Assembly (NCBI GenBank): GCA_903899985.1
Contig: CAIULL010000113.1
Coordinates: 119,229-183,228 of the forward strand
Direction: 5' to 3'
Length of the DNA: 64,000 nt
DNA from: an uncultured Schlesneria sp.
GTDB taxonomy: Bacteria > Planctomycetota > Planctomycetia > Planctomycetales > Planctomycetaceae
Shown here: piece after piece, positions 1-64,000 of the stretch
Layout: every line of letters starts with the position of its first letter
Position numbering within the stretch: the first letter of the stretch is position 1
The notes under the pieces: model-generated
Seen by the model: only the letters and a program-made list of their open reading frames with translations
The model's database searches: none
What the model was told of the DNA's origin: nothing
Translations under genes and position numbers: made by a program

Positions 1-761
1 CGAACGGTATTCATATCGTGTGTTACGACGACGCTGGTGACGTGTCGCCGCGCCTGAGTTTGTACGATGAGATCATTGATAACCCCGCTCATGATCGGAT
101 CAAGACCTGTCGTCGGTTCGTCATAAAACACGATGTCAGGCGACATTGCCAAGGCCCGTGCTAAACCGACTCGTTTTTTCATCCCACCGGATAAATCACT
201 GGGCCGTTTGCGGATCACCTGGTCTGTCAGGCCGACTTCGCGAAGTCGCTCGTGAACGATTTGCTGAATTTGTAATTCCGTCAAAGTCGTATTCTCGCGC
301 AAACCAAACGCAATGTTTTCGAAAACGTTCATACTGTCGAACAGAGCTGCTCCCTGGAAAAGATAACCAAGCTTCAGTCGATCGCGGCGTTTTTCATTTT
401 CAGGGCGACCTTGTACGGGACGGCCATCCCAGAAAACCTCGCCGAGAGTCGGTTCGAGCAATCCTGCCAGCAATTTCGTCGTCACGCTTTTGCCACATCC
501 GCTTTCACCGATGAGAACCAATGTTTCACCTCGACGAACTTCCAATGAAACGTCTCGTAAAATCACATGGTCGCCGAATGACCGAGATACGCGGCGTAAC
601 TCGATAGCCACCGGATGAGATTCACGCCGATCAACAGAAGCTTTCCTGGTCACGGTAGCCGTGGTCTGGGGTACTTCCATCGAAGCGAATTCCAAACCTT
701 TGAGCGGGGATGGTTGCGTGATCGGCGCGGTTTGCTTGCGAGTTAATCGAAGACCGAACAA
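1..761 (-). CDS. ABC transporter ATP-binding protein (MlaF/Mkl-like), truncated by window start
   Basis: My reverse-strand translation from a TTG at 761 (AAAGGAG just upstream) gives GESGCGKS (Walker A), [16 protein letters not shown] (signature), [13 protein letters not shown] (Walker B) and VVTHDM. It lies directly downstream of an MlaE-like permease. Confidence 0.88.
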
Positions 762-779
762 AGGAAACTCCTTTTTGTT

Positions 780-1631
780 TCACGTAACCTGAACGCCCAG
801 AGCCAAAAGGAGTTTCATCAGCTGAATTGTCAGCAGCGCCAGGATAAAGTCGAGCGCAAGAATTGCGATGAATGAGGCGACGAACGCTTCGGTTGCGGCA
901 CGTCCAACCCCTTCAGCGCCTGAACCGCACCGAAATCCTCGGTGACAGGCGATCACGGCAATCGCCGCTCCAAAACTCATGCTTTTGAGTACGCCGGTGA
1001 TCACGTCGAAGGCGCTGACGAACCGGTCTGAAAAGCTCCAGAAGTGGTGACTGCTGACACCGTAGATTTGTGTTGAGACAAACCATCCACCAAAAATTCC
1101 GACCCCTTCCGCGACCATCGTTAACGCCGGGATCATCAAAAAGCAGGCCAGAAATCGAGGAACAACCAGATAGGCGACGGGATCAGCTCCAAGCGCCTGC
1201 AATGCGTCGATCTGTTCACTGACTTTCATGGTTCCGATCTCGGCTGCGATCGAGCTTCCCACGCGCCCGGCCAGCATGACCGCAGCAAGGACCGGCCCCA
1301 ATTCTTTGACCAGAGTTCCATTAATGACTGAGCCGATGTGAATCTGAAAATGGAGCTGACTGAGGGTATCGTAAGATTGGACGGCGAGTACCATTCCGAT
1401 GAACAGCCCGGTAATGCAGACGACGGGCACGCTTCTTACGCCGACTTCGTAAAGTATCGGCCATAAGACACGGCCGCGCGGCAATCGGGCCGTCAGCCAT
1501 CTGCAAAGGGTCCATGCAAACGTCGAAAGTTCACCGACGGCGATGATCGGTTCCATCGAAAGCCTGCCAATCCAATGGATTGGCGTGGTTCGCACAGCTT
1601 TCGGCTCGACGGTAGAAAGTATGCTGGACAC
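780..1631 (-). CDS. MlaE-family ABC transporter permease
   Basis: 283 aa with [52 protein letters not shown], typical of MlaE/YrbE permeases; adjacent to the MlaF-like ATPase. Confidence 0.92.
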
Positions 1632-1968
1632 ATTGCTCTCGAAAAGGAAACGGCTGAAGAAATGCGACCCGACTGAATGGAAACAGCGGGAGGAATAGCC
1701 GAAACCCGAGAATTAGGGGAGAGCAATTGCCTGACGGCAACTTGAAGGAGAGAGACGAGGGGATCAAACTGATAAAGATTGAAAACCGCCAGGTCGAATT
1801 CCACAGGGGGCTGCGTCGAGGTACGTGCAGCGATCCAAGCCCTCAGATTCTTTCATCGATTCTGGCCAGATGACGACCAGCGAATCAGAGGGCTAATCCG
1901 AAAGGAGATAACAGGTTAGGCAAGAAAAATGGCGACACTCACCGAGGCGGCGAACCACCGCGAGAGGC

Positions 1969-2205
1969 TTATCGCTCGGGCTTGCTGGCAGGGGCTGGAC
2001 CACCTGTTGTACCACCGCCGACCATTCGCTGAATGCGCGAGCGGCGTTCTGCACGACGACGGGCACGACGGCGGGTTTCGCTCGGCTTTTCGTAAAACTC
2101 ACGTCGCCGCATCTCTTTCTTGATACCAGCGTGCTCAACCAACTTCCGAAACCGTTTAACAGCGTCGTTGATACCCTCGTTATCGCGCAACCGCAACTTG
2201 ACCAC
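1969..2205 (-). CDS. rpsU: 30S ribosomal protein S21
   Basis: [55 protein letters not shown] is S21-like. GTG start at 2205 preceded by AGGAGG; the ORF-track start at 2331 is over-extended. Confidence 0.88.
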
Positions 2206-2648
2206 ACAATCCTCCTGTCGGATGTTATTGATAATACTTTCGCAGCGCAGCCAAAACCGGTAACGACCGCCGCGCGAGCAGGGGGGAAAGTGTAGCAACG
2301 CCGCACACTCATTGGAAGCGAGAGAAATCAATCAATCCAGACTTCGGCCAAAACCTTAAAAAAGTACCCGTTGAGCCATTCGAATCAATCACTTTAACAC
2401 GTGAATCCAGTGAGATGGTCGGGACGTTGAGAGGTCAAAAAAATCAGCGGTCACTGCTGATTCCGTCAGTTCCCAATCGGGGGATACCCGTTTTGACCAA
2501 CGGTTCGAATAGAAGCCTTTGTTTTGGAAACTGATGAACAAGAAGCCAGCCATGGATTTTCACTTGCAACACGTCGCAGTAGAATTTCCAGGGTTGCCAT
2601 TCGGCAATTCAGCGGAAGCTCTTTTCTCTGCCCCCGAAAGGGATTGTC

Positions 2649-3611
2649 GTGACAACAACGGAAATTGAAAATACACAGTGGTATCAACCGACGGAATCGA
2701 ATCTCGATGAACTGGCGTCAAAATACTTCGGCGACCCTTCGGTCACAATTCAAGTCGAATTCGGTGCATTAACACACCAGGGATTGCGACGCTCGAACAA
2801 CGAAGATCATTACTGTGTCACGCGTCGTTACCGTGCTCGAGACGTGCTGCTGACGAACTTACCCATCGATAAGAAAACATTACCGCAGGACGAGGCGTAC
2901 GCACTTGCTGTTGCCGATGGAGTCGGTGGTGCCGCGTTTGGAGAACTGGCAAGTATGCTGGCCTTACGTACGGGCTGGGAATTGACCGGAAAAGCATTCA
3001 AATGGAATTTTAATCCCTCCAAAGCTGAACTCGACGAAATGGAGGAGGCAGCAAACGTTTATATGCAACTCATCCATCGACGGATTCAGCAAGAAGCCGC
3101 GTCCAAAGGTGGATACCAGGGGATGGGGACGACTTTGACCTGTGCGCTGACGATGGGATTTGATGCATTTATCGTCCACGTTGGAGACTCCCGAGCCTAT
3201 CTTTACCGTACTGGTAAGCTCTATCGGTTGACACGAGATCAAACTCTGGCCGAGTCGATGGTTGCTGCGGGGATCATTTCGAGCGTAGAAGAGGTCGGTA
3301 AGCAGTTTCGAAATACGCTCATCAGTTGCCTTGGAGCAAATATGAATGAGCTTGATGTGGCGACCAACCACGTCAAATTACAGGATAAAGATCGGCTGAT
3401 CCTTTGTACCGATGGTCTGACCGATATGGTCAGCGAAGAGAAAATCTCCGGCATTCTTGCGGCGAATGCTACGCCTCAAATTCAATGTCAGGAACTCGTG
3501 GATGCGGCATTGGCTGGAGGTGGCCGAGACAATGTTACCGTGATCGTCGGCGCGTATTCCATGAATCGCCAGAGTGCGATCGACTCTCAGGATACGATTG
3601 AAACTCCATAA
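2649..3611 (+). CDS. PP2C-family serine/threonine protein phosphatase
   Basis: GLRRSNNEDHY, VADGVGGAAFGELAS, VHVGDSRAYLYR, LCTDGLTDMV and GGGRDNVTVIV are PP2C/PPM motifs. Confidence 0.93.
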   Translation: MTTTEIENTQWYQPTESNLDELASKYFGDPSVTIQVEFGALTHQGLRRSNNEDHYCVTRRYRARDVLLTNLPIDKKTLPQDEAYALAVADGVGGAAFGELASMLALRTGWELTGKAFKWNFNPSKAELDEMEEAANVYMQLIHRRIQQEAASKGGYQGMGTTLTCALTMGFDAFIVHVGDSRAYLYRTGKLYRLTRDQTLAESMVAAGIISSVEEVGKQFRNTLISCLGANMNELDVATNHVKLQDKDRLILCTDGLTDMVSEEKISGILAANATPQIQCQELVDAALAGGGRDNVTVIVGAYSMNRQSAIDSQDTIETP

Positions 3612-3782
3612 TTGCTTTCCGTCTTAAATCTCACGGACATCGAACCACAAGCATGAAACCTTACCTGACTTCACTTATGGAGTAACGAATCAAGAGTTTT
3701 TAGTCGGGTGTTTAAGTTCCGCTTCAGGGCAGATGCTTCCGACACCTTAAATCACTCCTTGGACAGTTTTGAAAAGCGCGAT

Positions 3783-4154
3783 ATGGCCCATCACTCTCCC
3801 CGGTTCCTGCAACTCGTCAATGCTGTTCGCGTCAACATCCGCGAATGCTCGGTCGAGAACGTTCACAAACGAATTGCTGCCGCAGAAAAATTCTTGTTGT
3901 TCGACGTGCGCGAGGAAAGCGAATTCGCTGCAGGTCATTTGCCTGGTGCAAGATCGCTGGGCAAGGGGATCATTGAACGAGACATCGAAGTCGTAGTGCC
4001 TGATTGCGATCAAGAAATTGTTCTTTACTGTGGTGGGGGATTCCGTTCTGCCCTGGCCGCCGATAACCTGCAAAAGATGGGGTACACTCGCGTCATCAGC
4101 ATGGACGGCGGCTTTCGTTTATGGAACGAACGCGGATTCCCAATTGAAGCCTGA
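3783..4154 (+). CDS. rhodanese-like domain protein
   Basis: LLFDVREESEFAAGHLPGARSL...IVLYCGGGFRSALAADNLQKMGYTRVISMDGGFRLW. Active-site loop CGGGFRS. A longer start at 3708 is possible. Confidence 0.88.
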   Translation: MAHHSPRFLQLVNAVRVNIRECSVENVHKRIAAAEKFLLFDVREESEFAAGHLPGARSLGKGIIERDIEVVVPDCDQEIVLYCGGGFRSALAADNLQKMGYTRVISMDGGFRLWNERGFPIEA

Positions 4155-4229
4155 GTCGTCCTTGCCACGCCACAATTCAGGTCGTTCGGTGGCCTTTTGT
4201 GACCACGGTAGCGGCAAGTCCGTTTTTTA

Positions 4230-7200
4230 ATGAAGCTCAACGTGTTGTCGGAGATTTTTAATTTGTCGGACTTGATTCAGATTCGATTTCGCATGGCTTC
4301 CATCGTCGCGTTGTTGCTCGCCAGATCTATCACGCTTTTGGCCGGGCCCCCTGTTGCACCGACCGACCCATTAACCCCCGCTGAAGAACAGAAGCAATTC
4401 AAGCTTCCGCCGGGATTCGAGATTCAACTCGTCGCAGCCGAACCTGATATTCAAAAGCCGATGAACCTGGCTTTTGATGCGCGCGGGCGATTGTGGGTGA
4501 CACATTCGATCGAGTATCCCTTTGCCGCAACGGACCCCGAAACGACACGTGACGGTCTGACGATTCTTGACGGTATTGGGACAGATGGTAAAGCAACGAA
4601 AGTGACAAAGTTCGCCGAAAAGCTGAACATCCCGATCGGTGTCTTGCCAATGCCGAACGGTCGCGAGGCGATCGTCTGGTCGATCCCGAATATCTGGAAG
4701 CTTACTGATACTGACGGCGACGGCACTGCTGATCACCGCGAAGTGCTGTATGGCCCGTTCGACTTTGCCGACACACACGGAAATCAAAACGCCTTCCGCC
4801 TGGGGCTGGATGGCTGGGTCTATGCCTGCCACGGTTTTCGCAATGCGTCAAAGATCAAGCTCAAGGGAGAAGGCCCGGTCGTTCTCGAAATGCAGTCGGG
4901 AAATACTTATCGGTTTCGACCAGATGGCTCGGCGATCGAACAGATCTCGTGGGGACAGGTGAACCCGTTCGGAATGTGCTTCGATGCACGTGGCGACTTT
5001 TTCAATGCCGATTGCCATTCCAAGCCAATCACAATGTTATTGCGAGGTGGCTATTACGACAGCTTCGGTAAGCCTCACGACGGATTGGGCTTTGCGCCGA
5101 TTGCCACTTCGAACGACCACGGCTCAACAGGGATTGCAGGGATCGTTGCCTATACATCAAGCCACTTTCCTTCGGAATACAATGGTTCGATGTTTGTGGG
5201 AAACGTGGTCACCAACATCGTTCATCGCGATCAGCCACAATGGAGGGGCTCGTCTCCGTGGATTGAAAAGCCCCAGGACTTCCTGACCTGCGATGATTGG
5301 TGGTTTCATCCGGTTGACTTGCAACTGGGACCGGATGGGGCGCTGTATATCTGCGACTTCTACAATTCCATTATCGGTCATTATGAAGTCGACCTGCTGC
5401 ATCCACGACGCGATCGACACCGAGGTCGCATTTGGCGCGTCGTTTACAGAGGGAACAACGGCGTCCAGCCGCCCGTCGTACCAAACATTGCTCAAAAACC
5501 GATTGATGGCTTGTTTGAAAGCCTGGGCGATAAAAATCTGACGGTTCGACAATTTGCTGCCAATGAGCTCGAACGTCGATTCGGAGCTGCGGGAATCAAC
5601 CAGGCACGATCCCGACTGACGTTACCAGAACCATCTGACGCGGAAGAAAGCGCCAGGCAAGCTGACGAGCGGGTTCAGACGACGTGGCTGCTCTGGCGGA
5701 ACGGGCAACTGGACGAGCCGTTGATCGACCGCCTGTCGAAGGACAAGTCGGCAGTTGTCAGAATCCATCTCGTCAAGGTGCTTGCCGAAACCGCGATCTG
5801 GAACGAAAAGATGGGAGACCTTGTTCGAACCGCGATTCAGGACTCTGACCCCTTCGTTCGACGTGCTGCGGCCGAAGCACTCGGTCGACACCCCGACTCC
5901 GCGAACCTGCGACCGCTTGTACAACTCTGGAAGTCCACTGATTCTCAAGACGTCCAACTCATTCAGGCGTCCCGAATCGCTCTGAGAAATCAACTGCGAC
6001 CCACGAACGCCGTCTCGAAAATCACGGATGTTCGGTTGACGCACGATGAATTGGCCAGTGTCGCGGAAATTGCGTTGGCCGTTCCCAGCGAATCCGCCGC
6101 CTGGTTCACGTTTGACTATCTTCGACAGCATGATGTCCCTCAACCGATTATTGAAAAGAGTCTGTCGCACGTCGCCAAGCACGTCAGCGCACAGCGACTT
6201 GACGAGGTCGCAGAATACATTCAGCAAAAATTCGCAGATGACATTCCAAGTCAGGCATCATTGTTCCAAGCGATTTTTGCAGGGTTGTCCCAACGAGGAA
6301 GCCGGTTGTCCGCCGAAACGGCCCTTGGGAAATGGGCCACAAAATTGACGGTTACGCTGCTTGATCCTCGGCAAGCACGATCGGCGCCTTGGGAAAATAT
6401 CCCCCTCGTCAGCGCTGCGACCGCCAGTCCCTGGGGTGTGAGGCATCGCAATTCAACCGATGGAAATCCAGACGCATGGTTTTTCGACAGTATTGTGAAT
6501 GGGGAACAACTGACCGGAGTTCTTCGCTCTGCACCATTTCCTGTTCCAGAAAAATTGAAGTTCTGGATGTGTGGGCATAATGGTCTGCCCGGTACAGACG
6601 CTCCACCAGCCAATCACGTCCGTCTGAAGCTGGTTGATTCCGGCGAAGTCATTGCCAAGGAAATCCCCCCCAGAAACGACGTCGCGAAAGAGTATTCCTG
6701 GGACTTAAAGTCGTGGGAAGGCCGGCAAGCTGTTTTTGAAGCGGTCGATGCCGACACATCCACCGCTTATGCCTGGCTGGCGATCGGAAGGTTCGAGCCG
6801 GCCATTGTCGCGGCACCGGTCCCGGAATTCGCTTTTACGGATGCAACGCTCGCAACGGCTGTGAAAGTAGCGGATCAATTGCACATTGAGTCTTTGGCGA
6901 TTCCCGTGATTGATCTCATTTCAAATTCACAGGCAGAAATTCCGGTAAGAATGGCGGCAGCGCAATCGGGATTGAACCTGTCCCGTAACATCGCGATCAC
7001 GACATTGTCCTCGATCGTACAAAGCCCCAGTGAACCAGCGACGTTGCGAACGCATGCTGCACAATTATTGGGTTCAGTCAATTCAACGACATCTCGTGAT
7101 GCACTTGCGGGGGCATTACGTAACGCCCCCGCGCCACTACAGCAGCCGATCGCTCTGGCGATGGCCGGAACGCAGGAGGGTGGAGAGCTGTTATTCTCGT

Positions 7201-7808
7201 TGATTGCCACGGGTCGAGCCTCAGCCCGTTTGCTTCAGGACAAACCGATCCTCGATCGACTTTCGTCAGTACCGATCCCTGACCGCGAGCAGAAAATCAA
7301 TGAACTGACACAAGGACTGCCGGCTGCCGATGATCGACTGAAGAAGTTAATCGCCAAGTTTTCTGCCAGCTTCACGACTTCCGAAGCGACGCCAGAAGCG
7401 GGATTCACCGTCTTCAAAAAATCGTGTGTCGCATGTCACCGAATTAACGACGAAGGAGGCAAGGTCGGCCCGCAACTTGACGGAGTAGGTCATCGCGGCT
7501 TGGAGCGATTGCTGGAAGACGTTCTCGACCCGAATCGCAATGTTGACGCAGCCTTTCGGGCAAGCGTCGTGGCGAAAAAGGACGGACTTGTTGTTACGGG
7601 GCTCAAACTGCGAGAGGAGGGAAACACGCTTGTTCTGGGCGACAATCAGGGTAAAGAGGTGCTCATCTCAAACAGCGATATCGATGAAGTACGACTTTCC
7701 AATCTTTCGCCGATGCCGTCAAATTTTGCCGATCAATTGAACGAAGCGGATCTTCGCTCGCTTATCACTTTCCTGCTTCGTCAGAAGCAGGTAGTGAAAA
7801 CAAAGTGA
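4230..7808 (+). CDS. PVC-type membrane-bound dehydrogenase (beta-propeller) with HEAT repeats and C-terminal heme-binding CxxCH cytochrome domain
   Basis: 1192 aa: N-terminal signal-like segment, propeller motifs (FDARGRLWV, DTDGDGTADHREVLY, LQLGPDGALYICDFYN), HEAT-like region, then FKKSCVACHRINDEGGKVGPQLDGVG. Confidence 0.9.
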   Translation: MKLNVLSEIFNLSDLIQIRFRMASIVALLLARSITLLAGPPVAPTDPLTPAEEQKQFKLPPGFEIQLVAAEPDIQKPMNLAFDARGRLWVTHSIEYPFAATDPETTRDGLTILDGIGTDGKATKVTKFAEKLNIPIGVLPMPNGREAIVWSIPNIWKLTDTDGDGTADHREVLYGPFDFADTHGNQNAFRLGLDGWVYACHGFRNASKIKLKGEGPVVLEMQSGNTYRFRPDGSAIEQISWGQVNPFGMCFDARGDFFNADCHSKPITMLLRGGYYDSFGKPHDGLGFAPIATSNDHGSTGIAGIVAYTSSHFPSEYNGSMFVGNVVTNIVHRDQPQWRGSSPWIEKPQDFLTCDDWWFHPVDLQLGPDGALYICDFYNSIIGHYEVDLLHPRRDRHRGRIWRVVYRGNNGVQPPVVPNIAQKPIDGLFESLGDKNLTVRQFAANELERRFGAAGINQARSRLTLPEPSDAEESARQADERVQTTWLLWRNGQLDEPLIDRLSKDKSAVVRIHLVKVLAETAIWNEKMGDLVRTAIQDSDPFVRRAAAEALGRHPDSANLRPLVQLWKSTDSQDVQLIQASRIALRNQLRPTNAVSKITDVRLTHDELASVAEIALAVPSESAAWFTFDYLRQHDVPQPIIEKSLSHVAKHVSAQRLDEVAEYIQQKFADDIPSQASLFQAIFAGLSQRGSRLSAETALGKWATKLTVTLLDPRQARSAPWENIPLVSAATASPWGVRHRNSTDGNPDAWFFDSIVNGEQLTGVLRSAPFPVPEKLKFWMCGHNGLPGTDAPPANHVRLKLVDSGEVIAKEIPPRNDVAKEYSWDLKSWEGRQAVFEAVDADTSTAYAWLAIGRFEPAIVAAPVPEFAFTDATLATAVKVADQLHIESLAIPVIDLISNSQAEIPVRMAAAQSGLNLSRNIAITTLSSIVQSPSEPATLRTHAAQLLGSVNSTTSRDALAGALRNAPAPLQQPIALAMAGTQEGGELLFSLIATGRASARLLQDKPILDRLSSVPIPDREQKINELTQGLPAADDRLKKLIAKFSASFTTSEATPEAGFTVFKKSCVACHRINDEGGKVGPQLDGVGHRGLERLLEDVLDPNRNVDAAFRASVVAKKDGLVVTGLKLREEGNTLVLGDNQGKEVLISNSDIDEVRLSNLSPMPSNFADQLNEADLRSLITFLLRQKQVVKTK

Positions 7809-8093
7809 GCAATGCCCGAGTGAACTCTTTCACAAACGGCGGTTGCAGCTGTTGAATCGGTTGGCCGATGAGAATGGTTTTCTTTCAGCCAACCCGGATA
7901 CTGCTCTGGCGCGTCGGGCTACTGGTTAAGTGTGATTTTGTGATAATGGTTTAACGCTCGACCGACATATCTCTCGCGTCGAAAAGGCAGAGATCGCGTG
8001 TATAACCCGCGCGAAACGATATTCCGAATTTCCTGCAACTTCGAAATCCACTTCGCGGCATCCAATCGGGTGGATCGCATGACGTCAGCGCAT

Positions 8094-9011
8094 TCAGTCT
8101 CGGGTCGCAGCCTGCTTCAGAAATCGTCGAGTCGTCAGTCGTACAATCCATTCCCCCAGTCTTGGAAACGCCTGGCATAAGACGAAAACCGGGCGTAATG
8201 CGGGAAAGTTGACGATCGACTCGGGCCGATCGTTACGGATCGATTTAAGCACAGCCCTGGCAACAGCCTCGGCCGATGTTGATCCCAGATACCAGGGAGT
8301 TCCTCGACCGGTTCTTTGCTTGATCACTTCGTAGATGCCACCGTCGGTCGCAAACCCCGGACAAATGACCGAAGCGCTCACTCCCGTCTTGTATAACTCG
8401 CCTCGCAATGACTGAGTGAATGCAATCATGGCGGACTTCGTTGCGCCGTAGGCCGCGCCGAAGGCAGGACCGTACTTGCCGGCGGTTGATCCCATGTTCA
8501 CAACATGTCCCCGGCCAGCTTTCAACATGTGCGGCAACACAAACCGGGTCAGTAACATCGTTGCGGTCAGATTCACCTGAATCGTTTGTACGATGTCGAG
8601 GGGGTCAATCAATTGATAAGGACGAAAGGCTTCGATCCCTGCATTGTTGAGCAGCACATCAATTGATCCGAACTCCTGCAGTGTTACCTCAACCAGATGA
8701 CGCAACTGAGCCTCATCTGCCACGTCTGTCGGACAGGCGATCGCCCGCACTCCGATTTGTCGAATTTCGACCGCAAGCTGTTCGAGAAGCTCGGGTGAAC
8801 GTGCGGCAAGCACGACATTCATTCCTTCACGAGCGAGAGCCTTCGCGATCACGAGACCAAGTCCGCGTGATGCACCCGTAATTAAAGCTGTCCGTCCTCG
8901 AAGTTCCTTCATTGCGGTCTTTCGTTTCAGTGGACCCTGCGTCAATCTGTTAAAAAAAGCTCGGTAGCCAGCCGATCTTGGTTTATCTCGTCTATCAGCG
9001 CCGATCGTCAC
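8094..9011 (-). CDS. short-chain dehydrogenase/reductase
   Basis: ALITGASRGLGLVIAKALAREG, NNAGI, NMGSTAGKYGPAFGAAYGATKSAM (YxxxK). GTG start at 9011 overlaps the upstream stop (GTGA); an internal ATG at 8912 is an alternative. Confidence 0.9.
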   Translation of the reverse strand: MTIGADRRDKPRSAGYRAFFNRLTQGPLKRKTAMKELRGRTALITGASRGLGLVIAKALAREGMNVVLAARSPELLEQLAVEIRQIGVRAIACPTDVADEAQLRHLVEVTLQEFGSIDVLLNNAGIEAFRPYQLIDPLDIVQTIQVNLTATMLLTRFVLPHMLKAGRGHVVNMGSTAGKYGPAFGAAYGATKSAMIAFTQSLRGELYKTGVSASVICPGFATDGGIYEVIKQRTGRGTPWYLGSTSAEAVARAVLKSIRNDRPESIVNFPALRPVFVLCQAFPRLGEWIVRLTTRRFLKQAATRD

Positions 9012-9826
9012 GAATTTTCGGAGCGATTTGCCGTTGATTCACCGGCTGCCATGATCGCCTCTATCTCGGCCGCGATCGTACTCTTAAGTACGTGTTCCAG
9101 TTCGACAAGGCAATCCGCGACAAACGAACCATCCATTAATCGATGGTCATAAGACATTGTTACCCGGCAACGGCTTTGTTCATCGAGTGGTCCATAGGTT
9201 AAGTTGCTGGTGAGGAACGCCGGGGGATCCTGGATCTCAACCCCTTTTCCAGCGAGCGTGGTCAAGAAAAATGTCCCTGCACGATTTGCCCGCTTTGAAA
9301 GCGAAACGTTGAGCGTCCACCACCAGAGAATCCGTCTGAAAAACGTCGGCAGCCCACTCAGTTGCCATTGCTGGCGAAAGGCCTGTGGGATCGGTTCCGT
9401 GAGATATCGATCTAACCTTGCCTGAAGGCTTGTCAACGATTGCTGTTCAGGCTGAACAAATCGAGACCACAAGACCCAGGGCTCGTCGGCATGAACCCGA
9501 TGCGTTGCCAGCATCGCGACATTTTTCGAATGCTGGTAAATATGCGCCACAGGCCAGGGCTGGAATGATTGCCTCAACACAGGACGGTTTGCGGCGACGA
9601 TTCCAAACGCTTTTATGAACAGCACTGACCAGGAAATACGAGAAGTCAGTCGTGACCGAAGATCGGCGACTTTCTTCAAATCGAAAAGACGATCATGAGC
9701 ACAAGTCGCCGACTGCTTATGATAATGCAATACATCAAGCGTCAGCCGACGACTGCGTGGAATCCACCGACGACCCGATGTGCGCTTCATCGTCACGCGG
9801 CCGGAGCTCCTTCGACTTTCAGGCAT
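9008..9826 (-). CDS. stand-alone 2-oxoacid dehydrogenase acyltransferase (E2)-like catalytic domain protein
   Basis: C-terminal [44 protein letters not shown] resembles the E2/CAT-superfamily HRxxDG active site. No lipoyl or PSBD domain seen. Confidence 0.65.
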
Positions 9827-11028
9827 CCTTGAATCTGGCGAACAGCCTGTCGAAGGCGTTGACTGTTTTCGACGATCGCCAAACGGAGATAGCCTTCTCC
9901 TTCTTCGCCGAAACCACGGCCAGGGCTGACCGCGACGCCACCTTCCTGCAGCAGCTTCATCGAGAAGTCGATTGACCCCATTTCCGACCAGGGTTCAGGA
10001 ATTTTTGCCCAGACGAACATTCCCGCTCGAGGCTTTTCAACATCCCAGCCAATTCGCGTCAATCCGTCGACAAGTGCATCGCGGCGAATCTGGTACTCTT
10101 TTGCGATCGCTTCCACTGCTGGTTCGCAATTTCGAAGGGCGATAATTGCGGCAATCTGACTCGCCTGGAAAATACCGTAATCGTAGTATCCCTTGATTGT
10201 CGCCAGCGCCCGGACCATCTCACGATTGCCCGAACAAAAACCAATGCGCCAACCGGCCATGCTGAAGCCTTTGCTCATGGTGGTCAGTTCGACGCCGACA
10301 TCAATGGCCCCAGGCGACGCCAGAAAACTGGGGGCCTGATAGCCATCAAAGCAAATATCTGCATAGGCGAAATCGCTGATGACCAGGAATTTATATCGCT
10401 TGGCCAGAACCACAAGCTCGTCGAAAAATCGTTGCTCGATGCATGTTCCAGACGGATTGTGCGGAAAATTGGCGACCACCAGCTTCGGCTTGGGGTAAAG
10501 ATGTTCGCAAGTATAAGCGATATTCCGCAGGAATTCGGCCGGATCGCGTACGTCGAGAGCGATCACGTTGCCCGAAGCCAGCATCACGGAATAAGCGTGG
10601 ATCGGGAATGTCGGTGCTGGCACGATTGCCGTATCTCCCGGCCCCATGAGAGCCAGGCACATGTGGCTGAACGCCTCTTTCGAACCAAGACACGCGATCA
10701 CTTCGTCGTCACCGTTCAATTTGACGCCATATTTCCGATCGTAACGCTTGGCAACTTCCCGTCGCAGACTGGCAATCCCGTTGGCGACCGAATATCGATG
10801 ATTCTTGGCTTCCAGCAAAGCCTCTTGCATCTTGTCGGTGATTTGCGGATCAGGTGCGTCGGTCGGATTTCCCATCCCCAGGTCGATGACATCGACACCG
10901 GCGACACGTTGCTGATACTTCAACTTATTGATTTTGCCGAACAAATAAGGAGGCAATCGCTTTAAACGATCAGCGACCGAGATCGAAAATGGATTGTCGG
11001 TCAGCGGAATTTCAGATTCATTACGCAT
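9793..11028 (-). CDS. class I/II PLP-dependent aminotransferase (LL-DAP aminotransferase/AlaC-like)
   Basis: [76 protein letters not shown]. Confidence 0.9.
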
Positions 11029-11202
11029 GATTTAATACTCGTTCGGTAGAAATTGTCTCTGTCGTTTATCGATGGATGCGGATTAAGTCTTCCGAACCAA
11101 GGTCGCGGATTCTAACAGACACTCGAAAATGCCGGAAGTTCGGCTGGTGAGTGGTTGGAACGTTTTAGTGATAAGTCGTTTAGCACGAAAAGTTTTCGTT
11201 AT

Positions 11203-11673
11203 TCACGACTCATCTGCTCCTTCAATCGCGCGGCCGTTTGTCGAAGCGTGGTAGCGACGGATTTGCTCTTCCAGCACCCGACGTTCGAAGCGGAGTTTTG
11301 CTTTGGCAATTTCCGAATACGTGATTGTCGACAACCAGTCTCCCAATGCCATAAGCACCATCCAGAGCGTCAAAATCATGATGGCACCGACCCACACGAG
11401 AAACATCGCGGGTCGTTGTCCAAAAAACTTGTCCAACTGATCCCCGGTCGCGATCATGGCACCGACAAATGCCAGCATGAAACTGACCTGCATTCGTCGA
11501 CGAAACTGGCGGTTCGCATGCAGCTTCGCACCTTCGTCGCCATCAATGATCGCGTCTAATTCGCGGCGGGCGCGCCAGACAAAAAAGGCCATGACGACGG
11601 CAATGACGATCAGCACTGCGCCGAAAATCAGAGCAGGCAGCGTCGTTGCGTCGACTCGTAATGGGATTGGCAT
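11203..11673 (-). CDS. membrane protein of unknown function
   Basis: 156 aa ORF with about three hydrophobic segments and charged linkers; no recognised family. Confidence 0.65.
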   Translation of the reverse strand: MPIPLRVDATTLPALIFGAVLIVIAVVMAFFVWRARRELDAIIDGDEGAKLHANRQFRRRMQVSFMLAFVGAMIATGDQLDKFFGQRPAMFLVWVGAIMILTLWMVLMALGDWLSTITYSEIAKAKLRFERRVLEEQIRRYHASTNGRAIEGADES

Positions 11674-11702
11674 GATCTGTGGATAGTAATCAACAGAACA
11701 GT

Positions 11703-12185
11703 TTACCCCAAGTCTTCCAGAGCCTTTACGACTTCGCGAATGTGTCCGTCAACTTTCACCTTCGGCCAGACTGCGGCAATCTTTCCTGTCTTGTCGATCA
11801 GGAACGTTGCCCGCTGAAGTCCCATCGACTTCTTGCCATACATATTCTTTTCGACCCAGACGCCGTACTTTTCAGCGACGGCGTGATCTTCATCAGAGAG
11901 CAGGGGAAACGGCAGCGTAAACTTTTCGGCGAACTTTTCGTGAGATTCGACGTTGTCGGTGCTGACTCCCAGAACGACGGTCTCAGCCGATTGAAATTCG
12001 CCGATCTCATCGCGGAATCCGCAGGCTTCTTTCGTGCAGCCGGGGGTGTCATCGCGAGGATAAAAGTAAAGCACGACGTTCTGCTTCCCTTTGAATTGGC
12101 TCAGTTTCGTGCGACCCTTGGGAAAGGTTGGCAGGTCGAACGCAGGAGCCTTGTCGCCGACGGCAGGGATTGTACTTTCAGTCAT
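11703..12185 (-). CDS. bcp: thioredoxin-dependent thiol peroxidase (Bcp-type peroxiredoxin)
   Basis: VVLYFYPRDDTPGCTKEACGFRDEIGEFQSAETVVLGVSTDNVESHEKFAEKFTLPFPLLSDE. Confidence 0.93.
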   Translation of the reverse strand: MTESTIPAVGDKAPAFDLPTFPKGRTKLSQFKGKQNVVLYFYPRDDTPGCTKEACGFRDEIGEFQSAETVVLGVSTDNVESHEKFAEKFTLPFPLLSDEDHAVAEKYGVWVEKNMYGKKSMGLQRATFLIDKTGKIAAVWPKVKVDGHIREVVKALEDLG

Positions 12186-12332
12186 TTCGAGAATTCCTCG
12201 TTTTTAAGTTTGGCAGGTGGTGTTCAGACTTTAAGCGTCAAGCATCCAGGCGATTACTTGAATTGTTTACTGACTCATGATTATTCCGCGTGGCGTCGTT
12301 TTAGCCAGCCACTCGGGAAAAGGATTTATTCC

Positions 12333-13055
12333 GTGAAAGTTCTTCCGGTTCTGGATGTCTTAAATGGTCAAGTGGTCCGCGGCGTCGCCGGGCGTCGAGA
12401 AGAGTACCGGCCGATCGTCAGCCGGTTGACCGCCAGCAGTGAACCTCTGGCAGTCGCACGAGCCATCCGAGACTCATTCGGACTCGACCAGTTTTACATG
12501 GCCGATCTCGACGGAATTGTGCATCGTAAGCCGAATTTTGATCTGTATCGCGTGTTGAAGGCCGATGGATTTCGATTGCTGGTTGATGCTGGGGTTCGCC
12601 AGCCATCCGACGTCGTGAACATTCAGAGGGATACTGGTTTTCATGTCGTGGTGGGGTTAGAAACATGCCGTTCTCCAGAGAATCTTGCTGATATTGTAGC
12701 GAGCACGTCAAATGTGACCTTCAGCCTGGATCTCGTGCGCGGTGAGCCGCGTTTTTCGTTGGATGCCAGTGGCTGGAGCCCGGACTTGGAAAGCATCGTC
12801 CGCCAAATCGTTCAAGCGAATATCGCCTCGTTGATCGTCCTCGATTTATCGGATGTCGGCATGGGGACTGGCGGTTCGACCGATTCCCTTTGCCGATTCA
12901 TTCGCCACGAATTTCCGAACTTACAATTGATCGCCGGAGGTGGAGTCCGCAGCCGGGAAGACCTGAATCGCCTGAGCGAACTCGGTTTGGACGGCGTCCT
13001 GGTCGCTTCAGCCTTACATGACGGGCGACTCGTTCGTAGGGACCTTCTGTTTTGA
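12333..13055 (+). CDS. HisA/HisF-related TIM-barrel protein
   Basis: GTG start at 12333: VKVLPVLDVLNGQVVRGVAGRREEYRPI...QFYMADLDGI...LLVDAGVR...LIAGGGVRSREDLNRLSELGLDGVLVASALHDG. The upstream part of the 11679 ORF is antisense to bcp and is not coding. Confidence 0.8.
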   Translation: MKVLPVLDVLNGQVVRGVAGRREEYRPIVSRLTASSEPLAVARAIRDSFGLDQFYMADLDGIVHRKPNFDLYRVLKADGFRLLVDAGVRQPSDVVNIQRDTGFHVVVGLETCRSPENLADIVASTSNVTFSLDLVRGEPRFSLDASGWSPDLESIVRQIVQANIASLIVLDLSDVGMGTGGSTDSLCRFIRHEFPNLQLIAGGGVRSREDLNRLSELGLDGVLVASALHDGRLVRRDLLF

Positions 13056-13228
13056 AATCGAGATTCAAAGGCGTAAAAAACAATTCGGGTGCCGTTTGAT
13101 TCAACGCAATTGCACGGCGATTGTCCTTTGCTGGCAGATTCCCGTATCGTCATTTGCTGACGGTCGAACTGAAAAGTTCACTGACCTGATATTTCTTCAC
13201 TTCGAAATCAAAAATAAGGACTGACACG

Positions 13229-13711
13229 ATGATCGGAATCCGAATCACAGCGGTGGCTTTCGGGGTCTTCGCGATCGCCTGCCACTTCGGGCTTGCCGCA
13301 GATCCTCAGTCGGAAAAAAGAGTCACGTTGCTGGGAATGCTAAGTGAATGGCAATATCCCGATTCAACGTTTCAAGGTGCTGAATCCAGTGATGCAGGTG
13401 TCAGCGAGATCAGTTCAATCAAGAGCAAGGCCGTTCTTACGACGCCGGATTCAGCGGAAAAGGTCGTTGCCTTTTATCAGCGGAAGCTCAAAGTGGACTC
13501 GACGGGAAAAAATCTTGGTGAGAAAGAAGGAGAACGAATCACAACCAAACGGTCAGTTTCAATTCAAGACAACTCCGAAGGTCGACCGCTTAAGCTTTAC
13601 ATCATTACCATTAACGAATCGGGATCATCGACAACATTAGTCGTCAGTCGATCCGAGGGTGAAAGTTCCACCCATATCTGCTGGTCTAATTTTCGAAAAT
13701 TAGGGGAGTGA
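13229..13711 (+). CDS. secreted hypothetical protein
   Basis: 160 aa with N-terminal signal-like sequence MIGIRITAVAFGVFAIACHFGLAADP. Confidence 0.7.
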   Translation: MIGIRITAVAFGVFAIACHFGLAADPQSEKRVTLLGMLSEWQYPDSTFQGAESSDAGVSEISSIKSKAVLTTPDSAEKVVAFYQRKLKVDSTGKNLGEKEGERITTKRSVSIQDNSEGRPLKLYIITINESGSSTTLVVSRSEGESSTHICWSNFRKLGE

Positions 13712-13977
13712 GTCTTTGCCACAAACGATTTGCGGCAATCGGCATTAAAATGAATAACTGGCAGGCCCTTGACGTACGAATCATTAAAAAAGAATGTCGA
13801 CGATATTGACGTCGTGGAAAACGATCTAAAAAACAGAAGACAGTTCCACTGCAAGAAACTCCGTCGGTATCCCGGAAATATTTGTAATTCGTCTCACGAT
13901 CGAATTCTCCGGCGATCAGCATCGTCAACGTGGCCGAAACGGTTCTCGCTGGACCAACTCAAATAAGCTGATATTTG

Positions 13978-13998
13978 TGGGATTCTCAATCCCATTTT
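13978..13998 (+). terminator. possible rho-independent terminator
   Basis: TGGGATT-CTC-AATCCCA perfect 7-bp stem followed by TTTT; downstream of the 13229-13711 gene. Confidence 0.4.
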
Positions 13999-14404
13999 CA
14001 CGAGCGCCTTCCAAACGTTAAGAAAGCGTTTCTATTTTTCTGTTGACTGGCGATAAGATATCTTGTAAAAACATGTCGTTACTTGTGTTGTAATGAAGGC
14101 GATGAATTCCTGGGTTGACAGGTAGGGCTCGCCGGGAAGCAAGAACGGGGGAGGGGCGTTGATAGTCAACGCACGATCCGGACTTGTGGCGTACCGTAAC
14201 GACTTTGAACTTTGACATTTTGGAAAACAAATTGAATCCGGTTCGCCCAGCGTCGACTTGAGACGCGGGGCGAACCGTGGCTGTTCGTTGTTTGACAGTC
14301 ACTAACGACTGCATTTTTCGTGCTTTCGTGGCCGTCGTCGTGAATTCGCTTTCCGCGAATTGCAAGATGAAGACTTATCACGAAAACTGGAAAGTTCGAA
14401 AACA

Positions 14405-14454
14405 CGAAGTCAATCGAAGTCAATCGAACTCAGGTGAACTCAGGTGAACTCGGG
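14405..14454 (+). repeat. 10-bp tandem array, five units (A1)
   Basis: cgaagtcaat cgaagtcaat cgaactcagg tgaactcagg tgaactcggg. Confidence 0.9.
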
Positions 14455-14697
14455 CACAACGGAAAAATTGACAAAAGCCTATAAATTACGAGGAATGGTC
14501 GAAGTCGCGCGAACTTTGACATCAAATTCTGTGACGGCTTGATGACAGCGAACATCAGAGAGAATTTTTGAACAGAAGAACACGAAGTTAGCGAAGTGAA
14601 GAAATTGACAACGAGATTCTTCGTCCTTCCGTGAGCCTCATTGATTTCGCGGTTAGAGAAATGAAAATGATAATTGATTACGAAACCGGTAATCGAT

Positions 14698-14757
14698 CGA
14701 GGTCAATCGAACTCGGGTGAACTCAGGTGAACTCGGGTGAACTCGGGTGAACTCGGG
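14698..14757 (+). repeat. 10-bp tandem array, six units (A2)
   Basis: cgaggtcaat cgaactcggg tgaactcagg tgaactcggg tgaactcggg tgaactcggg. Confidence 0.9.
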
Positions 14758-15123
14758 CACAACGGAAAAATTGACAAAAGCCTATAAATTACGAGGAATG
14801 GTCGAAGTCGCGCGAAGTCGGGTGAACTTTGACATCAGATGTGATTTTTTTTGATAGGACGAACGGGACTTATGTGGCCTGTGAGTGAGTGGTGCTCAAC
14901 AGGCTTTTTGGCTGGCAACGGTTCGGCTTGTCGGGGAACTTGTTTCGCCCGCCTCATGCGGGAGTTCGCTTTGATCGTGTCTGACGTTCACTCGTCGAAA
15001 AGACTATACGCGTCCCGTCGAACGAATCAGAAACGACAAAGTTGGCCAAGTTGGTCAACTTCAAACTGGCCTGAAAGCCTACAAAACATGGAACTTGGCC
15101 AATCGCATCGATCTTGTCCAACG

Positions 15124-15882
15124 TCATTCGACGGGCATGGGAACGGGCGCTGTCGGTTCGTTTGCCGGAGTTGCGGACGCGTCAGGCTGTGGGACCGGGG
15201 CGGGTGTTTCTGGTGACTGCTGAGTCATAAACAATCCGATGCCCGCATCGGACTGCTTGAACTTGTAGCGACCGCTCGCCAGTGTGTATTTGGTGTTCTG
15301 GCCGTTACCGACGTTGAAATTGACGATCCAGATGCGGTCATTGGTGAATTTCTGCATCGATCCTGGTTTCATCGTGTAGGAAACGCCATTTAACGAGTAC
15401 TGGACATCGACCGTATTCGTCGGAGGGCTGAAAATGACGATTTCGCCATGGTCGTAAGTGGCTTGAGGGGGTGAGGCCGTCTCAGCGGGAGTTGTGGCGA
15501 CTGGCGAACTGCCGGGGTAGCTCCTGCCTGGTATCGTCCCGTCTATCGTGCGCGAAGACGCGTTCGGCTGACGATTTAAGAATGGGTATGGCTGTCGAAT
15601 AGTCGTCGACGCTGACGGAGAGTAATAAATCCCGCCGCTAATCCCTCGAGGGCCTGGGCTATATTCGTTGGCGTTGCTGTAGCCATACGAACGCCTGGTT
15701 CCATATGCGTTCGCGGGATATCCGGGCTCATATCCCCGGTAACCGCTGTACCCGCCATACAGCCCCCCGTAACCGGGTTCCCCTGGCCAGGTATAGTATT
15801 GTGCAACGGCGACACCGCTGTTCGTGAATGTCGCGTAACACGCGACCAACAAAACCCATTTTGTCACCGAGCGTTGAAACAT
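15124..15882 (-). CDS. secreted Gly/Tyr/Pro-rich hypothetical protein
   Basis: From ATG at 15882: MFQRSVTKWVLLVACYATFTNSGVAVAQYYTWPGEPGYGGLYGGYSGYRGYEPGYP... Signal peptide plus low-complexity region. Confidence 0.7.
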   Translation of the reverse strand: MFQRSVTKWVLLVACYATFTNSGVAVAQYYTWPGEPGYGGLYGGYSGYRGYEPGYPANAYGTRRSYGYSNANEYSPGPRGISGGIYYSPSASTTIRQPYPFLNRQPNASSRTIDGTIPGRSYPGSSPVATTPAETASPPQATYDHGEIVIFSPPTNTVDVQYSLNGVSYTMKPGSMQKFTNDRIWIVNFNVGNGQNTKYTLASGRYKFKQSDAGIGLFMTQQSPETPAPVPQPDASATPANEPTAPVPMPVE

Positions 15883-16119
15883 GATTGTGGTTCCACTGCA
15901 AATGCAACCGGTGTCCAGGATGTCAGCAATTTTTTGATTCTGGTTCATACCTGTTGCGAACGCAATTGAAATTATTGCAACCTCAAATAAATGGTTGCCT
16001 GCTGGATCGTCACCGGGAATGGAATCTCAAGAGGATTGTGTCTGAGTTGCTCGAATAACCGTCTCTTTTTTCAACGGCTGTCCTGATCATTCCGCTTTGG
16101 GAACATCAACAATTCTCCA

Positions 16120-17148
16120 TCAGGGAATTTCGCGGCCGACGACGACGATGTGCTGGCCCCGTGGGATTGGTGAGACCCAGGCTTGAGCGAGGACGACTCC
16201 GTCAACTCCTGCGACGACGGGCCACGGTTCCATATCGATGTGATCGAAGTCATGCAGGTAGCCGACCACGTCACCTGCCTTGACTCTTGTTCCGCATTCC
16301 AGCACCGCTTCGTAGTGGCCGTCGAATGGGGCGACCGTAAAACAGGCTCGATCGACCATTTCCAGTTTGCGCTGTGTTCCAGCTTTGTGGTGTCCGATGG
16401 GTTCGATGTGACCCTTTAACTGTCCGTTATGAATTGCTGCTGCCAGCACACCGTGTCGACCGTACCGAACCCCTTCGGGATTCACAGCACAGCCCCAGCC
16501 GAGTTCCGTACCGACCGTGATCTTGCCAAGTCGTTCGGCTTCGCTGGGCAAAAGTCCTGGCGTGACATTCTGGTAGACCATCAGACTGGGTGTGCCGAAC
16601 CAGCGAGCGGTCTCTTCGATCTTTTTGGCCAGGACAGGGTCTTCGACGGGATGGTAATTGGCACAGATTGAAAAACGAGCCACGTTTCCGCCGGAGTGCA
16701 AGTCGATCACGACGTGCACTCGAGGCCAGATGTATTGCCTGACGAACGCCGCGATCCGATGAGTGATTCCCGAAAGCGCGGGCTGCACGCCGGCCCCGTC
16801 GACGAAGGCCCGGTTCAGATTGACCCGATCATCAGGACTGCTCTCGCGAGTTCCCGCTCGGAACGCCGAGGGATTGAGCACGGGGATAAGAATGATTCGG
16901 CCCAATACGTCCTTCAAATCGATTTCACGAATCAGGTGTTTCAGGACCACGGGTCCTTCGTATTCGTTCCCGTGATTTGAGCCGAAGGAAACGAGGCCTT
17001 CATTCTCCCTGGCATTGGGGCCGACGAAGACGGTGAGCGGAATCAAGTGATCGCCCCAGATACTGTCATGTTCCAGGGCCAGCCAGTAGTCACGACGACC
17101 GGGTGAATCGAGATCAAGCTGGTTCGGACGGGCAACAACTCGAGTCAT
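16120..17148 (-). CDS. succinylglutamate desuccinylase/aspartoacylase-family protein
   Basis: LVSFGSNHGNEYEGPVVLKHL, ILIPVLNPSAFRAGTRESSPDDRVNLNRAF, HVVIDLHSGG (M14-like zinc-binding motifs). Confidence 0.88.
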   Translation of the reverse strand: MTRVVARPNQLDLDSPGRRDYWLALEHDSIWGDHLIPLTVFVGPNARENEGLVSFGSNHGNEYEGPVVLKHLIREIDLKDVLGRIILIPVLNPSAFRAGTRESSPDDRVNLNRAFVDGAGVQPALSGITHRIAAFVRQYIWPRVHVVIDLHSGGNVARFSICANYHPVEDPVLAKKIEETARWFGTPSLMVYQNVTPGLLPSEAERLGKITVGTELGWGCAVNPEGVRYGRHGVLAAAIHNGQLKGHIEPIGHHKAGTQRKLEMVDRACFTVAPFDGHYEAVLECGTRVKAGDVVGYLHDFDHIDMEPWPVVAGVDGVVLAQAWVSPIPRGQHIVVVGREIP

Positions 17149-17173
17149 ATCAGATGCTTTCTAGCTAACATGG

Positions 17174-18058
17174 TTATTGTCCCAGTTCGCACCAGGCGCG
17201 ACCGAGGTAGTGCAAAAGGTCTGACGCGATCATCCCTGGTTTGGAGAGTTCTTCGGCGGCGAGGTCACCTGCCAGGCCGTGCAAATAGACACCGAGATGC
17301 GCCGCGTCGAACGGGGTCATCCTTTGTGCCAGCAAGGCGACAAGAACTCCGGTCAAGACATCACCGGTTCCGCCGGTGGCCATGCCGCTGTTGCCGGTCG
17401 AGTTGATGGCGACTCGGGTTCCGTCCGTAATGATGGTGTTTTTTCCTTTGAGCACGACGATGACATTGTGTTTCTTCGCGAATTCTGCGGCGTGCTGCTG
17501 ACGATTCTGTTGAATCGCTTCAATGTCTAAACCCGTCAAACGAGCAAATTCGCCGACGTGCGGTGTCAGAATTCGAGCGGGAGCGTCAGGGGATCGCTTG
17601 AGGAAATAAGGGCGTTTGGCCAGTTGATTCAAGGCATCGGCATCGAAAACGCTTGGGTGGGGAATCGTGTTGTAGAGGTTGGTGACAAGATCGAGCAAGC
17701 CGGTCGACTGACCCAGGCCAGGTCCCACGGCCACGGATGATTGCCGTTCGATCACTTGTTTCAACGGCACCGCAGCCGCATTTGTCAGTCGGCCATGTTC
17801 GTCGTCGGGCAAACCAAGCGTGAGATAAGACGGCTCGTACGAGGCCACGATCTCAAGGATTCCATCGGGGACGGCAACTGAGACCAGGCCCGCGCCACCT
17901 CGCAGCGCCGAGGTTCCAGAAAGACATGCAGCGCCGCTCATTCCCCGGCTGCCTGCGATGATCAGTGCACGACCACAATCGCCCTTGTGAGCGTCATCCT
18001 TTCGAACCGGAGCGGATGGAACAGTGTTCACAAGTTGTAACGAAAGTGAATCAGACAT
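17174..18058 (-). CDS. nnrD: ADP-dependent NAD(P)H-hydrate dehydratase
   Basis: GRALIIAGSRGMSGAACLSGTSALRGGAGLVSVAVP, SVAVGPGLGQS, LTPHVGEFARLTG, STGNSGMATGGTGDVLTGVLVALLAQ. Confidence 0.9.
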   Translation of the reverse strand: MSDSLSLQLVNTVPSAPVRKDDAHKGDCGRALIIAGSRGMSGAACLSGTSALRGGAGLVSVAVPDGILEIVASYEPSYLTLGLPDDEHGRLTNAAAVPLKQVIERQSSVAVGPGLGQSTGLLDLVTNLYNTIPHPSVFDADALNQLAKRPYFLKRSPDAPARILTPHVGEFARLTGLDIEAIQQNRQQHAAEFAKKHNVIVVLKGKNTIITDGTRVAINSTGNSGMATGGTGDVLTGVLVALLAQRMTPFDAAHLGVYLHGLAGDLAAEELSKPGMIASDLLHYLGRAWCELGQ

Positions 18059-18827
18059 CGGGTCCCTCTTGTCTTGATTGGCGAGCGATTAAACTCGCAA
18101 GATACCCGCCTTTGAACCCCGCGTCGATATTCACGACAGCAACATTTGCCGCACAACTGTTTAACATTCCCAAGAGTGGAGCGAACCCACCCAGATTGGC
18201 TCCGTACCCGACACTTGTCGGCACGGCAATGACCGGGACACTGACCCAACCCGCGACAACCGATGGCAATGCTCCCTCCATGCCTGCCACAACGACGATC
18301 GCGTCCCCCTTAGCGAGACGGTCTCGCTGGGCGATCAGCCGATGAGGCCCGGCAACTCCAACATCCAGAACCAGATCGGCCTCACATCCCATCCAGCGGC
18401 TGGTCTCGACTGCTTCTTCAGCGATCGGTCGATCGCTCGTTCCGGCCGAGACGACGATCACTCGACCACGCGGTTTTGGCGGCGAATTGAACTGTGTCAG
18501 CGTCCTGGCGACAGGATTGTATTTGGCCGCCGGAAACTGATCGATGACGAATTGGGCCTGGTCCGGCGTGACGCGAGTTGCCAGCGAGTTCTGTCCTGCC
18601 GCCAGCTGGACACGGAAGACATCGCGAATCGCTTCGGGCGATTTGCCCGGGCCATAGACAACTTCGGGGTATCCACACCGACGCTCACGATCAATGTCGA
18701 TCTGAACTTCAGAAGTGATCGACGTTGTCTCGAACGACTTTCGAAGCACGCTTTCGAGCTGAGCAACGTCCCATTCGCCTGATTGCCAGCGCTGTAGTAA
18801 GACTTCGAGGGAATCTTGAGTCATCAA
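18051..18827 (-). CDS. larB: nickel pincer cofactor biosynthesis protein LarB
   Basis: PEVVYGPGKSPEAIRDVF, VIVVSAGTSDRPIAEEAVETSRWMGCEADLVLDVGVAGPHRL, DAIVVVAGMEGALPSVVAGWVSVPVIAVPTSVGYGANLGGFAPLLGMLNSCAANVAVVNIDAGFKGGYLA. Confidence 0.93.
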   Translation of the reverse strand: MMTQDSLEVLLQRWQSGEWDVAQLESVLRKSFETTSITSEVQIDIDRERRCGYPEVVYGPGKSPEAIRDVFRVQLAAGQNSLATRVTPDQAQFVIDQFPAAKYNPVARTLTQFNSPPKPRGRVIVVSAGTSDRPIAEEAVETSRWMGCEADLVLDVGVAGPHRLIAQRDRLAKGDAIVVVAGMEGALPSVVAGWVSVPVIAVPTSVGYGANLGGFAPLLGMLNSCAANVAVVNIDAGFKGGYLASLIARQSRQEGPDV

Positions 18828-19205
18828 TGAGAGCCTGCGGCTGTTTGGGTTGTGTCATTGTTACATGGAAAGCGGGCCAGACCGAGATTCATAGCCGAAT
18901 GAATTAGATCACGAAATGTTGATCGAAAAAACAATCCGAAGAATTTTACCCAGAGCCGCGTGTTCGGCTTTGCGATTTCCCAAACAATGGGTGATGCGAA
19001 GGTTTGTATCAAGGCCGGGAGTAGGACTATGAATTCGAGGACGGAATTTGATTCGCTCGTGCGTCACGAACACAAAAACTGGGATGAATTTACGTGGGTA
19101 AGACGGAGTATTTGCGACTAATATCTTGAATTTGAACTTTAATTTTGAGAGACTTTTTTAGCCCTCAAGAAACACTGATTTGTTATCGAAAGGTTCAATC
19201 TGAAC

Positions 19206-21893
19206 ATGACAGTTCCGCTCGAACAATTCATCAAACGGCTGGAAGAAAGCGGGATTATCGCAGGCGATACGCTAAAGGACTTTTTGCCCCCCAAAAGCGA
19301 CCCAAAGAATTCAGAGGAACTTGCCGCCGAACTGGTGCGAGTTAAGAAGCTAACGAAGTTCCAGGCTGAAGAAGCGTCGAAGGAATCTGGCATTTCCGTG
19401 GTACTGGGTAACTACGTACTGTTGGAAAAAATTGGGGCCGGAGGGATGGGGCAAGTGTTCAAAGCCAGGCATCGACGAATGGATCGATTGGTTGCGGTGA
19501 AATTGTTGCGAACCTCAACCATGAATGACACAGAATCGATCGCCCGGTTCGAACGAGAAGTCAAAGCGGTCGCAAAGATTAGTCACCCGAATATCGTTGA
19601 CGCGCACGATGCCGACTGTGCTGATGGCGTTCATTTTTTGGTAATGGAATTGGTTGAGGGCAGCGATCTTGCGGTCATTGTCAAACGTCAGGGACCGGTT
19701 CCGATTGATCGAGCAGTAGATTACGTGTTGCAAACGGCCAGGGGATTGGCGGCAGCCCACGCGCAAGGGATCGTCCATCGTGATATCAAGCCAGGAAATT
19801 TACTGCTCGACAAAAATGGAACAGTCAAGATTTTGGATATGGGATTGGCTCGGCTGAATCATGAGGGCGATGGTGCAGTTCCTGCGGAACTGACGGGGAC
19901 CGGGATGATCATGGGGACCGTGGATTTCATGGCACCCGAACAAGCGCTGGATTCTAAAACCGCCGATGCGAGAGCGGACATCTATTCATTGGGTTGTACG
20001 CTTTATTTTCTGCTGACGGGAAAAACTACTTACGAAGGGGACACGATCATGAAAAGGCTGCTGGCGCACCGAGAGCGGCCAATTCCGTCGCTACGGTCGA
20101 TTCGTCCTCAAGTCCCGCAACAACTTGAGGACGTTTTTAAGAAGATGGTTGCCAAGAAAGTTGACGACCGCTATCAGACGATGACCGAAGTGATCGCCGC
20201 GTTGAAAAACTGGGGCGTTGTTCCTGGGGCAAATTCAGACACGCAGCAATTACACGCTGATTTGACGCGAGTGATTGAAACGGATTCAGGCCTGGCGTCG
20301 CTGGCGACAATTCCCGCCGATCAAATTGTCTCAGATCAATACGGCACCTTAGTACAAGCCGCCCTTGAGCGCACGATACTGTCCGAGAACTATGATAACG
20401 CATCCGAATATCGCGGAAATCGAAACGGCCGCGACGAAATCACGTCCATTGACCACGGGAAGCCGCCGGCCAATGGAACGAAGCGAATGATATTAATTGG
20501 AGGAGGACTTGTTGGCCTGTTGATGTTGTTTGCCGGATTGGTTGTGAACTTGAAGACAAAGGACGGGACATTGGCTGTCACTGTGAATGAACCGGACGCA
20601 GAGGTGCAGGTCCTTAACGAATTGGGGAAGGTTGAAATTACCCAAAAGGGCGAAAAGAGCCCAATCTCCATTTCCGTCGATCCCGGCAAACACAGGTTGC
20701 TGGTGCAGAAAGACGGATTCAGTGTCTTCGGTCAGGATTTCGAGATCGTTTCTGGAGGGAAACAGCAAATTACGGCAAAACTGGTCCCTCTCGAAGCGAA
20801 GCCATCGGTCGTCGAAATGAAGCCCGCTTTGCCAGCGGGGACTAAAACGGCATTGGCTTTTGAAACACCAGAGTTTGATCAATGGGTCAAGAATGTTAAA
20901 GCGCTACCGGCTGTGAAGCAGGTTGATTCGGTCGCCAAGAAGTTGATGGAACTGAACCCCGGCTTTGATGGAAAATTACAACCAGCATTCGATGGCGACG
21001 CGGTGACGACCTTAACTTTTTTAACAGACAATGTGGTGGAACTATCGCCCGTGCGAGCGTTGGACAAGCTGAAGATTCTTAACTGTCAAGGTAGCGAAAA
21101 GGGGCAGGGGCGATTATCCGACCTCACTCCACTTCAAGGAATGTCTCTGGAATTTCTTTATTGCAACATGAATGACGTACGGGATCTTTCACCGCTTAAG
21201 GGAATGCCATTAGAGGTGTTGTCAGTCGCTCACACGAACGTATCAGACCTTTCGCCCCTGAGAGAAATGCCTCTGAGAGAACTTTATATCTCAGACACGC
21301 CAGTGCCTGATCTTTCGGCAATTAAGGGTATCCCGTTAACAAAATTGCAATGTAATTTAATGCCCCAGATCACGGATCTTTCTCCGTTGACCGGAATGCC
21401 TCTGACGATTCTTGAATGCTTTGTAAATCAGATTTCGGACCTCTCTCCACTGAAGGGAATGCAACTGACCGAGCTTTATTGCTCGAACAATAGCGTTTCG
21501 GATCTATCGCCGTTAAATGGGATGCCTCTCAAGAAGTTAGGCGTTCTAGCGACAAACGTCTCTGACTTGTCACCGCTCAAAGGAGCGCCTCTTACGGAGA
21601 TAAATTGCAGCTACACGTCAGTCATCGATATTTCTCCGTTGAAAGGGATGAAACTGAATGCGCTCATCTTTGTATCAACCGCGATTTCCGATCTTTCACC
21701 GTTAGAGGGAATGGAATTAACCCGCGTGGGCTTATCCCCGAATAAAATCACAAAAGGTCTTGATGTCATCCGGCAAATGAAGTCGATAAAGCACTTTGCA
21801 ACCGAAAAAAACTTCAAATGGGAAGAACACTTGCCGCCGGACGAATTCTGGAAGAGATACGACGCCGGTGAATTCAACAATCCGGCTCAATAG
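19206..21893 (+). CDS. serine/threonine protein kinase with PEGA-like and leucine-rich-repeat C-terminus
   Basis: [43 protein letters not shown]; single TM at about aa 430-450; PEGA-like [11 protein letters not shown]..; then about 11 repeats of [22 protein letters not shown]. Confidence 0.92.
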
Positions 21894-22108
21894 TGTGGTG
21901 GTCGTTCGTCGATGGGTTCGCGTTGTTCGTCAATTTCGGTCGCAAGGACCAGTCGCCGCTCGAGCTTTGACATCTGATCGCGTGTGGTCTTCAGTTCGGC
22001 TTGAACCGCAAGCAGTACGGAATGCATCTGTTCCAATTCGTGTTCCAGATGGGCCACTGTCATTTCGAGCCGGATGATACGGTCTGACGGATCAGGTACG
22101 GACATCAT
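21887..22108 (-). CDS. slyX: SlyX-family protein
   Basis: [45 protein letters not shown]...[11 protein letters not shown], SlyX-like coiled coil ending in PPHY. Confidence 0.8.
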
Positions 22109-22117
22109 TAACGTGTC

Positions 22118-23464
22118 TCAGTCTTTCGTTCGAATTTTCAGTGTCGAGGGAATACCAAACTTTGGAACCAGCGTGATCTGTGGATTCAACTCAATCCGTG
22201 CATCGTTTTCGGTGGTGAAAAAGTACTTCTGACCGACCGCGGGGAGGATGATCGCAGCTTCCATTAAAGCGAAAGTATTGCCGATGCAGGCTCGCGCGCC
22301 ACCACCGAATGGATAGTAGGCATACTTGGGGATACGCTTGGCGAGTCCATCTTCCCATCGTTCAGGAAGAAACTGTTCGGGGTTAGGGAAGTAGCGCGTA
22401 TCGCGGTGATTAACCCATTGGCTCATGAAGATCGTGCAGCCCTTTTTGACACGATAACCACCCAGTTCAAGATCTTGCGTTGCTTCGCGGCCGAGAAGAT
22501 AGACTGGGGGATAGATTCGCATGGCTTCGGTAATGACGGCGTCGGTATACGGCAGGTTGGGAAGATCGTCAGCAGTTGGAGTACGACCTGTCAAAACCCG
22601 ATTCCATTCGGCCACCAACTTTGCTTCAACCTGAGGATGTTTTGAAATCAGGTACCAACTCCACGAGAGCGTCAGCGCTGTCGTTTCGTGGCCTGCGAGA
22701 TAAAGAGTCATCATTTCATCACGCAATTGCCGGTCTGACATTCGCGTTCCATCCTCGTCTTGAGCGGCGATGAGGCGGGACAGCAGGTCGTTGCCCGGCT
22801 GGGTTCTGGCTCGACCTGCCGCGATGAATCCATCGACGACGTCATAAAGTTCCTTGACCGACCGATTCAGCGTTCGATTGGAACCTATAGAAATCCACAA
22901 TGGCAACTTGACTACGTGACGGAACCGGAGGCTCATCAGATCGAACGCCAGTCGTAAGGTTTCCGTGAACCGGGTGCGATCACCGACATCATCAAGATCG
23001 AACAAAGTTTTGAGCGCGATTGCGCTGGTCAGCCCGCTGAATTCGTCGTGAATATCGACTAGCGATCCTGATTTCCATTTTTCGAGCATGTGATCCGTTA
23101 AATCGGCCATGACCGGGGCATATGATTGAACCCGTTGTTTGAGAAACGCCGGTTGGCTGAGTCGTCTTTGTCGCAGCCAGAAATCTCCCTCGCTCGTGAC
23201 CAGGCCATTTCCCAGAACCGGCTTGTAAGCCCGGGCCCCGAAGTGCTTGATATAGTATTTGGCATCCGTTACCAGCACTTGTTCGATCAGATCGGGGTTG
23301 GTAATCAGGAAGATTCGTCGGGGCCCCAGCCGGAAACTGGAAATGTCACCATATTCCTTTGCCACTTTCAGGAAGAAGTCGAGTCGACCTGCGCCGAATT
23401 GACTGAGACTTCCTCCAATCAACGAGCCTTTCGGGCCGGGTGGTAACCCTGTTGACCGCAGCAT
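22118..23464 (-). CDS. cytochrome P450
   Basis: AGHETTALTLSWSWYLI (I helix), EAMRIYPPVYLLGREA (ExxR), YYPFGGGARACIGNTFALMEA (heme loop). Confidence 0.95.
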   Translation of the reverse strand: MLRSTGLPPGPKGSLIGGSLSQFGAGRLDFFLKVAKEYGDISSFRLGPRRIFLITNPDLIEQVLVTDAKYYIKHFGARAYKPVLGNGLVTSEGDFWLRQRRLSQPAFLKQRVQSYAPVMADLTDHMLEKWKSGSLVDIHDEFSGLTSAIALKTLFDLDDVGDRTRFTETLRLAFDLMSLRFRHVVKLPLWISIGSNRTLNRSVKELYDVVDGFIAAGRARTQPGNDLLSRLIAAQDEDGTRMSDRQLRDEMMTLYLAGHETTALTLSWSWYLISKHPQVEAKLVAEWNRVLTGRTPTADDLPNLPYTDAVITEAMRIYPPVYLLGREATQDLELGGYRVKKGCTIFMSQWVNHRDTRYFPNPEQFLPERWEDGLAKRIPKYAYYPFGGGARACIGNTFALMEAAIILPAVGQKYFFTTENDARIELNPQITLVPKFGIPSTLKIRTKD

Positions 23465-23681
23465 GATTTCGCCCCCACGTCTAAGATCTGATGTGACCGA
23501 AATGCCGGTACAAACCCTACCAGCATTACAACTTGATCCAGAAAAGCGAAGAGTTTTGTGAATGATTGCGGCTTTGTAAACCTAGCGGGTATCATTAATC
23601 GGCGCTGGAGTTTTCCAGTGCAGGTTGAGCGGCAGGTGCCTCTCATGAAAAAGTAGACAGCGAGTACGAGGAAAAATCACT

Positions 23682-24689
23682 GTGTTTGGAACGATGGCGA
23701 TGGTAGGTGCGACCGGAGCGGTTGGTCGTATCATGTTGCAGCTTCTTGAAGAGCGACCGATGCTCGCAAAGACGTATCGGTTTCTCGCGTCGTCTCGAAG
23801 TGCCGGTTCCAAGCTAAAATTCAAAGGACAGGAATACACGGTCGAGTTACTGGAACCCGCAGCCTTCAAGGGGGTCGACGTCGTCATTGCCAGTACTCCT
23901 GACGAAGTCGCGGCCGAATTTCTGCCATACGCCGTACAAGCGGGTTGCAAGGTCATCGACGAATCCGGGTACTTTCGGATGGATCCCAACGTCGCGTTGG
24001 TCATTCCGGAAATTAATCCACAGGATGCGCTAAATGCGACGGGGATTATTTCCAGCCCGAATTGCTCGACCACTCAGATGGTGATGGCGCTCAAGCCACT
24101 GCACGATGCTGGAAGGGTGAAACGAGTCATCGTCAGCACGTATCAGGCTGTCAGCGGAGCCGGTCTGCAAGGGACAGAAGACCTGATTGAGGGGACCCGC
24201 GCGAACCTTGCGGGGACAAAGTATGAGCAGAAGGCGTTCAAGTCGCCGATCGCCTTTAACGCCATTCCGCAGATTGGTGGTTTCAAAGAACAGGGATATA
24301 CGAGCGAAGAAATGAAAATGGTCTACGAGACTCGAAAGATTCTCGGCGACGAATCAATTCAGGTCTCGGCAACGTGTGTTCGAATTCCCGTTGCCAATTG
24401 CCATAGCGAAACTGTTCTCGTTGAAACCGAGCGACCGATACCGGTCGAAGAAGCCAAGCGATTGTTCCGAGCATTCCCAGGTCTTCGCGTGGTTGATGAG
24501 GAGACGCATGGTGGCTATCCGATGCCCCACACCTCAACCGGCAGCGATCTGGTTTTCATCGGCAGAATTCGCAAAGACCTGACCAATCCCAATGGCTTAA
24601 TGTTCTGGTGTGTCAGTGACAACCTGCGAAAAGGGGCTGCGACAAATGCCGTCCAAATTGCAGAACTGTTAGCAATGCACCACAACTGA
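23682..24689 (+). CDS. asd: aspartate-semialdehyde dehydrogenase
   Basis: MAMVGATGAVGRIMLQLLEER, IISSPNCSTTQMVMALKPLHD, STYQAVSGAGLQGTEDL, NLRKGAATNAVQIAELL. Confidence 0.93.
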   Translation: MFGTMAMVGATGAVGRIMLQLLEERPMLAKTYRFLASSRSAGSKLKFKGQEYTVELLEPAAFKGVDVVIASTPDEVAAEFLPYAVQAGCKVIDESGYFRMDPNVALVIPEINPQDALNATGIISSPNCSTTQMVMALKPLHDAGRVKRVIVSTYQAVSGAGLQGTEDLIEGTRANLAGTKYEQKAFKSPIAFNAIPQIGGFKEQGYTSEEMKMVYETRKILGDESIQVSATCVRIPVANCHSETVLVETERPIPVEEAKRLFRAFPGLRVVDEETHGGYPMPHTSTGSDLVFIGRIRKDLTNPNGLMFWCVSDNLRKGAATNAVQIAELLAMHHN

Positions 24690-24709
24690 ATTTCGACGAT
24701 TTGATGACT

Positions 24710-24758
24710 CCGGGTTGTATTGCAACCCGGAAAAAATCCGGGGGCTAACGCCGCCCGG
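24710..24758. repeat. double palindrome, REP-like
   Basis: CCGGGTTG-tattg-CAACCCGG (24710-24730) followed by CCGGGGGCTAACGCCGCCCGG (24738-24758); followed by an A-tract, not a T-tract. Confidence 0.55.
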
Positions 24759-24824
24759 CTCGCCTTGATCGAAACTTAGATCGCTGCGCCATGCGATGCA
24801 GCTTGATTTCCAGAGCACCAAACT

Positions 24825-26099
24825 ATGCAGTCATTTCCGTATCGCGATGGCGAACTTTATTGTGAAGATGTCCCTGTGGCAAAGTTGGCCGAACAGTACG
24901 GCACACCGCTGTGGGTCTATTCAAAATCGTTTATCCTCGGTCAGTTGAAGCAGATTCAGAGTGCATTTGCCGAAGTCGATCCCGTCATTTGCTATTCGGT
25001 CAAAGCAAATTCGACCTTGGGAATTTTGAAGGTTGTTCGTGACGCCGGATGTAGCTTCGACGTCGTTTCGGGCGGCGAACTTTATCGCGTTAAAGCAGCC
25101 GGCGGCGACACGACGAAAGTCGTCTTTGCTGGGGTTGGCAAGACTGACGACGAAATTCGGTTTGCGCTGGAAAACGACATCCTGATGTTCGATGTCGAGA
25201 GCGAACAGGAACTCGACGCGATCGCAGACGTTGCCGGTTCGATGGGCAAAATCGGGCGCGTTGCCTTACGGCTTAACCCCGATATCGACGCCAAAACACA
25301 CGCCAAGACGACGACGGGCAAGAAGGGGAACAAGTTCGGAATGGACATCGAACGGTTCCGCGAACTGGCTGCCAAAGTCCTGAAGGACAAGCGATTGGCC
25401 TTGAAAGGGATTCACATGCACCTCGGTTCGCCAATTCTGACGACCGATCCTTACGCCGCAGCAGGCCAGAAGGCAATCGAAGTTGTCGAAGGTTTGCGAC
25501 GCGATGGCCACGATATCAACTGGATCAATCTGGGGGGAGGATTCGGGATCAGTTACCGCGGCAACGAAGGGTTGCCCGCATCTGCGTACGCAGAAGTGAT
25601 TGTTCCGGCTGTCCGCCAGGCGAAATGTCGACTGGCACTGGAGCCAGGCCGTTTTGTTGTCGGCAATTCGTGCGTACTGATCAGTCGAGTCGTCTTTTCC
25701 AAGCGAGAAGGTGGAAAGCTTTTCGTGATTCAGGACGGTGGGATGAACGATCTGATCCGTCCGGCGATGTACGATTCGTTCCATCGGGTTTGGCCGGTTA
25801 AGCCCGCCGTCGCGATGCCAGACAATGTTGAAGAAGAGATCGCTGGTTGCGAAAAAACAGACGTCGTCGGTCCGGTATGCGAGTCGAGCGATTATTTTGC
25901 AAAGGATCGATATCTGCCACCGATGAAACGTGGTGATCTGTTCGCAACATTCAGTGCGGGAGCCTACGGCACGGCCATGAGCAGCAATTACAACACGCGG
26001 CCGCGCGGAACAGAATTGCTGGTTGATGGAACGAACGTGACAGTGATTCGGCGCCGGGAGACGTATGCGGATCTGATCGCCCACGAAATCACCGATTGA
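24825..26099 (+). CDS. lysA: diaminopimelate decarboxylase
   Basis: [82 protein letters not shown]. Confidence 0.95.
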
Positions 26100-26124
26100 A
26101 AGCCCTTTCACAGACAACGAACCA

Positions 26125-27312
26125 ATGACTTCAATCTCACAACGCGAAAGCGATGACCCGACTCATCACCCATCATCCGACGCGCGTGAAACAATTGTGA
26201 TTGGGATTGGAGGGATGGGTTCGGCGGCTTGTGTTGAGTTGGCTCGTCGTGGTGTGAATGTGCTTGGCATCGAGCAATTTCGATTGGGACACGATCGAGG
26301 AAGTTCGCACGGCGAATCGAGAATCATTCGCAAGGCCTACTTTGAACATCCTGATTATGTCCCGCTTTTGCATCGGGCTTATGAGTTATGGAATAAGCTG
26401 GAAAAAGATACGGGACGAAATCTGTTCCGCCCGACGGGACTTGTTCTTTCCGGACCTGCCGACGGTGAAACGATTCAAGGAGCAAGGCTTTCGGCAAAGC
26501 AACATGGTCTGGAACTGCAAAACTTTACCGCAGTCGAGGCGTCAAAACGCTTTCCTGGATTTGTGTTTCCCGCAGATCACGATGTCGCTTTCGAACCAGG
26601 TGCCGGAACGCTGCTTGTCGACGATTGCGTTCGGGCTCAGATTGACGAAGCCATTCGGATGGGTGCAACAATCGTCGATAACGAGAAGGTCGTCGACTGG
26701 TCATCGGACGGTCAATCGGTCAGCGTAAAAACCGATCGCAATGAGTACCACGCGAAATCATTGATTGTGACCGGTGGTGCCTGGGCCAGCGAATGTTTAC
26801 GCAGCCTTGGTCTGCCCCTGAACGTCGTACGCAAGTTTGTCGGCTGGTTTCCATGTGATTCCGCAAACTTCTTGGAAAATCGTGGATGTCCGACGTTTTA
26901 TTTCGAGATGCCACACGGGACGTTCTACGGGTTCCCGAGTTTCGACGGAACAATGGTCAAGGTCGCTGAACATTCGGGCGGGGAGCCGGTTGATGACCCG
27001 TTGACCGTCGATCGGGAATGTCATCCGAGTGACTTTATTCGGTTAAATTCGTTTTTGACCCAGTGTCTTCCCGAGGTCAATCCCGGTCCCGTACGTCATT
27101 CCATTTGTCTTTATACTCGGACGCCAGACCAGCATTTTGTGATAGACCTTCATCCTGAATGGAAAAACGTCGCGTTCGCGGCTGGTTTTTCAGGTCATGG
27201 TTTTAAGTTCTGTCCGGTTGTGGGTGAGGTCCTGGCTGACTTGATCCAGCAAGGAGAGACCTCATTGCCGATCGAATTTCTTTCACGTAAACGTCCGTCA
27301 CTGCTCGTCTGA
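26125..27312 (+). CDS. FAD-dependent oxidoreductase, N-methyl-tryptophan/sarcosine oxidase family
   Basis: ETIVIGIGGMGSAACVELARRGVNVLGIEQFRLGHDRGSSHGESRIIRKAYFEHPDYVPLLHRAYELW; VVGEVLADLI. Confidence 0.88.
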   Translation: MTSISQRESDDPTHHPSSDARETIVIGIGGMGSAACVELARRGVNVLGIEQFRLGHDRGSSHGESRIIRKAYFEHPDYVPLLHRAYELWNKLEKDTGRNLFRPTGLVLSGPADGETIQGARLSAKQHGLELQNFTAVEASKRFPGFVFPADHDVAFEPGAGTLLVDDCVRAQIDEAIRMGATIVDNEKVVDWSSDGQSVSVKTDRNEYHAKSLIVTGGAWASECLRSLGLPLNVVRKFVGWFPCDSANFLENRGCPTFYFEMPHGTFYGFPSFDGTMVKVAEHSGGEPVDDPLTVDRECHPSDFIRLNSFLTQCLPEVNPGPVRHSICLYTRTPDQHFVIDLHPEWKNVAFAAGFSGHGFKFCPVVGEVLADLIQQGETSLPIEFLSRKRPSLLV

Positions 27313-27428
27313 TGGTGAACCGTCGGAAGCAACAGGTTGTCTCAGGGTTCGAGTCGTGCGACTCGGGTTCCTTTTATTTCCCGGTGAAACCTCTTCATCT
27401 CAACCATGATACTTTTTGGTTTGAATCA

Positions 27429-28211
27429 ATGAACTCATCGTCGCCCCAGCGGTTTGATGCGATCGCATCGAACTATGCCACCAGCGAGGTCCACAGGAGC
27501 AGCCCCACACTTGCCCGCTTGCATGAACTGGTGCCTCACGTCCAGTCTGTTTGCGACATCGCCAGCGGCGCAGGGCATACGGGGTTGAGTTTTGCCGGGA
27601 TTGCATCACGAATTGTCGCTGTTGATCCCGCACCCAATATGCTCGCGCAAGTTCGGGATTTGGCGTCGAAACGGTGCGTTACGGTCGAAACGGTTGAAGC
27701 CTATGCCGAATCAATTCCGTTGCCGTCATCTTCCTTTGATCTGGTCGTTTGTCGATTGGCGGCTCACCATTTTTCGGACCTGCCGAAAGCGATGTCGGAA
27801 ATGACCAGGCTGGCCAAGCCGGGTGGATTTGTGGCGGTCATCGATATGGAAGGGGACGAAGACGCCGATTTGGACGCACTCAATCATGAGATCGAAGTCC
27901 TGCATGATCCAACGCATGTCCGCTCCTGCACCGCAAAGCATTGGCAGGAACTCTTTGCAGCGAACGGCCTGCATGTGGAAGCTTGCGAAAATCGCTGCCG
28001 CGAGATTCCCGGCGGTTTGACGATCAAACGATGGTGCGAACTGGGTGACAGCGGTGGGGAGGCATTGCAATCAATTCAAGATCGATTGGCGTGCGTCCCG
28101 CCGGAATGGCTCTCGCAACTTGAGATCACAATCGACGCTGACGGAGGATTTCGCATTCCGGTGCGGACGCTGCTCATCTTTGGGCGGAAGCCTGTCGAAA
28201 CCGGTCAGTGA
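27429..28211 (+). CDS. class I SAM-dependent methyltransferase
   Basis: VCDIASGAGHTGLSFAG, VAVDPAPNMLAQVRDLA, FDLVVCRLAAHHFSDLPKAMSEMTRLAKPGGFVAVID. An upstream start at 27312 (TGATG overlap with the oxidase) is possible. Confidence 0.88.
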   Translation: MNSSSPQRFDAIASNYATSEVHRSSPTLARLHELVPHVQSVCDIASGAGHTGLSFAGIASRIVAVDPAPNMLAQVRDLASKRCVTVETVEAYAESIPLPSSSFDLVVCRLAAHHFSDLPKAMSEMTRLAKPGGFVAVIDMEGDEDADLDALNHEIEVLHDPTHVRSCTAKHWQELFAANGLHVEACENRCREIPGGLTIKRWCELGDSGGEALQSIQDRLACVPPEWLSQLEITIDADGGFRIPVRTLLIFGRKPVETGQ

Positions 28212-28308
28212 TTAAGTTCAACGATTACTCGCACGCGAACGAGGACGCTGTTAATGTGATTGCGACGATTACCACGATGTTCCAATTCTTTTCTTCCTAG
28301 AAACACTT

Positions 28309-29424
28309 ATGCGAACAAACATTGCACGTCGGTCTCTGATCGCCATGCTCAGCGTAGTGTCCGTCTCTTTCTTTTCGGCTAACGCTTCAGCTTGCACTCG
28401 CGTGTTGTATATCGCCAAAGACGGCACGGTGATTACCGGCCGCTCGATGGATTGGGGCGAAGACTTGAAGTCGAACATGTGGGTGCTGCCTCGCGGAATG
28501 AAACGCGATGGAATGGGCGGCAAAAACAGTGTCAGCTGGGAGTCAAAATACGGAAGCCTGATTGTGACTGGCTATGACATTGGGACCAGCGAGGGAATGA
28601 ACGAAAAGGGATTGGTTGTCAATATGCTCGCGCTCGCCGAGTCAGATTATGGCAAGCCACCGGAAGCAACTAAGGTAATTTGCCTGAGCACGTGGGCGCA
28701 ATACATCCTCGATAATCATGCGACCGTGGCTGAAGCGGTTGCGGATCTGAGGAAAGAGACCTTTCAGGTGCAGACAGTGGTACTGCCAACTGGCAAGCCC
28801 GCGAATATGCACCTCGCGATCTCTGATTCGGCAGGAGATTCAGCCGTCTTCGAATACGTGATGGGAAAACTGATTATCCACCACGGCAAGCAATTTAAAG
28901 TCATGACCAACTCGCCGATTTATGACAAACAATTGGCCATTATGGAATATTGGAAAGAGACTGGCGGCTTAACGAAGTCATTGCCGGGCACCTCTCGTGC
29001 TGCAGACCGGTTTGTGCGGGCGACTTTTTTGCTGGAAGGAATCCCGACGGAAGCAAAACCTCAATACATCACGGGTGTCGCGGGTCAGAAATTCTATTTT
29101 CAGGCGATGATGTCAGTACTGTCGGTCATGCGAAGCGTTGGTACGCCGCTGGGAATTGATGTCGACAATCAACCCTGGGTCTCGTCGACAATCTGGCGCA
29201 CGGTCAGCGACAGTACCAACCGAATTGTGTTGTTCGACTCGGCGACTACGCCAGCAACGTTCTGGGTCCGTCTCGATGATCTGGACTTGAAGCCTGGCGC
29301 ACCTGTAAAGAAGTTAGAACTCGTTGGTGGGAAGGCCTACAGCGGGAACGCGGCAGACAAATTCGTTGATGCGGCAGCTTTTAACTTCGCCTCGCTCGGC
29401 GGGAAATACGAAGCGATAAAGTGA
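28309..29424 (+). CDS. linear amide C-N hydrolase (choloylglycine hydrolase/penicillin V acylase family)
   Basis: Signal peptide then ACTRVLYIAKDGTVITGRSMDWGEDLKSNMWVLPRGMKRDG; mature N-terminal Cys as in Ntn hydrolases of this family. Confidence 0.9.
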   Translation: MRTNIARRSLIAMLSVVSVSFFSANASACTRVLYIAKDGTVITGRSMDWGEDLKSNMWVLPRGMKRDGMGGKNSVSWESKYGSLIVTGYDIGTSEGMNEKGLVVNMLALAESDYGKPPEATKVICLSTWAQYILDNHATVAEAVADLRKETFQVQTVVLPTGKPANMHLAISDSAGDSAVFEYVMGKLIIHHGKQFKVMTNSPIYDKQLAIMEYWKETGGLTKSLPGTSRAADRFVRATFLLEGIPTEAKPQYITGVAGQKFYFQAMMSVLSVMRSVGTPLGIDVDNQPWVSSTIWRTVSDSTNRIVLFDSATTPATFWVRLDDLDLKPGAPVKKLELVGGKAYSGNAADKFVDAAAFNFASLGGKYEAIK

Positions 29425-29556
29425 CCTGCATCAGATGAGAATTCTGCGGTGAACGGGGCCGACAGGAGGGTAGAACCAAATGCTCTTACTGCATCCGTCA
29501 ATAAAATAACCCTGTCACTGTTACGATAATAAATGGTGAGCCGGCAAGTCACGCTG

Positions 29557-29715
29557 TCACGAATCGACGTGAAGGGCATGGCTTAAGGTGAGACGCTTGC
29601 GCTCGATCGGTAGCGACTTCGACATTTGTTGAGCAACCGATGCCAGCTTTCTGCCGATTTCACTTGTGATCTGGGTAGGATCTAAGGGCAAAAGATTAGG
29701 GAGAAGATGCGCCAT
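29557..29715 (-). CDS. small hypothetical protein (52 aa)
   Basis: My translation: MAHLLPNLLPLDPTQITSEIGRKLASVAQQMSKSLPIERKRLTLSHALHVDS, with AGAAGGA upstream. Below the 60-aa ORF-track cutoff. No family recognised. Confidence 0.3.
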   Translation of the reverse strand: MAHLLPNLLPLDPTQITSEIGRKLASVAQQMSKSLPIERKRLTLSHALHVDS

Positions 29716-29994
29716 TTTGGATTTTCCTTCTATTTTAATAGTTATTTCGAGATCGTTAAGACCACACGGTTTTGCAAACGACGAAAATCAGCTCGAATTA
29801 ATGAAGGTAATGTTCCGAAATGGAATCTCGAAAGCTTGATGGGAATCCGCCAGGCCAAGCAGTTTTGTCGTGAGACGGAGACACTCTTTCCCAGAATATA
29901 AAATGATATGGGGACTCCAGAGCGAATCAGCAGAGTCGCTCGACGCATAATAGCCCTTTTGCATTAACACTAACTCATCGGAAATCAAATCTCT

Positions 29995-31419
29995 TTAAAG
30001 AATCTGATTTATCACTTCGCCGCGACTGATGGGAATCGGCCGTCCCTGCGTATCGTGAATGACTTTATCGGGTTGATATCCGAGACAATGAAAGATGGTA
30101 GCGATGACATCCTGCGGTTCGACGCGCCCCTCAACGGGGTAAGCCGCATCTTTGTCAGACGAACCGTGCACGGTTCCGCCGCGAATTCCGCCTCCCGCCA
30201 TTGCCATTGAAAACACATGACCCCAATGATCGCGTCCGCCGTTTGCATTGAATCGTGGTGTTCGTCCAAACTCGCCGATCCAAACAACCAGCGTCGAATC
30301 CAACAGTCCCCGTTGATCAAGATCTTCCAGAAGTGCTGAATAGGCGTTGTCCATCATCGGCATCAAAAAGTCCTTACAACATTGCGAGTGTTGCGCATGT
30401 GTATCCCAGCCACCCTGATTGGGTTTGTCGGGAATTCGAGGCCAGTTGATGCGAACGATTGAAACCCCTACTTCGACAAGCCGCCTGGCGAGGAGCACAC
30501 TTTGCGCGTAACGCGAACGGCCATAGCGATCGCGGGCCGTCGCGGACTCACTGGAAAGGTCGAATGCTTTACGACTTGCCGTAGCGCTCAGGAGTCCCAT
30601 CGCCTGGCGGGATTCTTCAGTATACTGTCCGACCAGTGGGCTGCGCAAAGTTTGATCCAGTCGCCGATTGACCTTTTCCAGCAGGGAACGCCGCTGATCA
30701 AATCGAGTTGATGCGACTTCCTCAGGGAACGTCAGGTCTGGAACATTGAATGTCGGCGAATTGGGATCACAATGAATCAACCAGGGATCGTGTTTTCGCC
30801 CGAGCAGGCCGGCGTCCTGACCCGGCCAAGGGAAATTGCCGTCATTCCAGATATGTTCCGGAAGCACGACCGAACCAGGTAAACCATTTCGAACGGGTTG
30901 CAAATATCGAATCACCGCGTCGACACTGGGATGGAGATTCGGCGATTTGGCAGTCGCGCTCTCAGCGTTCAATGGCTGATGAGGAACTCCCGTTAACATC
31001 GCATACCCACTCGACGAATGAGCGTTATCGTTCGTGACGACAGCTCGCAGGACCGCGATCTTGTCGGTTAGAATCGCGGTTCGTGGCATCAATTCACAGA
31101 CGTTTACTCCCGGTATTCGAGTCGCAATGGGAGAGTAGGGGCCGCGTAATTCCACCGGCGCTGAGGGCTTTGGGTCCCACGATTCGTGCTGGGCCGGTCC
31201 GCCATTAAGCCAGAACAAAATTACGGATTTGGCTTTACCGAATGACCCGCTCGGCGCGCGGGAATTCGAAGTCAGCGCTGCTTCGCTCCCCAATAAGTTA
31301 TTAAAACTAATCTGACTGGAAACAGAGATACTACTCAAACCGATACTGCCGCGACGTATCAATTCTCGACGGTTTATATCTTTTCTATGACGCGTCGCTC
31401 GATCATTATTCGTAAACAT
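29995..31419 (-). CDS. DUF1501 domain-containing protein
   Basis: INRRELIRRGSIGLSSISVSS (Tat-like start), FWLNGGPAQHESWDPKP, GYAMLTGVPH, GRSRYAQSVLLARRLVEVGVSIVRI, EFGRTPRFNANGGRDHWGHVFSMAMAGGGIRGG. True start is likely ATG at 31419, not 31638. Confidence 0.92.
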   Translation of the reverse strand: MFTNNDRATRHRKDINRRELIRRGSIGLSSISVSSQISFNNLLGSEAALTSNSRAPSGSFGKAKSVILFWLNGGPAQHESWDPKPSAPVELRGPYSPIATRIPGVNVCELMPRTAILTDKIAVLRAVVTNDNAHSSSGYAMLTGVPHQPLNAESATAKSPNLHPSVDAVIRYLQPVRNGLPGSVVLPEHIWNDGNFPWPGQDAGLLGRKHDPWLIHCDPNSPTFNVPDLTFPEEVASTRFDQRRSLLEKVNRRLDQTLRSPLVGQYTEESRQAMGLLSATASRKAFDLSSESATARDRYGRSRYAQSVLLARRLVEVGVSIVRINWPRIPDKPNQGGWDTHAQHSQCCKDFLMPMMDNAYSALLEDLDQRGLLDSTLVVWIGEFGRTPRFNANGGRDHWGHVFSMAMAGGGIRGGTVHGSSDKDAAYPVEGRVEPQDVIATIFHCLGYQPDKVIHDTQGRPIPISRGEVINQIL

Positions 31420-31504
31420 GGAAAATATTCCGGTTTCGCGTGACGGAATTGACCCGACCAATCGACGCGACTTCAGGTCAACTGAGACGCGTAAGATCTC
31501 GCAA

Positions 31505-34045
31505 CTACTCCAGTGCTTTGATTGCTTTTTCTTTTCGTTTACGCTTGGTCTCTTCCAGCAGTTCCATCTCGGCCTTGATCGTTTTCTTGAGATCTTCGAG
31601 GACCGCATCAAAGCGGGCCATCTCGGCCATTTCACCAAGAATTGCTTCCAGGCGGTCGATCAGGGTCGTCGTTTCATCGATTGACGTTTCCAAGGGGATT
31701 GTGGGATCGGTTTCTTTTTCGAGAGCGAGTCGGAATAAACCCAGAGCACCGTCAATATTGGGAAAATTCTTCGTGTTGACCACGTTCAGCGGAGCGAGAA
31801 TTTTGACATCAAGCCGTTCCAGCATCGCTGGCGTATCAGCGGCGTTGTTGATCAGTTCTTCTCGAATTTCAGCGAACGCCGATTCTACGCCTGCTGTTTC
31901 GATTGCATTCTTGCGGACACCATGCAGTGATCGATCTGCGGCTGCGTTTAAACCCGGTAGATTCGCTTTAACCCTTTCATCGAGTGAGGACGGTTTACCC
32001 CCCTCTGCAGGCACAACGTTCGTCTCCCCTGCCTGGGCTGATGAGGTTGGCTTCGACAATTTGTCGTGTTGATTTCGTAATTCCGCCAGAGTGGCTTTGC
32101 TTTCGGAAATGATTTGTTCGACTCGTTTTCGCAAATTGAGTTCCCGACCATACAGCATCGAGAGCAGTTCTTCTTCCGGAATTATCACGAAAACAAACTT
32201 CAAGCCTTGGGCTCGATGGGCCGTGGCGGACTGGGATGCGATGTTTACTTCGCCTCCTGGGATTGTTGAACCCTGGAATGAAGAAGTAGGGACTGAGCAA
32301 GCATCAAGCGCCGCCACTGTCAGCGTCAGTCGCTGCTTAATTGAAAGGTCTAGCGGCAATACATCGAAACGCTCGAAGGCTTCAATCTCCGAGCGTTGAA
32401 GAATGAACTCACGAGGTCCATTTTTGGGCGGGGCCGCCAGACTTCGTTTTTGCCATTCGCCCGCGTCGTCGACCTTAAATTCGAACGCGACTGAGGCAAC
32501 TCCGTAATCATCGATCACGGTTCCTGAAATGGGAATTCGAGCCTTTCTTGTAATGGAGGTTCCAATTCCTTTCAGCTTCGTTTCCACAACGGGTGGCTGA
32601 TCGACAATCCCATTGATTGTGAAACGAGTCGGGGTTGGACTGACAATCTGATCAACGTCTTCGAGTGTGATTCGTAGTAAGCCGTCTGGAGGTAGTGGAA
32701 GTGGCAGGGTCACAGGCTTTCCTGATTCGGCCCATTCCCTGAGAACAGCGGGAAGTTTTGTCGCCCCATCGGGATCGAGAATGAATGCCAGTGAGAAGCT
32801 GTTTTGACCGTTGATTGGCACATCTCCCTCGGCTTGAGGTAAAGGCATCTTCAATTGAGGCATTCCATCTTGCGACGTCAATGCGATCGTCGGAGTCGCC
32901 CCAGCGGTCAGTGCAATTTCCCATCGATCCGTACCCGCGTCTCCTTCGACTCGCGCCTGGCGAAGCGCTTTATTTGCTTCGATTTCCATAACGAAATTTG
33001 TCTGCATCGGCAACGAGATCTGTGATCCTTTCAGCTCATTCGGGGTTCTTTCAATTCCATTTGCCCCGGTTTGATTCAGACCCGTGTATTCAGGGTATAA
33101 GCTGTGCAGCGTCACCTTAGTCACCTCTGGCGGTGATACAACATCAACCAGGTACGGATTGGGATGACTGAAGTCACCGCCCGAGACCCAAAGACGTGCA
33201 TCTTCGATCAGCCCCACGAATGTATGACGAAACACATTATCTGAGGATGGCGTCAGCCAGATCTGCGTTAACCCTCGACCCATACGGCTTTCCAGTCGAA
33301 TCCGATCTGGACGCGTTTTTCCTGGCGGAACCTCAATGGCAAGGACGAGGTCTCCTCCTTTGGGATGGCGATAACGACGATCGACGAACTCACGAAGTTG
33401 ATCTCCCGGTTGAGTGACGACTTTGACCACGAGTTCTGTTTCGCGTGCCCAATAACCGTCTTGCAGTCGTACGTAACCTGCGATCCAGCGTTCCATGGCG
33501 GCTGAGTCGACCACCATCAGACCGAGAATCGAAACGACAAGTCCAACAGCGACCATTGACGCGCGACGCAGTGGTTGGCTATTGAAAACGGATCCGAGGT
33601 CAAGCGACTTTGTCAATTTCCCCACATCGGCCAATGTTTTTTGAAGCATCGCAGCGGTCACTGGAGAATCGGTTTCTGCGAGACCTTCTGCCGCCTCAAC
33701 TGCTGTGACCAAACGATCGTCCAATTCAGGAAACCGACGTTCAAGTACCATCGCCAGTGCTTTTGTGCGGAATCGCCGGAAGAGTAGAAGTCCGATCCAC
33801 GAAAAGGCGCCCATCGCAACAATCGCCATGCCGCTTAGCAACATTCCTGCCCGGAACCAGCGAGGAAGCTCAAGATGACTGAGCTGGAAATAGGCCCAAT
33901 CAAACGCAAAAGTTGCCCAGAAGAAGATTCCCAGAACTGCGACGACGAGTGCCAGACCTTCCCAAAATACGTACGAGCGAATCCGGGACTTAAGCTGGTC
34001 AAGGATCGAACGAGCTTCGGGTGGAAGACTATTCAGTGAGGACAT
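31505..34045 (-). CDS. large membrane protein (DUF4175-like), part of a Bat-type cluster
   Basis: 846 aa with N-terminal TM pairs (WEGLALVVAVLGIFFWATFAF; FRAGMLLSGMAIVAMGAFSWIGLLLF), long extracytoplasmic part and C-terminal coiled coil. Confidence 0.75.
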   Translation of the reverse strand: MSSLNSLPPEARSILDQLKSRIRSYVFWEGLALVVAVLGIFFWATFAFDWAYFQLSHLELPRWFRAGMLLSGMAIVAMGAFSWIGLLLFRRFRTKALAMVLERRFPELDDRLVTAVEAAEGLAETDSPVTAAMLQKTLADVGKLTKSLDLGSVFNSQPLRRASMVAVGLVVSILGLMVVDSAAMERWIAGYVRLQDGYWARETELVVKVVTQPGDQLREFVDRRYRHPKGGDLVLAIEVPPGKTRPDRIRLESRMGRGLTQIWLTPSSDNVFRHTFVGLIEDARLWVSGGDFSHPNPYLVDVVSPPEVTKVTLHSLYPEYTGLNQTGANGIERTPNELKGSQISLPMQTNFVMEIEANKALRQARVEGDAGTDRWEIALTAGATPTIALTSQDGMPQLKMPLPQAEGDVPINGQNSFSLAFILDPDGATKLPAVLREWAESGKPVTLPLPLPPDGLLRITLEDVDQIVSPTPTRFTINGIVDQPPVVETKLKGIGTSITRKARIPISGTVIDDYGVASVAFEFKVDDAGEWQKRSLAAPPKNGPREFILQRSEIEAFERFDVLPLDLSIKQRLTLTVAALDACSVPTSSFQGSTIPGGEVNIASQSATAHRAQGLKFVFVIIPEEELLSMLYGRELNLRKRVEQIISESKATLAELRNQHDKLSKPTSSAQAGETNVVPAEGGKPSSLDERVKANLPGLNAAADRSLHGVRKNAIETAGVESAFAEIREELINNAADTPAMLERLDVKILAPLNVVNTKNFPNIDGALGLFRLALEKETDPTIPLETSIDETTTLIDRLEAILGEMAEMARFDAVLEDLKKTIKAEMELLEETKRKRKEKAIKALE

Positions 34046-34057
34046 CGTATCGAGCTT

Positions 34058-36538
34058 TCACGCCAGCTTTAAAAGTTTCCTCGTCAGCCACTCTGCGGAC
34101 AGGATCGCTACGAGTAAATACATGACCCATTCGCGGTCCCAAAGTGTCCGCAGACGCTCCGCAACATAGAATTGTTCACCGCGATCTGGAAGTAACCCCG
34201 ATAGTTCGGCTGCCGCATCTGGCACCGTCAGGTATTTCCCCCCCGTATCGCGGACGAGATCCGTTAGCAGCCTGACATTCTGTCGAATATTTTCGTCTTC
34301 GAGTTTCGGAAGGGCGACAACAATTTCATCCGTCACCCGTTCGCGAGAATCGGGAAGCGTCAATTCCAGTTTATACGTTCCCGGCAGGCTGACTCTGATA
34401 TCTCCGACAAAGACACCGGCGCTCGCGGGATCGCGTCGCAACGGCCGCGGTGGATTGAGCGGCTTGCCATTGGGATCGTAAACATCGAGAGAGACTGTTT
34501 CCGCTTCAAGCGGATCATACTTGGCGTCAAGCACGCGGGCTCGAATCCGCAGCGTCTGGCCAATGAGAAGTTTGTGGCTGTCGGGCATCAAAAGTCCACG
34601 TTTGGTTCCGCGTTTTGAGCGTCCTTGTCCGACTTCTCGGATCGTCTTGATCCAGAATCGGTCATAGTCATCTTCACTGACGGACCGCAGTCTCCAGATC
34701 TCGGCGCTACCCAGGTAGAAGATAAATCCTTTGTTCAACGGTTGACCTGCCATCAAGACGGGTGGTTCGGCGGATGCTCGCGGGTCCGAAAAGTTTGCAT
34801 AAACTTTCGCGCCCGCTTTATGCCCATTTGTCGGATAACACCGATAGATTCCGGCAAATGATTTCCACCGTGCCGCAGACGAGATGGGATCGTCTGTCAG
34901 CTGAAGGAATCCAAGGCTTTGTCCCTCTTTCGTAAATTGAATTGGCCACGGCTGACTCGAATCCTGATCAAATCTTGCTGCCGTGAAGTACGAACTCAGG
35001 ATGACGGGATAAAGCTCTAACAGTGGCTTGTATCGTTCGTCACCCGCAGCGCCGCTTCCACCTGGATCAGCCATACTGGCCAGAACTGGTGTGTTGACGT
35101 CTCCGGCAACAAGAATCAGTCCTCCTCCTTCGAGACTCACCCAGTCATAAAGTAACTTTAACGATTCAATCGGTATGCTTTTCCAATCGGGGTCAAAAGC
35201 CATCACCACATCGTATTCATAAAGCTGTTCTCGTCCCTCAGGGAACGCATTTAACAGGTTGTTCGACTCTTGACTGGTTCCAGGCGCACCGCTTTGAAGA
35301 AGGACATCAACGTCGAAAGATTTATGACGGAAAAGCAGGTTGCGTACGAATTGATAATCTCGCATGGGGCCACCAGCAATCAGCAGAACGCGAGTTGGTC
35401 GATCGAATGTATTGACGCTGAAAGAGATTTCATTGTCTTGAGAATTGAACTCTGCCACGCGATCGGGCGTCGAAGTACGGACGACATACGTCACTCGTCC
35501 TGCCTCCGTCGAATTGCGTGGAAACTTGACTTCAACCGGCAGTCCATCTTCCAGCAACAACGCCTTCTTTCGGTCAACGCTGATTGGCTCGGTGTTACCT
35601 TCCGATTTCATCAATAATTCCACATCGACTTCGCGTCCTGCCAGGCCGTTCCCCTGAATAAAGGCGGTAATTTCGAATGGATCACCCATCTGAACATCGG
35701 TTGGCGAAGCAATCTCTGACGTGGCAAGATTGACTGGCTGATCCGTCGTTCCCGTTCCCACGGCTATCAGCTTCGACTTTGTGGATAAGGCTCGATCATG
35801 TGCAGAGACTGGATCGACCCCCGCATTGGAAACTCCGTCGGTCATCACGACGATTCCGGAGAGGGTCCTTCCGTTGGCTTGTCGGATTAATTCATCAAGG
35901 CTTTCACCCAGTCGAGACTCCAGCCCCCGTGGCCTCAGAACTTCATCCCAGTCAAGTGGCAATTCGGGCGATGAAACCCCGTGACTATCGTCGGTTCCGA
36001 TTTTCGCTGATTCAATAACGCGAGGAAACACGCGGTGCGGACCTGACAGAACAGAATCGAATGTAAAAAGACTGACTTCATGCTGTTGCCGAAGTGTTTC
36101 GATCAATTTTGTCCTCGTCAGCAGATTCTTGATGACCTCGCTGCGCGAAGGGCCGGTCGTATCTGGTGATGAATCTCGGTCAGAAGGATTTCCTGCTGGA
36201 TGTCTCATCGATAACGAGGTATCAACAAGCACGGCCACTCGCGACGGGCGATACGACTGTTTTTGAGTCCGATCTGATGGGTTAAGTGCGATCAATAACA
36301 ACGCTGCGAGGGTACCCACGCGAAGCGTCGTCAACCAAATCCGCCAGAACCAACTCAGCTCCGATGTGTCTCGCAGGTAAAACCAGATCGTCCATGCCAA
36401 TAGCGCAGCACTACCTACGATCAGCAGCAACCACCCGATCGGTGACGTGGGCCAGTCTAATTCGCGCACCGTGAGCGTCGCTGAGTCGGCTGCGGCCAAC
36501 ACAAAAAACTGCGAATCCAGGCACAAATCAAACATCAA
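34058..36538 (-). CDS. VWA-domain/glutamine-amidotransferase-like membrane protein
   Basis: VAVLVDTSLSMRHP (MIDAS), GIVVMTDGVSNAGVDP, VLLIAGGPMRDYQFVRNLLFR, DWVSLEGGGLILVAGDVNTP. Confidence 0.88.
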   Translation of the reverse strand: MMFDLCLDSQFFVLAAADSATLTVRELDWPTSPIGWLLLIVGSAALLAWTIWFYLRDTSELSWFWRIWLTTLRVGTLAALLLIALNPSDRTQKQSYRPSRVAVLVDTSLSMRHPAGNPSDRDSSPDTTGPSRSEVIKNLLTRTKLIETLRQQHEVSLFTFDSVLSGPHRVFPRVIESAKIGTDDSHGVSSPELPLDWDEVLRPRGLESRLGESLDELIRQANGRTLSGIVVMTDGVSNAGVDPVSAHDRALSTKSKLIAVGTGTTDQPVNLATSEIASPTDVQMGDPFEITAFIQGNGLAGREVDVELLMKSEGNTEPISVDRKKALLLEDGLPVEVKFPRNSTEAGRVTYVVRTSTPDRVAEFNSQDNEISFSVNTFDRPTRVLLIAGGPMRDYQFVRNLLFRHKSFDVDVLLQSGAPGTSQESNNLLNAFPEGREQLYEYDVVMAFDPDWKSIPIESLKLLYDWVSLEGGGLILVAGDVNTPVLASMADPGGSGAAGDERYKPLLELYPVILSSYFTAARFDQDSSQPWPIQFTKEGQSLGFLQLTDDPISSAARWKSFAGIYRCYPTNGHKAGAKVYANFSDPRASAEPPVLMAGQPLNKGFIFYLGSAEIWRLRSVSEDDYDRFWIKTIREVGQGRSKRGTKRGLLMPDSHKLLIGQTLRIRARVLDAKYDPLEAETVSLDVYDPNGKPLNPPRPLRRDPASAGVFVGDIRVSLPGTYKLELTLPDSRERVTDEIVVALPKLEDENIRQNVRLLTDLVRDTGGKYLTVPDAAAELSGLLPDRGEQFYVAERLRTLWDREWVMYLLVAILSAEWLTRKLLKLA

Positions 36539-36572
36539 CTGGTCTCTTACGCGAGATAATTCACAACATCAT

Positions 36573-38912
36573 TTACCGAGCCGTCACAACCGCATTGCCG
36601 GTGGCAGGTGGATGGTAACTGAGTCGATAGGCAAGTGCTTGTTCGAGGATCAATAATGCAAAAAGCGCCCACAACAGCCATTGTCGAATCTCTGCACCCG
36701 ATTCACGCCCTTCCACCCAATTCAGCTGGCCAAACTCCTGAATCGATACTCCGGTCAAATTTCCCAGTCGCTTTTTAAGATCTACCGTCGATGCGAGCGT
36801 GAGATCCCCCTCTGAAGCTGCTGGATTATACGCAATCAGACGGTCTTCACTCGCCTGACTCTGTCGCAACAGTCGGACGGTGTAGATCCCGGGTTCGTCC
36901 GTATCGCGAAAGATCGCCGACAGCCTTAGCGGCTTTTCAGGATGATTCGAGTCCAGTGAAGGCTTGATTGATTCTTTCGGCAGGCTCGAATTGACCTCGG
37001 TTTTGTTATCGATACCCCCGCCAGTGGCTGGAGCCTCAGGCGACGCCTGCAGTCGCGTCGTGCGGTCGCCTTCTTCGCCTGGCGTAAAGATTTCGACCGA
37101 ATCGGAATATTCTGCTGGATCGAGTGATAGCGCAATGGGTTCACCGACCAATCGGCGTTCAGGGTTACGATCGATTCTTGCGAGATATTTGACGAGTTCA
37201 AGCTGCACAACGACAAAACTGTTATCCGTCGCCCAGTTATTCCAATCAGGTTGGGCCGTTGTCAGACAGGTGATCACTCGACCTTTGCCAAACGAATGCT
37301 CAAGGAACAGAGCATTCTTACTTCTGATCGAGGCGATCGTCTGAACGCCATCCGCTCGCTGCTGATCGTCATTCACCCACTCTTTCGCAGTCGGAAAGAA
37401 CTGGAAGACCCGGACAAGCTTGATTAAAGCATTGTCTTCACCTGCAAAAATGCGAAATAGCGGATGTTTTGTCGTGATCAGGTCCGCTCCAGGACTTGTC
37501 GGATCGACGATCAGTTCCTTCGGTGATGCCTCCAGCGGGACAGGAAAAAGCCCCTTTCCCTTACGGAACAACGCGTCATTGTAATGCGCCGGACGAATGG
37601 CATCCCCGACAAACCAGGCAAGCCCTCCTCCCGCGTCAACGTATCGCTCAAGTGCATCGATCGAATCGGCCGGGAGCTCTGGAACATTCAGCAGGTAAAT
37701 ACACGCGAAACCATCGAGCGGACGTCGTCGGAGGAATTCGACATTCTCGACGCTGGCGACATAACCAGTGGCCTTAGGATCTGCGGCGATGGCATCGGCA
37801 ATGTATGACCCGTCTTCGCCGGAAGGGTCTCCATCAACGACAAGCACCGGTACAGACCTGGGGACATCGATCGCCAGAGAACGAATGTTATCTTCGGGCA
37901 GACTGTCTGCATCGAGACTCACTCGAATTTTATGAACGGAGGGCGTCGACAGTCGAACTTCAAAATCATGAGCGACTTCGGATTGCGGATCAATTTTCTC
38001 GAAGACGACGCTCGCAGGGAGCTTATCGTTGTTGTCAAAGATCGATAAACGGACATCGGAAGCGACCTGTGAACCGAAATTCTTGACAGCGACTCGCATT
38101 CGAAGCGGCACGTCAACTGCCGCCACCTGCGTATCGCCCGTTAATTCGACCACGCTCAGATTCGAGTGGGTTTCCGGAACCGCACGAACAAGATTGACCG
38201 AAACTCCAGAAGTCGTCAGTCCCTCGACTGCAGTTGCAATCGCTTTCTGGTCGCGCCAGTCATGGTCTCGATAGTCCGAAATCACATGCAAATGTTGAAT
38301 CACTCCTCGCTCCTGGCCAAACAGTTTTTTCGCCGCCTGTAGGCCTGTCGTGAGATCAAGTGCCTGATGAGTACATTTGAAAGTCTGGGGGTCGAGCTTC
38401 GATAACAGCTCGGTCACAAAATCTTCGTTGACATTTCGCTCCACAAAAAATGGCTGGTCTGGTTGCGACAGTCTGATCAGCGTCAGCTTCTGGGTATTCG
38501 GCTGCTGCGCACCCCCCACCGCAATCTGATGCACGATCTTGATCGCTTGAGCAAAGCCACTGGTCTCTTCCCACCGATCACGCATCGACAGGCTGTCATC
38601 CAGGAGCACGATGTGATGTGACTGTGCTCCACGAAAGATCGACATCTGTGCGGGGTCGAGAATCAATCGCGAAATCAACAATACCAGACCGGTAACAATC
38701 AGGATTCGCATCAAGAGCAACATCAATTGTTCGAGAAGCAGTCGGCGCTGATTTCGTTGCTGACTTTGAAGCAGGAATTCCATCGCCGCGAAACGAACCC
38801 GCCGATATCGCATCCGGTTGATCAGATGAATGATAATCGGTGCTGCAATCAGGCATGCGCCGCCTGCAACGAACGTCGGATTGAAGAAGTGATTGGCGAG
38901 CCAAGCTGTCAT
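36573..38912 (-). CDS. BatA/VWA domain-containing membrane protein
   Basis: N-terminal HFFNPTFVAGGACLIAAPIIIHLINRMRYRRVRFAAMEFL (BatA motif), VLLDDSLSMRDRW, C-terminal TM WLLWALFALLILEQALAY. Confidence 0.9.
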   Translation of the reverse strand: MTAWLANHFFNPTFVAGGACLIAAPIIIHLINRMRYRRVRFAAMEFLLQSQQRNQRRLLLEQLMLLLMRILIVTGLVLLISRLILDPAQMSIFRGAQSHHIVLLDDSLSMRDRWEETSGFAQAIKIVHQIAVGGAQQPNTQKLTLIRLSQPDQPFFVERNVNEDFVTELLSKLDPQTFKCTHQALDLTTGLQAAKKLFGQERGVIQHLHVISDYRDHDWRDQKAIATAVEGLTTSGVSVNLVRAVPETHSNLSVVELTGDTQVAAVDVPLRMRVAVKNFGSQVASDVRLSIFDNNDKLPASVVFEKIDPQSEVAHDFEVRLSTPSVHKIRVSLDADSLPEDNIRSLAIDVPRSVPVLVVDGDPSGEDGSYIADAIAADPKATGYVASVENVEFLRRRPLDGFACIYLLNVPELPADSIDALERYVDAGGGLAWFVGDAIRPAHYNDALFRKGKGLFPVPLEASPKELIVDPTSPGADLITTKHPLFRIFAGEDNALIKLVRVFQFFPTAKEWVNDDQQRADGVQTIASIRSKNALFLEHSFGKGRVITCLTTAQPDWNNWATDNSFVVVQLELVKYLARIDRNPERRLVGEPIALSLDPAEYSDSVEIFTPGEEGDRTTRLQASPEAPATGGGIDNKTEVNSSLPKESIKPSLDSNHPEKPLRLSAIFRDTDEPGIYTVRLLRQSQASEDRLIAYNPAASEGDLTLASTVDLKKRLGNLTGVSIQEFGQLNWVEGRESGAEIRQWLLWALFALLILEQALAYRLSYHPPATGNAVVTAR

Positions 38913-39313
38913 TGCGCGTTGGCTCCGTTAAGAGGGAAGAAACCGATTGCCATGATAATCCATTGGAATTTGTCGCGGCGAACACCGACGTCGACAGTAC
39001 CGAGTCTAACCATGGCGCTGAGAGAAGTCATCTTCGATCCAGTTTCTGCTTCACCGACAGCGACTTCAACCGATAATTTTTTGCATAAACAACTTGAGAG
39101 GCGTGTGTACGTTTATATACGCAAGAAATGTGCGCAAAATTACAGTAGAAAGTCTCTCAAAATGATGCTATTAGGTTCACTCGATTGATTCAAATTCTGT
39201 ATACATCGATTTTTTGATTGTAAATCACTCAGGTTGATCCACGATGGAAAATCAGGTGCTGTCGAGATCATCCTTTACAAAATCAGCGATTTAGATTCGC
39301 TGGAGTTTATTGA

Positions 39314-40069
39314 ATGGAACGCCTTGAATACCCCGCAGCTGCAGTAATTTTCCTGGTCGGCGACCCGGCGGAAAAATCGTTTTTGATTCATTCGGGAACA
39401 ATTGAATTGCGTCGTGGAACTGGCGACGCGAACGACTGTGCTACCCGACTCGGACCTGATGAAGTCTTCGGCGAGATGAGCCTGATCGACGAAAGACCTT
39501 ATTCAATGTCCGCGCGCGCTTTGACAAATGTGCATCTGACTGCACTTTCGCGGGACGAATTCGAACAGATTTTGACAGTTGTTCCGGACAATTTTCGCGT
39601 TCATCTGAATGCGCTGTTCGAACAGCTTCGTATGCTTTCGTCTCAAACACAAGTTGCAACTCCTCTCGTTGTCACTCCCCCGGTAAAAACCACTTACGTC
39701 ACGATCCATCCTTTGACTCGTCTTGCGGCTTCAATGCTGCCTCGTGATGGGATCTGGATTCAAAAATTCCCCTTCCGTATCGGCCGATCCGCAAAGGAAT
39801 TCGAAGCGGCTCCGCCGGATCCGAACGACCTGTGGTTAAACGATCGATCGCCCTACAACGTGTCTCGCAATCACGCGGTTATCGAGATGGAAAAGGGCGA
39901 AGTCATCGTCAAGGACTGCGGCTCTTCACTTGGAACACTCGTCAACGAGCACCTCATCGGAGGCAATTCCTACGATCATGAAATTCCACTTGATGAGGGG
40001 GAAAATACCGTGATCCTTGGTGGTTTCATGTCGAAATTTCAATTTCGAATCAACGTCGAGACGGTTTAG
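39314..40069 (+). CDS. cyclic-nucleotide-binding domain + FHA domain protein
   Basis: N-terminal FLVGDPAEKSFLIHSGTIELRRG...LGPDEVFGEMSLIDERPYSMSARALT (cNMP fold); C-terminal FPFRIGRSAKEF...NVSRNHAVIEMEKGEVIVKDCGSSLGTLVN (FHA). Confidence 0.9.
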   Translation: MERLEYPAAAVIFLVGDPAEKSFLIHSGTIELRRGTGDANDCATRLGPDEVFGEMSLIDERPYSMSARALTNVHLTALSRDEFEQILTVVPDNFRVHLNALFEQLRMLSSQTQVATPLVVTPPVKTTYVTIHPLTRLAASMLPRDGIWIQKFPFRIGRSAKEFEAAPPDPNDLWLNDRSPYNVSRNHAVIEMEKGEVIVKDCGSSLGTLVNEHLIGGNSYDHEIPLDEGENTVILGGFMSKFQFRINVETV

Positions 40070-40082
40070 CTTATTTCTTGGT

Positions 40083-41369
40083 TTATTTCACAACGAAGCC
40101 GACAGTCTCAATCTCTGCATGTCCAGATTTGCGAAAGGGGCGAGGCATCGGTTGCGCCTGCCCTTTTTCATCAACGGTTCGCGATCTGAGCGTATATTCG
40201 CCGGCCGGAAGTCCGTCTAAAATCACCGCCCAGTGTACCTTGCTGAATCGCATGGGCCACGTCTTGGGTCGACCTTCGTTATCGAATCCAAGCGTGTCAG
40301 CCGGGATCGTGGAATCGGGAAGGTCCCCTCCCCATTTTCCCGATTCCGGAGCGGGCAATATCGTCGCGTCAGACCACTCGGCTGTCACGAAGTAGGGATC
40401 GTCAGTCGGCTCTGCTCCCTTGCGACAGACCCAGACTTGAACTTTTCTCAGACCGGATATTCCCACTTGAGCGTAGCCGGTGACCGGAATTCTCTGATTG
40501 GCCGCAATGCTTGGTGGAACAGAAAGCGTCGCTGCAAATGTCTTAAGCGGACTGTCAACGTCATTATTTCCCTCAATGTACGTATCATTCGCCACAGCCA
40601 GATTGGTCAAAACAATATGGCTAAGCCATTTGATCGACTTGAATCCGTATGACTCGGGAACGACGACACGAACCGGGCCACCTCGCTCGGGAGTCAACCA
40701 AGCTCCGTTCAATTTGTAGCACAGGATCACCGGGGGAAGATCGTAAACGTCTTCCAGAACCCGACCGGCGGGAAGCGAGCTGCGAAACATTTGCTTTGGC
40801 TCGTTATTGTGATAGCCGTAGTAAAACACTCGACGAAAATTTTCCACGGGTTGAGTTTTCCAGATGACGACTTTCAGCGGAACCCCTTCCCAGATTCCGG
40901 TTCCTAACGGACATCCGATGTTGAGACACGTCATCACTTTGGCGAATCTGACCGCGTGCGTTTCAGCCAATTTCATCAGGGCAGGAAAATCGAGCGCGGT
41001 TCCGCTGGAGTTTGTCATTGGCTGTTTGATGCGTGTCGGATGATCCTGGTCGGCCGTCACTTCAAGCCGCCAGGTTTCCCGCGTCAGTCCAACCTCAGAT
41101 CGTTTTTCCTCGGAAAGCGAATGTGGGACTGGCGATCCTCGGGAAACGTCACGAAATTTGTCGAGCGGCGTCATGAACGATTCCAGCCTGGCGACGGCAT
41201 CGTTTAGTTCAGGCTCGAGGCTGTCAGCCCAACCCCTGACGCCACCGCCAAACGCCGCCACACCGACAATTCCAGCTCGCACAAAAAATCGGCGAGTCAC
41301 CAAAAGATGGTCGCGCAAGAACCTGTCGGAATCACGCATATTCAGCCCCTGAATTCCACGCGGGCACAA
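40083..41369 (-). CDS. molybdopterin-dependent oxidoreductase (sulfite oxidase-like)
   Basis: Tat-like VTRRFFVRAGIVGVAAFGGG; VMTCLNIGCPLGTGIWEGVPLKVVIW; VILCYKLNGAWLTPERGGPVRVVVPESYGFKSIKWLSHIVLTN; dimerisation-like C-terminus. Confidence 0.88.
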   Translation of the reverse strand: MCPRGIQGLNMRDSDRFLRDHLLVTRRFFVRAGIVGVAAFGGGVRGWADSLEPELNDAVARLESFMTPLDKFRDVSRGSPVPHSLSEEKRSEVGLTRETWRLEVTADQDHPTRIKQPMTNSSGTALDFPALMKLAETHAVRFAKVMTCLNIGCPLGTGIWEGVPLKVVIWKTQPVENFRRVFYYGYHNNEPKQMFRSSLPAGRVLEDVYDLPPVILCYKLNGAWLTPERGGPVRVVVPESYGFKSIKWLSHIVLTNLAVANDTYIEGNNDVDSPLKTFAATLSVPPSIAANQRIPVTGYAQVGISGLRKVQVWVCRKGAEPTDDPYFVTAEWSDATILPAPESGKWGGDLPDSTIPADTLGFDNEGRPKTWPMRFSKVHWAVILDGLPAGEYTLRSRTVDEKGQAQPMPRPFRKSGHAEIETVGFVVK

Positions 41370-41638
41370 ATCTGTATTGAGATTATCATTGCGATGAGCC
41401 CGTTGCGAGAATAAAACTCGTCCTTACACGACATCGCAGCGATGAACTCGGCCTTCACTCCGGCGACTTGACCCGCAGGAATCAACAGCGTCGTTGTTTT
41501 GGGTGGTAAATTCGTCCCAATGTTGTGGCGACATTTACAGTCAACGTTGCATCCGCCAAACTATCGTGCGAATCAGGTCGGCGTGCGCCAACCCAAGTGT
41601 GTCTTACGATTTGACCCCTCTGTAGACTGGATTGATCG

Positions 41639-42271
41639 ATGAAAAGTTTTCTTGCGTCAGTAGCACTCACTCTCGTCTCGATTTCCGCCGTCGGCTTTAC
41701 CGCCGAACCAGACAAAGACGGTTTTGTCTCGTTGTTTGACGGCAAAACATTCAACGGTTGGAAGATCAATGAAAAACCTGACAGCTGGAAGATAAAGGAC
41801 GGAGCGATTGTCGCCAACGGCCCACGTAGTCACCTGTTCTATGTCGGCGACGACAAACCGTTCGTGAATTTCGAACTCCGAGTCGATGTCATGACAGAAC
41901 CGAACAGTAATGGAGGGATTTACTTCCACACCAAGTACCAGGACGAAGGTTGGCCAAAATATGGATTCGAAGCTCAGGTCAACAACAGCCAGGGAGATCC
42001 AAAACGAACAGGAAGCCTTTATGCCGTTGTCGACGTCCTCGAAAAACACGTTCCCGATAATCAGTGGTACACCGAAACCGTCATCGTTAAAGGGAATAAG
42101 ATTACCATTAAGATCAACGACAAAGTTGTCGTCGACTACACCGAACCTGCTGACAAAAAAGCGGGAGAAGACTTCACCCGCAAGATCGATAAGGGAACCT
42201 TCGCCCTTCAAGCTCATGATCCCGGTAGCACCGTCCACTTCAAGAATATTCGAGTCAAACGTCTCGACTGA
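41639..42271 (+). CDS. DUF1080 (3-keto-disaccharide hydrolase) domain protein
   Basis: Signal peptide; GFVSLFDGKTFNGWKINEKPDSWKIKDGAIVANGPRSHLFY; NSNGGIYFHTKY; FALQAHDPGSTVHFKNIRVKRL. Confidence 0.92.
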   Translation: MKSFLASVALTLVSISAVGFTAEPDKDGFVSLFDGKTFNGWKINEKPDSWKIKDGAIVANGPRSHLFYVGDDKPFVNFELRVDVMTEPNSNGGIYFHTKYQDEGWPKYGFEAQVNNSQGDPKRTGSLYAVVDVLEKHVPDNQWYTETVIVKGNKITIKINDKVVVDYTEPADKKAGEDFTRKIDKGTFALQAHDPGSTVHFKNIRVKRLD

Positions 42272-42308
42272 GAATTAGCCATCGTCATCACGACGCTCAC
42301 TTCATCGA

Positions 42309-42341
42309 GCCTGGTTCCCAATCCGGAAACCAGGCTTTTTT
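42309..42341 (+). terminator. rho-independent terminator
   Basis: GCCTGGTT-N11-AACCAGGC followed by TTTTTT, just after the DUF1080 gene. Confidence 0.85.
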
Positions 42342-42591
42342 ATTTGATTCGATGTTCACCTGAATGAGTCACGCGAAGCAATCGCATTTTCAGTTTGAGT
42401 TATTATGAGCGAACGGTCACATCACAGAACGACCTGTTGCTTTTTTGCGCAAATATTCCGGAGCATTTCGATTAAGTTTGATTTCGATGTTGACTGAAAC
42501 CATGAAGATCCGATATCAATTATGAAGATTAAATGAAGATGTTCATTTTGAAGGTTGCAAATTCAATCGGGCAACTGCAGGAGGCTTCGCA

Positions 42592-42792
42592 ATGTCCAGT
42601 TTTAATTGGAAATTCTGGGCGATTCCGCTCACACTCTGGTCACTCTATAGCTGCTGGTATTTCGGTTACCAGTCCGGATACGCCGAAGGTCACGATACAG
42701 CATGGAGCTTGGCGCGTCCGTATGATCTGGTAAACGCCACCCCAAATGAAGGGAACGTTCCACGCTTTCTGGATAGCAGCCTCAATCAGTAA
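42592..42792 (+). CDS. small single-TM hypothetical protein
   Basis: 66 aa MSSFNWKFWAIPLTLWSLYSCWYFGYQSGYAEGHDTAW...; AGGAGG Shine-Dalgarno immediately upstream. Confidence 0.6.
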   Translation: MSSFNWKFWAIPLTLWSLYSCWYFGYQSGYAEGHDTAWSLARPYDLVNATPNEGNVPRFLDSSLNQ

Positions 42793-42997
42793 TCGAGTTT
42801 GCTTAGATCGGTGACCTCCTCGGCGGCATCCAGAAAAATGCCCCCTTGTTGTGCGGTCTGTATTTCAACCGGTCGAAGTGTGGCAACTCTCTCTCCGTAA
42901 CGGCATACTTGATGTCGTGCAGAGGACTGCCAGCCCAATCATGAGACATGATGGGTGCTTCGATCCGAAATTCAGAACTTGACAATAAGGATGTTTC

Positions 42998-44509
42998 ATG
43001 ACCAACTGGAAAAAAATAAGCCTCGCTGCGTCAGCGCTCATTGGCTTGATCTCGTCTCCCCTGTTTGCGGCGGATATCAAGGACCTGGTTGCTCCGAGCG
43101 CTGCTGCGGTCAAAGTTGTTGGTGACTGCAAGTTCACCGAGGGGCCTGCTTTCAGCCCGAAAGGTTTTCTCCTTTTCAGCGACATTCCCAACTCACGTAT
43201 CATCCGCGTTGAGGCCGATGGTCAGTCGAGCGACTTCCTGAAACCGTCTGGTGGGGCCAATGGCCTGGTCTTTGACGGGGCAGGTCATCTTTACGCTTGT
43301 CAGGGACAGGCCCGCCGAGTCGTTAAGATTGCGATTCAGGATGGAAAGATCGAAACCCTTTGCGATCAATATGACGGAAAACCACTGAACAGTCCCAATG
43401 ATCTGGCTTTGGATTCGGTTGGCGGTCTGTATTTCACCGATCCCAGATATGGTGGCGATTCCAAGATCGATCAAACTTGTATGGGTGTTTACTATGTTGA
43501 TGTCGCCGGCAAGACGACACGAGTCATCGATAACCTGCAACGGCCCAACGGGATTCTTGTCTCGATCGACGGGAAGGTGCTGTATGTCGCTGAACCGAAT
43601 AAGCGCGAATTTTGGAAGTACGAAATCACTGGCCCAGGCAAAATCACGAGCGGAAAGCTGATTTTCACCGGGGATGAAAAGCTGGATGGTGGCGGCCCCG
43701 ATGGAATGTGTCTCGACCAGCACGGCAATATTTATACGACTTATAACGGCATCGTTGTTCTTAACCCGGATGGAGGCCTGATTGGTCGCATCCCTGTTCC
43801 CGAACATCCGGCAAACTGCACGTTTGGTGGTGCCGACGGCAAAACTCTTTATATCACCGCCCGGACAAGTCTCTATTCGATCGCCATGAACGTTGCCGGT
43901 GCACCGTTGTTCTCAAACGGACCCAGACCAGCCCCTCAGGTCAGTCATCGCAGCTCATTTCGTGGTCCCGCTCGACTTGCTCAGGACAAGAAAGATTCCG
44001 AAAAGGATGCGGTCAAAGAAGTCGTCATCAAGGCGATTAAGCTGAATGTTCCCGCCAGCTGGAAACAGGAAGAGCCCTCGAACAATCTTCGACTGGCTCA
44101 ATTTAAGATTCCTCCTGTCGAAGGAGATAAACCCGCAACCGAACTGGTCATTTCGTCGTTTGGTGGCGATGGTGGTGGTGTCGACCAGAATTTCAAACGC
44201 TGGATCGATCAGTTCACTGCAGAAGGCCGGAAATTAAGAATGTCATCAGGCGAGTGCGAGCAGGGCAAGTACTACGTCAACGACATCACGGGGACGTACC
44301 TGCAGTCAACAGGAGGCCCGTTTGCCGGTGGCAAGAAGACTCCTATGCCAGGCTATCGATCGCTGAGTGTTGTGCTTGCCGTTCCGGAAAAAGGAGTTTA
44401 CTTCCTGCGGCTCACAGGCCCGGAAAAGACGGTCACGTCCGCCGCTGACGCTTTCCGTAAGTCGTTCAATGGAAATGCTTCGAAAGAAGCGGAATACGAA
44501 CTGAAGTAA
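42998..44509 (+). CDS. SMP-30/gluconolactonase-family protein with extra C-terminal domain
   Basis: FTEGPAFSPKGFLLFSDIPNSRI, LYACQGQARRVVKI, LNSPNDLALDSVGGLYFTDPRYGG, RPNGILVSIDGKVLYVAEPN, GPDGMCLDQHGNIYTTYNG; extra domain of about 190 aa after residue 310. Confidence 0.9.
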   Translation: MTNWKKISLAASALIGLISSPLFAADIKDLVAPSAAAVKVVGDCKFTEGPAFSPKGFLLFSDIPNSRIIRVEADGQSSDFLKPSGGANGLVFDGAGHLYACQGQARRVVKIAIQDGKIETLCDQYDGKPLNSPNDLALDSVGGLYFTDPRYGGDSKIDQTCMGVYYVDVAGKTTRVIDNLQRPNGILVSIDGKVLYVAEPNKREFWKYEITGPGKITSGKLIFTGDEKLDGGGPDGMCLDQHGNIYTTYNGIVVLNPDGGLIGRIPVPEHPANCTFGGADGKTLYITARTSLYSIAMNVAGAPLFSNGPRPAPQVSHRSSFRGPARLAQDKKDSEKDAVKEVVIKAIKLNVPASWKQEEPSNNLRLAQFKIPPVEGDKPATELVISSFGGDGGGVDQNFKRWIDQFTAEGRKLRMSSGECEQGKYYVNDITGTYLQSTGGPFAGGKKTPMPGYRSLSVVLAVPEKGVYFLRLTGPEKTVTSAADAFRKSFNGNASKEAEYELK

Positions 44510-44533
44510 ATGTCACTCGCTCGAATCCAAGTT

Positions 44534-44558
44534 GCGTTGCGGGCAACGCCCGCAACGC
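44534..44558. repeat. perfect hairpin, 11-bp stem
   Basis: GCGTTGCGGGC-AAC-GCCCGCAACGC; no T-tract follows. Confidence 0.7.
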
Positions 44559-44639
44559 ACTGCGTTTGAAAAGAATCAGCAAAGGTGCAACCAATCACGT
44601 GTTTTCTTATGACGGCAGGTGGTTGTTCCAATCTTTCTG

Positions 44640-45445
44640 TTATTCATTTTCGGATCTGTACTGGCCGTCTTGCCTAGGCCGTCGTTTCTGATTCATCCGC
44701 TGGGCGGCATTAATCCTTTCGGCGAGCGAACCCCAGGTACCACCAATGGGAACCCCCGCATGATGCGGGCGAAGCAAGTTCACCGACAAGCCGAATCGTT
44801 GCCCGCCAAAAAAGTCTGTTGAGTACCTCGCTCTCATCTCCTGCAGATGTCCAATACGTCGCTTGAGTCCCATGCGTCCCATCAAAAACAAAATCTTGTG
44901 TCAAAGTTCGATCAAGTTCGAACGACTTCGACCATTTCCCGTATTTCATAGGCTTTTGACCGTTTTTTCATCGCGCCCGAGTTCGATCAAGTTCGCCCGA
45001 GTTCGATCAAGTTCGATCAAGTTCGATCAAGTTCGATCAAGTTCGATCAAGTTCGACACACTTCGTTCATGTTCGATCGACTTCGTGTTTTCGGAATTGG
45101 TCTTCATCTTCAATTCGCGGAATGCGAATTCCTGATGACGGCCATGCAAATACGAAAGTACCAAAAACGGTAGCTCTGAATCGCTGCCAAAGAACGAACG
45201 GCCACGGTTCGTTCAAGCGTTTCAAGTCGACACTGAAGCGAACCGGGTTCAATTTGGTTTCTGAAATGTCAAAGATCAAAGTCGTTGCATTACGTCAACA
45301 AGACCGGAATGCGCATCGAAAATCAGCGCCCCTTCACCGTTCCCTGGCGAACCCTGCCTGTCATCACAGGGAATCATTGCGCCGCCTACAAACAAATTAC
45401 GACAAAAACCTACAAATTATGATAATGAAAGTCAATAGAAATTGA
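44640..45445 (-). repeat. composite intergenic repeat, locus B (inverted homologue of 14020-15065)
   Basis: The reverse complement aligns block by block with locus A in the same order. Confidence 0.8.
44979..45084 (-). repeat. 10-bp tandem array, about ten units
   Basis: + strand reads agttcgatca agttcgcccg (agttcgatca)x5 agttcgacac acttcgttca tgttcgatcg; two to three more units at 44905-44934 on the other side of the core. Confidence 0.92.
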
Positions 45446-45751
45446 AAGATTATTTCTGGACGTTTGGAAGGGGCTCGCGAAACAGGGTTTGCAAATCTCG
45501 AAATCCGCGTCCTCGCAGTTGAGTTTGTTTCCCCGAGAGTGCGGTTGGATCGTCAGGCCGCGGAGCTCAAATGACTTTGGCGTCTCTTCGTGTGAGCCGC
45601 TGTGCTGATGAATTTGCGTTTGCGTCCGATCGACTTCGGGCCAGATCGCATCGGAATCTGCTTGTGATTTTTTGAGAATCCCGTTCACGAATCCGTCACG
45701 CGCGCAACGTCAAATTATGCGAGGCGGGCTGGAATGAGTCGATAATCCGAG

Positions 45752-46678
45752 TCAGTGCAGCTCAGGGCGAAGATAGATAAAGCTTTTACCCAACCGACCA
45801 CCGTAGTTACCCGCCGAAATCTTGATCAGGCCCGGTGTGTCGACTGTGGCGGCGATGACCGCCTGTGTTCCAGCGGAGACTGTCGCCAGATCCCGTCCGT
45901 TAATGATGATTTCCATAATCGAATGGATTCCATCGGGTACCTGAGACTGTTCGCCCAGCTTTTCACGCAACGTCGGGCAGAATGGATGATTTGTGCTGGC
46001 GAAGAGGAACGAATAGGCGCTACCTGCCTTGGAGCCACTTGCCGCAACACCGCCAGGGAATGGGGCGATCGTACCCGGGACGTTCGCAAGTGCCGCGACA
46101 CCACGCTCAGCCGCCGCCAATGAGGCATCGACGGATTCTGCAAAAAACCACAGGTTCCCACCCATCACTCCATCGGCGAATCCAAACCGCCGATCGATGA
46201 CAAATTCCCCTCCCATGATCGGTAAGACCCACATCTTGCGGCCGTAACGCTGATCTCGAAACTGATGGCCGTCGCCGAACAGAGCGATTTTGCGGCCCAA
46301 TTTGAAGTAGGGGTCTGTCTCCAGCAGGTTAAAACACGAGGCCGTGGGACATGTCAGCACATTTTGGCTCAGCCGATGCAGCAGCACCTTTTCCAGAAGT
46401 TTCTCACGATCTTTTTTGAAACGAGGAACATGAAATTGAACGATCGCACCCGGGCGACCATCGGGGGTCGCAAACGATTCGTCCCCGCCAGGTCCCACAT
46501 ACCGGTCAACACCCGCTTCGCATTCACAAAAGATGCTGCTGGAAGCATGTCCCGTGGCTGCGTTACAGGCATGATCCAGCCAGACTCGATCCCTGGCGGT
46601 GATCAGAACTTCCGCATAGATACTGCGAAATCCCTCGGCGTAAGTATCTTCGACAAAGGCACGATGCGTAGTAGTCAC
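45752..46678 (-). CDS. fhcD: formylmethanofuran--tetrahydromethanopterin N-formyltransferase
   Basis: TYAEGFRSIYAEVLITARDRVWLDHACNAATGHASSSIFCECEAGVDRYVGPGGDESFATPDGRPGAIVQFHVPRFKK; MGGEFVIDRRFGFADGVMGGNLWFFAES (Ftr family). Confidence 0.95.
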   Translation of the reverse strand: MTTTHRAFVEDTYAEGFRSIYAEVLITARDRVWLDHACNAATGHASSSIFCECEAGVDRYVGPGGDESFATPDGRPGAIVQFHVPRFKKDREKLLEKVLLHRLSQNVLTCPTASCFNLLETDPYFKLGRKIALFGDGHQFRDQRYGRKMWVLPIMGGEFVIDRRFGFADGVMGGNLWFFAESVDASLAAAERGVAALANVPGTIAPFPGGVAASGSKAGSAYSFLFASTNHPFCPTLREKLGEQSQVPDGIHSIMEIIINGRDLATVSAGTQAVIAATVDTPGLIKISAGNYGGRLGKSFIYLRPELH

Positions 46679-46710
46679 TTGAGAAACCCGGGAAATAGAG
46701 TGATCGCGAT

Positions 46711-47319
46711 TTACTTTCGACCAAGACCGTTGTAGCTGGCCTTTTCCGTCACGACCTTGTCCATAAAGACGTCGTGATCCTGCATCGGAATTTCGTCAAA
46801 CAACTGACATTCAAACGCCAGGGCCACAAGCGGAGTATCGGGCCGTGCATGTTCCAGCAACTTGTCATAATATCCTTTACCATGCCCCGTTCGACCGCCG
46901 CGTCGGTCAAAGGCAACGCCCGGTACGATGATCAAATCGATCTCTTTGACGTCCACTTTTTTCGCAGCGACCGTTCGAAGCTCGTCCTTCGGCTCCAGAA
47001 TCTTGTACATGCCGACGGCCAGTTCGTCATAATTCTCAAGATGGAACAGCTCCAGCTCGCCATCCACACAGTACGGAACGACAATTTTTTTGCCGCTGGA
47101 CAAGGCATTGACCAGGTCGTTTCTCGTGCGGACTTCGCTCCGAACATCGATGTAAAACAAGACGGTCTTGGCCTGATGATATTCTGGCAGCGTCATGCAA
47201 CGTGCCACAATTTCACGGCTGATTTCGTCTTTGTTTTCTTGTGCGTTTCGGTTGGCGTGGGCCTGTTCACGAATCTGCTGTTTCCGGGATGACAAGACAT
47301 CGGCTGGTTCGGTGGTCAT
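46711..47319 (-). CDS. 5-formyltetrahydrofolate cyclo-ligase
   Basis: From ATG at 47319 (AAGGAG upstream): MTTEPADVLSSRKQQIREQAHANRNAQ..; KTVLFYIDVRSEV; VPYCVDGELELFHL; LIIVPGVAFDRRGGRTGHGKGYYDKLL. Confidence 0.92.
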   Translation of the reverse strand: MTTEPADVLSSRKQQIREQAHANRNAQENKDEISREIVARCMTLPEYHQAKTVLFYIDVRSEVRTRNDLVNALSSGKKIVVPYCVDGELELFHLENYDELAVGMYKILEPKDELRTVAAKKVDVKEIDLIIVPGVAFDRRGGRTGHGKGYYDKLLEHARPDTPLVALAFECQLFDEIPMQDHDVFMDKVVTEKASYNGLGRK

Positions 47320-47436
47320 CGGTCTTATATGCTCCTTGTGAAAGACAATCGACGAAGACACAGGATAACAAGGAATCAGCGTACTACCAATCGACCGAGA
47401 CCGATTTGAAAGTTCGCCAGAAAATCGAAAGTCGGC

Positions 47437-49968
47437 ATGCCGAAAGTGATCCGCGACATCTTCTGTGATCCGCGTCCCGCCATACGGATCGTCGGGGCAC
47501 GCACACACAATCTTCAAGCGATCGATGTCGAAATTCCCATCGGTCAACTGACGGTCATTACAGGCGTCAGTGGCAGTGGAAAAAGTTCCTTCGCCTTCAA
47601 AACAATCTTTGCTCACGGGCAGTGGCGTTATCTGTCGTCTGTTTCAGCCCAGTCGCGCGAATTGCTGCAGGAGGTTGAACGCCCCGACGTCGATGTGATT
47701 GATGGATTGCCTCCGGTCCTGTGTGTTGAGCAGCAGACTTCTGGCGCACGAAAACGCTCGTCGGTAGCCACCATCTCGGACATTTATGATTATTTGCGAC
47801 TGCTCTTCGCCAGAATTGGACGACTTTATTGCCCGGCATGCCACGAGCCGGTCACAGCTCAATCTCGCTCTGATATCGTCAGCCAGGCATTGCAAAGTCA
47901 CGACGGGCAGAAAGTGATCGTGCTGGCGCCGATTGTTCGAGGTCGAGCCGGTCAGCAAGGCAGTGTCTTTGCCCAGATCGTCAAGGATGGTTTTGTACGA
48001 GCCCGCGTCGATGGTGAATTGGTTGACGCGGCTGCTCCCCCCGAACTGGTCAAGTCGAAGCCGCATGATATTGACGTTGTGGTTGACCGATTGATCATGA
48101 AACCCGGAGTTCGCCCGAGACTGGAAGAATCAGTTGATCTCGCTCTGCAACTGGGCCATGGACAATGCGTCCTTAGTCACGAGACTCCCGGCGGGTGGCA
48201 AGACCGTCTTTACAACAGCCAGCTCTCCTGCGCGACGTGCGGGACAAGCTTTCCCATGCTCGAACCTCGATCGTTCAGCTTTAACAGTGCCGTAGGTGCT
48301 TGCGAAACGTGTCAGGGACTGGGAGTTGTTACCGAATCGGACGAATCATCAAAAGTCTGTCCGTCATGCGAAGGGACTCGACTGGGGCCGATTGCACGAG
48401 CGGTTCAAATCGACGGCACGAGCATCACACAATTCTGTGCCATGACTCCCAGCGAAGCGGAGCAATGTGCTTTAAAGTGGGGCGCGCTGAGCACGCCCTC
48501 CTTAAACAATGCTGATTTTGATGAACATCGTCGATCGGCCTTCCAGCACCTATTGCCAGAAATTACCAGTCGTTTGAGATCACTCACCGAGATTGGTCTC
48601 GATTATCTGACCCTCAACCGCAGTGGCGACACCCTTTCCGCAGGTGAGCTTCAGCGGACGCGACTGGCCGCATGCCTGGGAAGCCCGCTCAGCGGTGTCT
48701 GTTACATCCTGGACGAACCGACTGCAGGACTGCATGCCTGTGACACTGAAAGACTGCTGAAATCATTGGTTCGCTTGCGTGATGAAGGGAATACAGTCCT
48801 GCTGGTCGAGCATGATCTTGATGTCATCCGCGCTGCAGATCATGTGATTGACCTGGGGCCTGGAGCCGGAACGCTCGGCGGACGGGTGATCGCCGCAGGA
48901 ACCCCTGAAGAACTTGCGAGTAACCCCGCTTCGGTCACAGGACCGTTTTTGACAAAGCAAGACCAACATCGTGTGGAGCAAACGGCAGAAATGGAATCCA
49001 CGTCAGTGGCAAACAATCTGCCTGCTGCGAACTTGATTCGCCTTACCGGTGCGACCCTGCATCGCCTGAAAAATGTCACAATTGAGATTCCGTTGAACCG
49101 GATTGTCTGTGTGACAGGTGTCAGCGGTTCGGGAAAATCTTCGCTCGTCATGCAGACACTGGTTCCAGCGATCCGGCATGCCCTTGGCGAGAAAATCGCG
49201 TGCGGGGGGCCGTTTCAAGAATTGACGGGAACCGAACACCTGTCGCGAGTGGTTCGAGTCGATCAAACTCCCCTCAGTCGTTCAGCGATCTCGACGCCGG
49301 CCACGTATTCAGGTCTATGGGACGAGATTCGGAAAGTGTTCGCCAAGACGAAAGAATCACGGCTGCGCGGTTTCACACCTCGTCAATTCAGCCTGCACGT
49401 TCCCGAAGCGAGATGTGCTCGTTGCCGTGGACGAGGGCAACTTCCCGTTGAAGAACAGCGATTTGCTGACTGGCAGATCCGTTGCCCGGACTGCGACGGT
49501 CGGCGATTCTCAACCACGACCCTATCGGTCAGATATCGAGGCCAGTCTGTCGCCGATGTCTTGAACATGAGTTTGACTGATGCGGCGGTCTTTTTTGAAA
49601 ACTTCCCACGTCTTGAGCGGCCCTTGAATGTCTTCTGTGATCTGGGCCTGGGCTATCTGAAGCTCGGGCAATCGGCCGCAACCCTGTCGGGTGGAGAAGC
49701 ACAACGCGTGAAACTGGGTACCGAACTCGCCAAATCCACGGAAGCTGACCGTTCAACGTTATTCGTTCTGGACGAACCAACAGCCGGCCTGCACATGGCC
49801 GACGTTCAGCAACTTGTGGGTGTGTTACGGAAACTGGTCACGGCAGGCCACTCGATGCTGATCATTGAACACAACTCCGAATTGATCGCAGCCGCCGACT
49901 GGCGAATCGAAGTCGGGCCCGGTGCCGGCCCGGATGGTGGTCAAATCACATACGCTGGCCCGCCATAA
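47437..49968 (+). CDS. UvrA-family excinuclease ABC subunit A-like ATPase (843 aa)
   Basis: Two Walker A (TGVSGSGKSS x2), zinc CxxC motifs (YCPACHEPV; CATCGTSF; CARCRGRG), LSAGELQRTRLA, LSGGEAQRVKLGTELAK, FVLDEPTAGLH. Confidence 0.92.
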   Translation: MPKVIRDIFCDPRPAIRIVGARTHNLQAIDVEIPIGQLTVITGVSGSGKSSFAFKTIFAHGQWRYLSSVSAQSRELLQEVERPDVDVIDGLPPVLCVEQQTSGARKRSSVATISDIYDYLRLLFARIGRLYCPACHEPVTAQSRSDIVSQALQSHDGQKVIVLAPIVRGRAGQQGSVFAQIVKDGFVRARVDGELVDAAAPPELVKSKPHDIDVVVDRLIMKPGVRPRLEESVDLALQLGHGQCVLSHETPGGWQDRLYNSQLSCATCGTSFPMLEPRSFSFNSAVGACETCQGLGVVTESDESSKVCPSCEGTRLGPIARAVQIDGTSITQFCAMTPSEAEQCALKWGALSTPSLNNADFDEHRRSAFQHLLPEITSRLRSLTEIGLDYLTLNRSGDTLSAGELQRTRLAACLGSPLSGVCYILDEPTAGLHACDTERLLKSLVRLRDEGNTVLLVEHDLDVIRAADHVIDLGPGAGTLGGRVIAAGTPEELASNPASVTGPFLTKQDQHRVEQTAEMESTSVANNLPAANLIRLTGATLHRLKNVTIEIPLNRIVCVTGVSGSGKSSLVMQTLVPAIRHALGEKIACGGPFQELTGTEHLSRVVRVDQTPLSRSAISTPATYSGLWDEIRKVFAKTKESRLRGFTPRQFSLHVPEARCARCRGRGQLPVEEQRFADWQIRCPDCDGRRFSTTTLSVRYRGQSVADVLNMSLTDAAVFFENFPRLERPLNVFCDLGLGYLKLGQSAATLSGGEAQRVKLGTELAKSTEADRSTLFVLDEPTAGLHMADVQQLVGVLRKLVTAGHSMLIIEHNSELIAAADWRIEVGPGAGPDGGQITYAGPP

Positions 49969-50863
49969 ATGTTTCTGGCAGCACATCAGGAAATCAAATA
50001 GTTCAGGTGCCTGAAGCACAGCCGCCCGAATATTTTTGCCAATAATCCATGATTTTCGAAACTTCTTCTTGACGCGAGTCCGCGTCGAACTTCAATTTCT
50101 ATCAGGCGAAAACGGTACGTTGATTATGTTGAAAAATGCAATCATTTTTCTGAACCGACGGTCCCTGATTTCATAAAGAAGAATTACGATCTTTTTGCGC
50201 CGTCACTCAACAGAATTACAAAGGCTTACCTGAACATTTGAAAAATGCTGACTTTTTAACGTCATTACAGAACCGTGGTTTTGAACTGGGATCCTTTAAT
50301 TTCCTTGTTTGGCGCGAAGATGTTGCATCGCCAGGAGCTCTTACCCCGTCCCGCCACGCGAAGTCGAATGTGCAAATACCTGTTTTTACGCGGGTTACCT
50401 CGTGAGTAATTCGCTGCGCGAGAATTCGATCAGAAGACAAAACGATCTCACGCGAAAGCGCGACGCCGCACAGGGAAGAATTCAATTGTTTTTTCTTCTG
50501 CGCGCCGTCGCTTAAGACCACATTTCATACGTTCACAAACGCGAATCGTTCACGTGTCAATTTACAGATCAAATACGCCGAAATCGAATTGACCCAAAGC
50601 ATTCAAACTTGGGTATTTCTGTCATGACGGCCTCGCCCCATCGATCGATTGCGGGCGAGACCTGGGCCAGGTGATTCTTGGTGAAGAATGTTTATTCTTT
50701 CCTCAGACGATTTGCCGGACTTCCGGTTGATTGAATTGCGGATCGGCGAACTTGTGTTGGAATGACGATTGAGTCTTTTTCAATTGATCCGGCTGCCGGG
50801 TAAGATGCGTTCCGCCGTCAGGTTTTGTCGAATGGCCGTTTGGCATAGACGTCATGTTGTGCT

Positions 50864-50883
50864 GCCCGGGCTGAAACCCGGGC
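50864..50883. repeat. short perfect palindrome, REP-like
   Basis: GCCCGGG-CTGAAA-CCCGGGC in the intergenic region. Confidence 0.6.
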
Positions 50884-50960
50884 TACGGAATTGATTTGCG
50901 ATTGATTTTCAATAGCCGATGTCATTGAAGTGAAAACACATTGTTGGCGGAGTCGTTCGG

Positions 50961-53900
50961 ATGATTCGAGTACTTCTTGCTCTTATGATCGTGGCAGTGG
51001 CCTTTTCCTCACAGTTGCCGCAGGTTCTGGCTGGTGAGGGACACACCGTGTATTCCGTGGGTGTCGCTCAAGTCGACATCACTCCTGATTACCCGGTCAG
51101 GTTGTCGGGATTTGGATTTCGGCGGACCGAGTCTGAAGGGGTGACTCAACCGATCTGGGCGAAGGCCCTGGCCATTTCGCTGGATACGGCCAGCCCGCCC
51201 GTCGTCCTGATCACGGTCGATAATCTGGGAATCCCGGCAGCGATGTTCGATGAAATTGCGAAGCGATTGGCAAATCAGGCGGGCCTGGAACGTTCGCGAC
51301 TCGCCATCAATTCATCACATACCCATACCGCTCCCATGCTGCGAGGTGTGGCACCGACCCTGTTCAGCGGGCCGATTCCCGACGAACACTGGCAGCGAAT
51401 CGACCGCTATACTTCGGAACTGACGGATAAACTGACCTCCGTGGCACTCGCCGCATTAAATGATCGGGCACCGGCGCGTTTGAGCTGGGGTATCGGGTCG
51501 GTCAAGTTCGCGATCAATCGACGGACAAAGGGAGGCCCGGTCGATCATGATCTTCCATTACTGGTTGTCAAACAAATTGACGGGGCGATCCGGGCGATCT
51601 ACCTGAATTACGCCTGCCATTGCGTGACGCTGTCGAACAACAAAATCAGCGGGGACTGGGCCGGGTATGCCCAGGACCTGATTCAACGGGATTTCCCTAA
51701 AGCCATCGCGCTGGTCTCGATCGGCTGTGGTGCCGATCAAAATCCCTCGTCGGGTGTTACAGGAGACAAATCGGATGTGGCATTACAACAGGGAGCCGAA
51801 ATCGCTGCTGAAGTGAAACGAATGCTTGGCGGATTCCTCGCCCCGGTTCAGGGGGCGATCACAAGCAGCCTGAAGCCGATCACTCTCGATTTCGCTGACC
51901 ATCCTTCGCAAGCCGAATGGGAAGAAAAAGCAAAGAAGAACGACGCGGCGGGGTATCACGCCCGAGTCCAGCTCGAACGACTGGCTCGTGGTGAGTCGCT
52001 TCAGAAGACATTGAACTATCCAATTTCAACCTGGTCGTTCGGCGATTCTCTGGCGATGGTCTTTCTGCCGGGCGAGGTGGTTGTTGATTATTCGCGCCGA
52101 CTGAAGCGCGAACTGGATGGAGGTCGACTTTGGATCACTGCGTATGCCAACGATTCACCCTGCTATATCCCTTCGGAGAGAGTCCTCAAGGAAGGGGGCT
52201 ACGAGGCTTTAACCGCCATGTATTACTACGATCGCCCCGGTGCATTTAAAACAGGACTGGAAGACCAGATTATTCGCACGGTGCACGAGTCGCTCGATGC
52301 AAAGTTTGCAGCTGCGTTCGATTCCAAAAAGACCTCGGGAACCCTGCCAAAATCGCCGCAGCAATCTCTCGCCTTGCTACAGACGACACCCAATCTGAAG
52401 GTCGACCTGGTTTGTGCCGAGCCGTTAATTGCCGACCCTGTCGCAATCGATTTCGGTCGTGATGGCAGCCTGTGGGTCGCCGAGATGCACGATTATCCCG
52501 ATGGGCTGCCACGGAGTGAATCTGTCACAACTGAGCAACTCAATCCCGAGGCACCCGTTCCGGGGGGACGCATACGGCTCGTACGAGATGCAGATGGGGA
52601 CGGACAATTTGATCGATCGACAATTTTTCTCGACAACATCCCGATGCCGACCGGCGTGACGGTCTGGAAAACCGGTGTTCTCATTTGTGCGGCACCAGAC
52701 CTTCTGTTTGCGGAGGATACGGACGGAGATGACAAAGCGGATGTCGTGAAAAAGCTGTTTACTGGTTTCGGTACAATGAACAGTCAGGCGCGACTGAACA
52801 GCCTTTGTGATGGCATGGATGGCTGGGTTTACGGTTCTTGTGGGCTATTCGGCGGGACAATCACCAACTTTCACGGAACGAAATACGAACTTGGTCATCG
52901 CGACTTCCGGATCAAGCCTGACACTGGTGAAATCGAAGCGGCAACCGGCAGGACTCAACAGGGTCGTGTTCGCGACGGCTACGGAAACTGGTTCGGCTGC
53001 GATAACACAAATCTTGCCTTCCATTATCCGCTTTACGAACACTACTTGAGGCGAAACCCGCATGTCGTATCGCCAGCGAGCCGGGTCTATCTCGCTCGCA
53101 CGGCCGACGCCGCTCGACTTTATCCCGCCAAGTCTGACGCTCAGCGATTTGCACTCAGCGGACCTCCCGGCACGGTGACTGCGGCATGCGGTATCGGCGT
53201 CTACCGGGACGCCGCGCTCGGCCCCGGTTATCAGGACAATCTTTTCGTTTGTGAACCAGTGAATTTACTGGTTCACCGCATGACATTGAAACCAGAAGGA
53301 AGCTCGTTTATTGCCGAGCGACCAGCGAATGAAGCTGAGACCGAGTTTCTGCGGTCGACCGACGGCTGGTTCCGTCCGGTTCAAGCGTTGACGGGACCGG
53401 ATGGCAATCTGTGGGTCGTCGACATGTACCGATTCATTATCGAGAACCCAAGGTGGATACCAGAAGCGGAGTTGGCTCCCCTCGACATTCATGCTGGAAG
53501 CAAACTCGGTCGGATTTATCGAGTGAAAAATGCCACAGACAGCCGTCCCCCTGTGACTCGTGTCGCCGTGGTGAGTCGCGGAGAGGGGCCGGAACAACAA
53601 GGTGCTGACAAATTCTCTGTCTATCAGGACCTGGAGATCCAGCGATTGGAATCGATGGCCAAATCTGCGGCCAGCTCCATTCCCAGATCGACGCAAGATG
53701 CATGGCGCAAGGCATCGATCGAAACCGAGCGAATGATCGGCTATCGAAAACTGGCGGCCACCGGCCTGTTGGATACAGACGACATTCGCCACGCTTTGGC
53801 CGACCGGGATCCTCGAATCCGATCCTTCGGGATCAGACTGGCCGAGCGATCTTCGGCGAAAATTCTTCTTCTGGACACAATCATATTTTTGGCGACGGAC

Positions 53901-56489
53901 AAGGACCCGCATGTCCGGCTTCAGGCCGCCTGCTCGCTCGGTGAATGGGACGATACACGGATCGGTTCGACGCTCGCCAAAATGGCCTTAAAAGAAGCCA
54001 GTGACCCCTATTTCGTCGCAGCCGTTTTCAGCAGTATCAGCACCAGAAATTTGCGAGAATTTACCCGGGCGATGTTTGAAGAACTCGCGGGACAACAGCC
54101 ACCGCCATCGCTCATGGCTCCTTTCCTGGCAACGGCAGTAGGCTTTTCTGATGATCAGGCGATCAATCTGGCTTTGGTCGCTGTGGCGGCTCAGGAGGGA
54201 CAACTGCCAAAGCCCTGGCAGTTGAATGCGATTTCAAATCTCGTTGGTTCGCTCGCCAGAAAGCAGGGGGCTCAACCGACGGAGAAAGCGATTGCCGACG
54301 TGATCCAGCGTACGCAGGGTCAGGCGCGCGAGATCGCGGTGAAAGAAACTCTTGGCGAAGATTTACGGCTCGCGGCGATCAAACTGCTGGGAAGGGACGC
54401 ATCGCACCGCGAAGACGACGTCAAGGTGCTTGGTCAGTTGCTTTCACCGGTTCATCCGCCGAAAGTCCAGCGCGCAGCAGTTGAGGCCTTCGAACGGGTT
54501 TCCGGCGACGATGTTCCTGGCATTCTCGCATCACGTTATCGCGAATTGTCCCCCGCTGTTCAGCCACAGGTCGTGAATGCGATCATGAGTCGTACTGCGT
54601 GGTATCCGCTGTTGTTTGCAGAAATCGCGAAAGGGGCGATTCCTCCGTCGTCATTCACTGCACCTCAGCGGCAGGAACTTGTCGGTCATCCCAACAAAGA
54701 GATCCGTGAACGAGCGACGGAGTTGCTTTCGGCCACTTTTAACTCTGACCGACACGAGGTGATTCAACAATATAACGCGGCTCTTGAATTAACGGGTGAG
54801 ACAGAACGAGGTCAGGCTTTATTTACAAAGAGTTGCTCACAGTGCCACAAATTGGGGGATGTCGGATATTCTGTCGGTCCGAATCTGGCGATGGTCGTGA
54901 ACAAGACGCCGTCGTTCTTGCTGCAAGAGATACTGGATCCAAATCGTAATGTGGATTCCCGGTATCTTTCCTATGTTGCGTCGACGAAAGAAGGGCTGAT
55001 TCGAACCGGGATCTTATCCAGCGAGTCATCGAACAGTGTCACGTTGACCGCGGCCGAGGGGAAGCAATTCATGCTTCTTCGAGCCGAAATTGACGAACTT
55101 CGGGCAACAGGAAAATCGCTGATGCCTGAAGGGATGGAAAAAGACCTGTCGCATCAGGCGGTTGCCGACCTGATTGCGTTTTTGAAGTCGTTGCCTGCGG
55201 CCTCAAAAAGCTGCGACGGGAACAGTCCTGTGATGGTCAAACCGGCCAATGGACGACTGACGTTGCCTGCCTCGGCGGCCGCGATTTACGGAGATCACAT
55301 CACTTTCGAACGACAGTTTGGAAACATCGGCTACTGGCATGGATTACAGGATCATGTGGCCTGGACGTTCGAGCTGCCTCAATCGGCCGAATTTGATGTT
55401 TACCTGGATGGCGCGTGCGATGCGGCATCAGCAGGAAACAGTTATCGGATCGAAATTGGCGATCGGTTCTTGACCGGACGAATCGATTCGACAGGTGGTT
55501 GGGATCGATACCGTACGTCTAAGATCGGAACAGTCCCGCTAAGTGGCGGAACACATCGTTTGGTTGTCCGACCAGAAGGCGAAACGATTCGCGGCGCGCT
55601 CGTCGATTTGCGGTCCCTTCAACTCGTTCCGACGGGTGAAGCCTTCGCATTAGCGCAGAAAAAAGTCCCTGACACTGATGCAAACATTCAAGATGTGGCT
55701 GCTCGAATCCTGGATGACAAACTTTCAGATGATCAGCGCGCAGCAATTATTGCGCAATATCCAACCGAGGCAGCGATTCTCGTCGAGAAAATGACGAGCA
55801 ACATGCCTGCTGATTCAAAAGAAGAATATCGTCGCATCCCCTGGATCTGGCGAGTGGCCGTGGCTTGTGGAAAGCGTGACAAGGCTGATCAGATCAAGCC
55901 GCTGTTACACACCTCGCTTCCTCCAGTCGATCAACCGTTGCGAGACTGGCAAGCGGTCGTAATTGGTGGCGGAATCATCAATGGAATCGGGCTGAACGGG
56001 GGATGGCCAAAGTCCCGGATTGACGAAATTCTGCGTGACGATGTCGAACTGACAAAACGCTGGAAGAACTCGTTGTTGCTCGCCGTCAAAATGGCCGATG
56101 ACGAACAAGTGCCGACAGGAACCCGGTACGACGCCTTGCGAATCATCGCACTCGACGACTGGACTCTTCGGCGGGACCAGTTGACAAAATATCTGGCGAA
56201 AGGAGTTCACGACGAATTGCAAATGGGGGCGATCAGCGGCCTGAGTGATGTCGAATCGAAAGAGGTTTCTCCACTTCTGATTAACAACCTGGGGCACTTC
56301 AATGACGAGAATCGTGGTCTGGCGATTGCGGCATTATTGCGAACGAATGAACGGAGCGAACGATTGCTTGATGCCATTGCCGAAGCGAGAATCTCTGGCA
56401 AGCTTCTCAGTACCGCGCAGCGCAAATTACTGCTGGAATCGAAAGAGCTTTCGATCAGAGAACGGGCAAAAAGGATTTTGGGCGAATGA
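50961..56489 (+). CDS. multidomain secreted protein: neutral ceramidase-like + PVC-type dehydrogenase propeller + HEAT + CxxCH cytochrome + carbohydrate-binding-like domain
   Basis: 1842 aa: VGVAQVDITPDYPVRLSGFGFR..NSSHTHTAPML..NYACHCVTLSNNKISGDWAGYAQ (ceramidase-like); DPVAIDFGRDGSLWVAEMHDYP.. (propeller); FTKSCSQCHKLGDVGYSVGPNL (heme); C-terminal beta-rich module. Confidence 0.9.
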   Translation: MIRVLLALMIVAVAFSSQLPQVLAGEGHTVYSVGVAQVDITPDYPVRLSGFGFRRTESEGVTQPIWAKALAISLDTASPPVVLITVDNLGIPAAMFDEIAKRLANQAGLERSRLAINSSHTHTAPMLRGVAPTLFSGPIPDEHWQRIDRYTSELTDKLTSVALAALNDRAPARLSWGIGSVKFAINRRTKGGPVDHDLPLLVVKQIDGAIRAIYLNYACHCVTLSNNKISGDWAGYAQDLIQRDFPKAIALVSIGCGADQNPSSGVTGDKSDVALQQGAEIAAEVKRMLGGFLAPVQGAITSSLKPITLDFADHPSQAEWEEKAKKNDAAGYHARVQLERLARGESLQKTLNYPISTWSFGDSLAMVFLPGEVVVDYSRRLKRELDGGRLWITAYANDSPCYIPSERVLKEGGYEALTAMYYYDRPGAFKTGLEDQIIRTVHESLDAKFAAAFDSKKTSGTLPKSPQQSLALLQTTPNLKVDLVCAEPLIADPVAIDFGRDGSLWVAEMHDYPDGLPRSESVTTEQLNPEAPVPGGRIRLVRDADGDGQFDRSTIFLDNIPMPTGVTVWKTGVLICAAPDLLFAEDTDGDDKADVVKKLFTGFGTMNSQARLNSLCDGMDGWVYGSCGLFGGTITNFHGTKYELGHRDFRIKPDTGEIEAATGRTQQGRVRDGYGNWFGCDNTNLAFHYPLYEHYLRRNPHVVSPASRVYLARTADAARLYPAKSDAQRFALSGPPGTVTAACGIGVYRDAALGPGYQDNLFVCEPVNLLVHRMTLKPEGSSFIAERPANEAETEFLRSTDGWFRPVQALTGPDGNLWVVDMYRFIIENPRWIPEAELAPLDIHAGSKLGRIYRVKNATDSRPPVTRVAVVSRGEGPEQQGADKFSVYQDLEIQRLESMAKSAASSIPRSTQDAWRKASIETERMIGYRKLAATGLLDTDDIRHALADRDPRIRSFGIRLAERSSAKILLLDTIIFLATDKDPHVRLQAACSLGEWDDTRIGSTLAKMALKEASDPYFVAAVFSSISTRNLREFTRAMFEELAGQQPPPSLMAPFLATAVGFSDDQAINLALVAVAAQEGQLPKPWQLNAISNLVGSLARKQGAQPTEKAIADVIQRTQGQAREIAVKETLGEDLRLAAIKLLGRDASHREDDVKVLGQLLSPVHPPKVQRAAVEAFERVSGDDVPGILASRYRELSPAVQPQVVNAIMSRTAWYPLLFAEIAKGAIPPSSFTAPQRQELVGHPNKEIRERATELLSATFNSDRHEVIQQYNAALELTGETERGQALFTKSCSQCHKLGDVGYSVGPNLAMVVNKTPSFLLQEILDPNRNVDSRYLSYVASTKEGLIRTGILSSESSNSVTLTAAEGKQFMLLRAEIDELRATGKSLMPEGMEKDLSHQAVADLIAFLKSLPAASKSCDGNSPVMVKPANGRLTLPASAAAIYGDHITFERQFGNIGYWHGLQDHVAWTFELPQSAEFDVYLDGACDAASAGNSYRIEIGDRFLTGRIDSTGGWDRYRTSKIGTVPLSGGTHRLVVRPEGETIRGALVDLRSLQLVPTGEAFALAQKKVPDTDANIQDVAARILDDKLSDDQRAAIIAQYPTEAAILVEKMTSNMPADSKEEYRRIPWIWRVAVACGKRDKADQIKPLLHTSLPPVDQPLRDWQAVVIGGGIINGIGLNGGWPKSRIDEILRDDVELTKRWKNSLLLAVKMADDEQVPTGTRYDALRIIALDDWTLRRDQLTKYLAKGVHDELQMGAISGLSDVESKEVSPLLINNLGHFNDENRGLAIAALLRTNERSERLLDAIAEARISGKLLSTAQRKLLLESKELSIRERAKRILGE

Positions 56490-57613
56490 CACAATTTTCG
56501 ATCAGTGAAATGGAACTTGAGCAGCGACTTCCGCAGACGTTTGCCGTGATCCGGGACGGGCTTGAACGACGGCTGCATACTGGTTGCCAACTCTATATTT
56601 CACTTCAGGGAAAAGTCATCGCTGACTTCGGGATTGGCCAGGCATCTCCGACCCACCCCATGACATCAGAGACAATTAATCTGTGGTTGTCATCAGGGAA
56701 ACCGCTCACGGCAGCGGCAATCCTGCAGCAGTGGGAACGAGGTCAGTTGCGATTGGATGATCCCGTTTCAAAGTTTATTCCCGATTTCGGTCACGGAGGA
56801 AAAGAACGAATTACGATCCGCCATCTGCTGACGCATACTGGCGGTATTCGGAACATCGAGACCGGTTGGCCCGACGTGACGTGGGACGAAACGATCGGTC
56901 GAATCTGTGCGGCACAGGTCGAGCCTGATTGGGTTGTCGGGCGGACGGCTGGGTACCACACGACAACAAGCTGGTTTATCCTCGGGGAAATTCTTGCAAG
57001 GGTGACAGGCCGGACTTATGCCGAAGCCATGCGATTCGAGTTATACGAGCCGTTAGGACTGATCGAGACTCGGTCTGCATTCACCCCCGGAGAACACGCG
57101 AATGCCTCCGCACGACTGGGTTGGATGTATGCCCGCGAGCAGGGAGGATTGCAGCTGCTCGACTGGCACGAACGGCCACGTTGTCACATGCCGTCGCCGG
57201 GCTCAAATACCCGCGGTCCTATTCGTGAACTTGGTCGGTTCTATGAAATGCTGTTGAATGAAGGAGACACCCCGCGTGGCCGAGTTTTGTCTCCCCAAAC
57301 AGTGGCCGCGATGACGGCTCGACATCGCGTCGGCGAGTATGATCTGACGCTGGCTCACGTCGTTGATTTTGGTCTGGGAGTGATCATCGATTCCAATCGT
57401 TATGGAATCGAAACGGTTCCGTATGGATATGGAAAATATTGCTCACCGAGGACATTCGGGCACGGCGGAGCTCAATCTTCACAGGGGTGGTGCGACCCGG
57501 AATCAGGTTTGATTGTCGCCAGCTTTTTTAATGGTCGACCTGGTGAGGCTCAGCACGGTCGGCGATCAAAGAAATTGAATGAAGCAATTTGCGTCGACAT
57601 CGGCTTGGTTTAA
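56486..57613 (+). CDS. serine hydrolase (beta-lactamase/class C-like)
   Basis: NLWLSSGKPLTAAAILQQWERGQLRLDDPVSKFIPDFG, ITIRHLLTHTGGI, YHTTTSWFILGEILARVTGRTY, GHGGAQSSQGWCDPESGLIV. Confidence 0.92.
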   Translation: MTQFSISEMELEQRLPQTFAVIRDGLERRLHTGCQLYISLQGKVIADFGIGQASPTHPMTSETINLWLSSGKPLTAAAILQQWERGQLRLDDPVSKFIPDFGHGGKERITIRHLLTHTGGIRNIETGWPDVTWDETIGRICAAQVEPDWVVGRTAGYHTTTSWFILGEILARVTGRTYAEAMRFELYEPLGLIETRSAFTPGEHANASARLGWMYAREQGGLQLLDWHERPRCHMPSPGSNTRGPIRELGRFYEMLLNEGDTPRGRVLSPQTVAAMTARHRVGEYDLTLAHVVDFGLGVIIDSNRYGIETVPYGYGKYCSPRTFGHGGAQSSQGWCDPESGLIVASFFNGRPGEAQHGRRSKKLNEAICVDIGLV

Positions 57614-58040
57614 GTAAAAAACATCTGGAATGAAACAACTTTCCATAATTCTCAAAACGGGAATCGTGTCTTGTGCGCGAGATCCGTCGCCTGAGCGGGT
57701 AGACGATGATAAAATTCACAATGCATGATTTGTTGGCAAATTTATTTGGCTGAGAAACAATTGATCGAATCGTCGCCGTTGAAATTGGTTTCAATTGCCT
57801 TAAATCGGCTATATTTTTCCCATTTGGATTTGAAATAATCTCATCGATGACAAATCTGAATGAGAAGAAATTGACAGGATCATTTCGCGAATCAAGACTT
57901 CACAGAAAACTCACCAAATGATAGGCGAAAAATTCACAAATGATGAATAACGTAAAACAATCGCAAGATCTGTTCATGCACCTACAAACTGATTTGAGGG
58001 GAATGCCGCGATGATGGTGTAACGTTGTTGTATTTCGCGA

Positions 58041-58664
58041 ATGTTGAAACCGAGTGCGATGAGAGCACGCATTGAAAGTCACCATCGAGCCAGTCTAACC
58101 ATGCCGATACTTGCAGCCGAAGTCGATGTCTTCCCGAATGACCTGCTCAGCCGTGACGTTCTGTCGGGCGATGGTGAATCACAGTGGTGGGCCGTCTATA
58201 CGAGATCTCGACAGGAAAAAGCGCTGATGCGTGCGCTCGTCTCGATGGAAATCGCGTTTTATTGCCCGGTTTTACCTCATTGCTTTCGTTCACCAAGCGG
58301 ACGTCTCCGAACATCATATCTGCCGCTTTTCTCAAATTATCTATTCATGTATTCGAATGGATACGACCGCCATCGTGCACTGAAAACGAACTTGATTTCG
58401 CAAACGATTGAAGTCCATGATGGACTGCAGTTGTCCAATGATCTTCGTCAGATTCAGCGACTGACGAGAACGGGAAAGCCGCTTTCGATCGCAGCGAATT
58501 TGAATCCTGGTTCTAAGGTTCGGATTAAGTCCGGTCCGCTTGTCGGAGTGGAAGGGGTCGTAATGAAAAGGCAGGGGACTGATTTCCTGTTCGTGGCCGT
58601 CAATTTTTTGCAACAAGGTGCCTTGATCAAACTTGAAGACGTTCAAGTTCATCCGGTTTTCTGA
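58041..58664 (+). CDS. NusG/RfaH/UpxY-like transcription antitermination protein
   Basis: QWWAVYTRSRQEKALMRALVSMEIAFYCPVLPHCFRSPSGRLRTSYLPLFSNYLFMY (NGN) + PGSKVRIKSGPLVGVEGVVMKRQGTDFLFVAVNFLQQGALIKLEDVQV (KOW). The true start may be ATG at 58101. Confidence 0.85.
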   Translation: MLKPSAMRARIESHHRASLTMPILAAEVDVFPNDLLSRDVLSGDGESQWWAVYTRSRQEKALMRALVSMEIAFYCPVLPHCFRSPSGRLRTSYLPLFSNYLFMYSNGYDRHRALKTNLISQTIEVHDGLQLSNDLRQIQRLTRTGKPLSIAANLNPGSKVRIKSGPLVGVEGVVMKRQGTDFLFVAVNFLQQGALIKLEDVQVHPVF

Positions 58665-58817
58665 TCCGGTATCACGAAAGTGAAATGACTTCCAGGAACG
58701 CCTACTCCTGGACGGTACGATTTTCTTGCTTCACTGATACCTGAATCACAACATTCTTCCGACAGGGGCTTGCGAGGTTTTGGCGGAACGCACGAAGACG
58801 GCAAACTCGACGATCGA

Positions 58818-58859
58818 CCAGACCGGGGTTATGATGCAATGTAACCGAAGCTGGTCTGG
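58818..58859 (+). promoter_or_regulatory. leader hairpin upstream of the nucleotide-sugar cluster
   Basis: CCAGACC..GGTTA-tgatgcaatg-TAACC..GGTCTGG, two nested stems in the gap between the NusG-like gene and the epimerase. Confidence 0.4.
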
Positions 58860-58905
58860 ATGTTCGTGATCAAACGACAAGACATCCACCCACGTCAATT
58901 TTATT

Positions 58906-59895
58906 TTGCACAGTCGAGGGGCCAAAATCAAAGTTATTGTCACAGGTGGCGCCGGCTTTATCGGAAGCCACATCGTGGATGCGCTGCTGACTCACGGTCA
59001 TTTTCCGTTTGTCATCGATAACTTGTCTTTGGGGTCACGACAGAACCTTCCTTACAACGTCCCGTTTTTCGAAATCGATATTCGCGACAGCGAGAAATTG
59101 GCGCAGGTTTTTGACGAAGTGAAGCCTGACTGCGTCTGTCATCAGGCGGCCCAGGTTTCGGTCAGTCGCTCGATGCGCGAACCGATTTTTGACGCTGAAG
59201 TGAATATTCTTGGTTTGCTGAATGTCCTGGAACAATCGGTTCGCGTGGGGGTTCAGCGGGTTGTCTTTGCGTCGTCAGGCGGAGTTTTGTACGGAGAAGT
59301 CGCCACCCCCGCTACGGAAGATTTCCCTAAACGCCCAATCTCTCCCTATGGAATCGGCAAATGGGTAGGTGAACAATACTTGGAATTCTACTCGAGAGAA
59401 CGAGGGCTCCAGGGGGTAGCGCTTCGATACTCGAATGTTTATGGGCCTCGGCAAAATCCACACGGTGAGGCGGGTGTTGTGGCGATTTTCTGCAAAGCCA
59501 TGTTCGCGGGTGAGGTCGTTACAATTAACGGGGACGGCCGATATACTCGAGATTACGTTTATGGTCCTGACGTCGCTAATGCGAATGTGAAGGCACTGGA
59601 AACTCCTTTGAATCAAAGCTTCGAAGCGATCAATATCGGAACCGGAGTTGGCGTTGATGTGAATGAAGTTGCCGAAAAGCTTTCCGGGCTGGTTCAGCGT
59701 GAGTTGCGGAATCAAGGGAGTTCACTTCAAATTCCTCATTGGCGTCACGGAGTCCCTCGTCTAGGGGACTTAAGGTCGAATCTGATTTCCCCGATTCGAG
59801 CAAATCATTTACTTGGTTGGAAACCTGAGATGTCTTTTGACGAGGGTTTACGAGAAACCGTAATCCGTTTCGGATTGAAATCCGCGCAGGACTGA
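58906..59895 (+). CDS. NAD-dependent epimerase/dehydratase (UDP-glucose 4-epimerase-like)
   Basis: IKVIVTGGAGFIGSHIVDALLTHGHFPFVIDNLSLG, HQAAQVSVSRSM, SPYGIGKWVGEQYL (YxxxK), LRYSNVYGPRQNPHGEAGVVAIFCKAM. Confidence 0.92.
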   Translation: MHSRGAKIKVIVTGGAGFIGSHIVDALLTHGHFPFVIDNLSLGSRQNLPYNVPFFEIDIRDSEKLAQVFDEVKPDCVCHQAAQVSVSRSMREPIFDAEVNILGLLNVLEQSVRVGVQRVVFASSGGVLYGEVATPATEDFPKRPISPYGIGKWVGEQYLEFYSRERGLQGVALRYSNVYGPRQNPHGEAGVVAIFCKAMFAGEVVTINGDGRYTRDYVYGPDVANANVKALETPLNQSFEAINIGTGVGVDVNEVAEKLSGLVQRELRNQGSSLQIPHWRHGVPRLGDLRSNLISPIRANHLLGWKPEMSFDEGLRETVIRFGLKSAQD

Positions 59896-62360
59896 TGATG
59901 CTTGACGCAAATTTATCGCAGATTATTGAAAAAGCTGGGCAGCAGCATCTGTTGCAGTTTTGGAACGAACTGTCGGAACGAGAGCAAGCGAAGTTTTCCA
60001 ACCAGCTTGAAACACTCGATTGGAATTTGATCGGTTCCTTCAAGAAGGAATCGCTGACGAATGAAAGCGGTTTAAGCGACGAGGCTCGCCGGGCAGTCCC
60101 CCCATCACACGTGGTTCGTATTCCCCGAACTGACGCCGATCGCCAGGCGTGGAAAGCGGCTCGTCAACTTGGTGAACAGGCAATTACCGCTGGAAAGCTC
60201 GGCGTCGTTCTGCTGGCCGGTGGACAGGGAACGCGACTCGGATTCGACCGATCCAAAGGGCTGTTTCCAATTGGCCCTGTCACGGGAAAATCATTACTCG
60301 AGATCCTGGCCTCTCAAGTCGTTGCCACATCCAGACGGTTCGGCCATTCCATTCCGTATTTCGTGATGACCAGTGAAGGAACACATCAGGAAATCGACGC
60401 CTTTTATCGAGACAACGCCTATTTTGGTCTCGACCCGAAAAGGGTCTTCCTTTTTCACCAGGGTTACGCTCCGTCGCTCGATCGAAAGACAGGCCAATTG
60501 TTGCTGGCGGAAAAAGGCTTGTTAAGCATGAGTCCCGACGGCCACGGTGGGTTGTTTTCAGCACTCTGGAAGGCGGGGCTGTTCGATGAGATGAAGCGGC
60601 TGGGTGTCGAATACCTGTTCTCGCATCAAGTCGATAATCCTTTAGCCAAAGTTTGCGATCCTGAATTCATTGGCCTGCATCTTCAGCATCGATCCGAGGT
60701 CTCGACCAAGGTTGTTGCCAAAACTGTTCCCGAAGAAAAGGTTGGGGTTGCCGTTAACGTTGACGGACGGACCCGGATCATCGAATACAGTGACTTGCCA
60801 AATGATTTGGCCCATGTGCGGGATGCGGACGGCGGATTACGTTATTGGGCGGGAAGCACAGCCATCCACATCTTCAATCGAACATTCCTGGAACGCGTTG
60901 CGACATCCGATAATGTGCTCCCCTGGCATCGTGCGATCAAAAAGATTCCGCACATCGACAAACAGGGTAATCGCGTCGAGCCGGAAGCAGAGAACGGTGT
61001 GAAGTTCGAGCGGTTCATCTTTGACACACTGCCGCTTGCGGAGATCGCACTGATCGTTGAGACTGATCGCGATGAAGAATTTGCCCCGTTAAAAAACAAA
61101 ACGGGCGATTTTTCTGCAGACTACGTGCAGCGTCAAATGGTACAGCGTGCCGTCAACTGGTTAACACAACACGGCATTCCGGTACCCCTAGGGGTTAAGG
61201 TTGAAATCAGCCCGCATCTTGCGTTGTGCAGCGACGATATCAAGGACAGCGCCGTTGAAATTGCAAAAACTGTGTTTGATCGACCAACGCACCTCGATCG
61301 TCACGATTTGCCGCCGCAGGGCGATTTCCGGAAAGGTCAACCGATTCGATCGAAATCTGAAGTGACCGATCCGCTGGTATTTGACACGTACCTGCGTCCA
61401 CAAGTCTGGGGTGGTCGCGGTCTGAAACAGTTCCTGGGTCGTCATCTTCCCGAAGACTGTCCGTACGGTGAATCCTGGGACCTTAGCCCGCTTTCGTCGT
61501 TCGAAAGCCGAGTCATAGACGGTCCACTTGCAGGACGTGATCTCAACGATCTTTGGACTCATTGTCGACAGGACCTGACCGGTGGTACTGGACCTGAGGT
61601 CTTTCCTTTATTGGTGAAGTGGCTCGAATGTCTGACGCTTTTGTCGGTACAGGTTCATCCCGACGACGAGATGGCGCAGCGCGTGTTGAACGAGCCGTAT
61701 GGTAAATCCGAAGCCTGGGTTGTCGTGTCGGCCGAACCGACGGCTCAGGTTTATGCGGGAATCAAGGAAGGTGTGACGCGCGATGATTTTGTGGCGCATC
61801 TTCACGCCGGAACGCTGACAGAATGCCTGCATTCATTCACTCCAAAAGCTGGCGATTGTATTTCGATCCCCGCAGGGACCATTCACGCGGCTGGCGGCGG
61901 CCTGATTATTGCCGAAGTTCAGCAGTCCAGCGACGCGACATTCCGATTGTTCGACTGGAATCGATTGGGATTGGATGGAAAGCCGCGCACCCTGCAAATT
62001 GATCGATCGCTGGAAGCCATCGACTGGAATCAAGGACCGGTCAATCCCGTCAAGCCTGTCGGATTCAAGGTCAACGCCGATGGGGTGCGGGGCGAGCGGC
62101 TTGTCGAAGGGCACGGATTTATCATGGAACGGTTTACTGTTGAAAAACCATTTCAGAATCCTTATGACGGCGAATTCACCATCTGGATGGTGCTCGACGG
62201 AGCCGCCGAATTAGCGAATCTCAAGACCGGCTATTGCCGCCCTTTCAGCAAAGGTTCAACGACCGTCATTCCGGCAAGTGTGCATCAAGCTGTCTGGACA
62301 CCTGAAGCGAAGCAAGCACTCACCCTGCTTTGCGTTCGCCTTTCAAAGGGCGCGAAGTGA
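59895..62360 (+). CDS. fused UDP-sugar pyrophosphorylase (UDPGP family) + class I mannose-6-phosphate isomerase
   Basis: N-terminal VVLLAGGQGTRLGFDRSKGLFPIGPVTGKSLLEI and YLFSHQVDNPLAKVCDPEFIG (UDPGP); C-terminal YLRPQVWGGRGLKQFLG, LLSVQVHPDDEMAQ, AGDCISIPAGTIHAAGGGLIIAEVQQSSDATFRLFDW (ManA). Confidence 0.92.
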   Translation: MMLDANLSQIIEKAGQQHLLQFWNELSEREQAKFSNQLETLDWNLIGSFKKESLTNESGLSDEARRAVPPSHVVRIPRTDADRQAWKAARQLGEQAITAGKLGVVLLAGGQGTRLGFDRSKGLFPIGPVTGKSLLEILASQVVATSRRFGHSIPYFVMTSEGTHQEIDAFYRDNAYFGLDPKRVFLFHQGYAPSLDRKTGQLLLAEKGLLSMSPDGHGGLFSALWKAGLFDEMKRLGVEYLFSHQVDNPLAKVCDPEFIGLHLQHRSEVSTKVVAKTVPEEKVGVAVNVDGRTRIIEYSDLPNDLAHVRDADGGLRYWAGSTAIHIFNRTFLERVATSDNVLPWHRAIKKIPHIDKQGNRVEPEAENGVKFERFIFDTLPLAEIALIVETDRDEEFAPLKNKTGDFSADYVQRQMVQRAVNWLTQHGIPVPLGVKVEISPHLALCSDDIKDSAVEIAKTVFDRPTHLDRHDLPPQGDFRKGQPIRSKSEVTDPLVFDTYLRPQVWGGRGLKQFLGRHLPEDCPYGESWDLSPLSSFESRVIDGPLAGRDLNDLWTHCRQDLTGGTGPEVFPLLVKWLECLTLLSVQVHPDDEMAQRVLNEPYGKSEAWVVVSAEPTAQVYAGIKEGVTRDDFVAHLHAGTLTECLHSFTPKAGDCISIPAGTIHAAGGGLIIAEVQQSSDATFRLFDWNRLGLDGKPRTLQIDRSLEAIDWNQGPVNPVKPVGFKVNADGVRGERLVEGHGFIMERFTVEKPFQNPYDGEFTIWMVLDGAAELANLKTGYCRPFSKGSTTVIPASVHQAVWTPEAKQALTLLCVRLSKGAK

Positions 62361-62425
62361 ATGGAACAAGGTCTTTAAATCGTTCAAATTAGATCGACTT
62401 CATAGTAATTTTTAGGAATGCCGCG

Positions 62426-63742
62426 ATGAAATTAGTGATGATTGGGACGGGATATGTCGGCCTGGTCACTGGGACTTGTTTTGCCGACAGCGGCAATGAG
62501 GTCACTTGCGTGGATTTGGACGCCGAAAAGATCCGTCGCCTCAACGTTGGAGAGATTCCAATCTATGAACCAGGGCTCGTTGAACTCGTCGTCCGGAACA
62601 CGGCCGCTGGTCGTCTGAAGTTTACCACGTCTGCAGCAGAAGCCGTTCCCTCGGCCAAATGCGTCTTTCTTGCGGTAGGTACCCCGCAGCGTGATGACGG
62701 CTCTGCTGACTTGAGTATTTTTTTTAGTGCACTGGAATCGATTGCTCCTCATTTGGCGAAAGACGCCATAGTCGTCGTCAAGAGTACGGTCCCAGTCGGA
62801 ACCAACGCCGAAGTCGCGCGACGATTAAGAAAGCTGACTGGACGTGACGTGGACGTAGCGTCAAATCCGGAATTCCTGAAGGAAGGTTGCGCGATCGATG
62901 ATTTCACGAAACCTGACCGGGTCGTCGTTGGTGTCACTCGTCCGGAGGTCGCAACAGTTTTGCATGAAATCTATAAACCATTTCTCAGGACCGAGCATCC
63001 GTTTCTGGCGATGAATCTGGAAAGCTCGGAAATGACGAAGTATGTCGCTAACTGTCTGCTCGCGACGAAGATCAGTTTCATTAATGAAATGGCGAACATT
63101 TGCGAAAAAGTTGGTGCCGATATCAATCACGTCAGAAAAGGGATCGGACACGATCAGCGAATCGGATTTGCGTTCTTGTTCCCTGGCGTCGGATACGGAG
63201 GATCCTGTTTTCCCAAGGATGTGCGAGCACTGATTAACGTTGCCGATCTCAACGGAATCGCTCCGCGGATTCTTCAATCGGTTGATGATGTTAACGAAGC
63301 ACAAAAAGAGGTGATCTTCCAGAAGCTCACCAGTCATTTCAAGGGTAATTTCGCTGGGAAAACTGTGGCAATCTGGGGGCTTGCGTTCAAGCCGAGAACA
63401 GACGACATTCGTGAAGCACCGGCATTAGTTCTCATCGATCGATTGCTCGACGCTGGGGCAAAGGTCCGTGCCCATGACCCCGTGGCGATGGACAATGTTC
63501 GCAAGATTTACGGAGACAAAATCGTCTATTCTCCGACACCTTATGATGCCCTGGACGGGGCTGATGTTCTTGCGATCATCACGGAATGGAACGAGTTTCG
63601 AAATCCCGATTTTGATACGGTCCGTGAGAAGCTTCGTTCGCCGGTGATTTTCGATGGACGAAATCTCTTCAACCCCGAAAAAATGCAGGAGCTGGGATTC
63701 CATTATTCGGGCATCGGATTGGAATCTCAGCCGAAATCTTAG
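62426..63742 (+). CDS. UDP-glucose/GDP-mannose 6-dehydrogenase
   Basis: [98 protein letters not shown]. Confidence 0.95.
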
Positions 63743-63797
63743 GTTCGCTGAAATCTTTTACAAAAAATCAACACACGTATTTGGATAGGCTTTAGTA

Positions 63798-64000
63798 ATG
63801 CGTTCGATTCTTGTTACCGGCGGAGCTGGTTTTCTTGGCAGCCATCTTTGTGAGCGTCTTCTTGAGAGAGGCGATAACGTCATATGCCTCGATAATTTCT
63901 TTACAGGACGAAAAGAGAATATCCTTCATTTGGTGGGGAATCCCAGATTTGAATTATTGCGACACGATATCGTCCAGCCATTCGTGTTGGAGGTCGATCA
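63798..64000 (+). CDS. NAD-dependent sugar epimerase/decarboxylase (UDP-glucuronate decarboxylase-like), truncated by window end
   Basis: My translation: [67 protein letters not shown]. Confidence 0.88.

Follow-up and report, generated by a model that had tools for sequence, protein, structure and literature searches.

Two inverted intergenic elements in a Schlesneria genome belong to a previously uncatalogued non-coding family in one group of lake Planctomycetes

Two intergenic regions in the window, the 64,000-nucleotide stretch of Schlesneria DNA analysed here, had been described in a first-pass annotation as diverged, inverted copies of one large composite element, which raises the question of what kind of sequence these copies, termed A and B, represent. 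The claimed inverted homologue about 30 kb from A is borne out: a BLASTN comparison of 13712-15123 with the reverse complement of 44510-45751 gave two collinear blocks with 72% identity (E 3e-62 and 4e-55), and the local alignment of A and B scored 508, whereas 100 dinucleotide shuffles averaged 35 and reached 52 at most. All six collinear blocks that had been listed fall within these alignments in the order given. The proposed limits (14020-15065 and 44640-45445) do overlap the similar sequence; their exact ends do not hold, as the similarity begins at about 13981 in A, upstream of 14020, and spans 45497 down to about 44681 in B. Element A further carries an internal duplication (14313-14513 versus 14616-14816, 78%). 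Defined by the leader and modules described below, the two elements are:

13995-15103, plus strand: element A, from the leader-model match to the beta unit.
45482-44755, minus strand: element B, from the leader-model match to the A/B-type tail.

Element A lies between a 160-aa ORF that follows a HisA-like gene and the gene for a 274-aa protein without Pfam match, and element B between genes that a Pfam scan assigned to an SMP-30/gluconolactonase-domain protein and to Ftr (formylmethanofuran-tetrahydromethanopterin formyltransferase). The Ftr gene (45752-46678) itself adjoins a gene for 5-formyl-THF cyclo-ligase, placing C1-transfer genes beside B, and a short inverted repeat, GTTGCGGGCAACGCCCGCAAC, occurs outside B at 44541-44577, right after a 503-aa gene. 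No scored genes were found within A or B. An ORF of at least 120 aa at 14851-15216 overlaps the end of A and is partly antisense to the next gene; no conserved ORF of the kind that marks a protein-coding locus was found in either element.

Both elements have many relatives. In the genome of the window (G000; 8.0 Mb, 296 contigs), a 1046-bp query from A gave at least 94 DNA matches, a sequence-only model of the leader (R1) at least 57 and a model of the repeat unit (R2) at least 145, so that neither a lack of further copies nor an alignment no better than shuffles, named beforehand as the findings that would count against a dispersed element, was observed. In three related Schlesneria MAGs, with one genome per species, R1 gave at least 78 (G001), 86 (G004) and 68 (G005) matches and R2, for which up to 150 candidates per genome were scored, at least 153, 120 and 118, respectively. 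Elsewhere in the genus, R1 had one match in an eleventh congener (G013) and none listed in ten other genomes, and in an 81-genome sample of the family the leader appeared, among the matches listed, only in G000 and G004, plus one marginal match from outside the genus. The exact leader pattern was present in only three species of a collection of 85,488 genomes, which may omit records of the window's own genome; all three are MAGs named Schlesneria (CAIVEI, CAIOKO and CAILLA). For R2, at least 13 matches were found in G006 and three or fewer were listed in other genomes. As this congener G006 has alpha-like units and no leader match, the repeats may predate the leader. The contigs of G000 often break inside arrays (e.g., L055, L059, L064, L087), and copy and unit numbers are therefore probably underestimated.

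Rfam gave no match in the window at gathering score (best permissive match E 0.21), and literature searches, with incomplete coverage of papers, returned no description of such elements. Tens of copies per genome, without an Rfam match or any protein-coding content found, thus support the original characterization as a dispersed genomic element to which no standard feature type applies: A and B represent a non-coding family, not catalogued before, in one group of lake Planctomycetes.

The most constant part of the element is its leader, which consists of TTTCATGAGCACCTTCCAAACGTTAAGAA, 18 nt, TTGAC, a 17-nt spacer and a TATTTT-like box and is near-invariant among copies. A conservation profile of 64 leaders reads TTTCATGAGCAC-CTTCCAAACGTTAAGAA, an AT-rich 18-nt tract, TTGAC, the 17-nt spacer and TAtTTT-T-ATGTCG, with sharp boxes and spacing, and the near-invariant columns include an imperfect palindrome, TTCnnAACGTTnnGAA. 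In the window, the leader features are:

13995-14088, plus strand: leader of A, with regulator-like site, AT-rich tract and -35/-10 boxes (R1 79.1 bits, E 7e-23; 64-leader profile).
14009-14024, plus strand: imperfect palindrome TTCCAAACGTTAAGAA of the TTCnnAACGTTnnGAA type, with its centre about 61.5 bp ahead of the predicted start (64-leader columns; 13 orthologous pairs).
14043-14071, plus strand: promoter-like boxes of A, TTGACT, 17 nt and TAAAAA, the family consensus being TTGAC-N-17-TATTTT (conserved boxes and spacing; no call by the promoter scanner).
45390-45482, minus strand: leader of B (R1 63.4 bits, E 5.5e-18).
45454-45469, 45430-45435 and 45407-45412, minus strand: palindrome, TTGACT and TAGGTT of the B leader (R1 match).

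The leader is laid out like a sigma-70 promoter that has a palindromic site around -61.5: TTGAC(N), 17 bp and TAtTTT in 64 leaders agree with -35 and -10 hexamers spaced 16–18 bp apart. A single-sequence promoter scanner called no promoter at the leader of A or B, where the -10 box is weak, and the case for a promoter hence rests on conservation across copies. If the start is assumed to lie 7 bp after the -10 box, the palindrome centre falls near -61.5, which we take to be the position of a class I activator; its central AACGTT presumably resembles LacI/GalR operators.

Downstream of the leader, and on its strand, modules follow in a nearly fixed order of H, alpha, beta and then gamma. Module H comprises TTTGACATCTTGGAA and a hairpin; alpha units are built of GAACT decamers, i.e., 10-bp repeats, around a core, AAAAGCCTATGAATTACGAGGAATGGTCGAAGTCG; beta units have AAGTTGGCC arms around AAAAGCCTATGAAATA and form a long hairpin, often with a T run at its end; and gamma consists of TTGNNCAA repeats of the CCATAGTTGCNCAA type. 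X is a short module common to many other loci. The 10-mer array plus core that had been listed as the fifth block corresponds to the alpha unit, of which A has two copies and B one:

14200-14282, plus strand: module H of A, TTTGACATTTTGGAA box and hairpin at 14239-14277 with partly compensated arms (-29.8 kcal/mol).
14405-14545, plus strand: alpha unit 1 of A, GAACTnnnnn decamers and then core GACAAAAGCCTATAAATTACGAGGAATGGTCGAAGTCGCGCGAACTTTGACA (R2 at 14462-14520, 59.2 bits; unit alignment).
14545-14640, plus strand: module X of A, GAACAGAAG...ACGAAG, between the alpha units.
14695-14840, plus strand: alpha unit 2 of A, decamers and core (R2 at 14765-14840, 72.8 bits).
14890-14985, plus strand: A/B-type tail of A with hairpin CCCGCCTCATGCGGG at 14948-14962 (alignment with B; weaker match in L056; terminator-like scan match).
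15038-15103, plus strand: beta unit of A, AAGTTGGCC...AAAGCCTACAAAACA..GGAACTTGGCC (module-grammar scan).
45205-45285, minus strand: module H of B, hairpin at 45205-45245 (alignment with A; -15.6 kcal/mol).
44893-45085, minus strand: alpha unit of B, TCGAACTTGA decamer array with core at 44893-44968 (R2 76.9 bits).
44755-44830, minus strand: A/B-type tail of B (alignment with A; module scan).

Counted over 93 leaders with double calls removed, H precedes alpha 54:0, beta 33:0 and gamma 72:0, alpha precedes gamma 78:0 and beta 51:11, and beta precedes gamma 94:3. No H or alpha on the opposite strand was found downstream of a leader, and only some X modules are reversed. Thirteen of the 93 leader loci have no H, alpha, beta or gamma in the sequence examined; several of these reach the end of the contig or locus and others do not. 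Gamma arrays of the TTGGCCAA/TTGCCCAA type, about 1 kb long in places, follow some leaders (L210, L206, L204, L209).

At the RNA level, individual modules would form hairpins. Across 23 copies, the H hairpins have a mean z of -2.9, with the hairpin formed in most copies. Consensus folding of the H alignment gave no structure, and H was therefore assessed by direct pairing of its arms, in which 41 of 46 variable cells are paired, a modest signal of compensatory change (permutation mean 35, maximum 41). Folds of beta units are likewise far more stable than those of shuffled sequences (mean z -2.8), with ACTTTTT, read in leader direction, at the end of 33 of the 77 units. For alpha units no consensus fold was found; the fold of the whole element is not diagnostic in A (z -3.6 on both strands) and no better than shuffles in B (z -0.3), and a consensus fold with covariation over the element was accordingly not obtained. 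For the structured non-coding RNA initially suggested, a single conserved fold is thus not supported; the H and beta modules do fold into hairpins.

The promoter-like leader and the nearly fixed module order, both of which go beyond the earlier observations, make a transcription unit more likely, in our view, than a passive repeat, as far as can be judged from sequence. We consider it about evenly balanced whether A and B belong to a lineage-specific family of non-coding units that are transcribed under a single common regulator. In this reading, a sigma-70-type polymerase would start about 7 bp past the TATTTT-like box, and all copies would be jointly controlled by a dimeric regulator that occupies TTCnnAACGTTnnGAA near -61.5; the RNA would include hairpin H, continue into the GAACT-decamer units and end at beta hairpins, many with a T run. 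More speculatively, the decamer units could offer a nucleic-acid-binding protein many binding sites, as a platform or decoy, through which tens of loci might form one co-regulated dose, while the arrays would change by tandem duplication and exchange between loci and the leaders would be kept. In its fullest form, which we advance tentatively and at less than even chances, the proposal is that each genome has 57-86 long, co-regulated repeat-array ncRNA genes with one promoter/operator type and ordered H-alpha-beta-gamma modules, forming a bacterial RNA gene superfamily without described counterpart and perhaps acting, from many loci, as a decoy or scaffold for a protein that binds the decamers. 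If the loci are transcribed, non-coding RNA adding up to tens of kilobases would be under one regulator in a single clade of lake bacteria; bacteria rarely have large, ordered non-coding families that share a promoter, and the leader model yields exact predicted start sites. A role of the loci as 5' UTRs was rejected, since the downstream genes have no preferred orientation (15 antiparallel and 12 parallel to the array), facing it as often as away from it.

Comparison between related species bears on how the copies arose. Many occupy orthologous sites, with flanking genes 80-90% identical. Between the members of 13 orthologous pairs, obtained by a strict pairing that replaced a noisy one on short flank matches, identity is 93% in the palindrome, 53% in the promoter spacer and 52% in the upstream flank. 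This comparison is partly biased towards the motif on one side, most partner loci having been retrieved through the exact leader motif, and pairs were accepted only with TTGAC in both members. The difference between palindrome and spacer makes the leader look selected; likeness among leaders could, however, partly be due to gene conversion rather than selection. A-type elements in G004 and G001 adjoin the orthologous downstream gene, and B is present in G004 (L114 plus L031). Element A of G000 resembles B of G004 (80.6%) more closely than it does its positional counterpart in that genome (68.5%), suggesting exchange between inverted loci 30 kb apart, and inner segments are 86-97% identical between unlinked loci, which likewise points to exchange among loci.

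The same data also accommodate the main rival to the transcription-unit reading, i.e., a non-autonomous dispersed repeat (a large composite MITE or REP-like element) with its own promoter that was spread by transposase or recombination in the ancestor of the clade and whose conservation reflects recent spread and gene conversion. At least 57-86 copies between unrelated genes, the highly similar inner segments and REP-like palindromes inside many copies would all be expected of such a repeat, as would the empty B site in G005, where 107 bp separate the two flanking genes, and the short gaps at that site in G002 and G003 (113 and 207 bp). However, neither a defined right end nor terminal inverted repeats nor a target-site duplication could be made out, the insertion junctions at B being too diverged for defining ends; many positions are common to several species, and the spread of the element must then be old; no copies were found on the plasmids or viral contigs searched; and the leader is kept far better than the rest of the element. 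Nor does the number of Y1 transposase genes track the element, with 12 in G000 and 17 and 18 in G007 and G010, which both lack it. Active mobility, one of the options first raised, is therefore not supported, the empty B site in G005 notwithstanding, and the dispersed-repeat explanation as a whole seems to us possible and somewhat doubtful. A selfish element of this kind would be an unusually large, modular and promoter-led repeat without a recognised mobiliser.

It is unlikely that the family acts as DNA, with exactly 10-bp-phased GAACT repeats flanking the core as targets of a nucleoid protein, a partition protein or one that organises the chromosome, and the leader as another protein site. 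The GAAST boxes upstream of the alpha core do keep a single 10-bp phase in 440 of 468 cases and many loci are present per chromosome, but neither T runs specific to one strand nor modules whose strand is tied to that of a promoter-like leader would be expected, and A and B point in opposite directions only 30 kb apart, which argues against a simple replichore orientation. Decay of unrelated intergenic tandem repeats accumulating in permissive gaps, which would account for the interleaving of several repeat families and the widely varying unit numbers, is very improbable, as the nearly fixed order on one strand behind a shared leader excludes random accumulation.

Among known systems, CRISPR arrays offer a likeness in their conserved promoter-bearing leader followed by same-strand repeats and in interiors that change faster than the leader. 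The elements described here differ in having 10-bp repeats, composite modules and tens of loci per genome; instead of identical repeats with unique spacers of similar size, they contain continuous variable decamers with no spacer pattern, and a Pfam scan of the direct neighbours of A and B found no cas-like genes among them. The large bacterial ncRNAs GOLLD, ROOL, OLE and HEARO are also long intergenic non-coding units of unknown role. In contrast to the large ornate RNAs GOLLD, ROOL and OLE, which have a conserved fold (PMC12286853), no shared conserved fold was found here, and the present family further differs from all four in its tens of paralogues per genome and lack of an Rfam match. Integron gene-cassette arrays share a conserved start followed by tandem palindromic modules, whereas our arrays are without ORFs and occupy many independent loci. 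REP/BIME and RAYT-associated repeats are likewise multi-copy, palindromic and intergenic; the elements here are kilobase-sized, ordered and promoter-led, and their presence is not tracked by Y1 transposase gene number. The REP-like palindrome itself, GAACAAAAGCGGGACAGGCACC...GCCAGTCCCGGTTTTGTTC (module R), occurs at varying spots within loci, such as 4745-4795 (plus strand) in L080, as well as in L071 and others.
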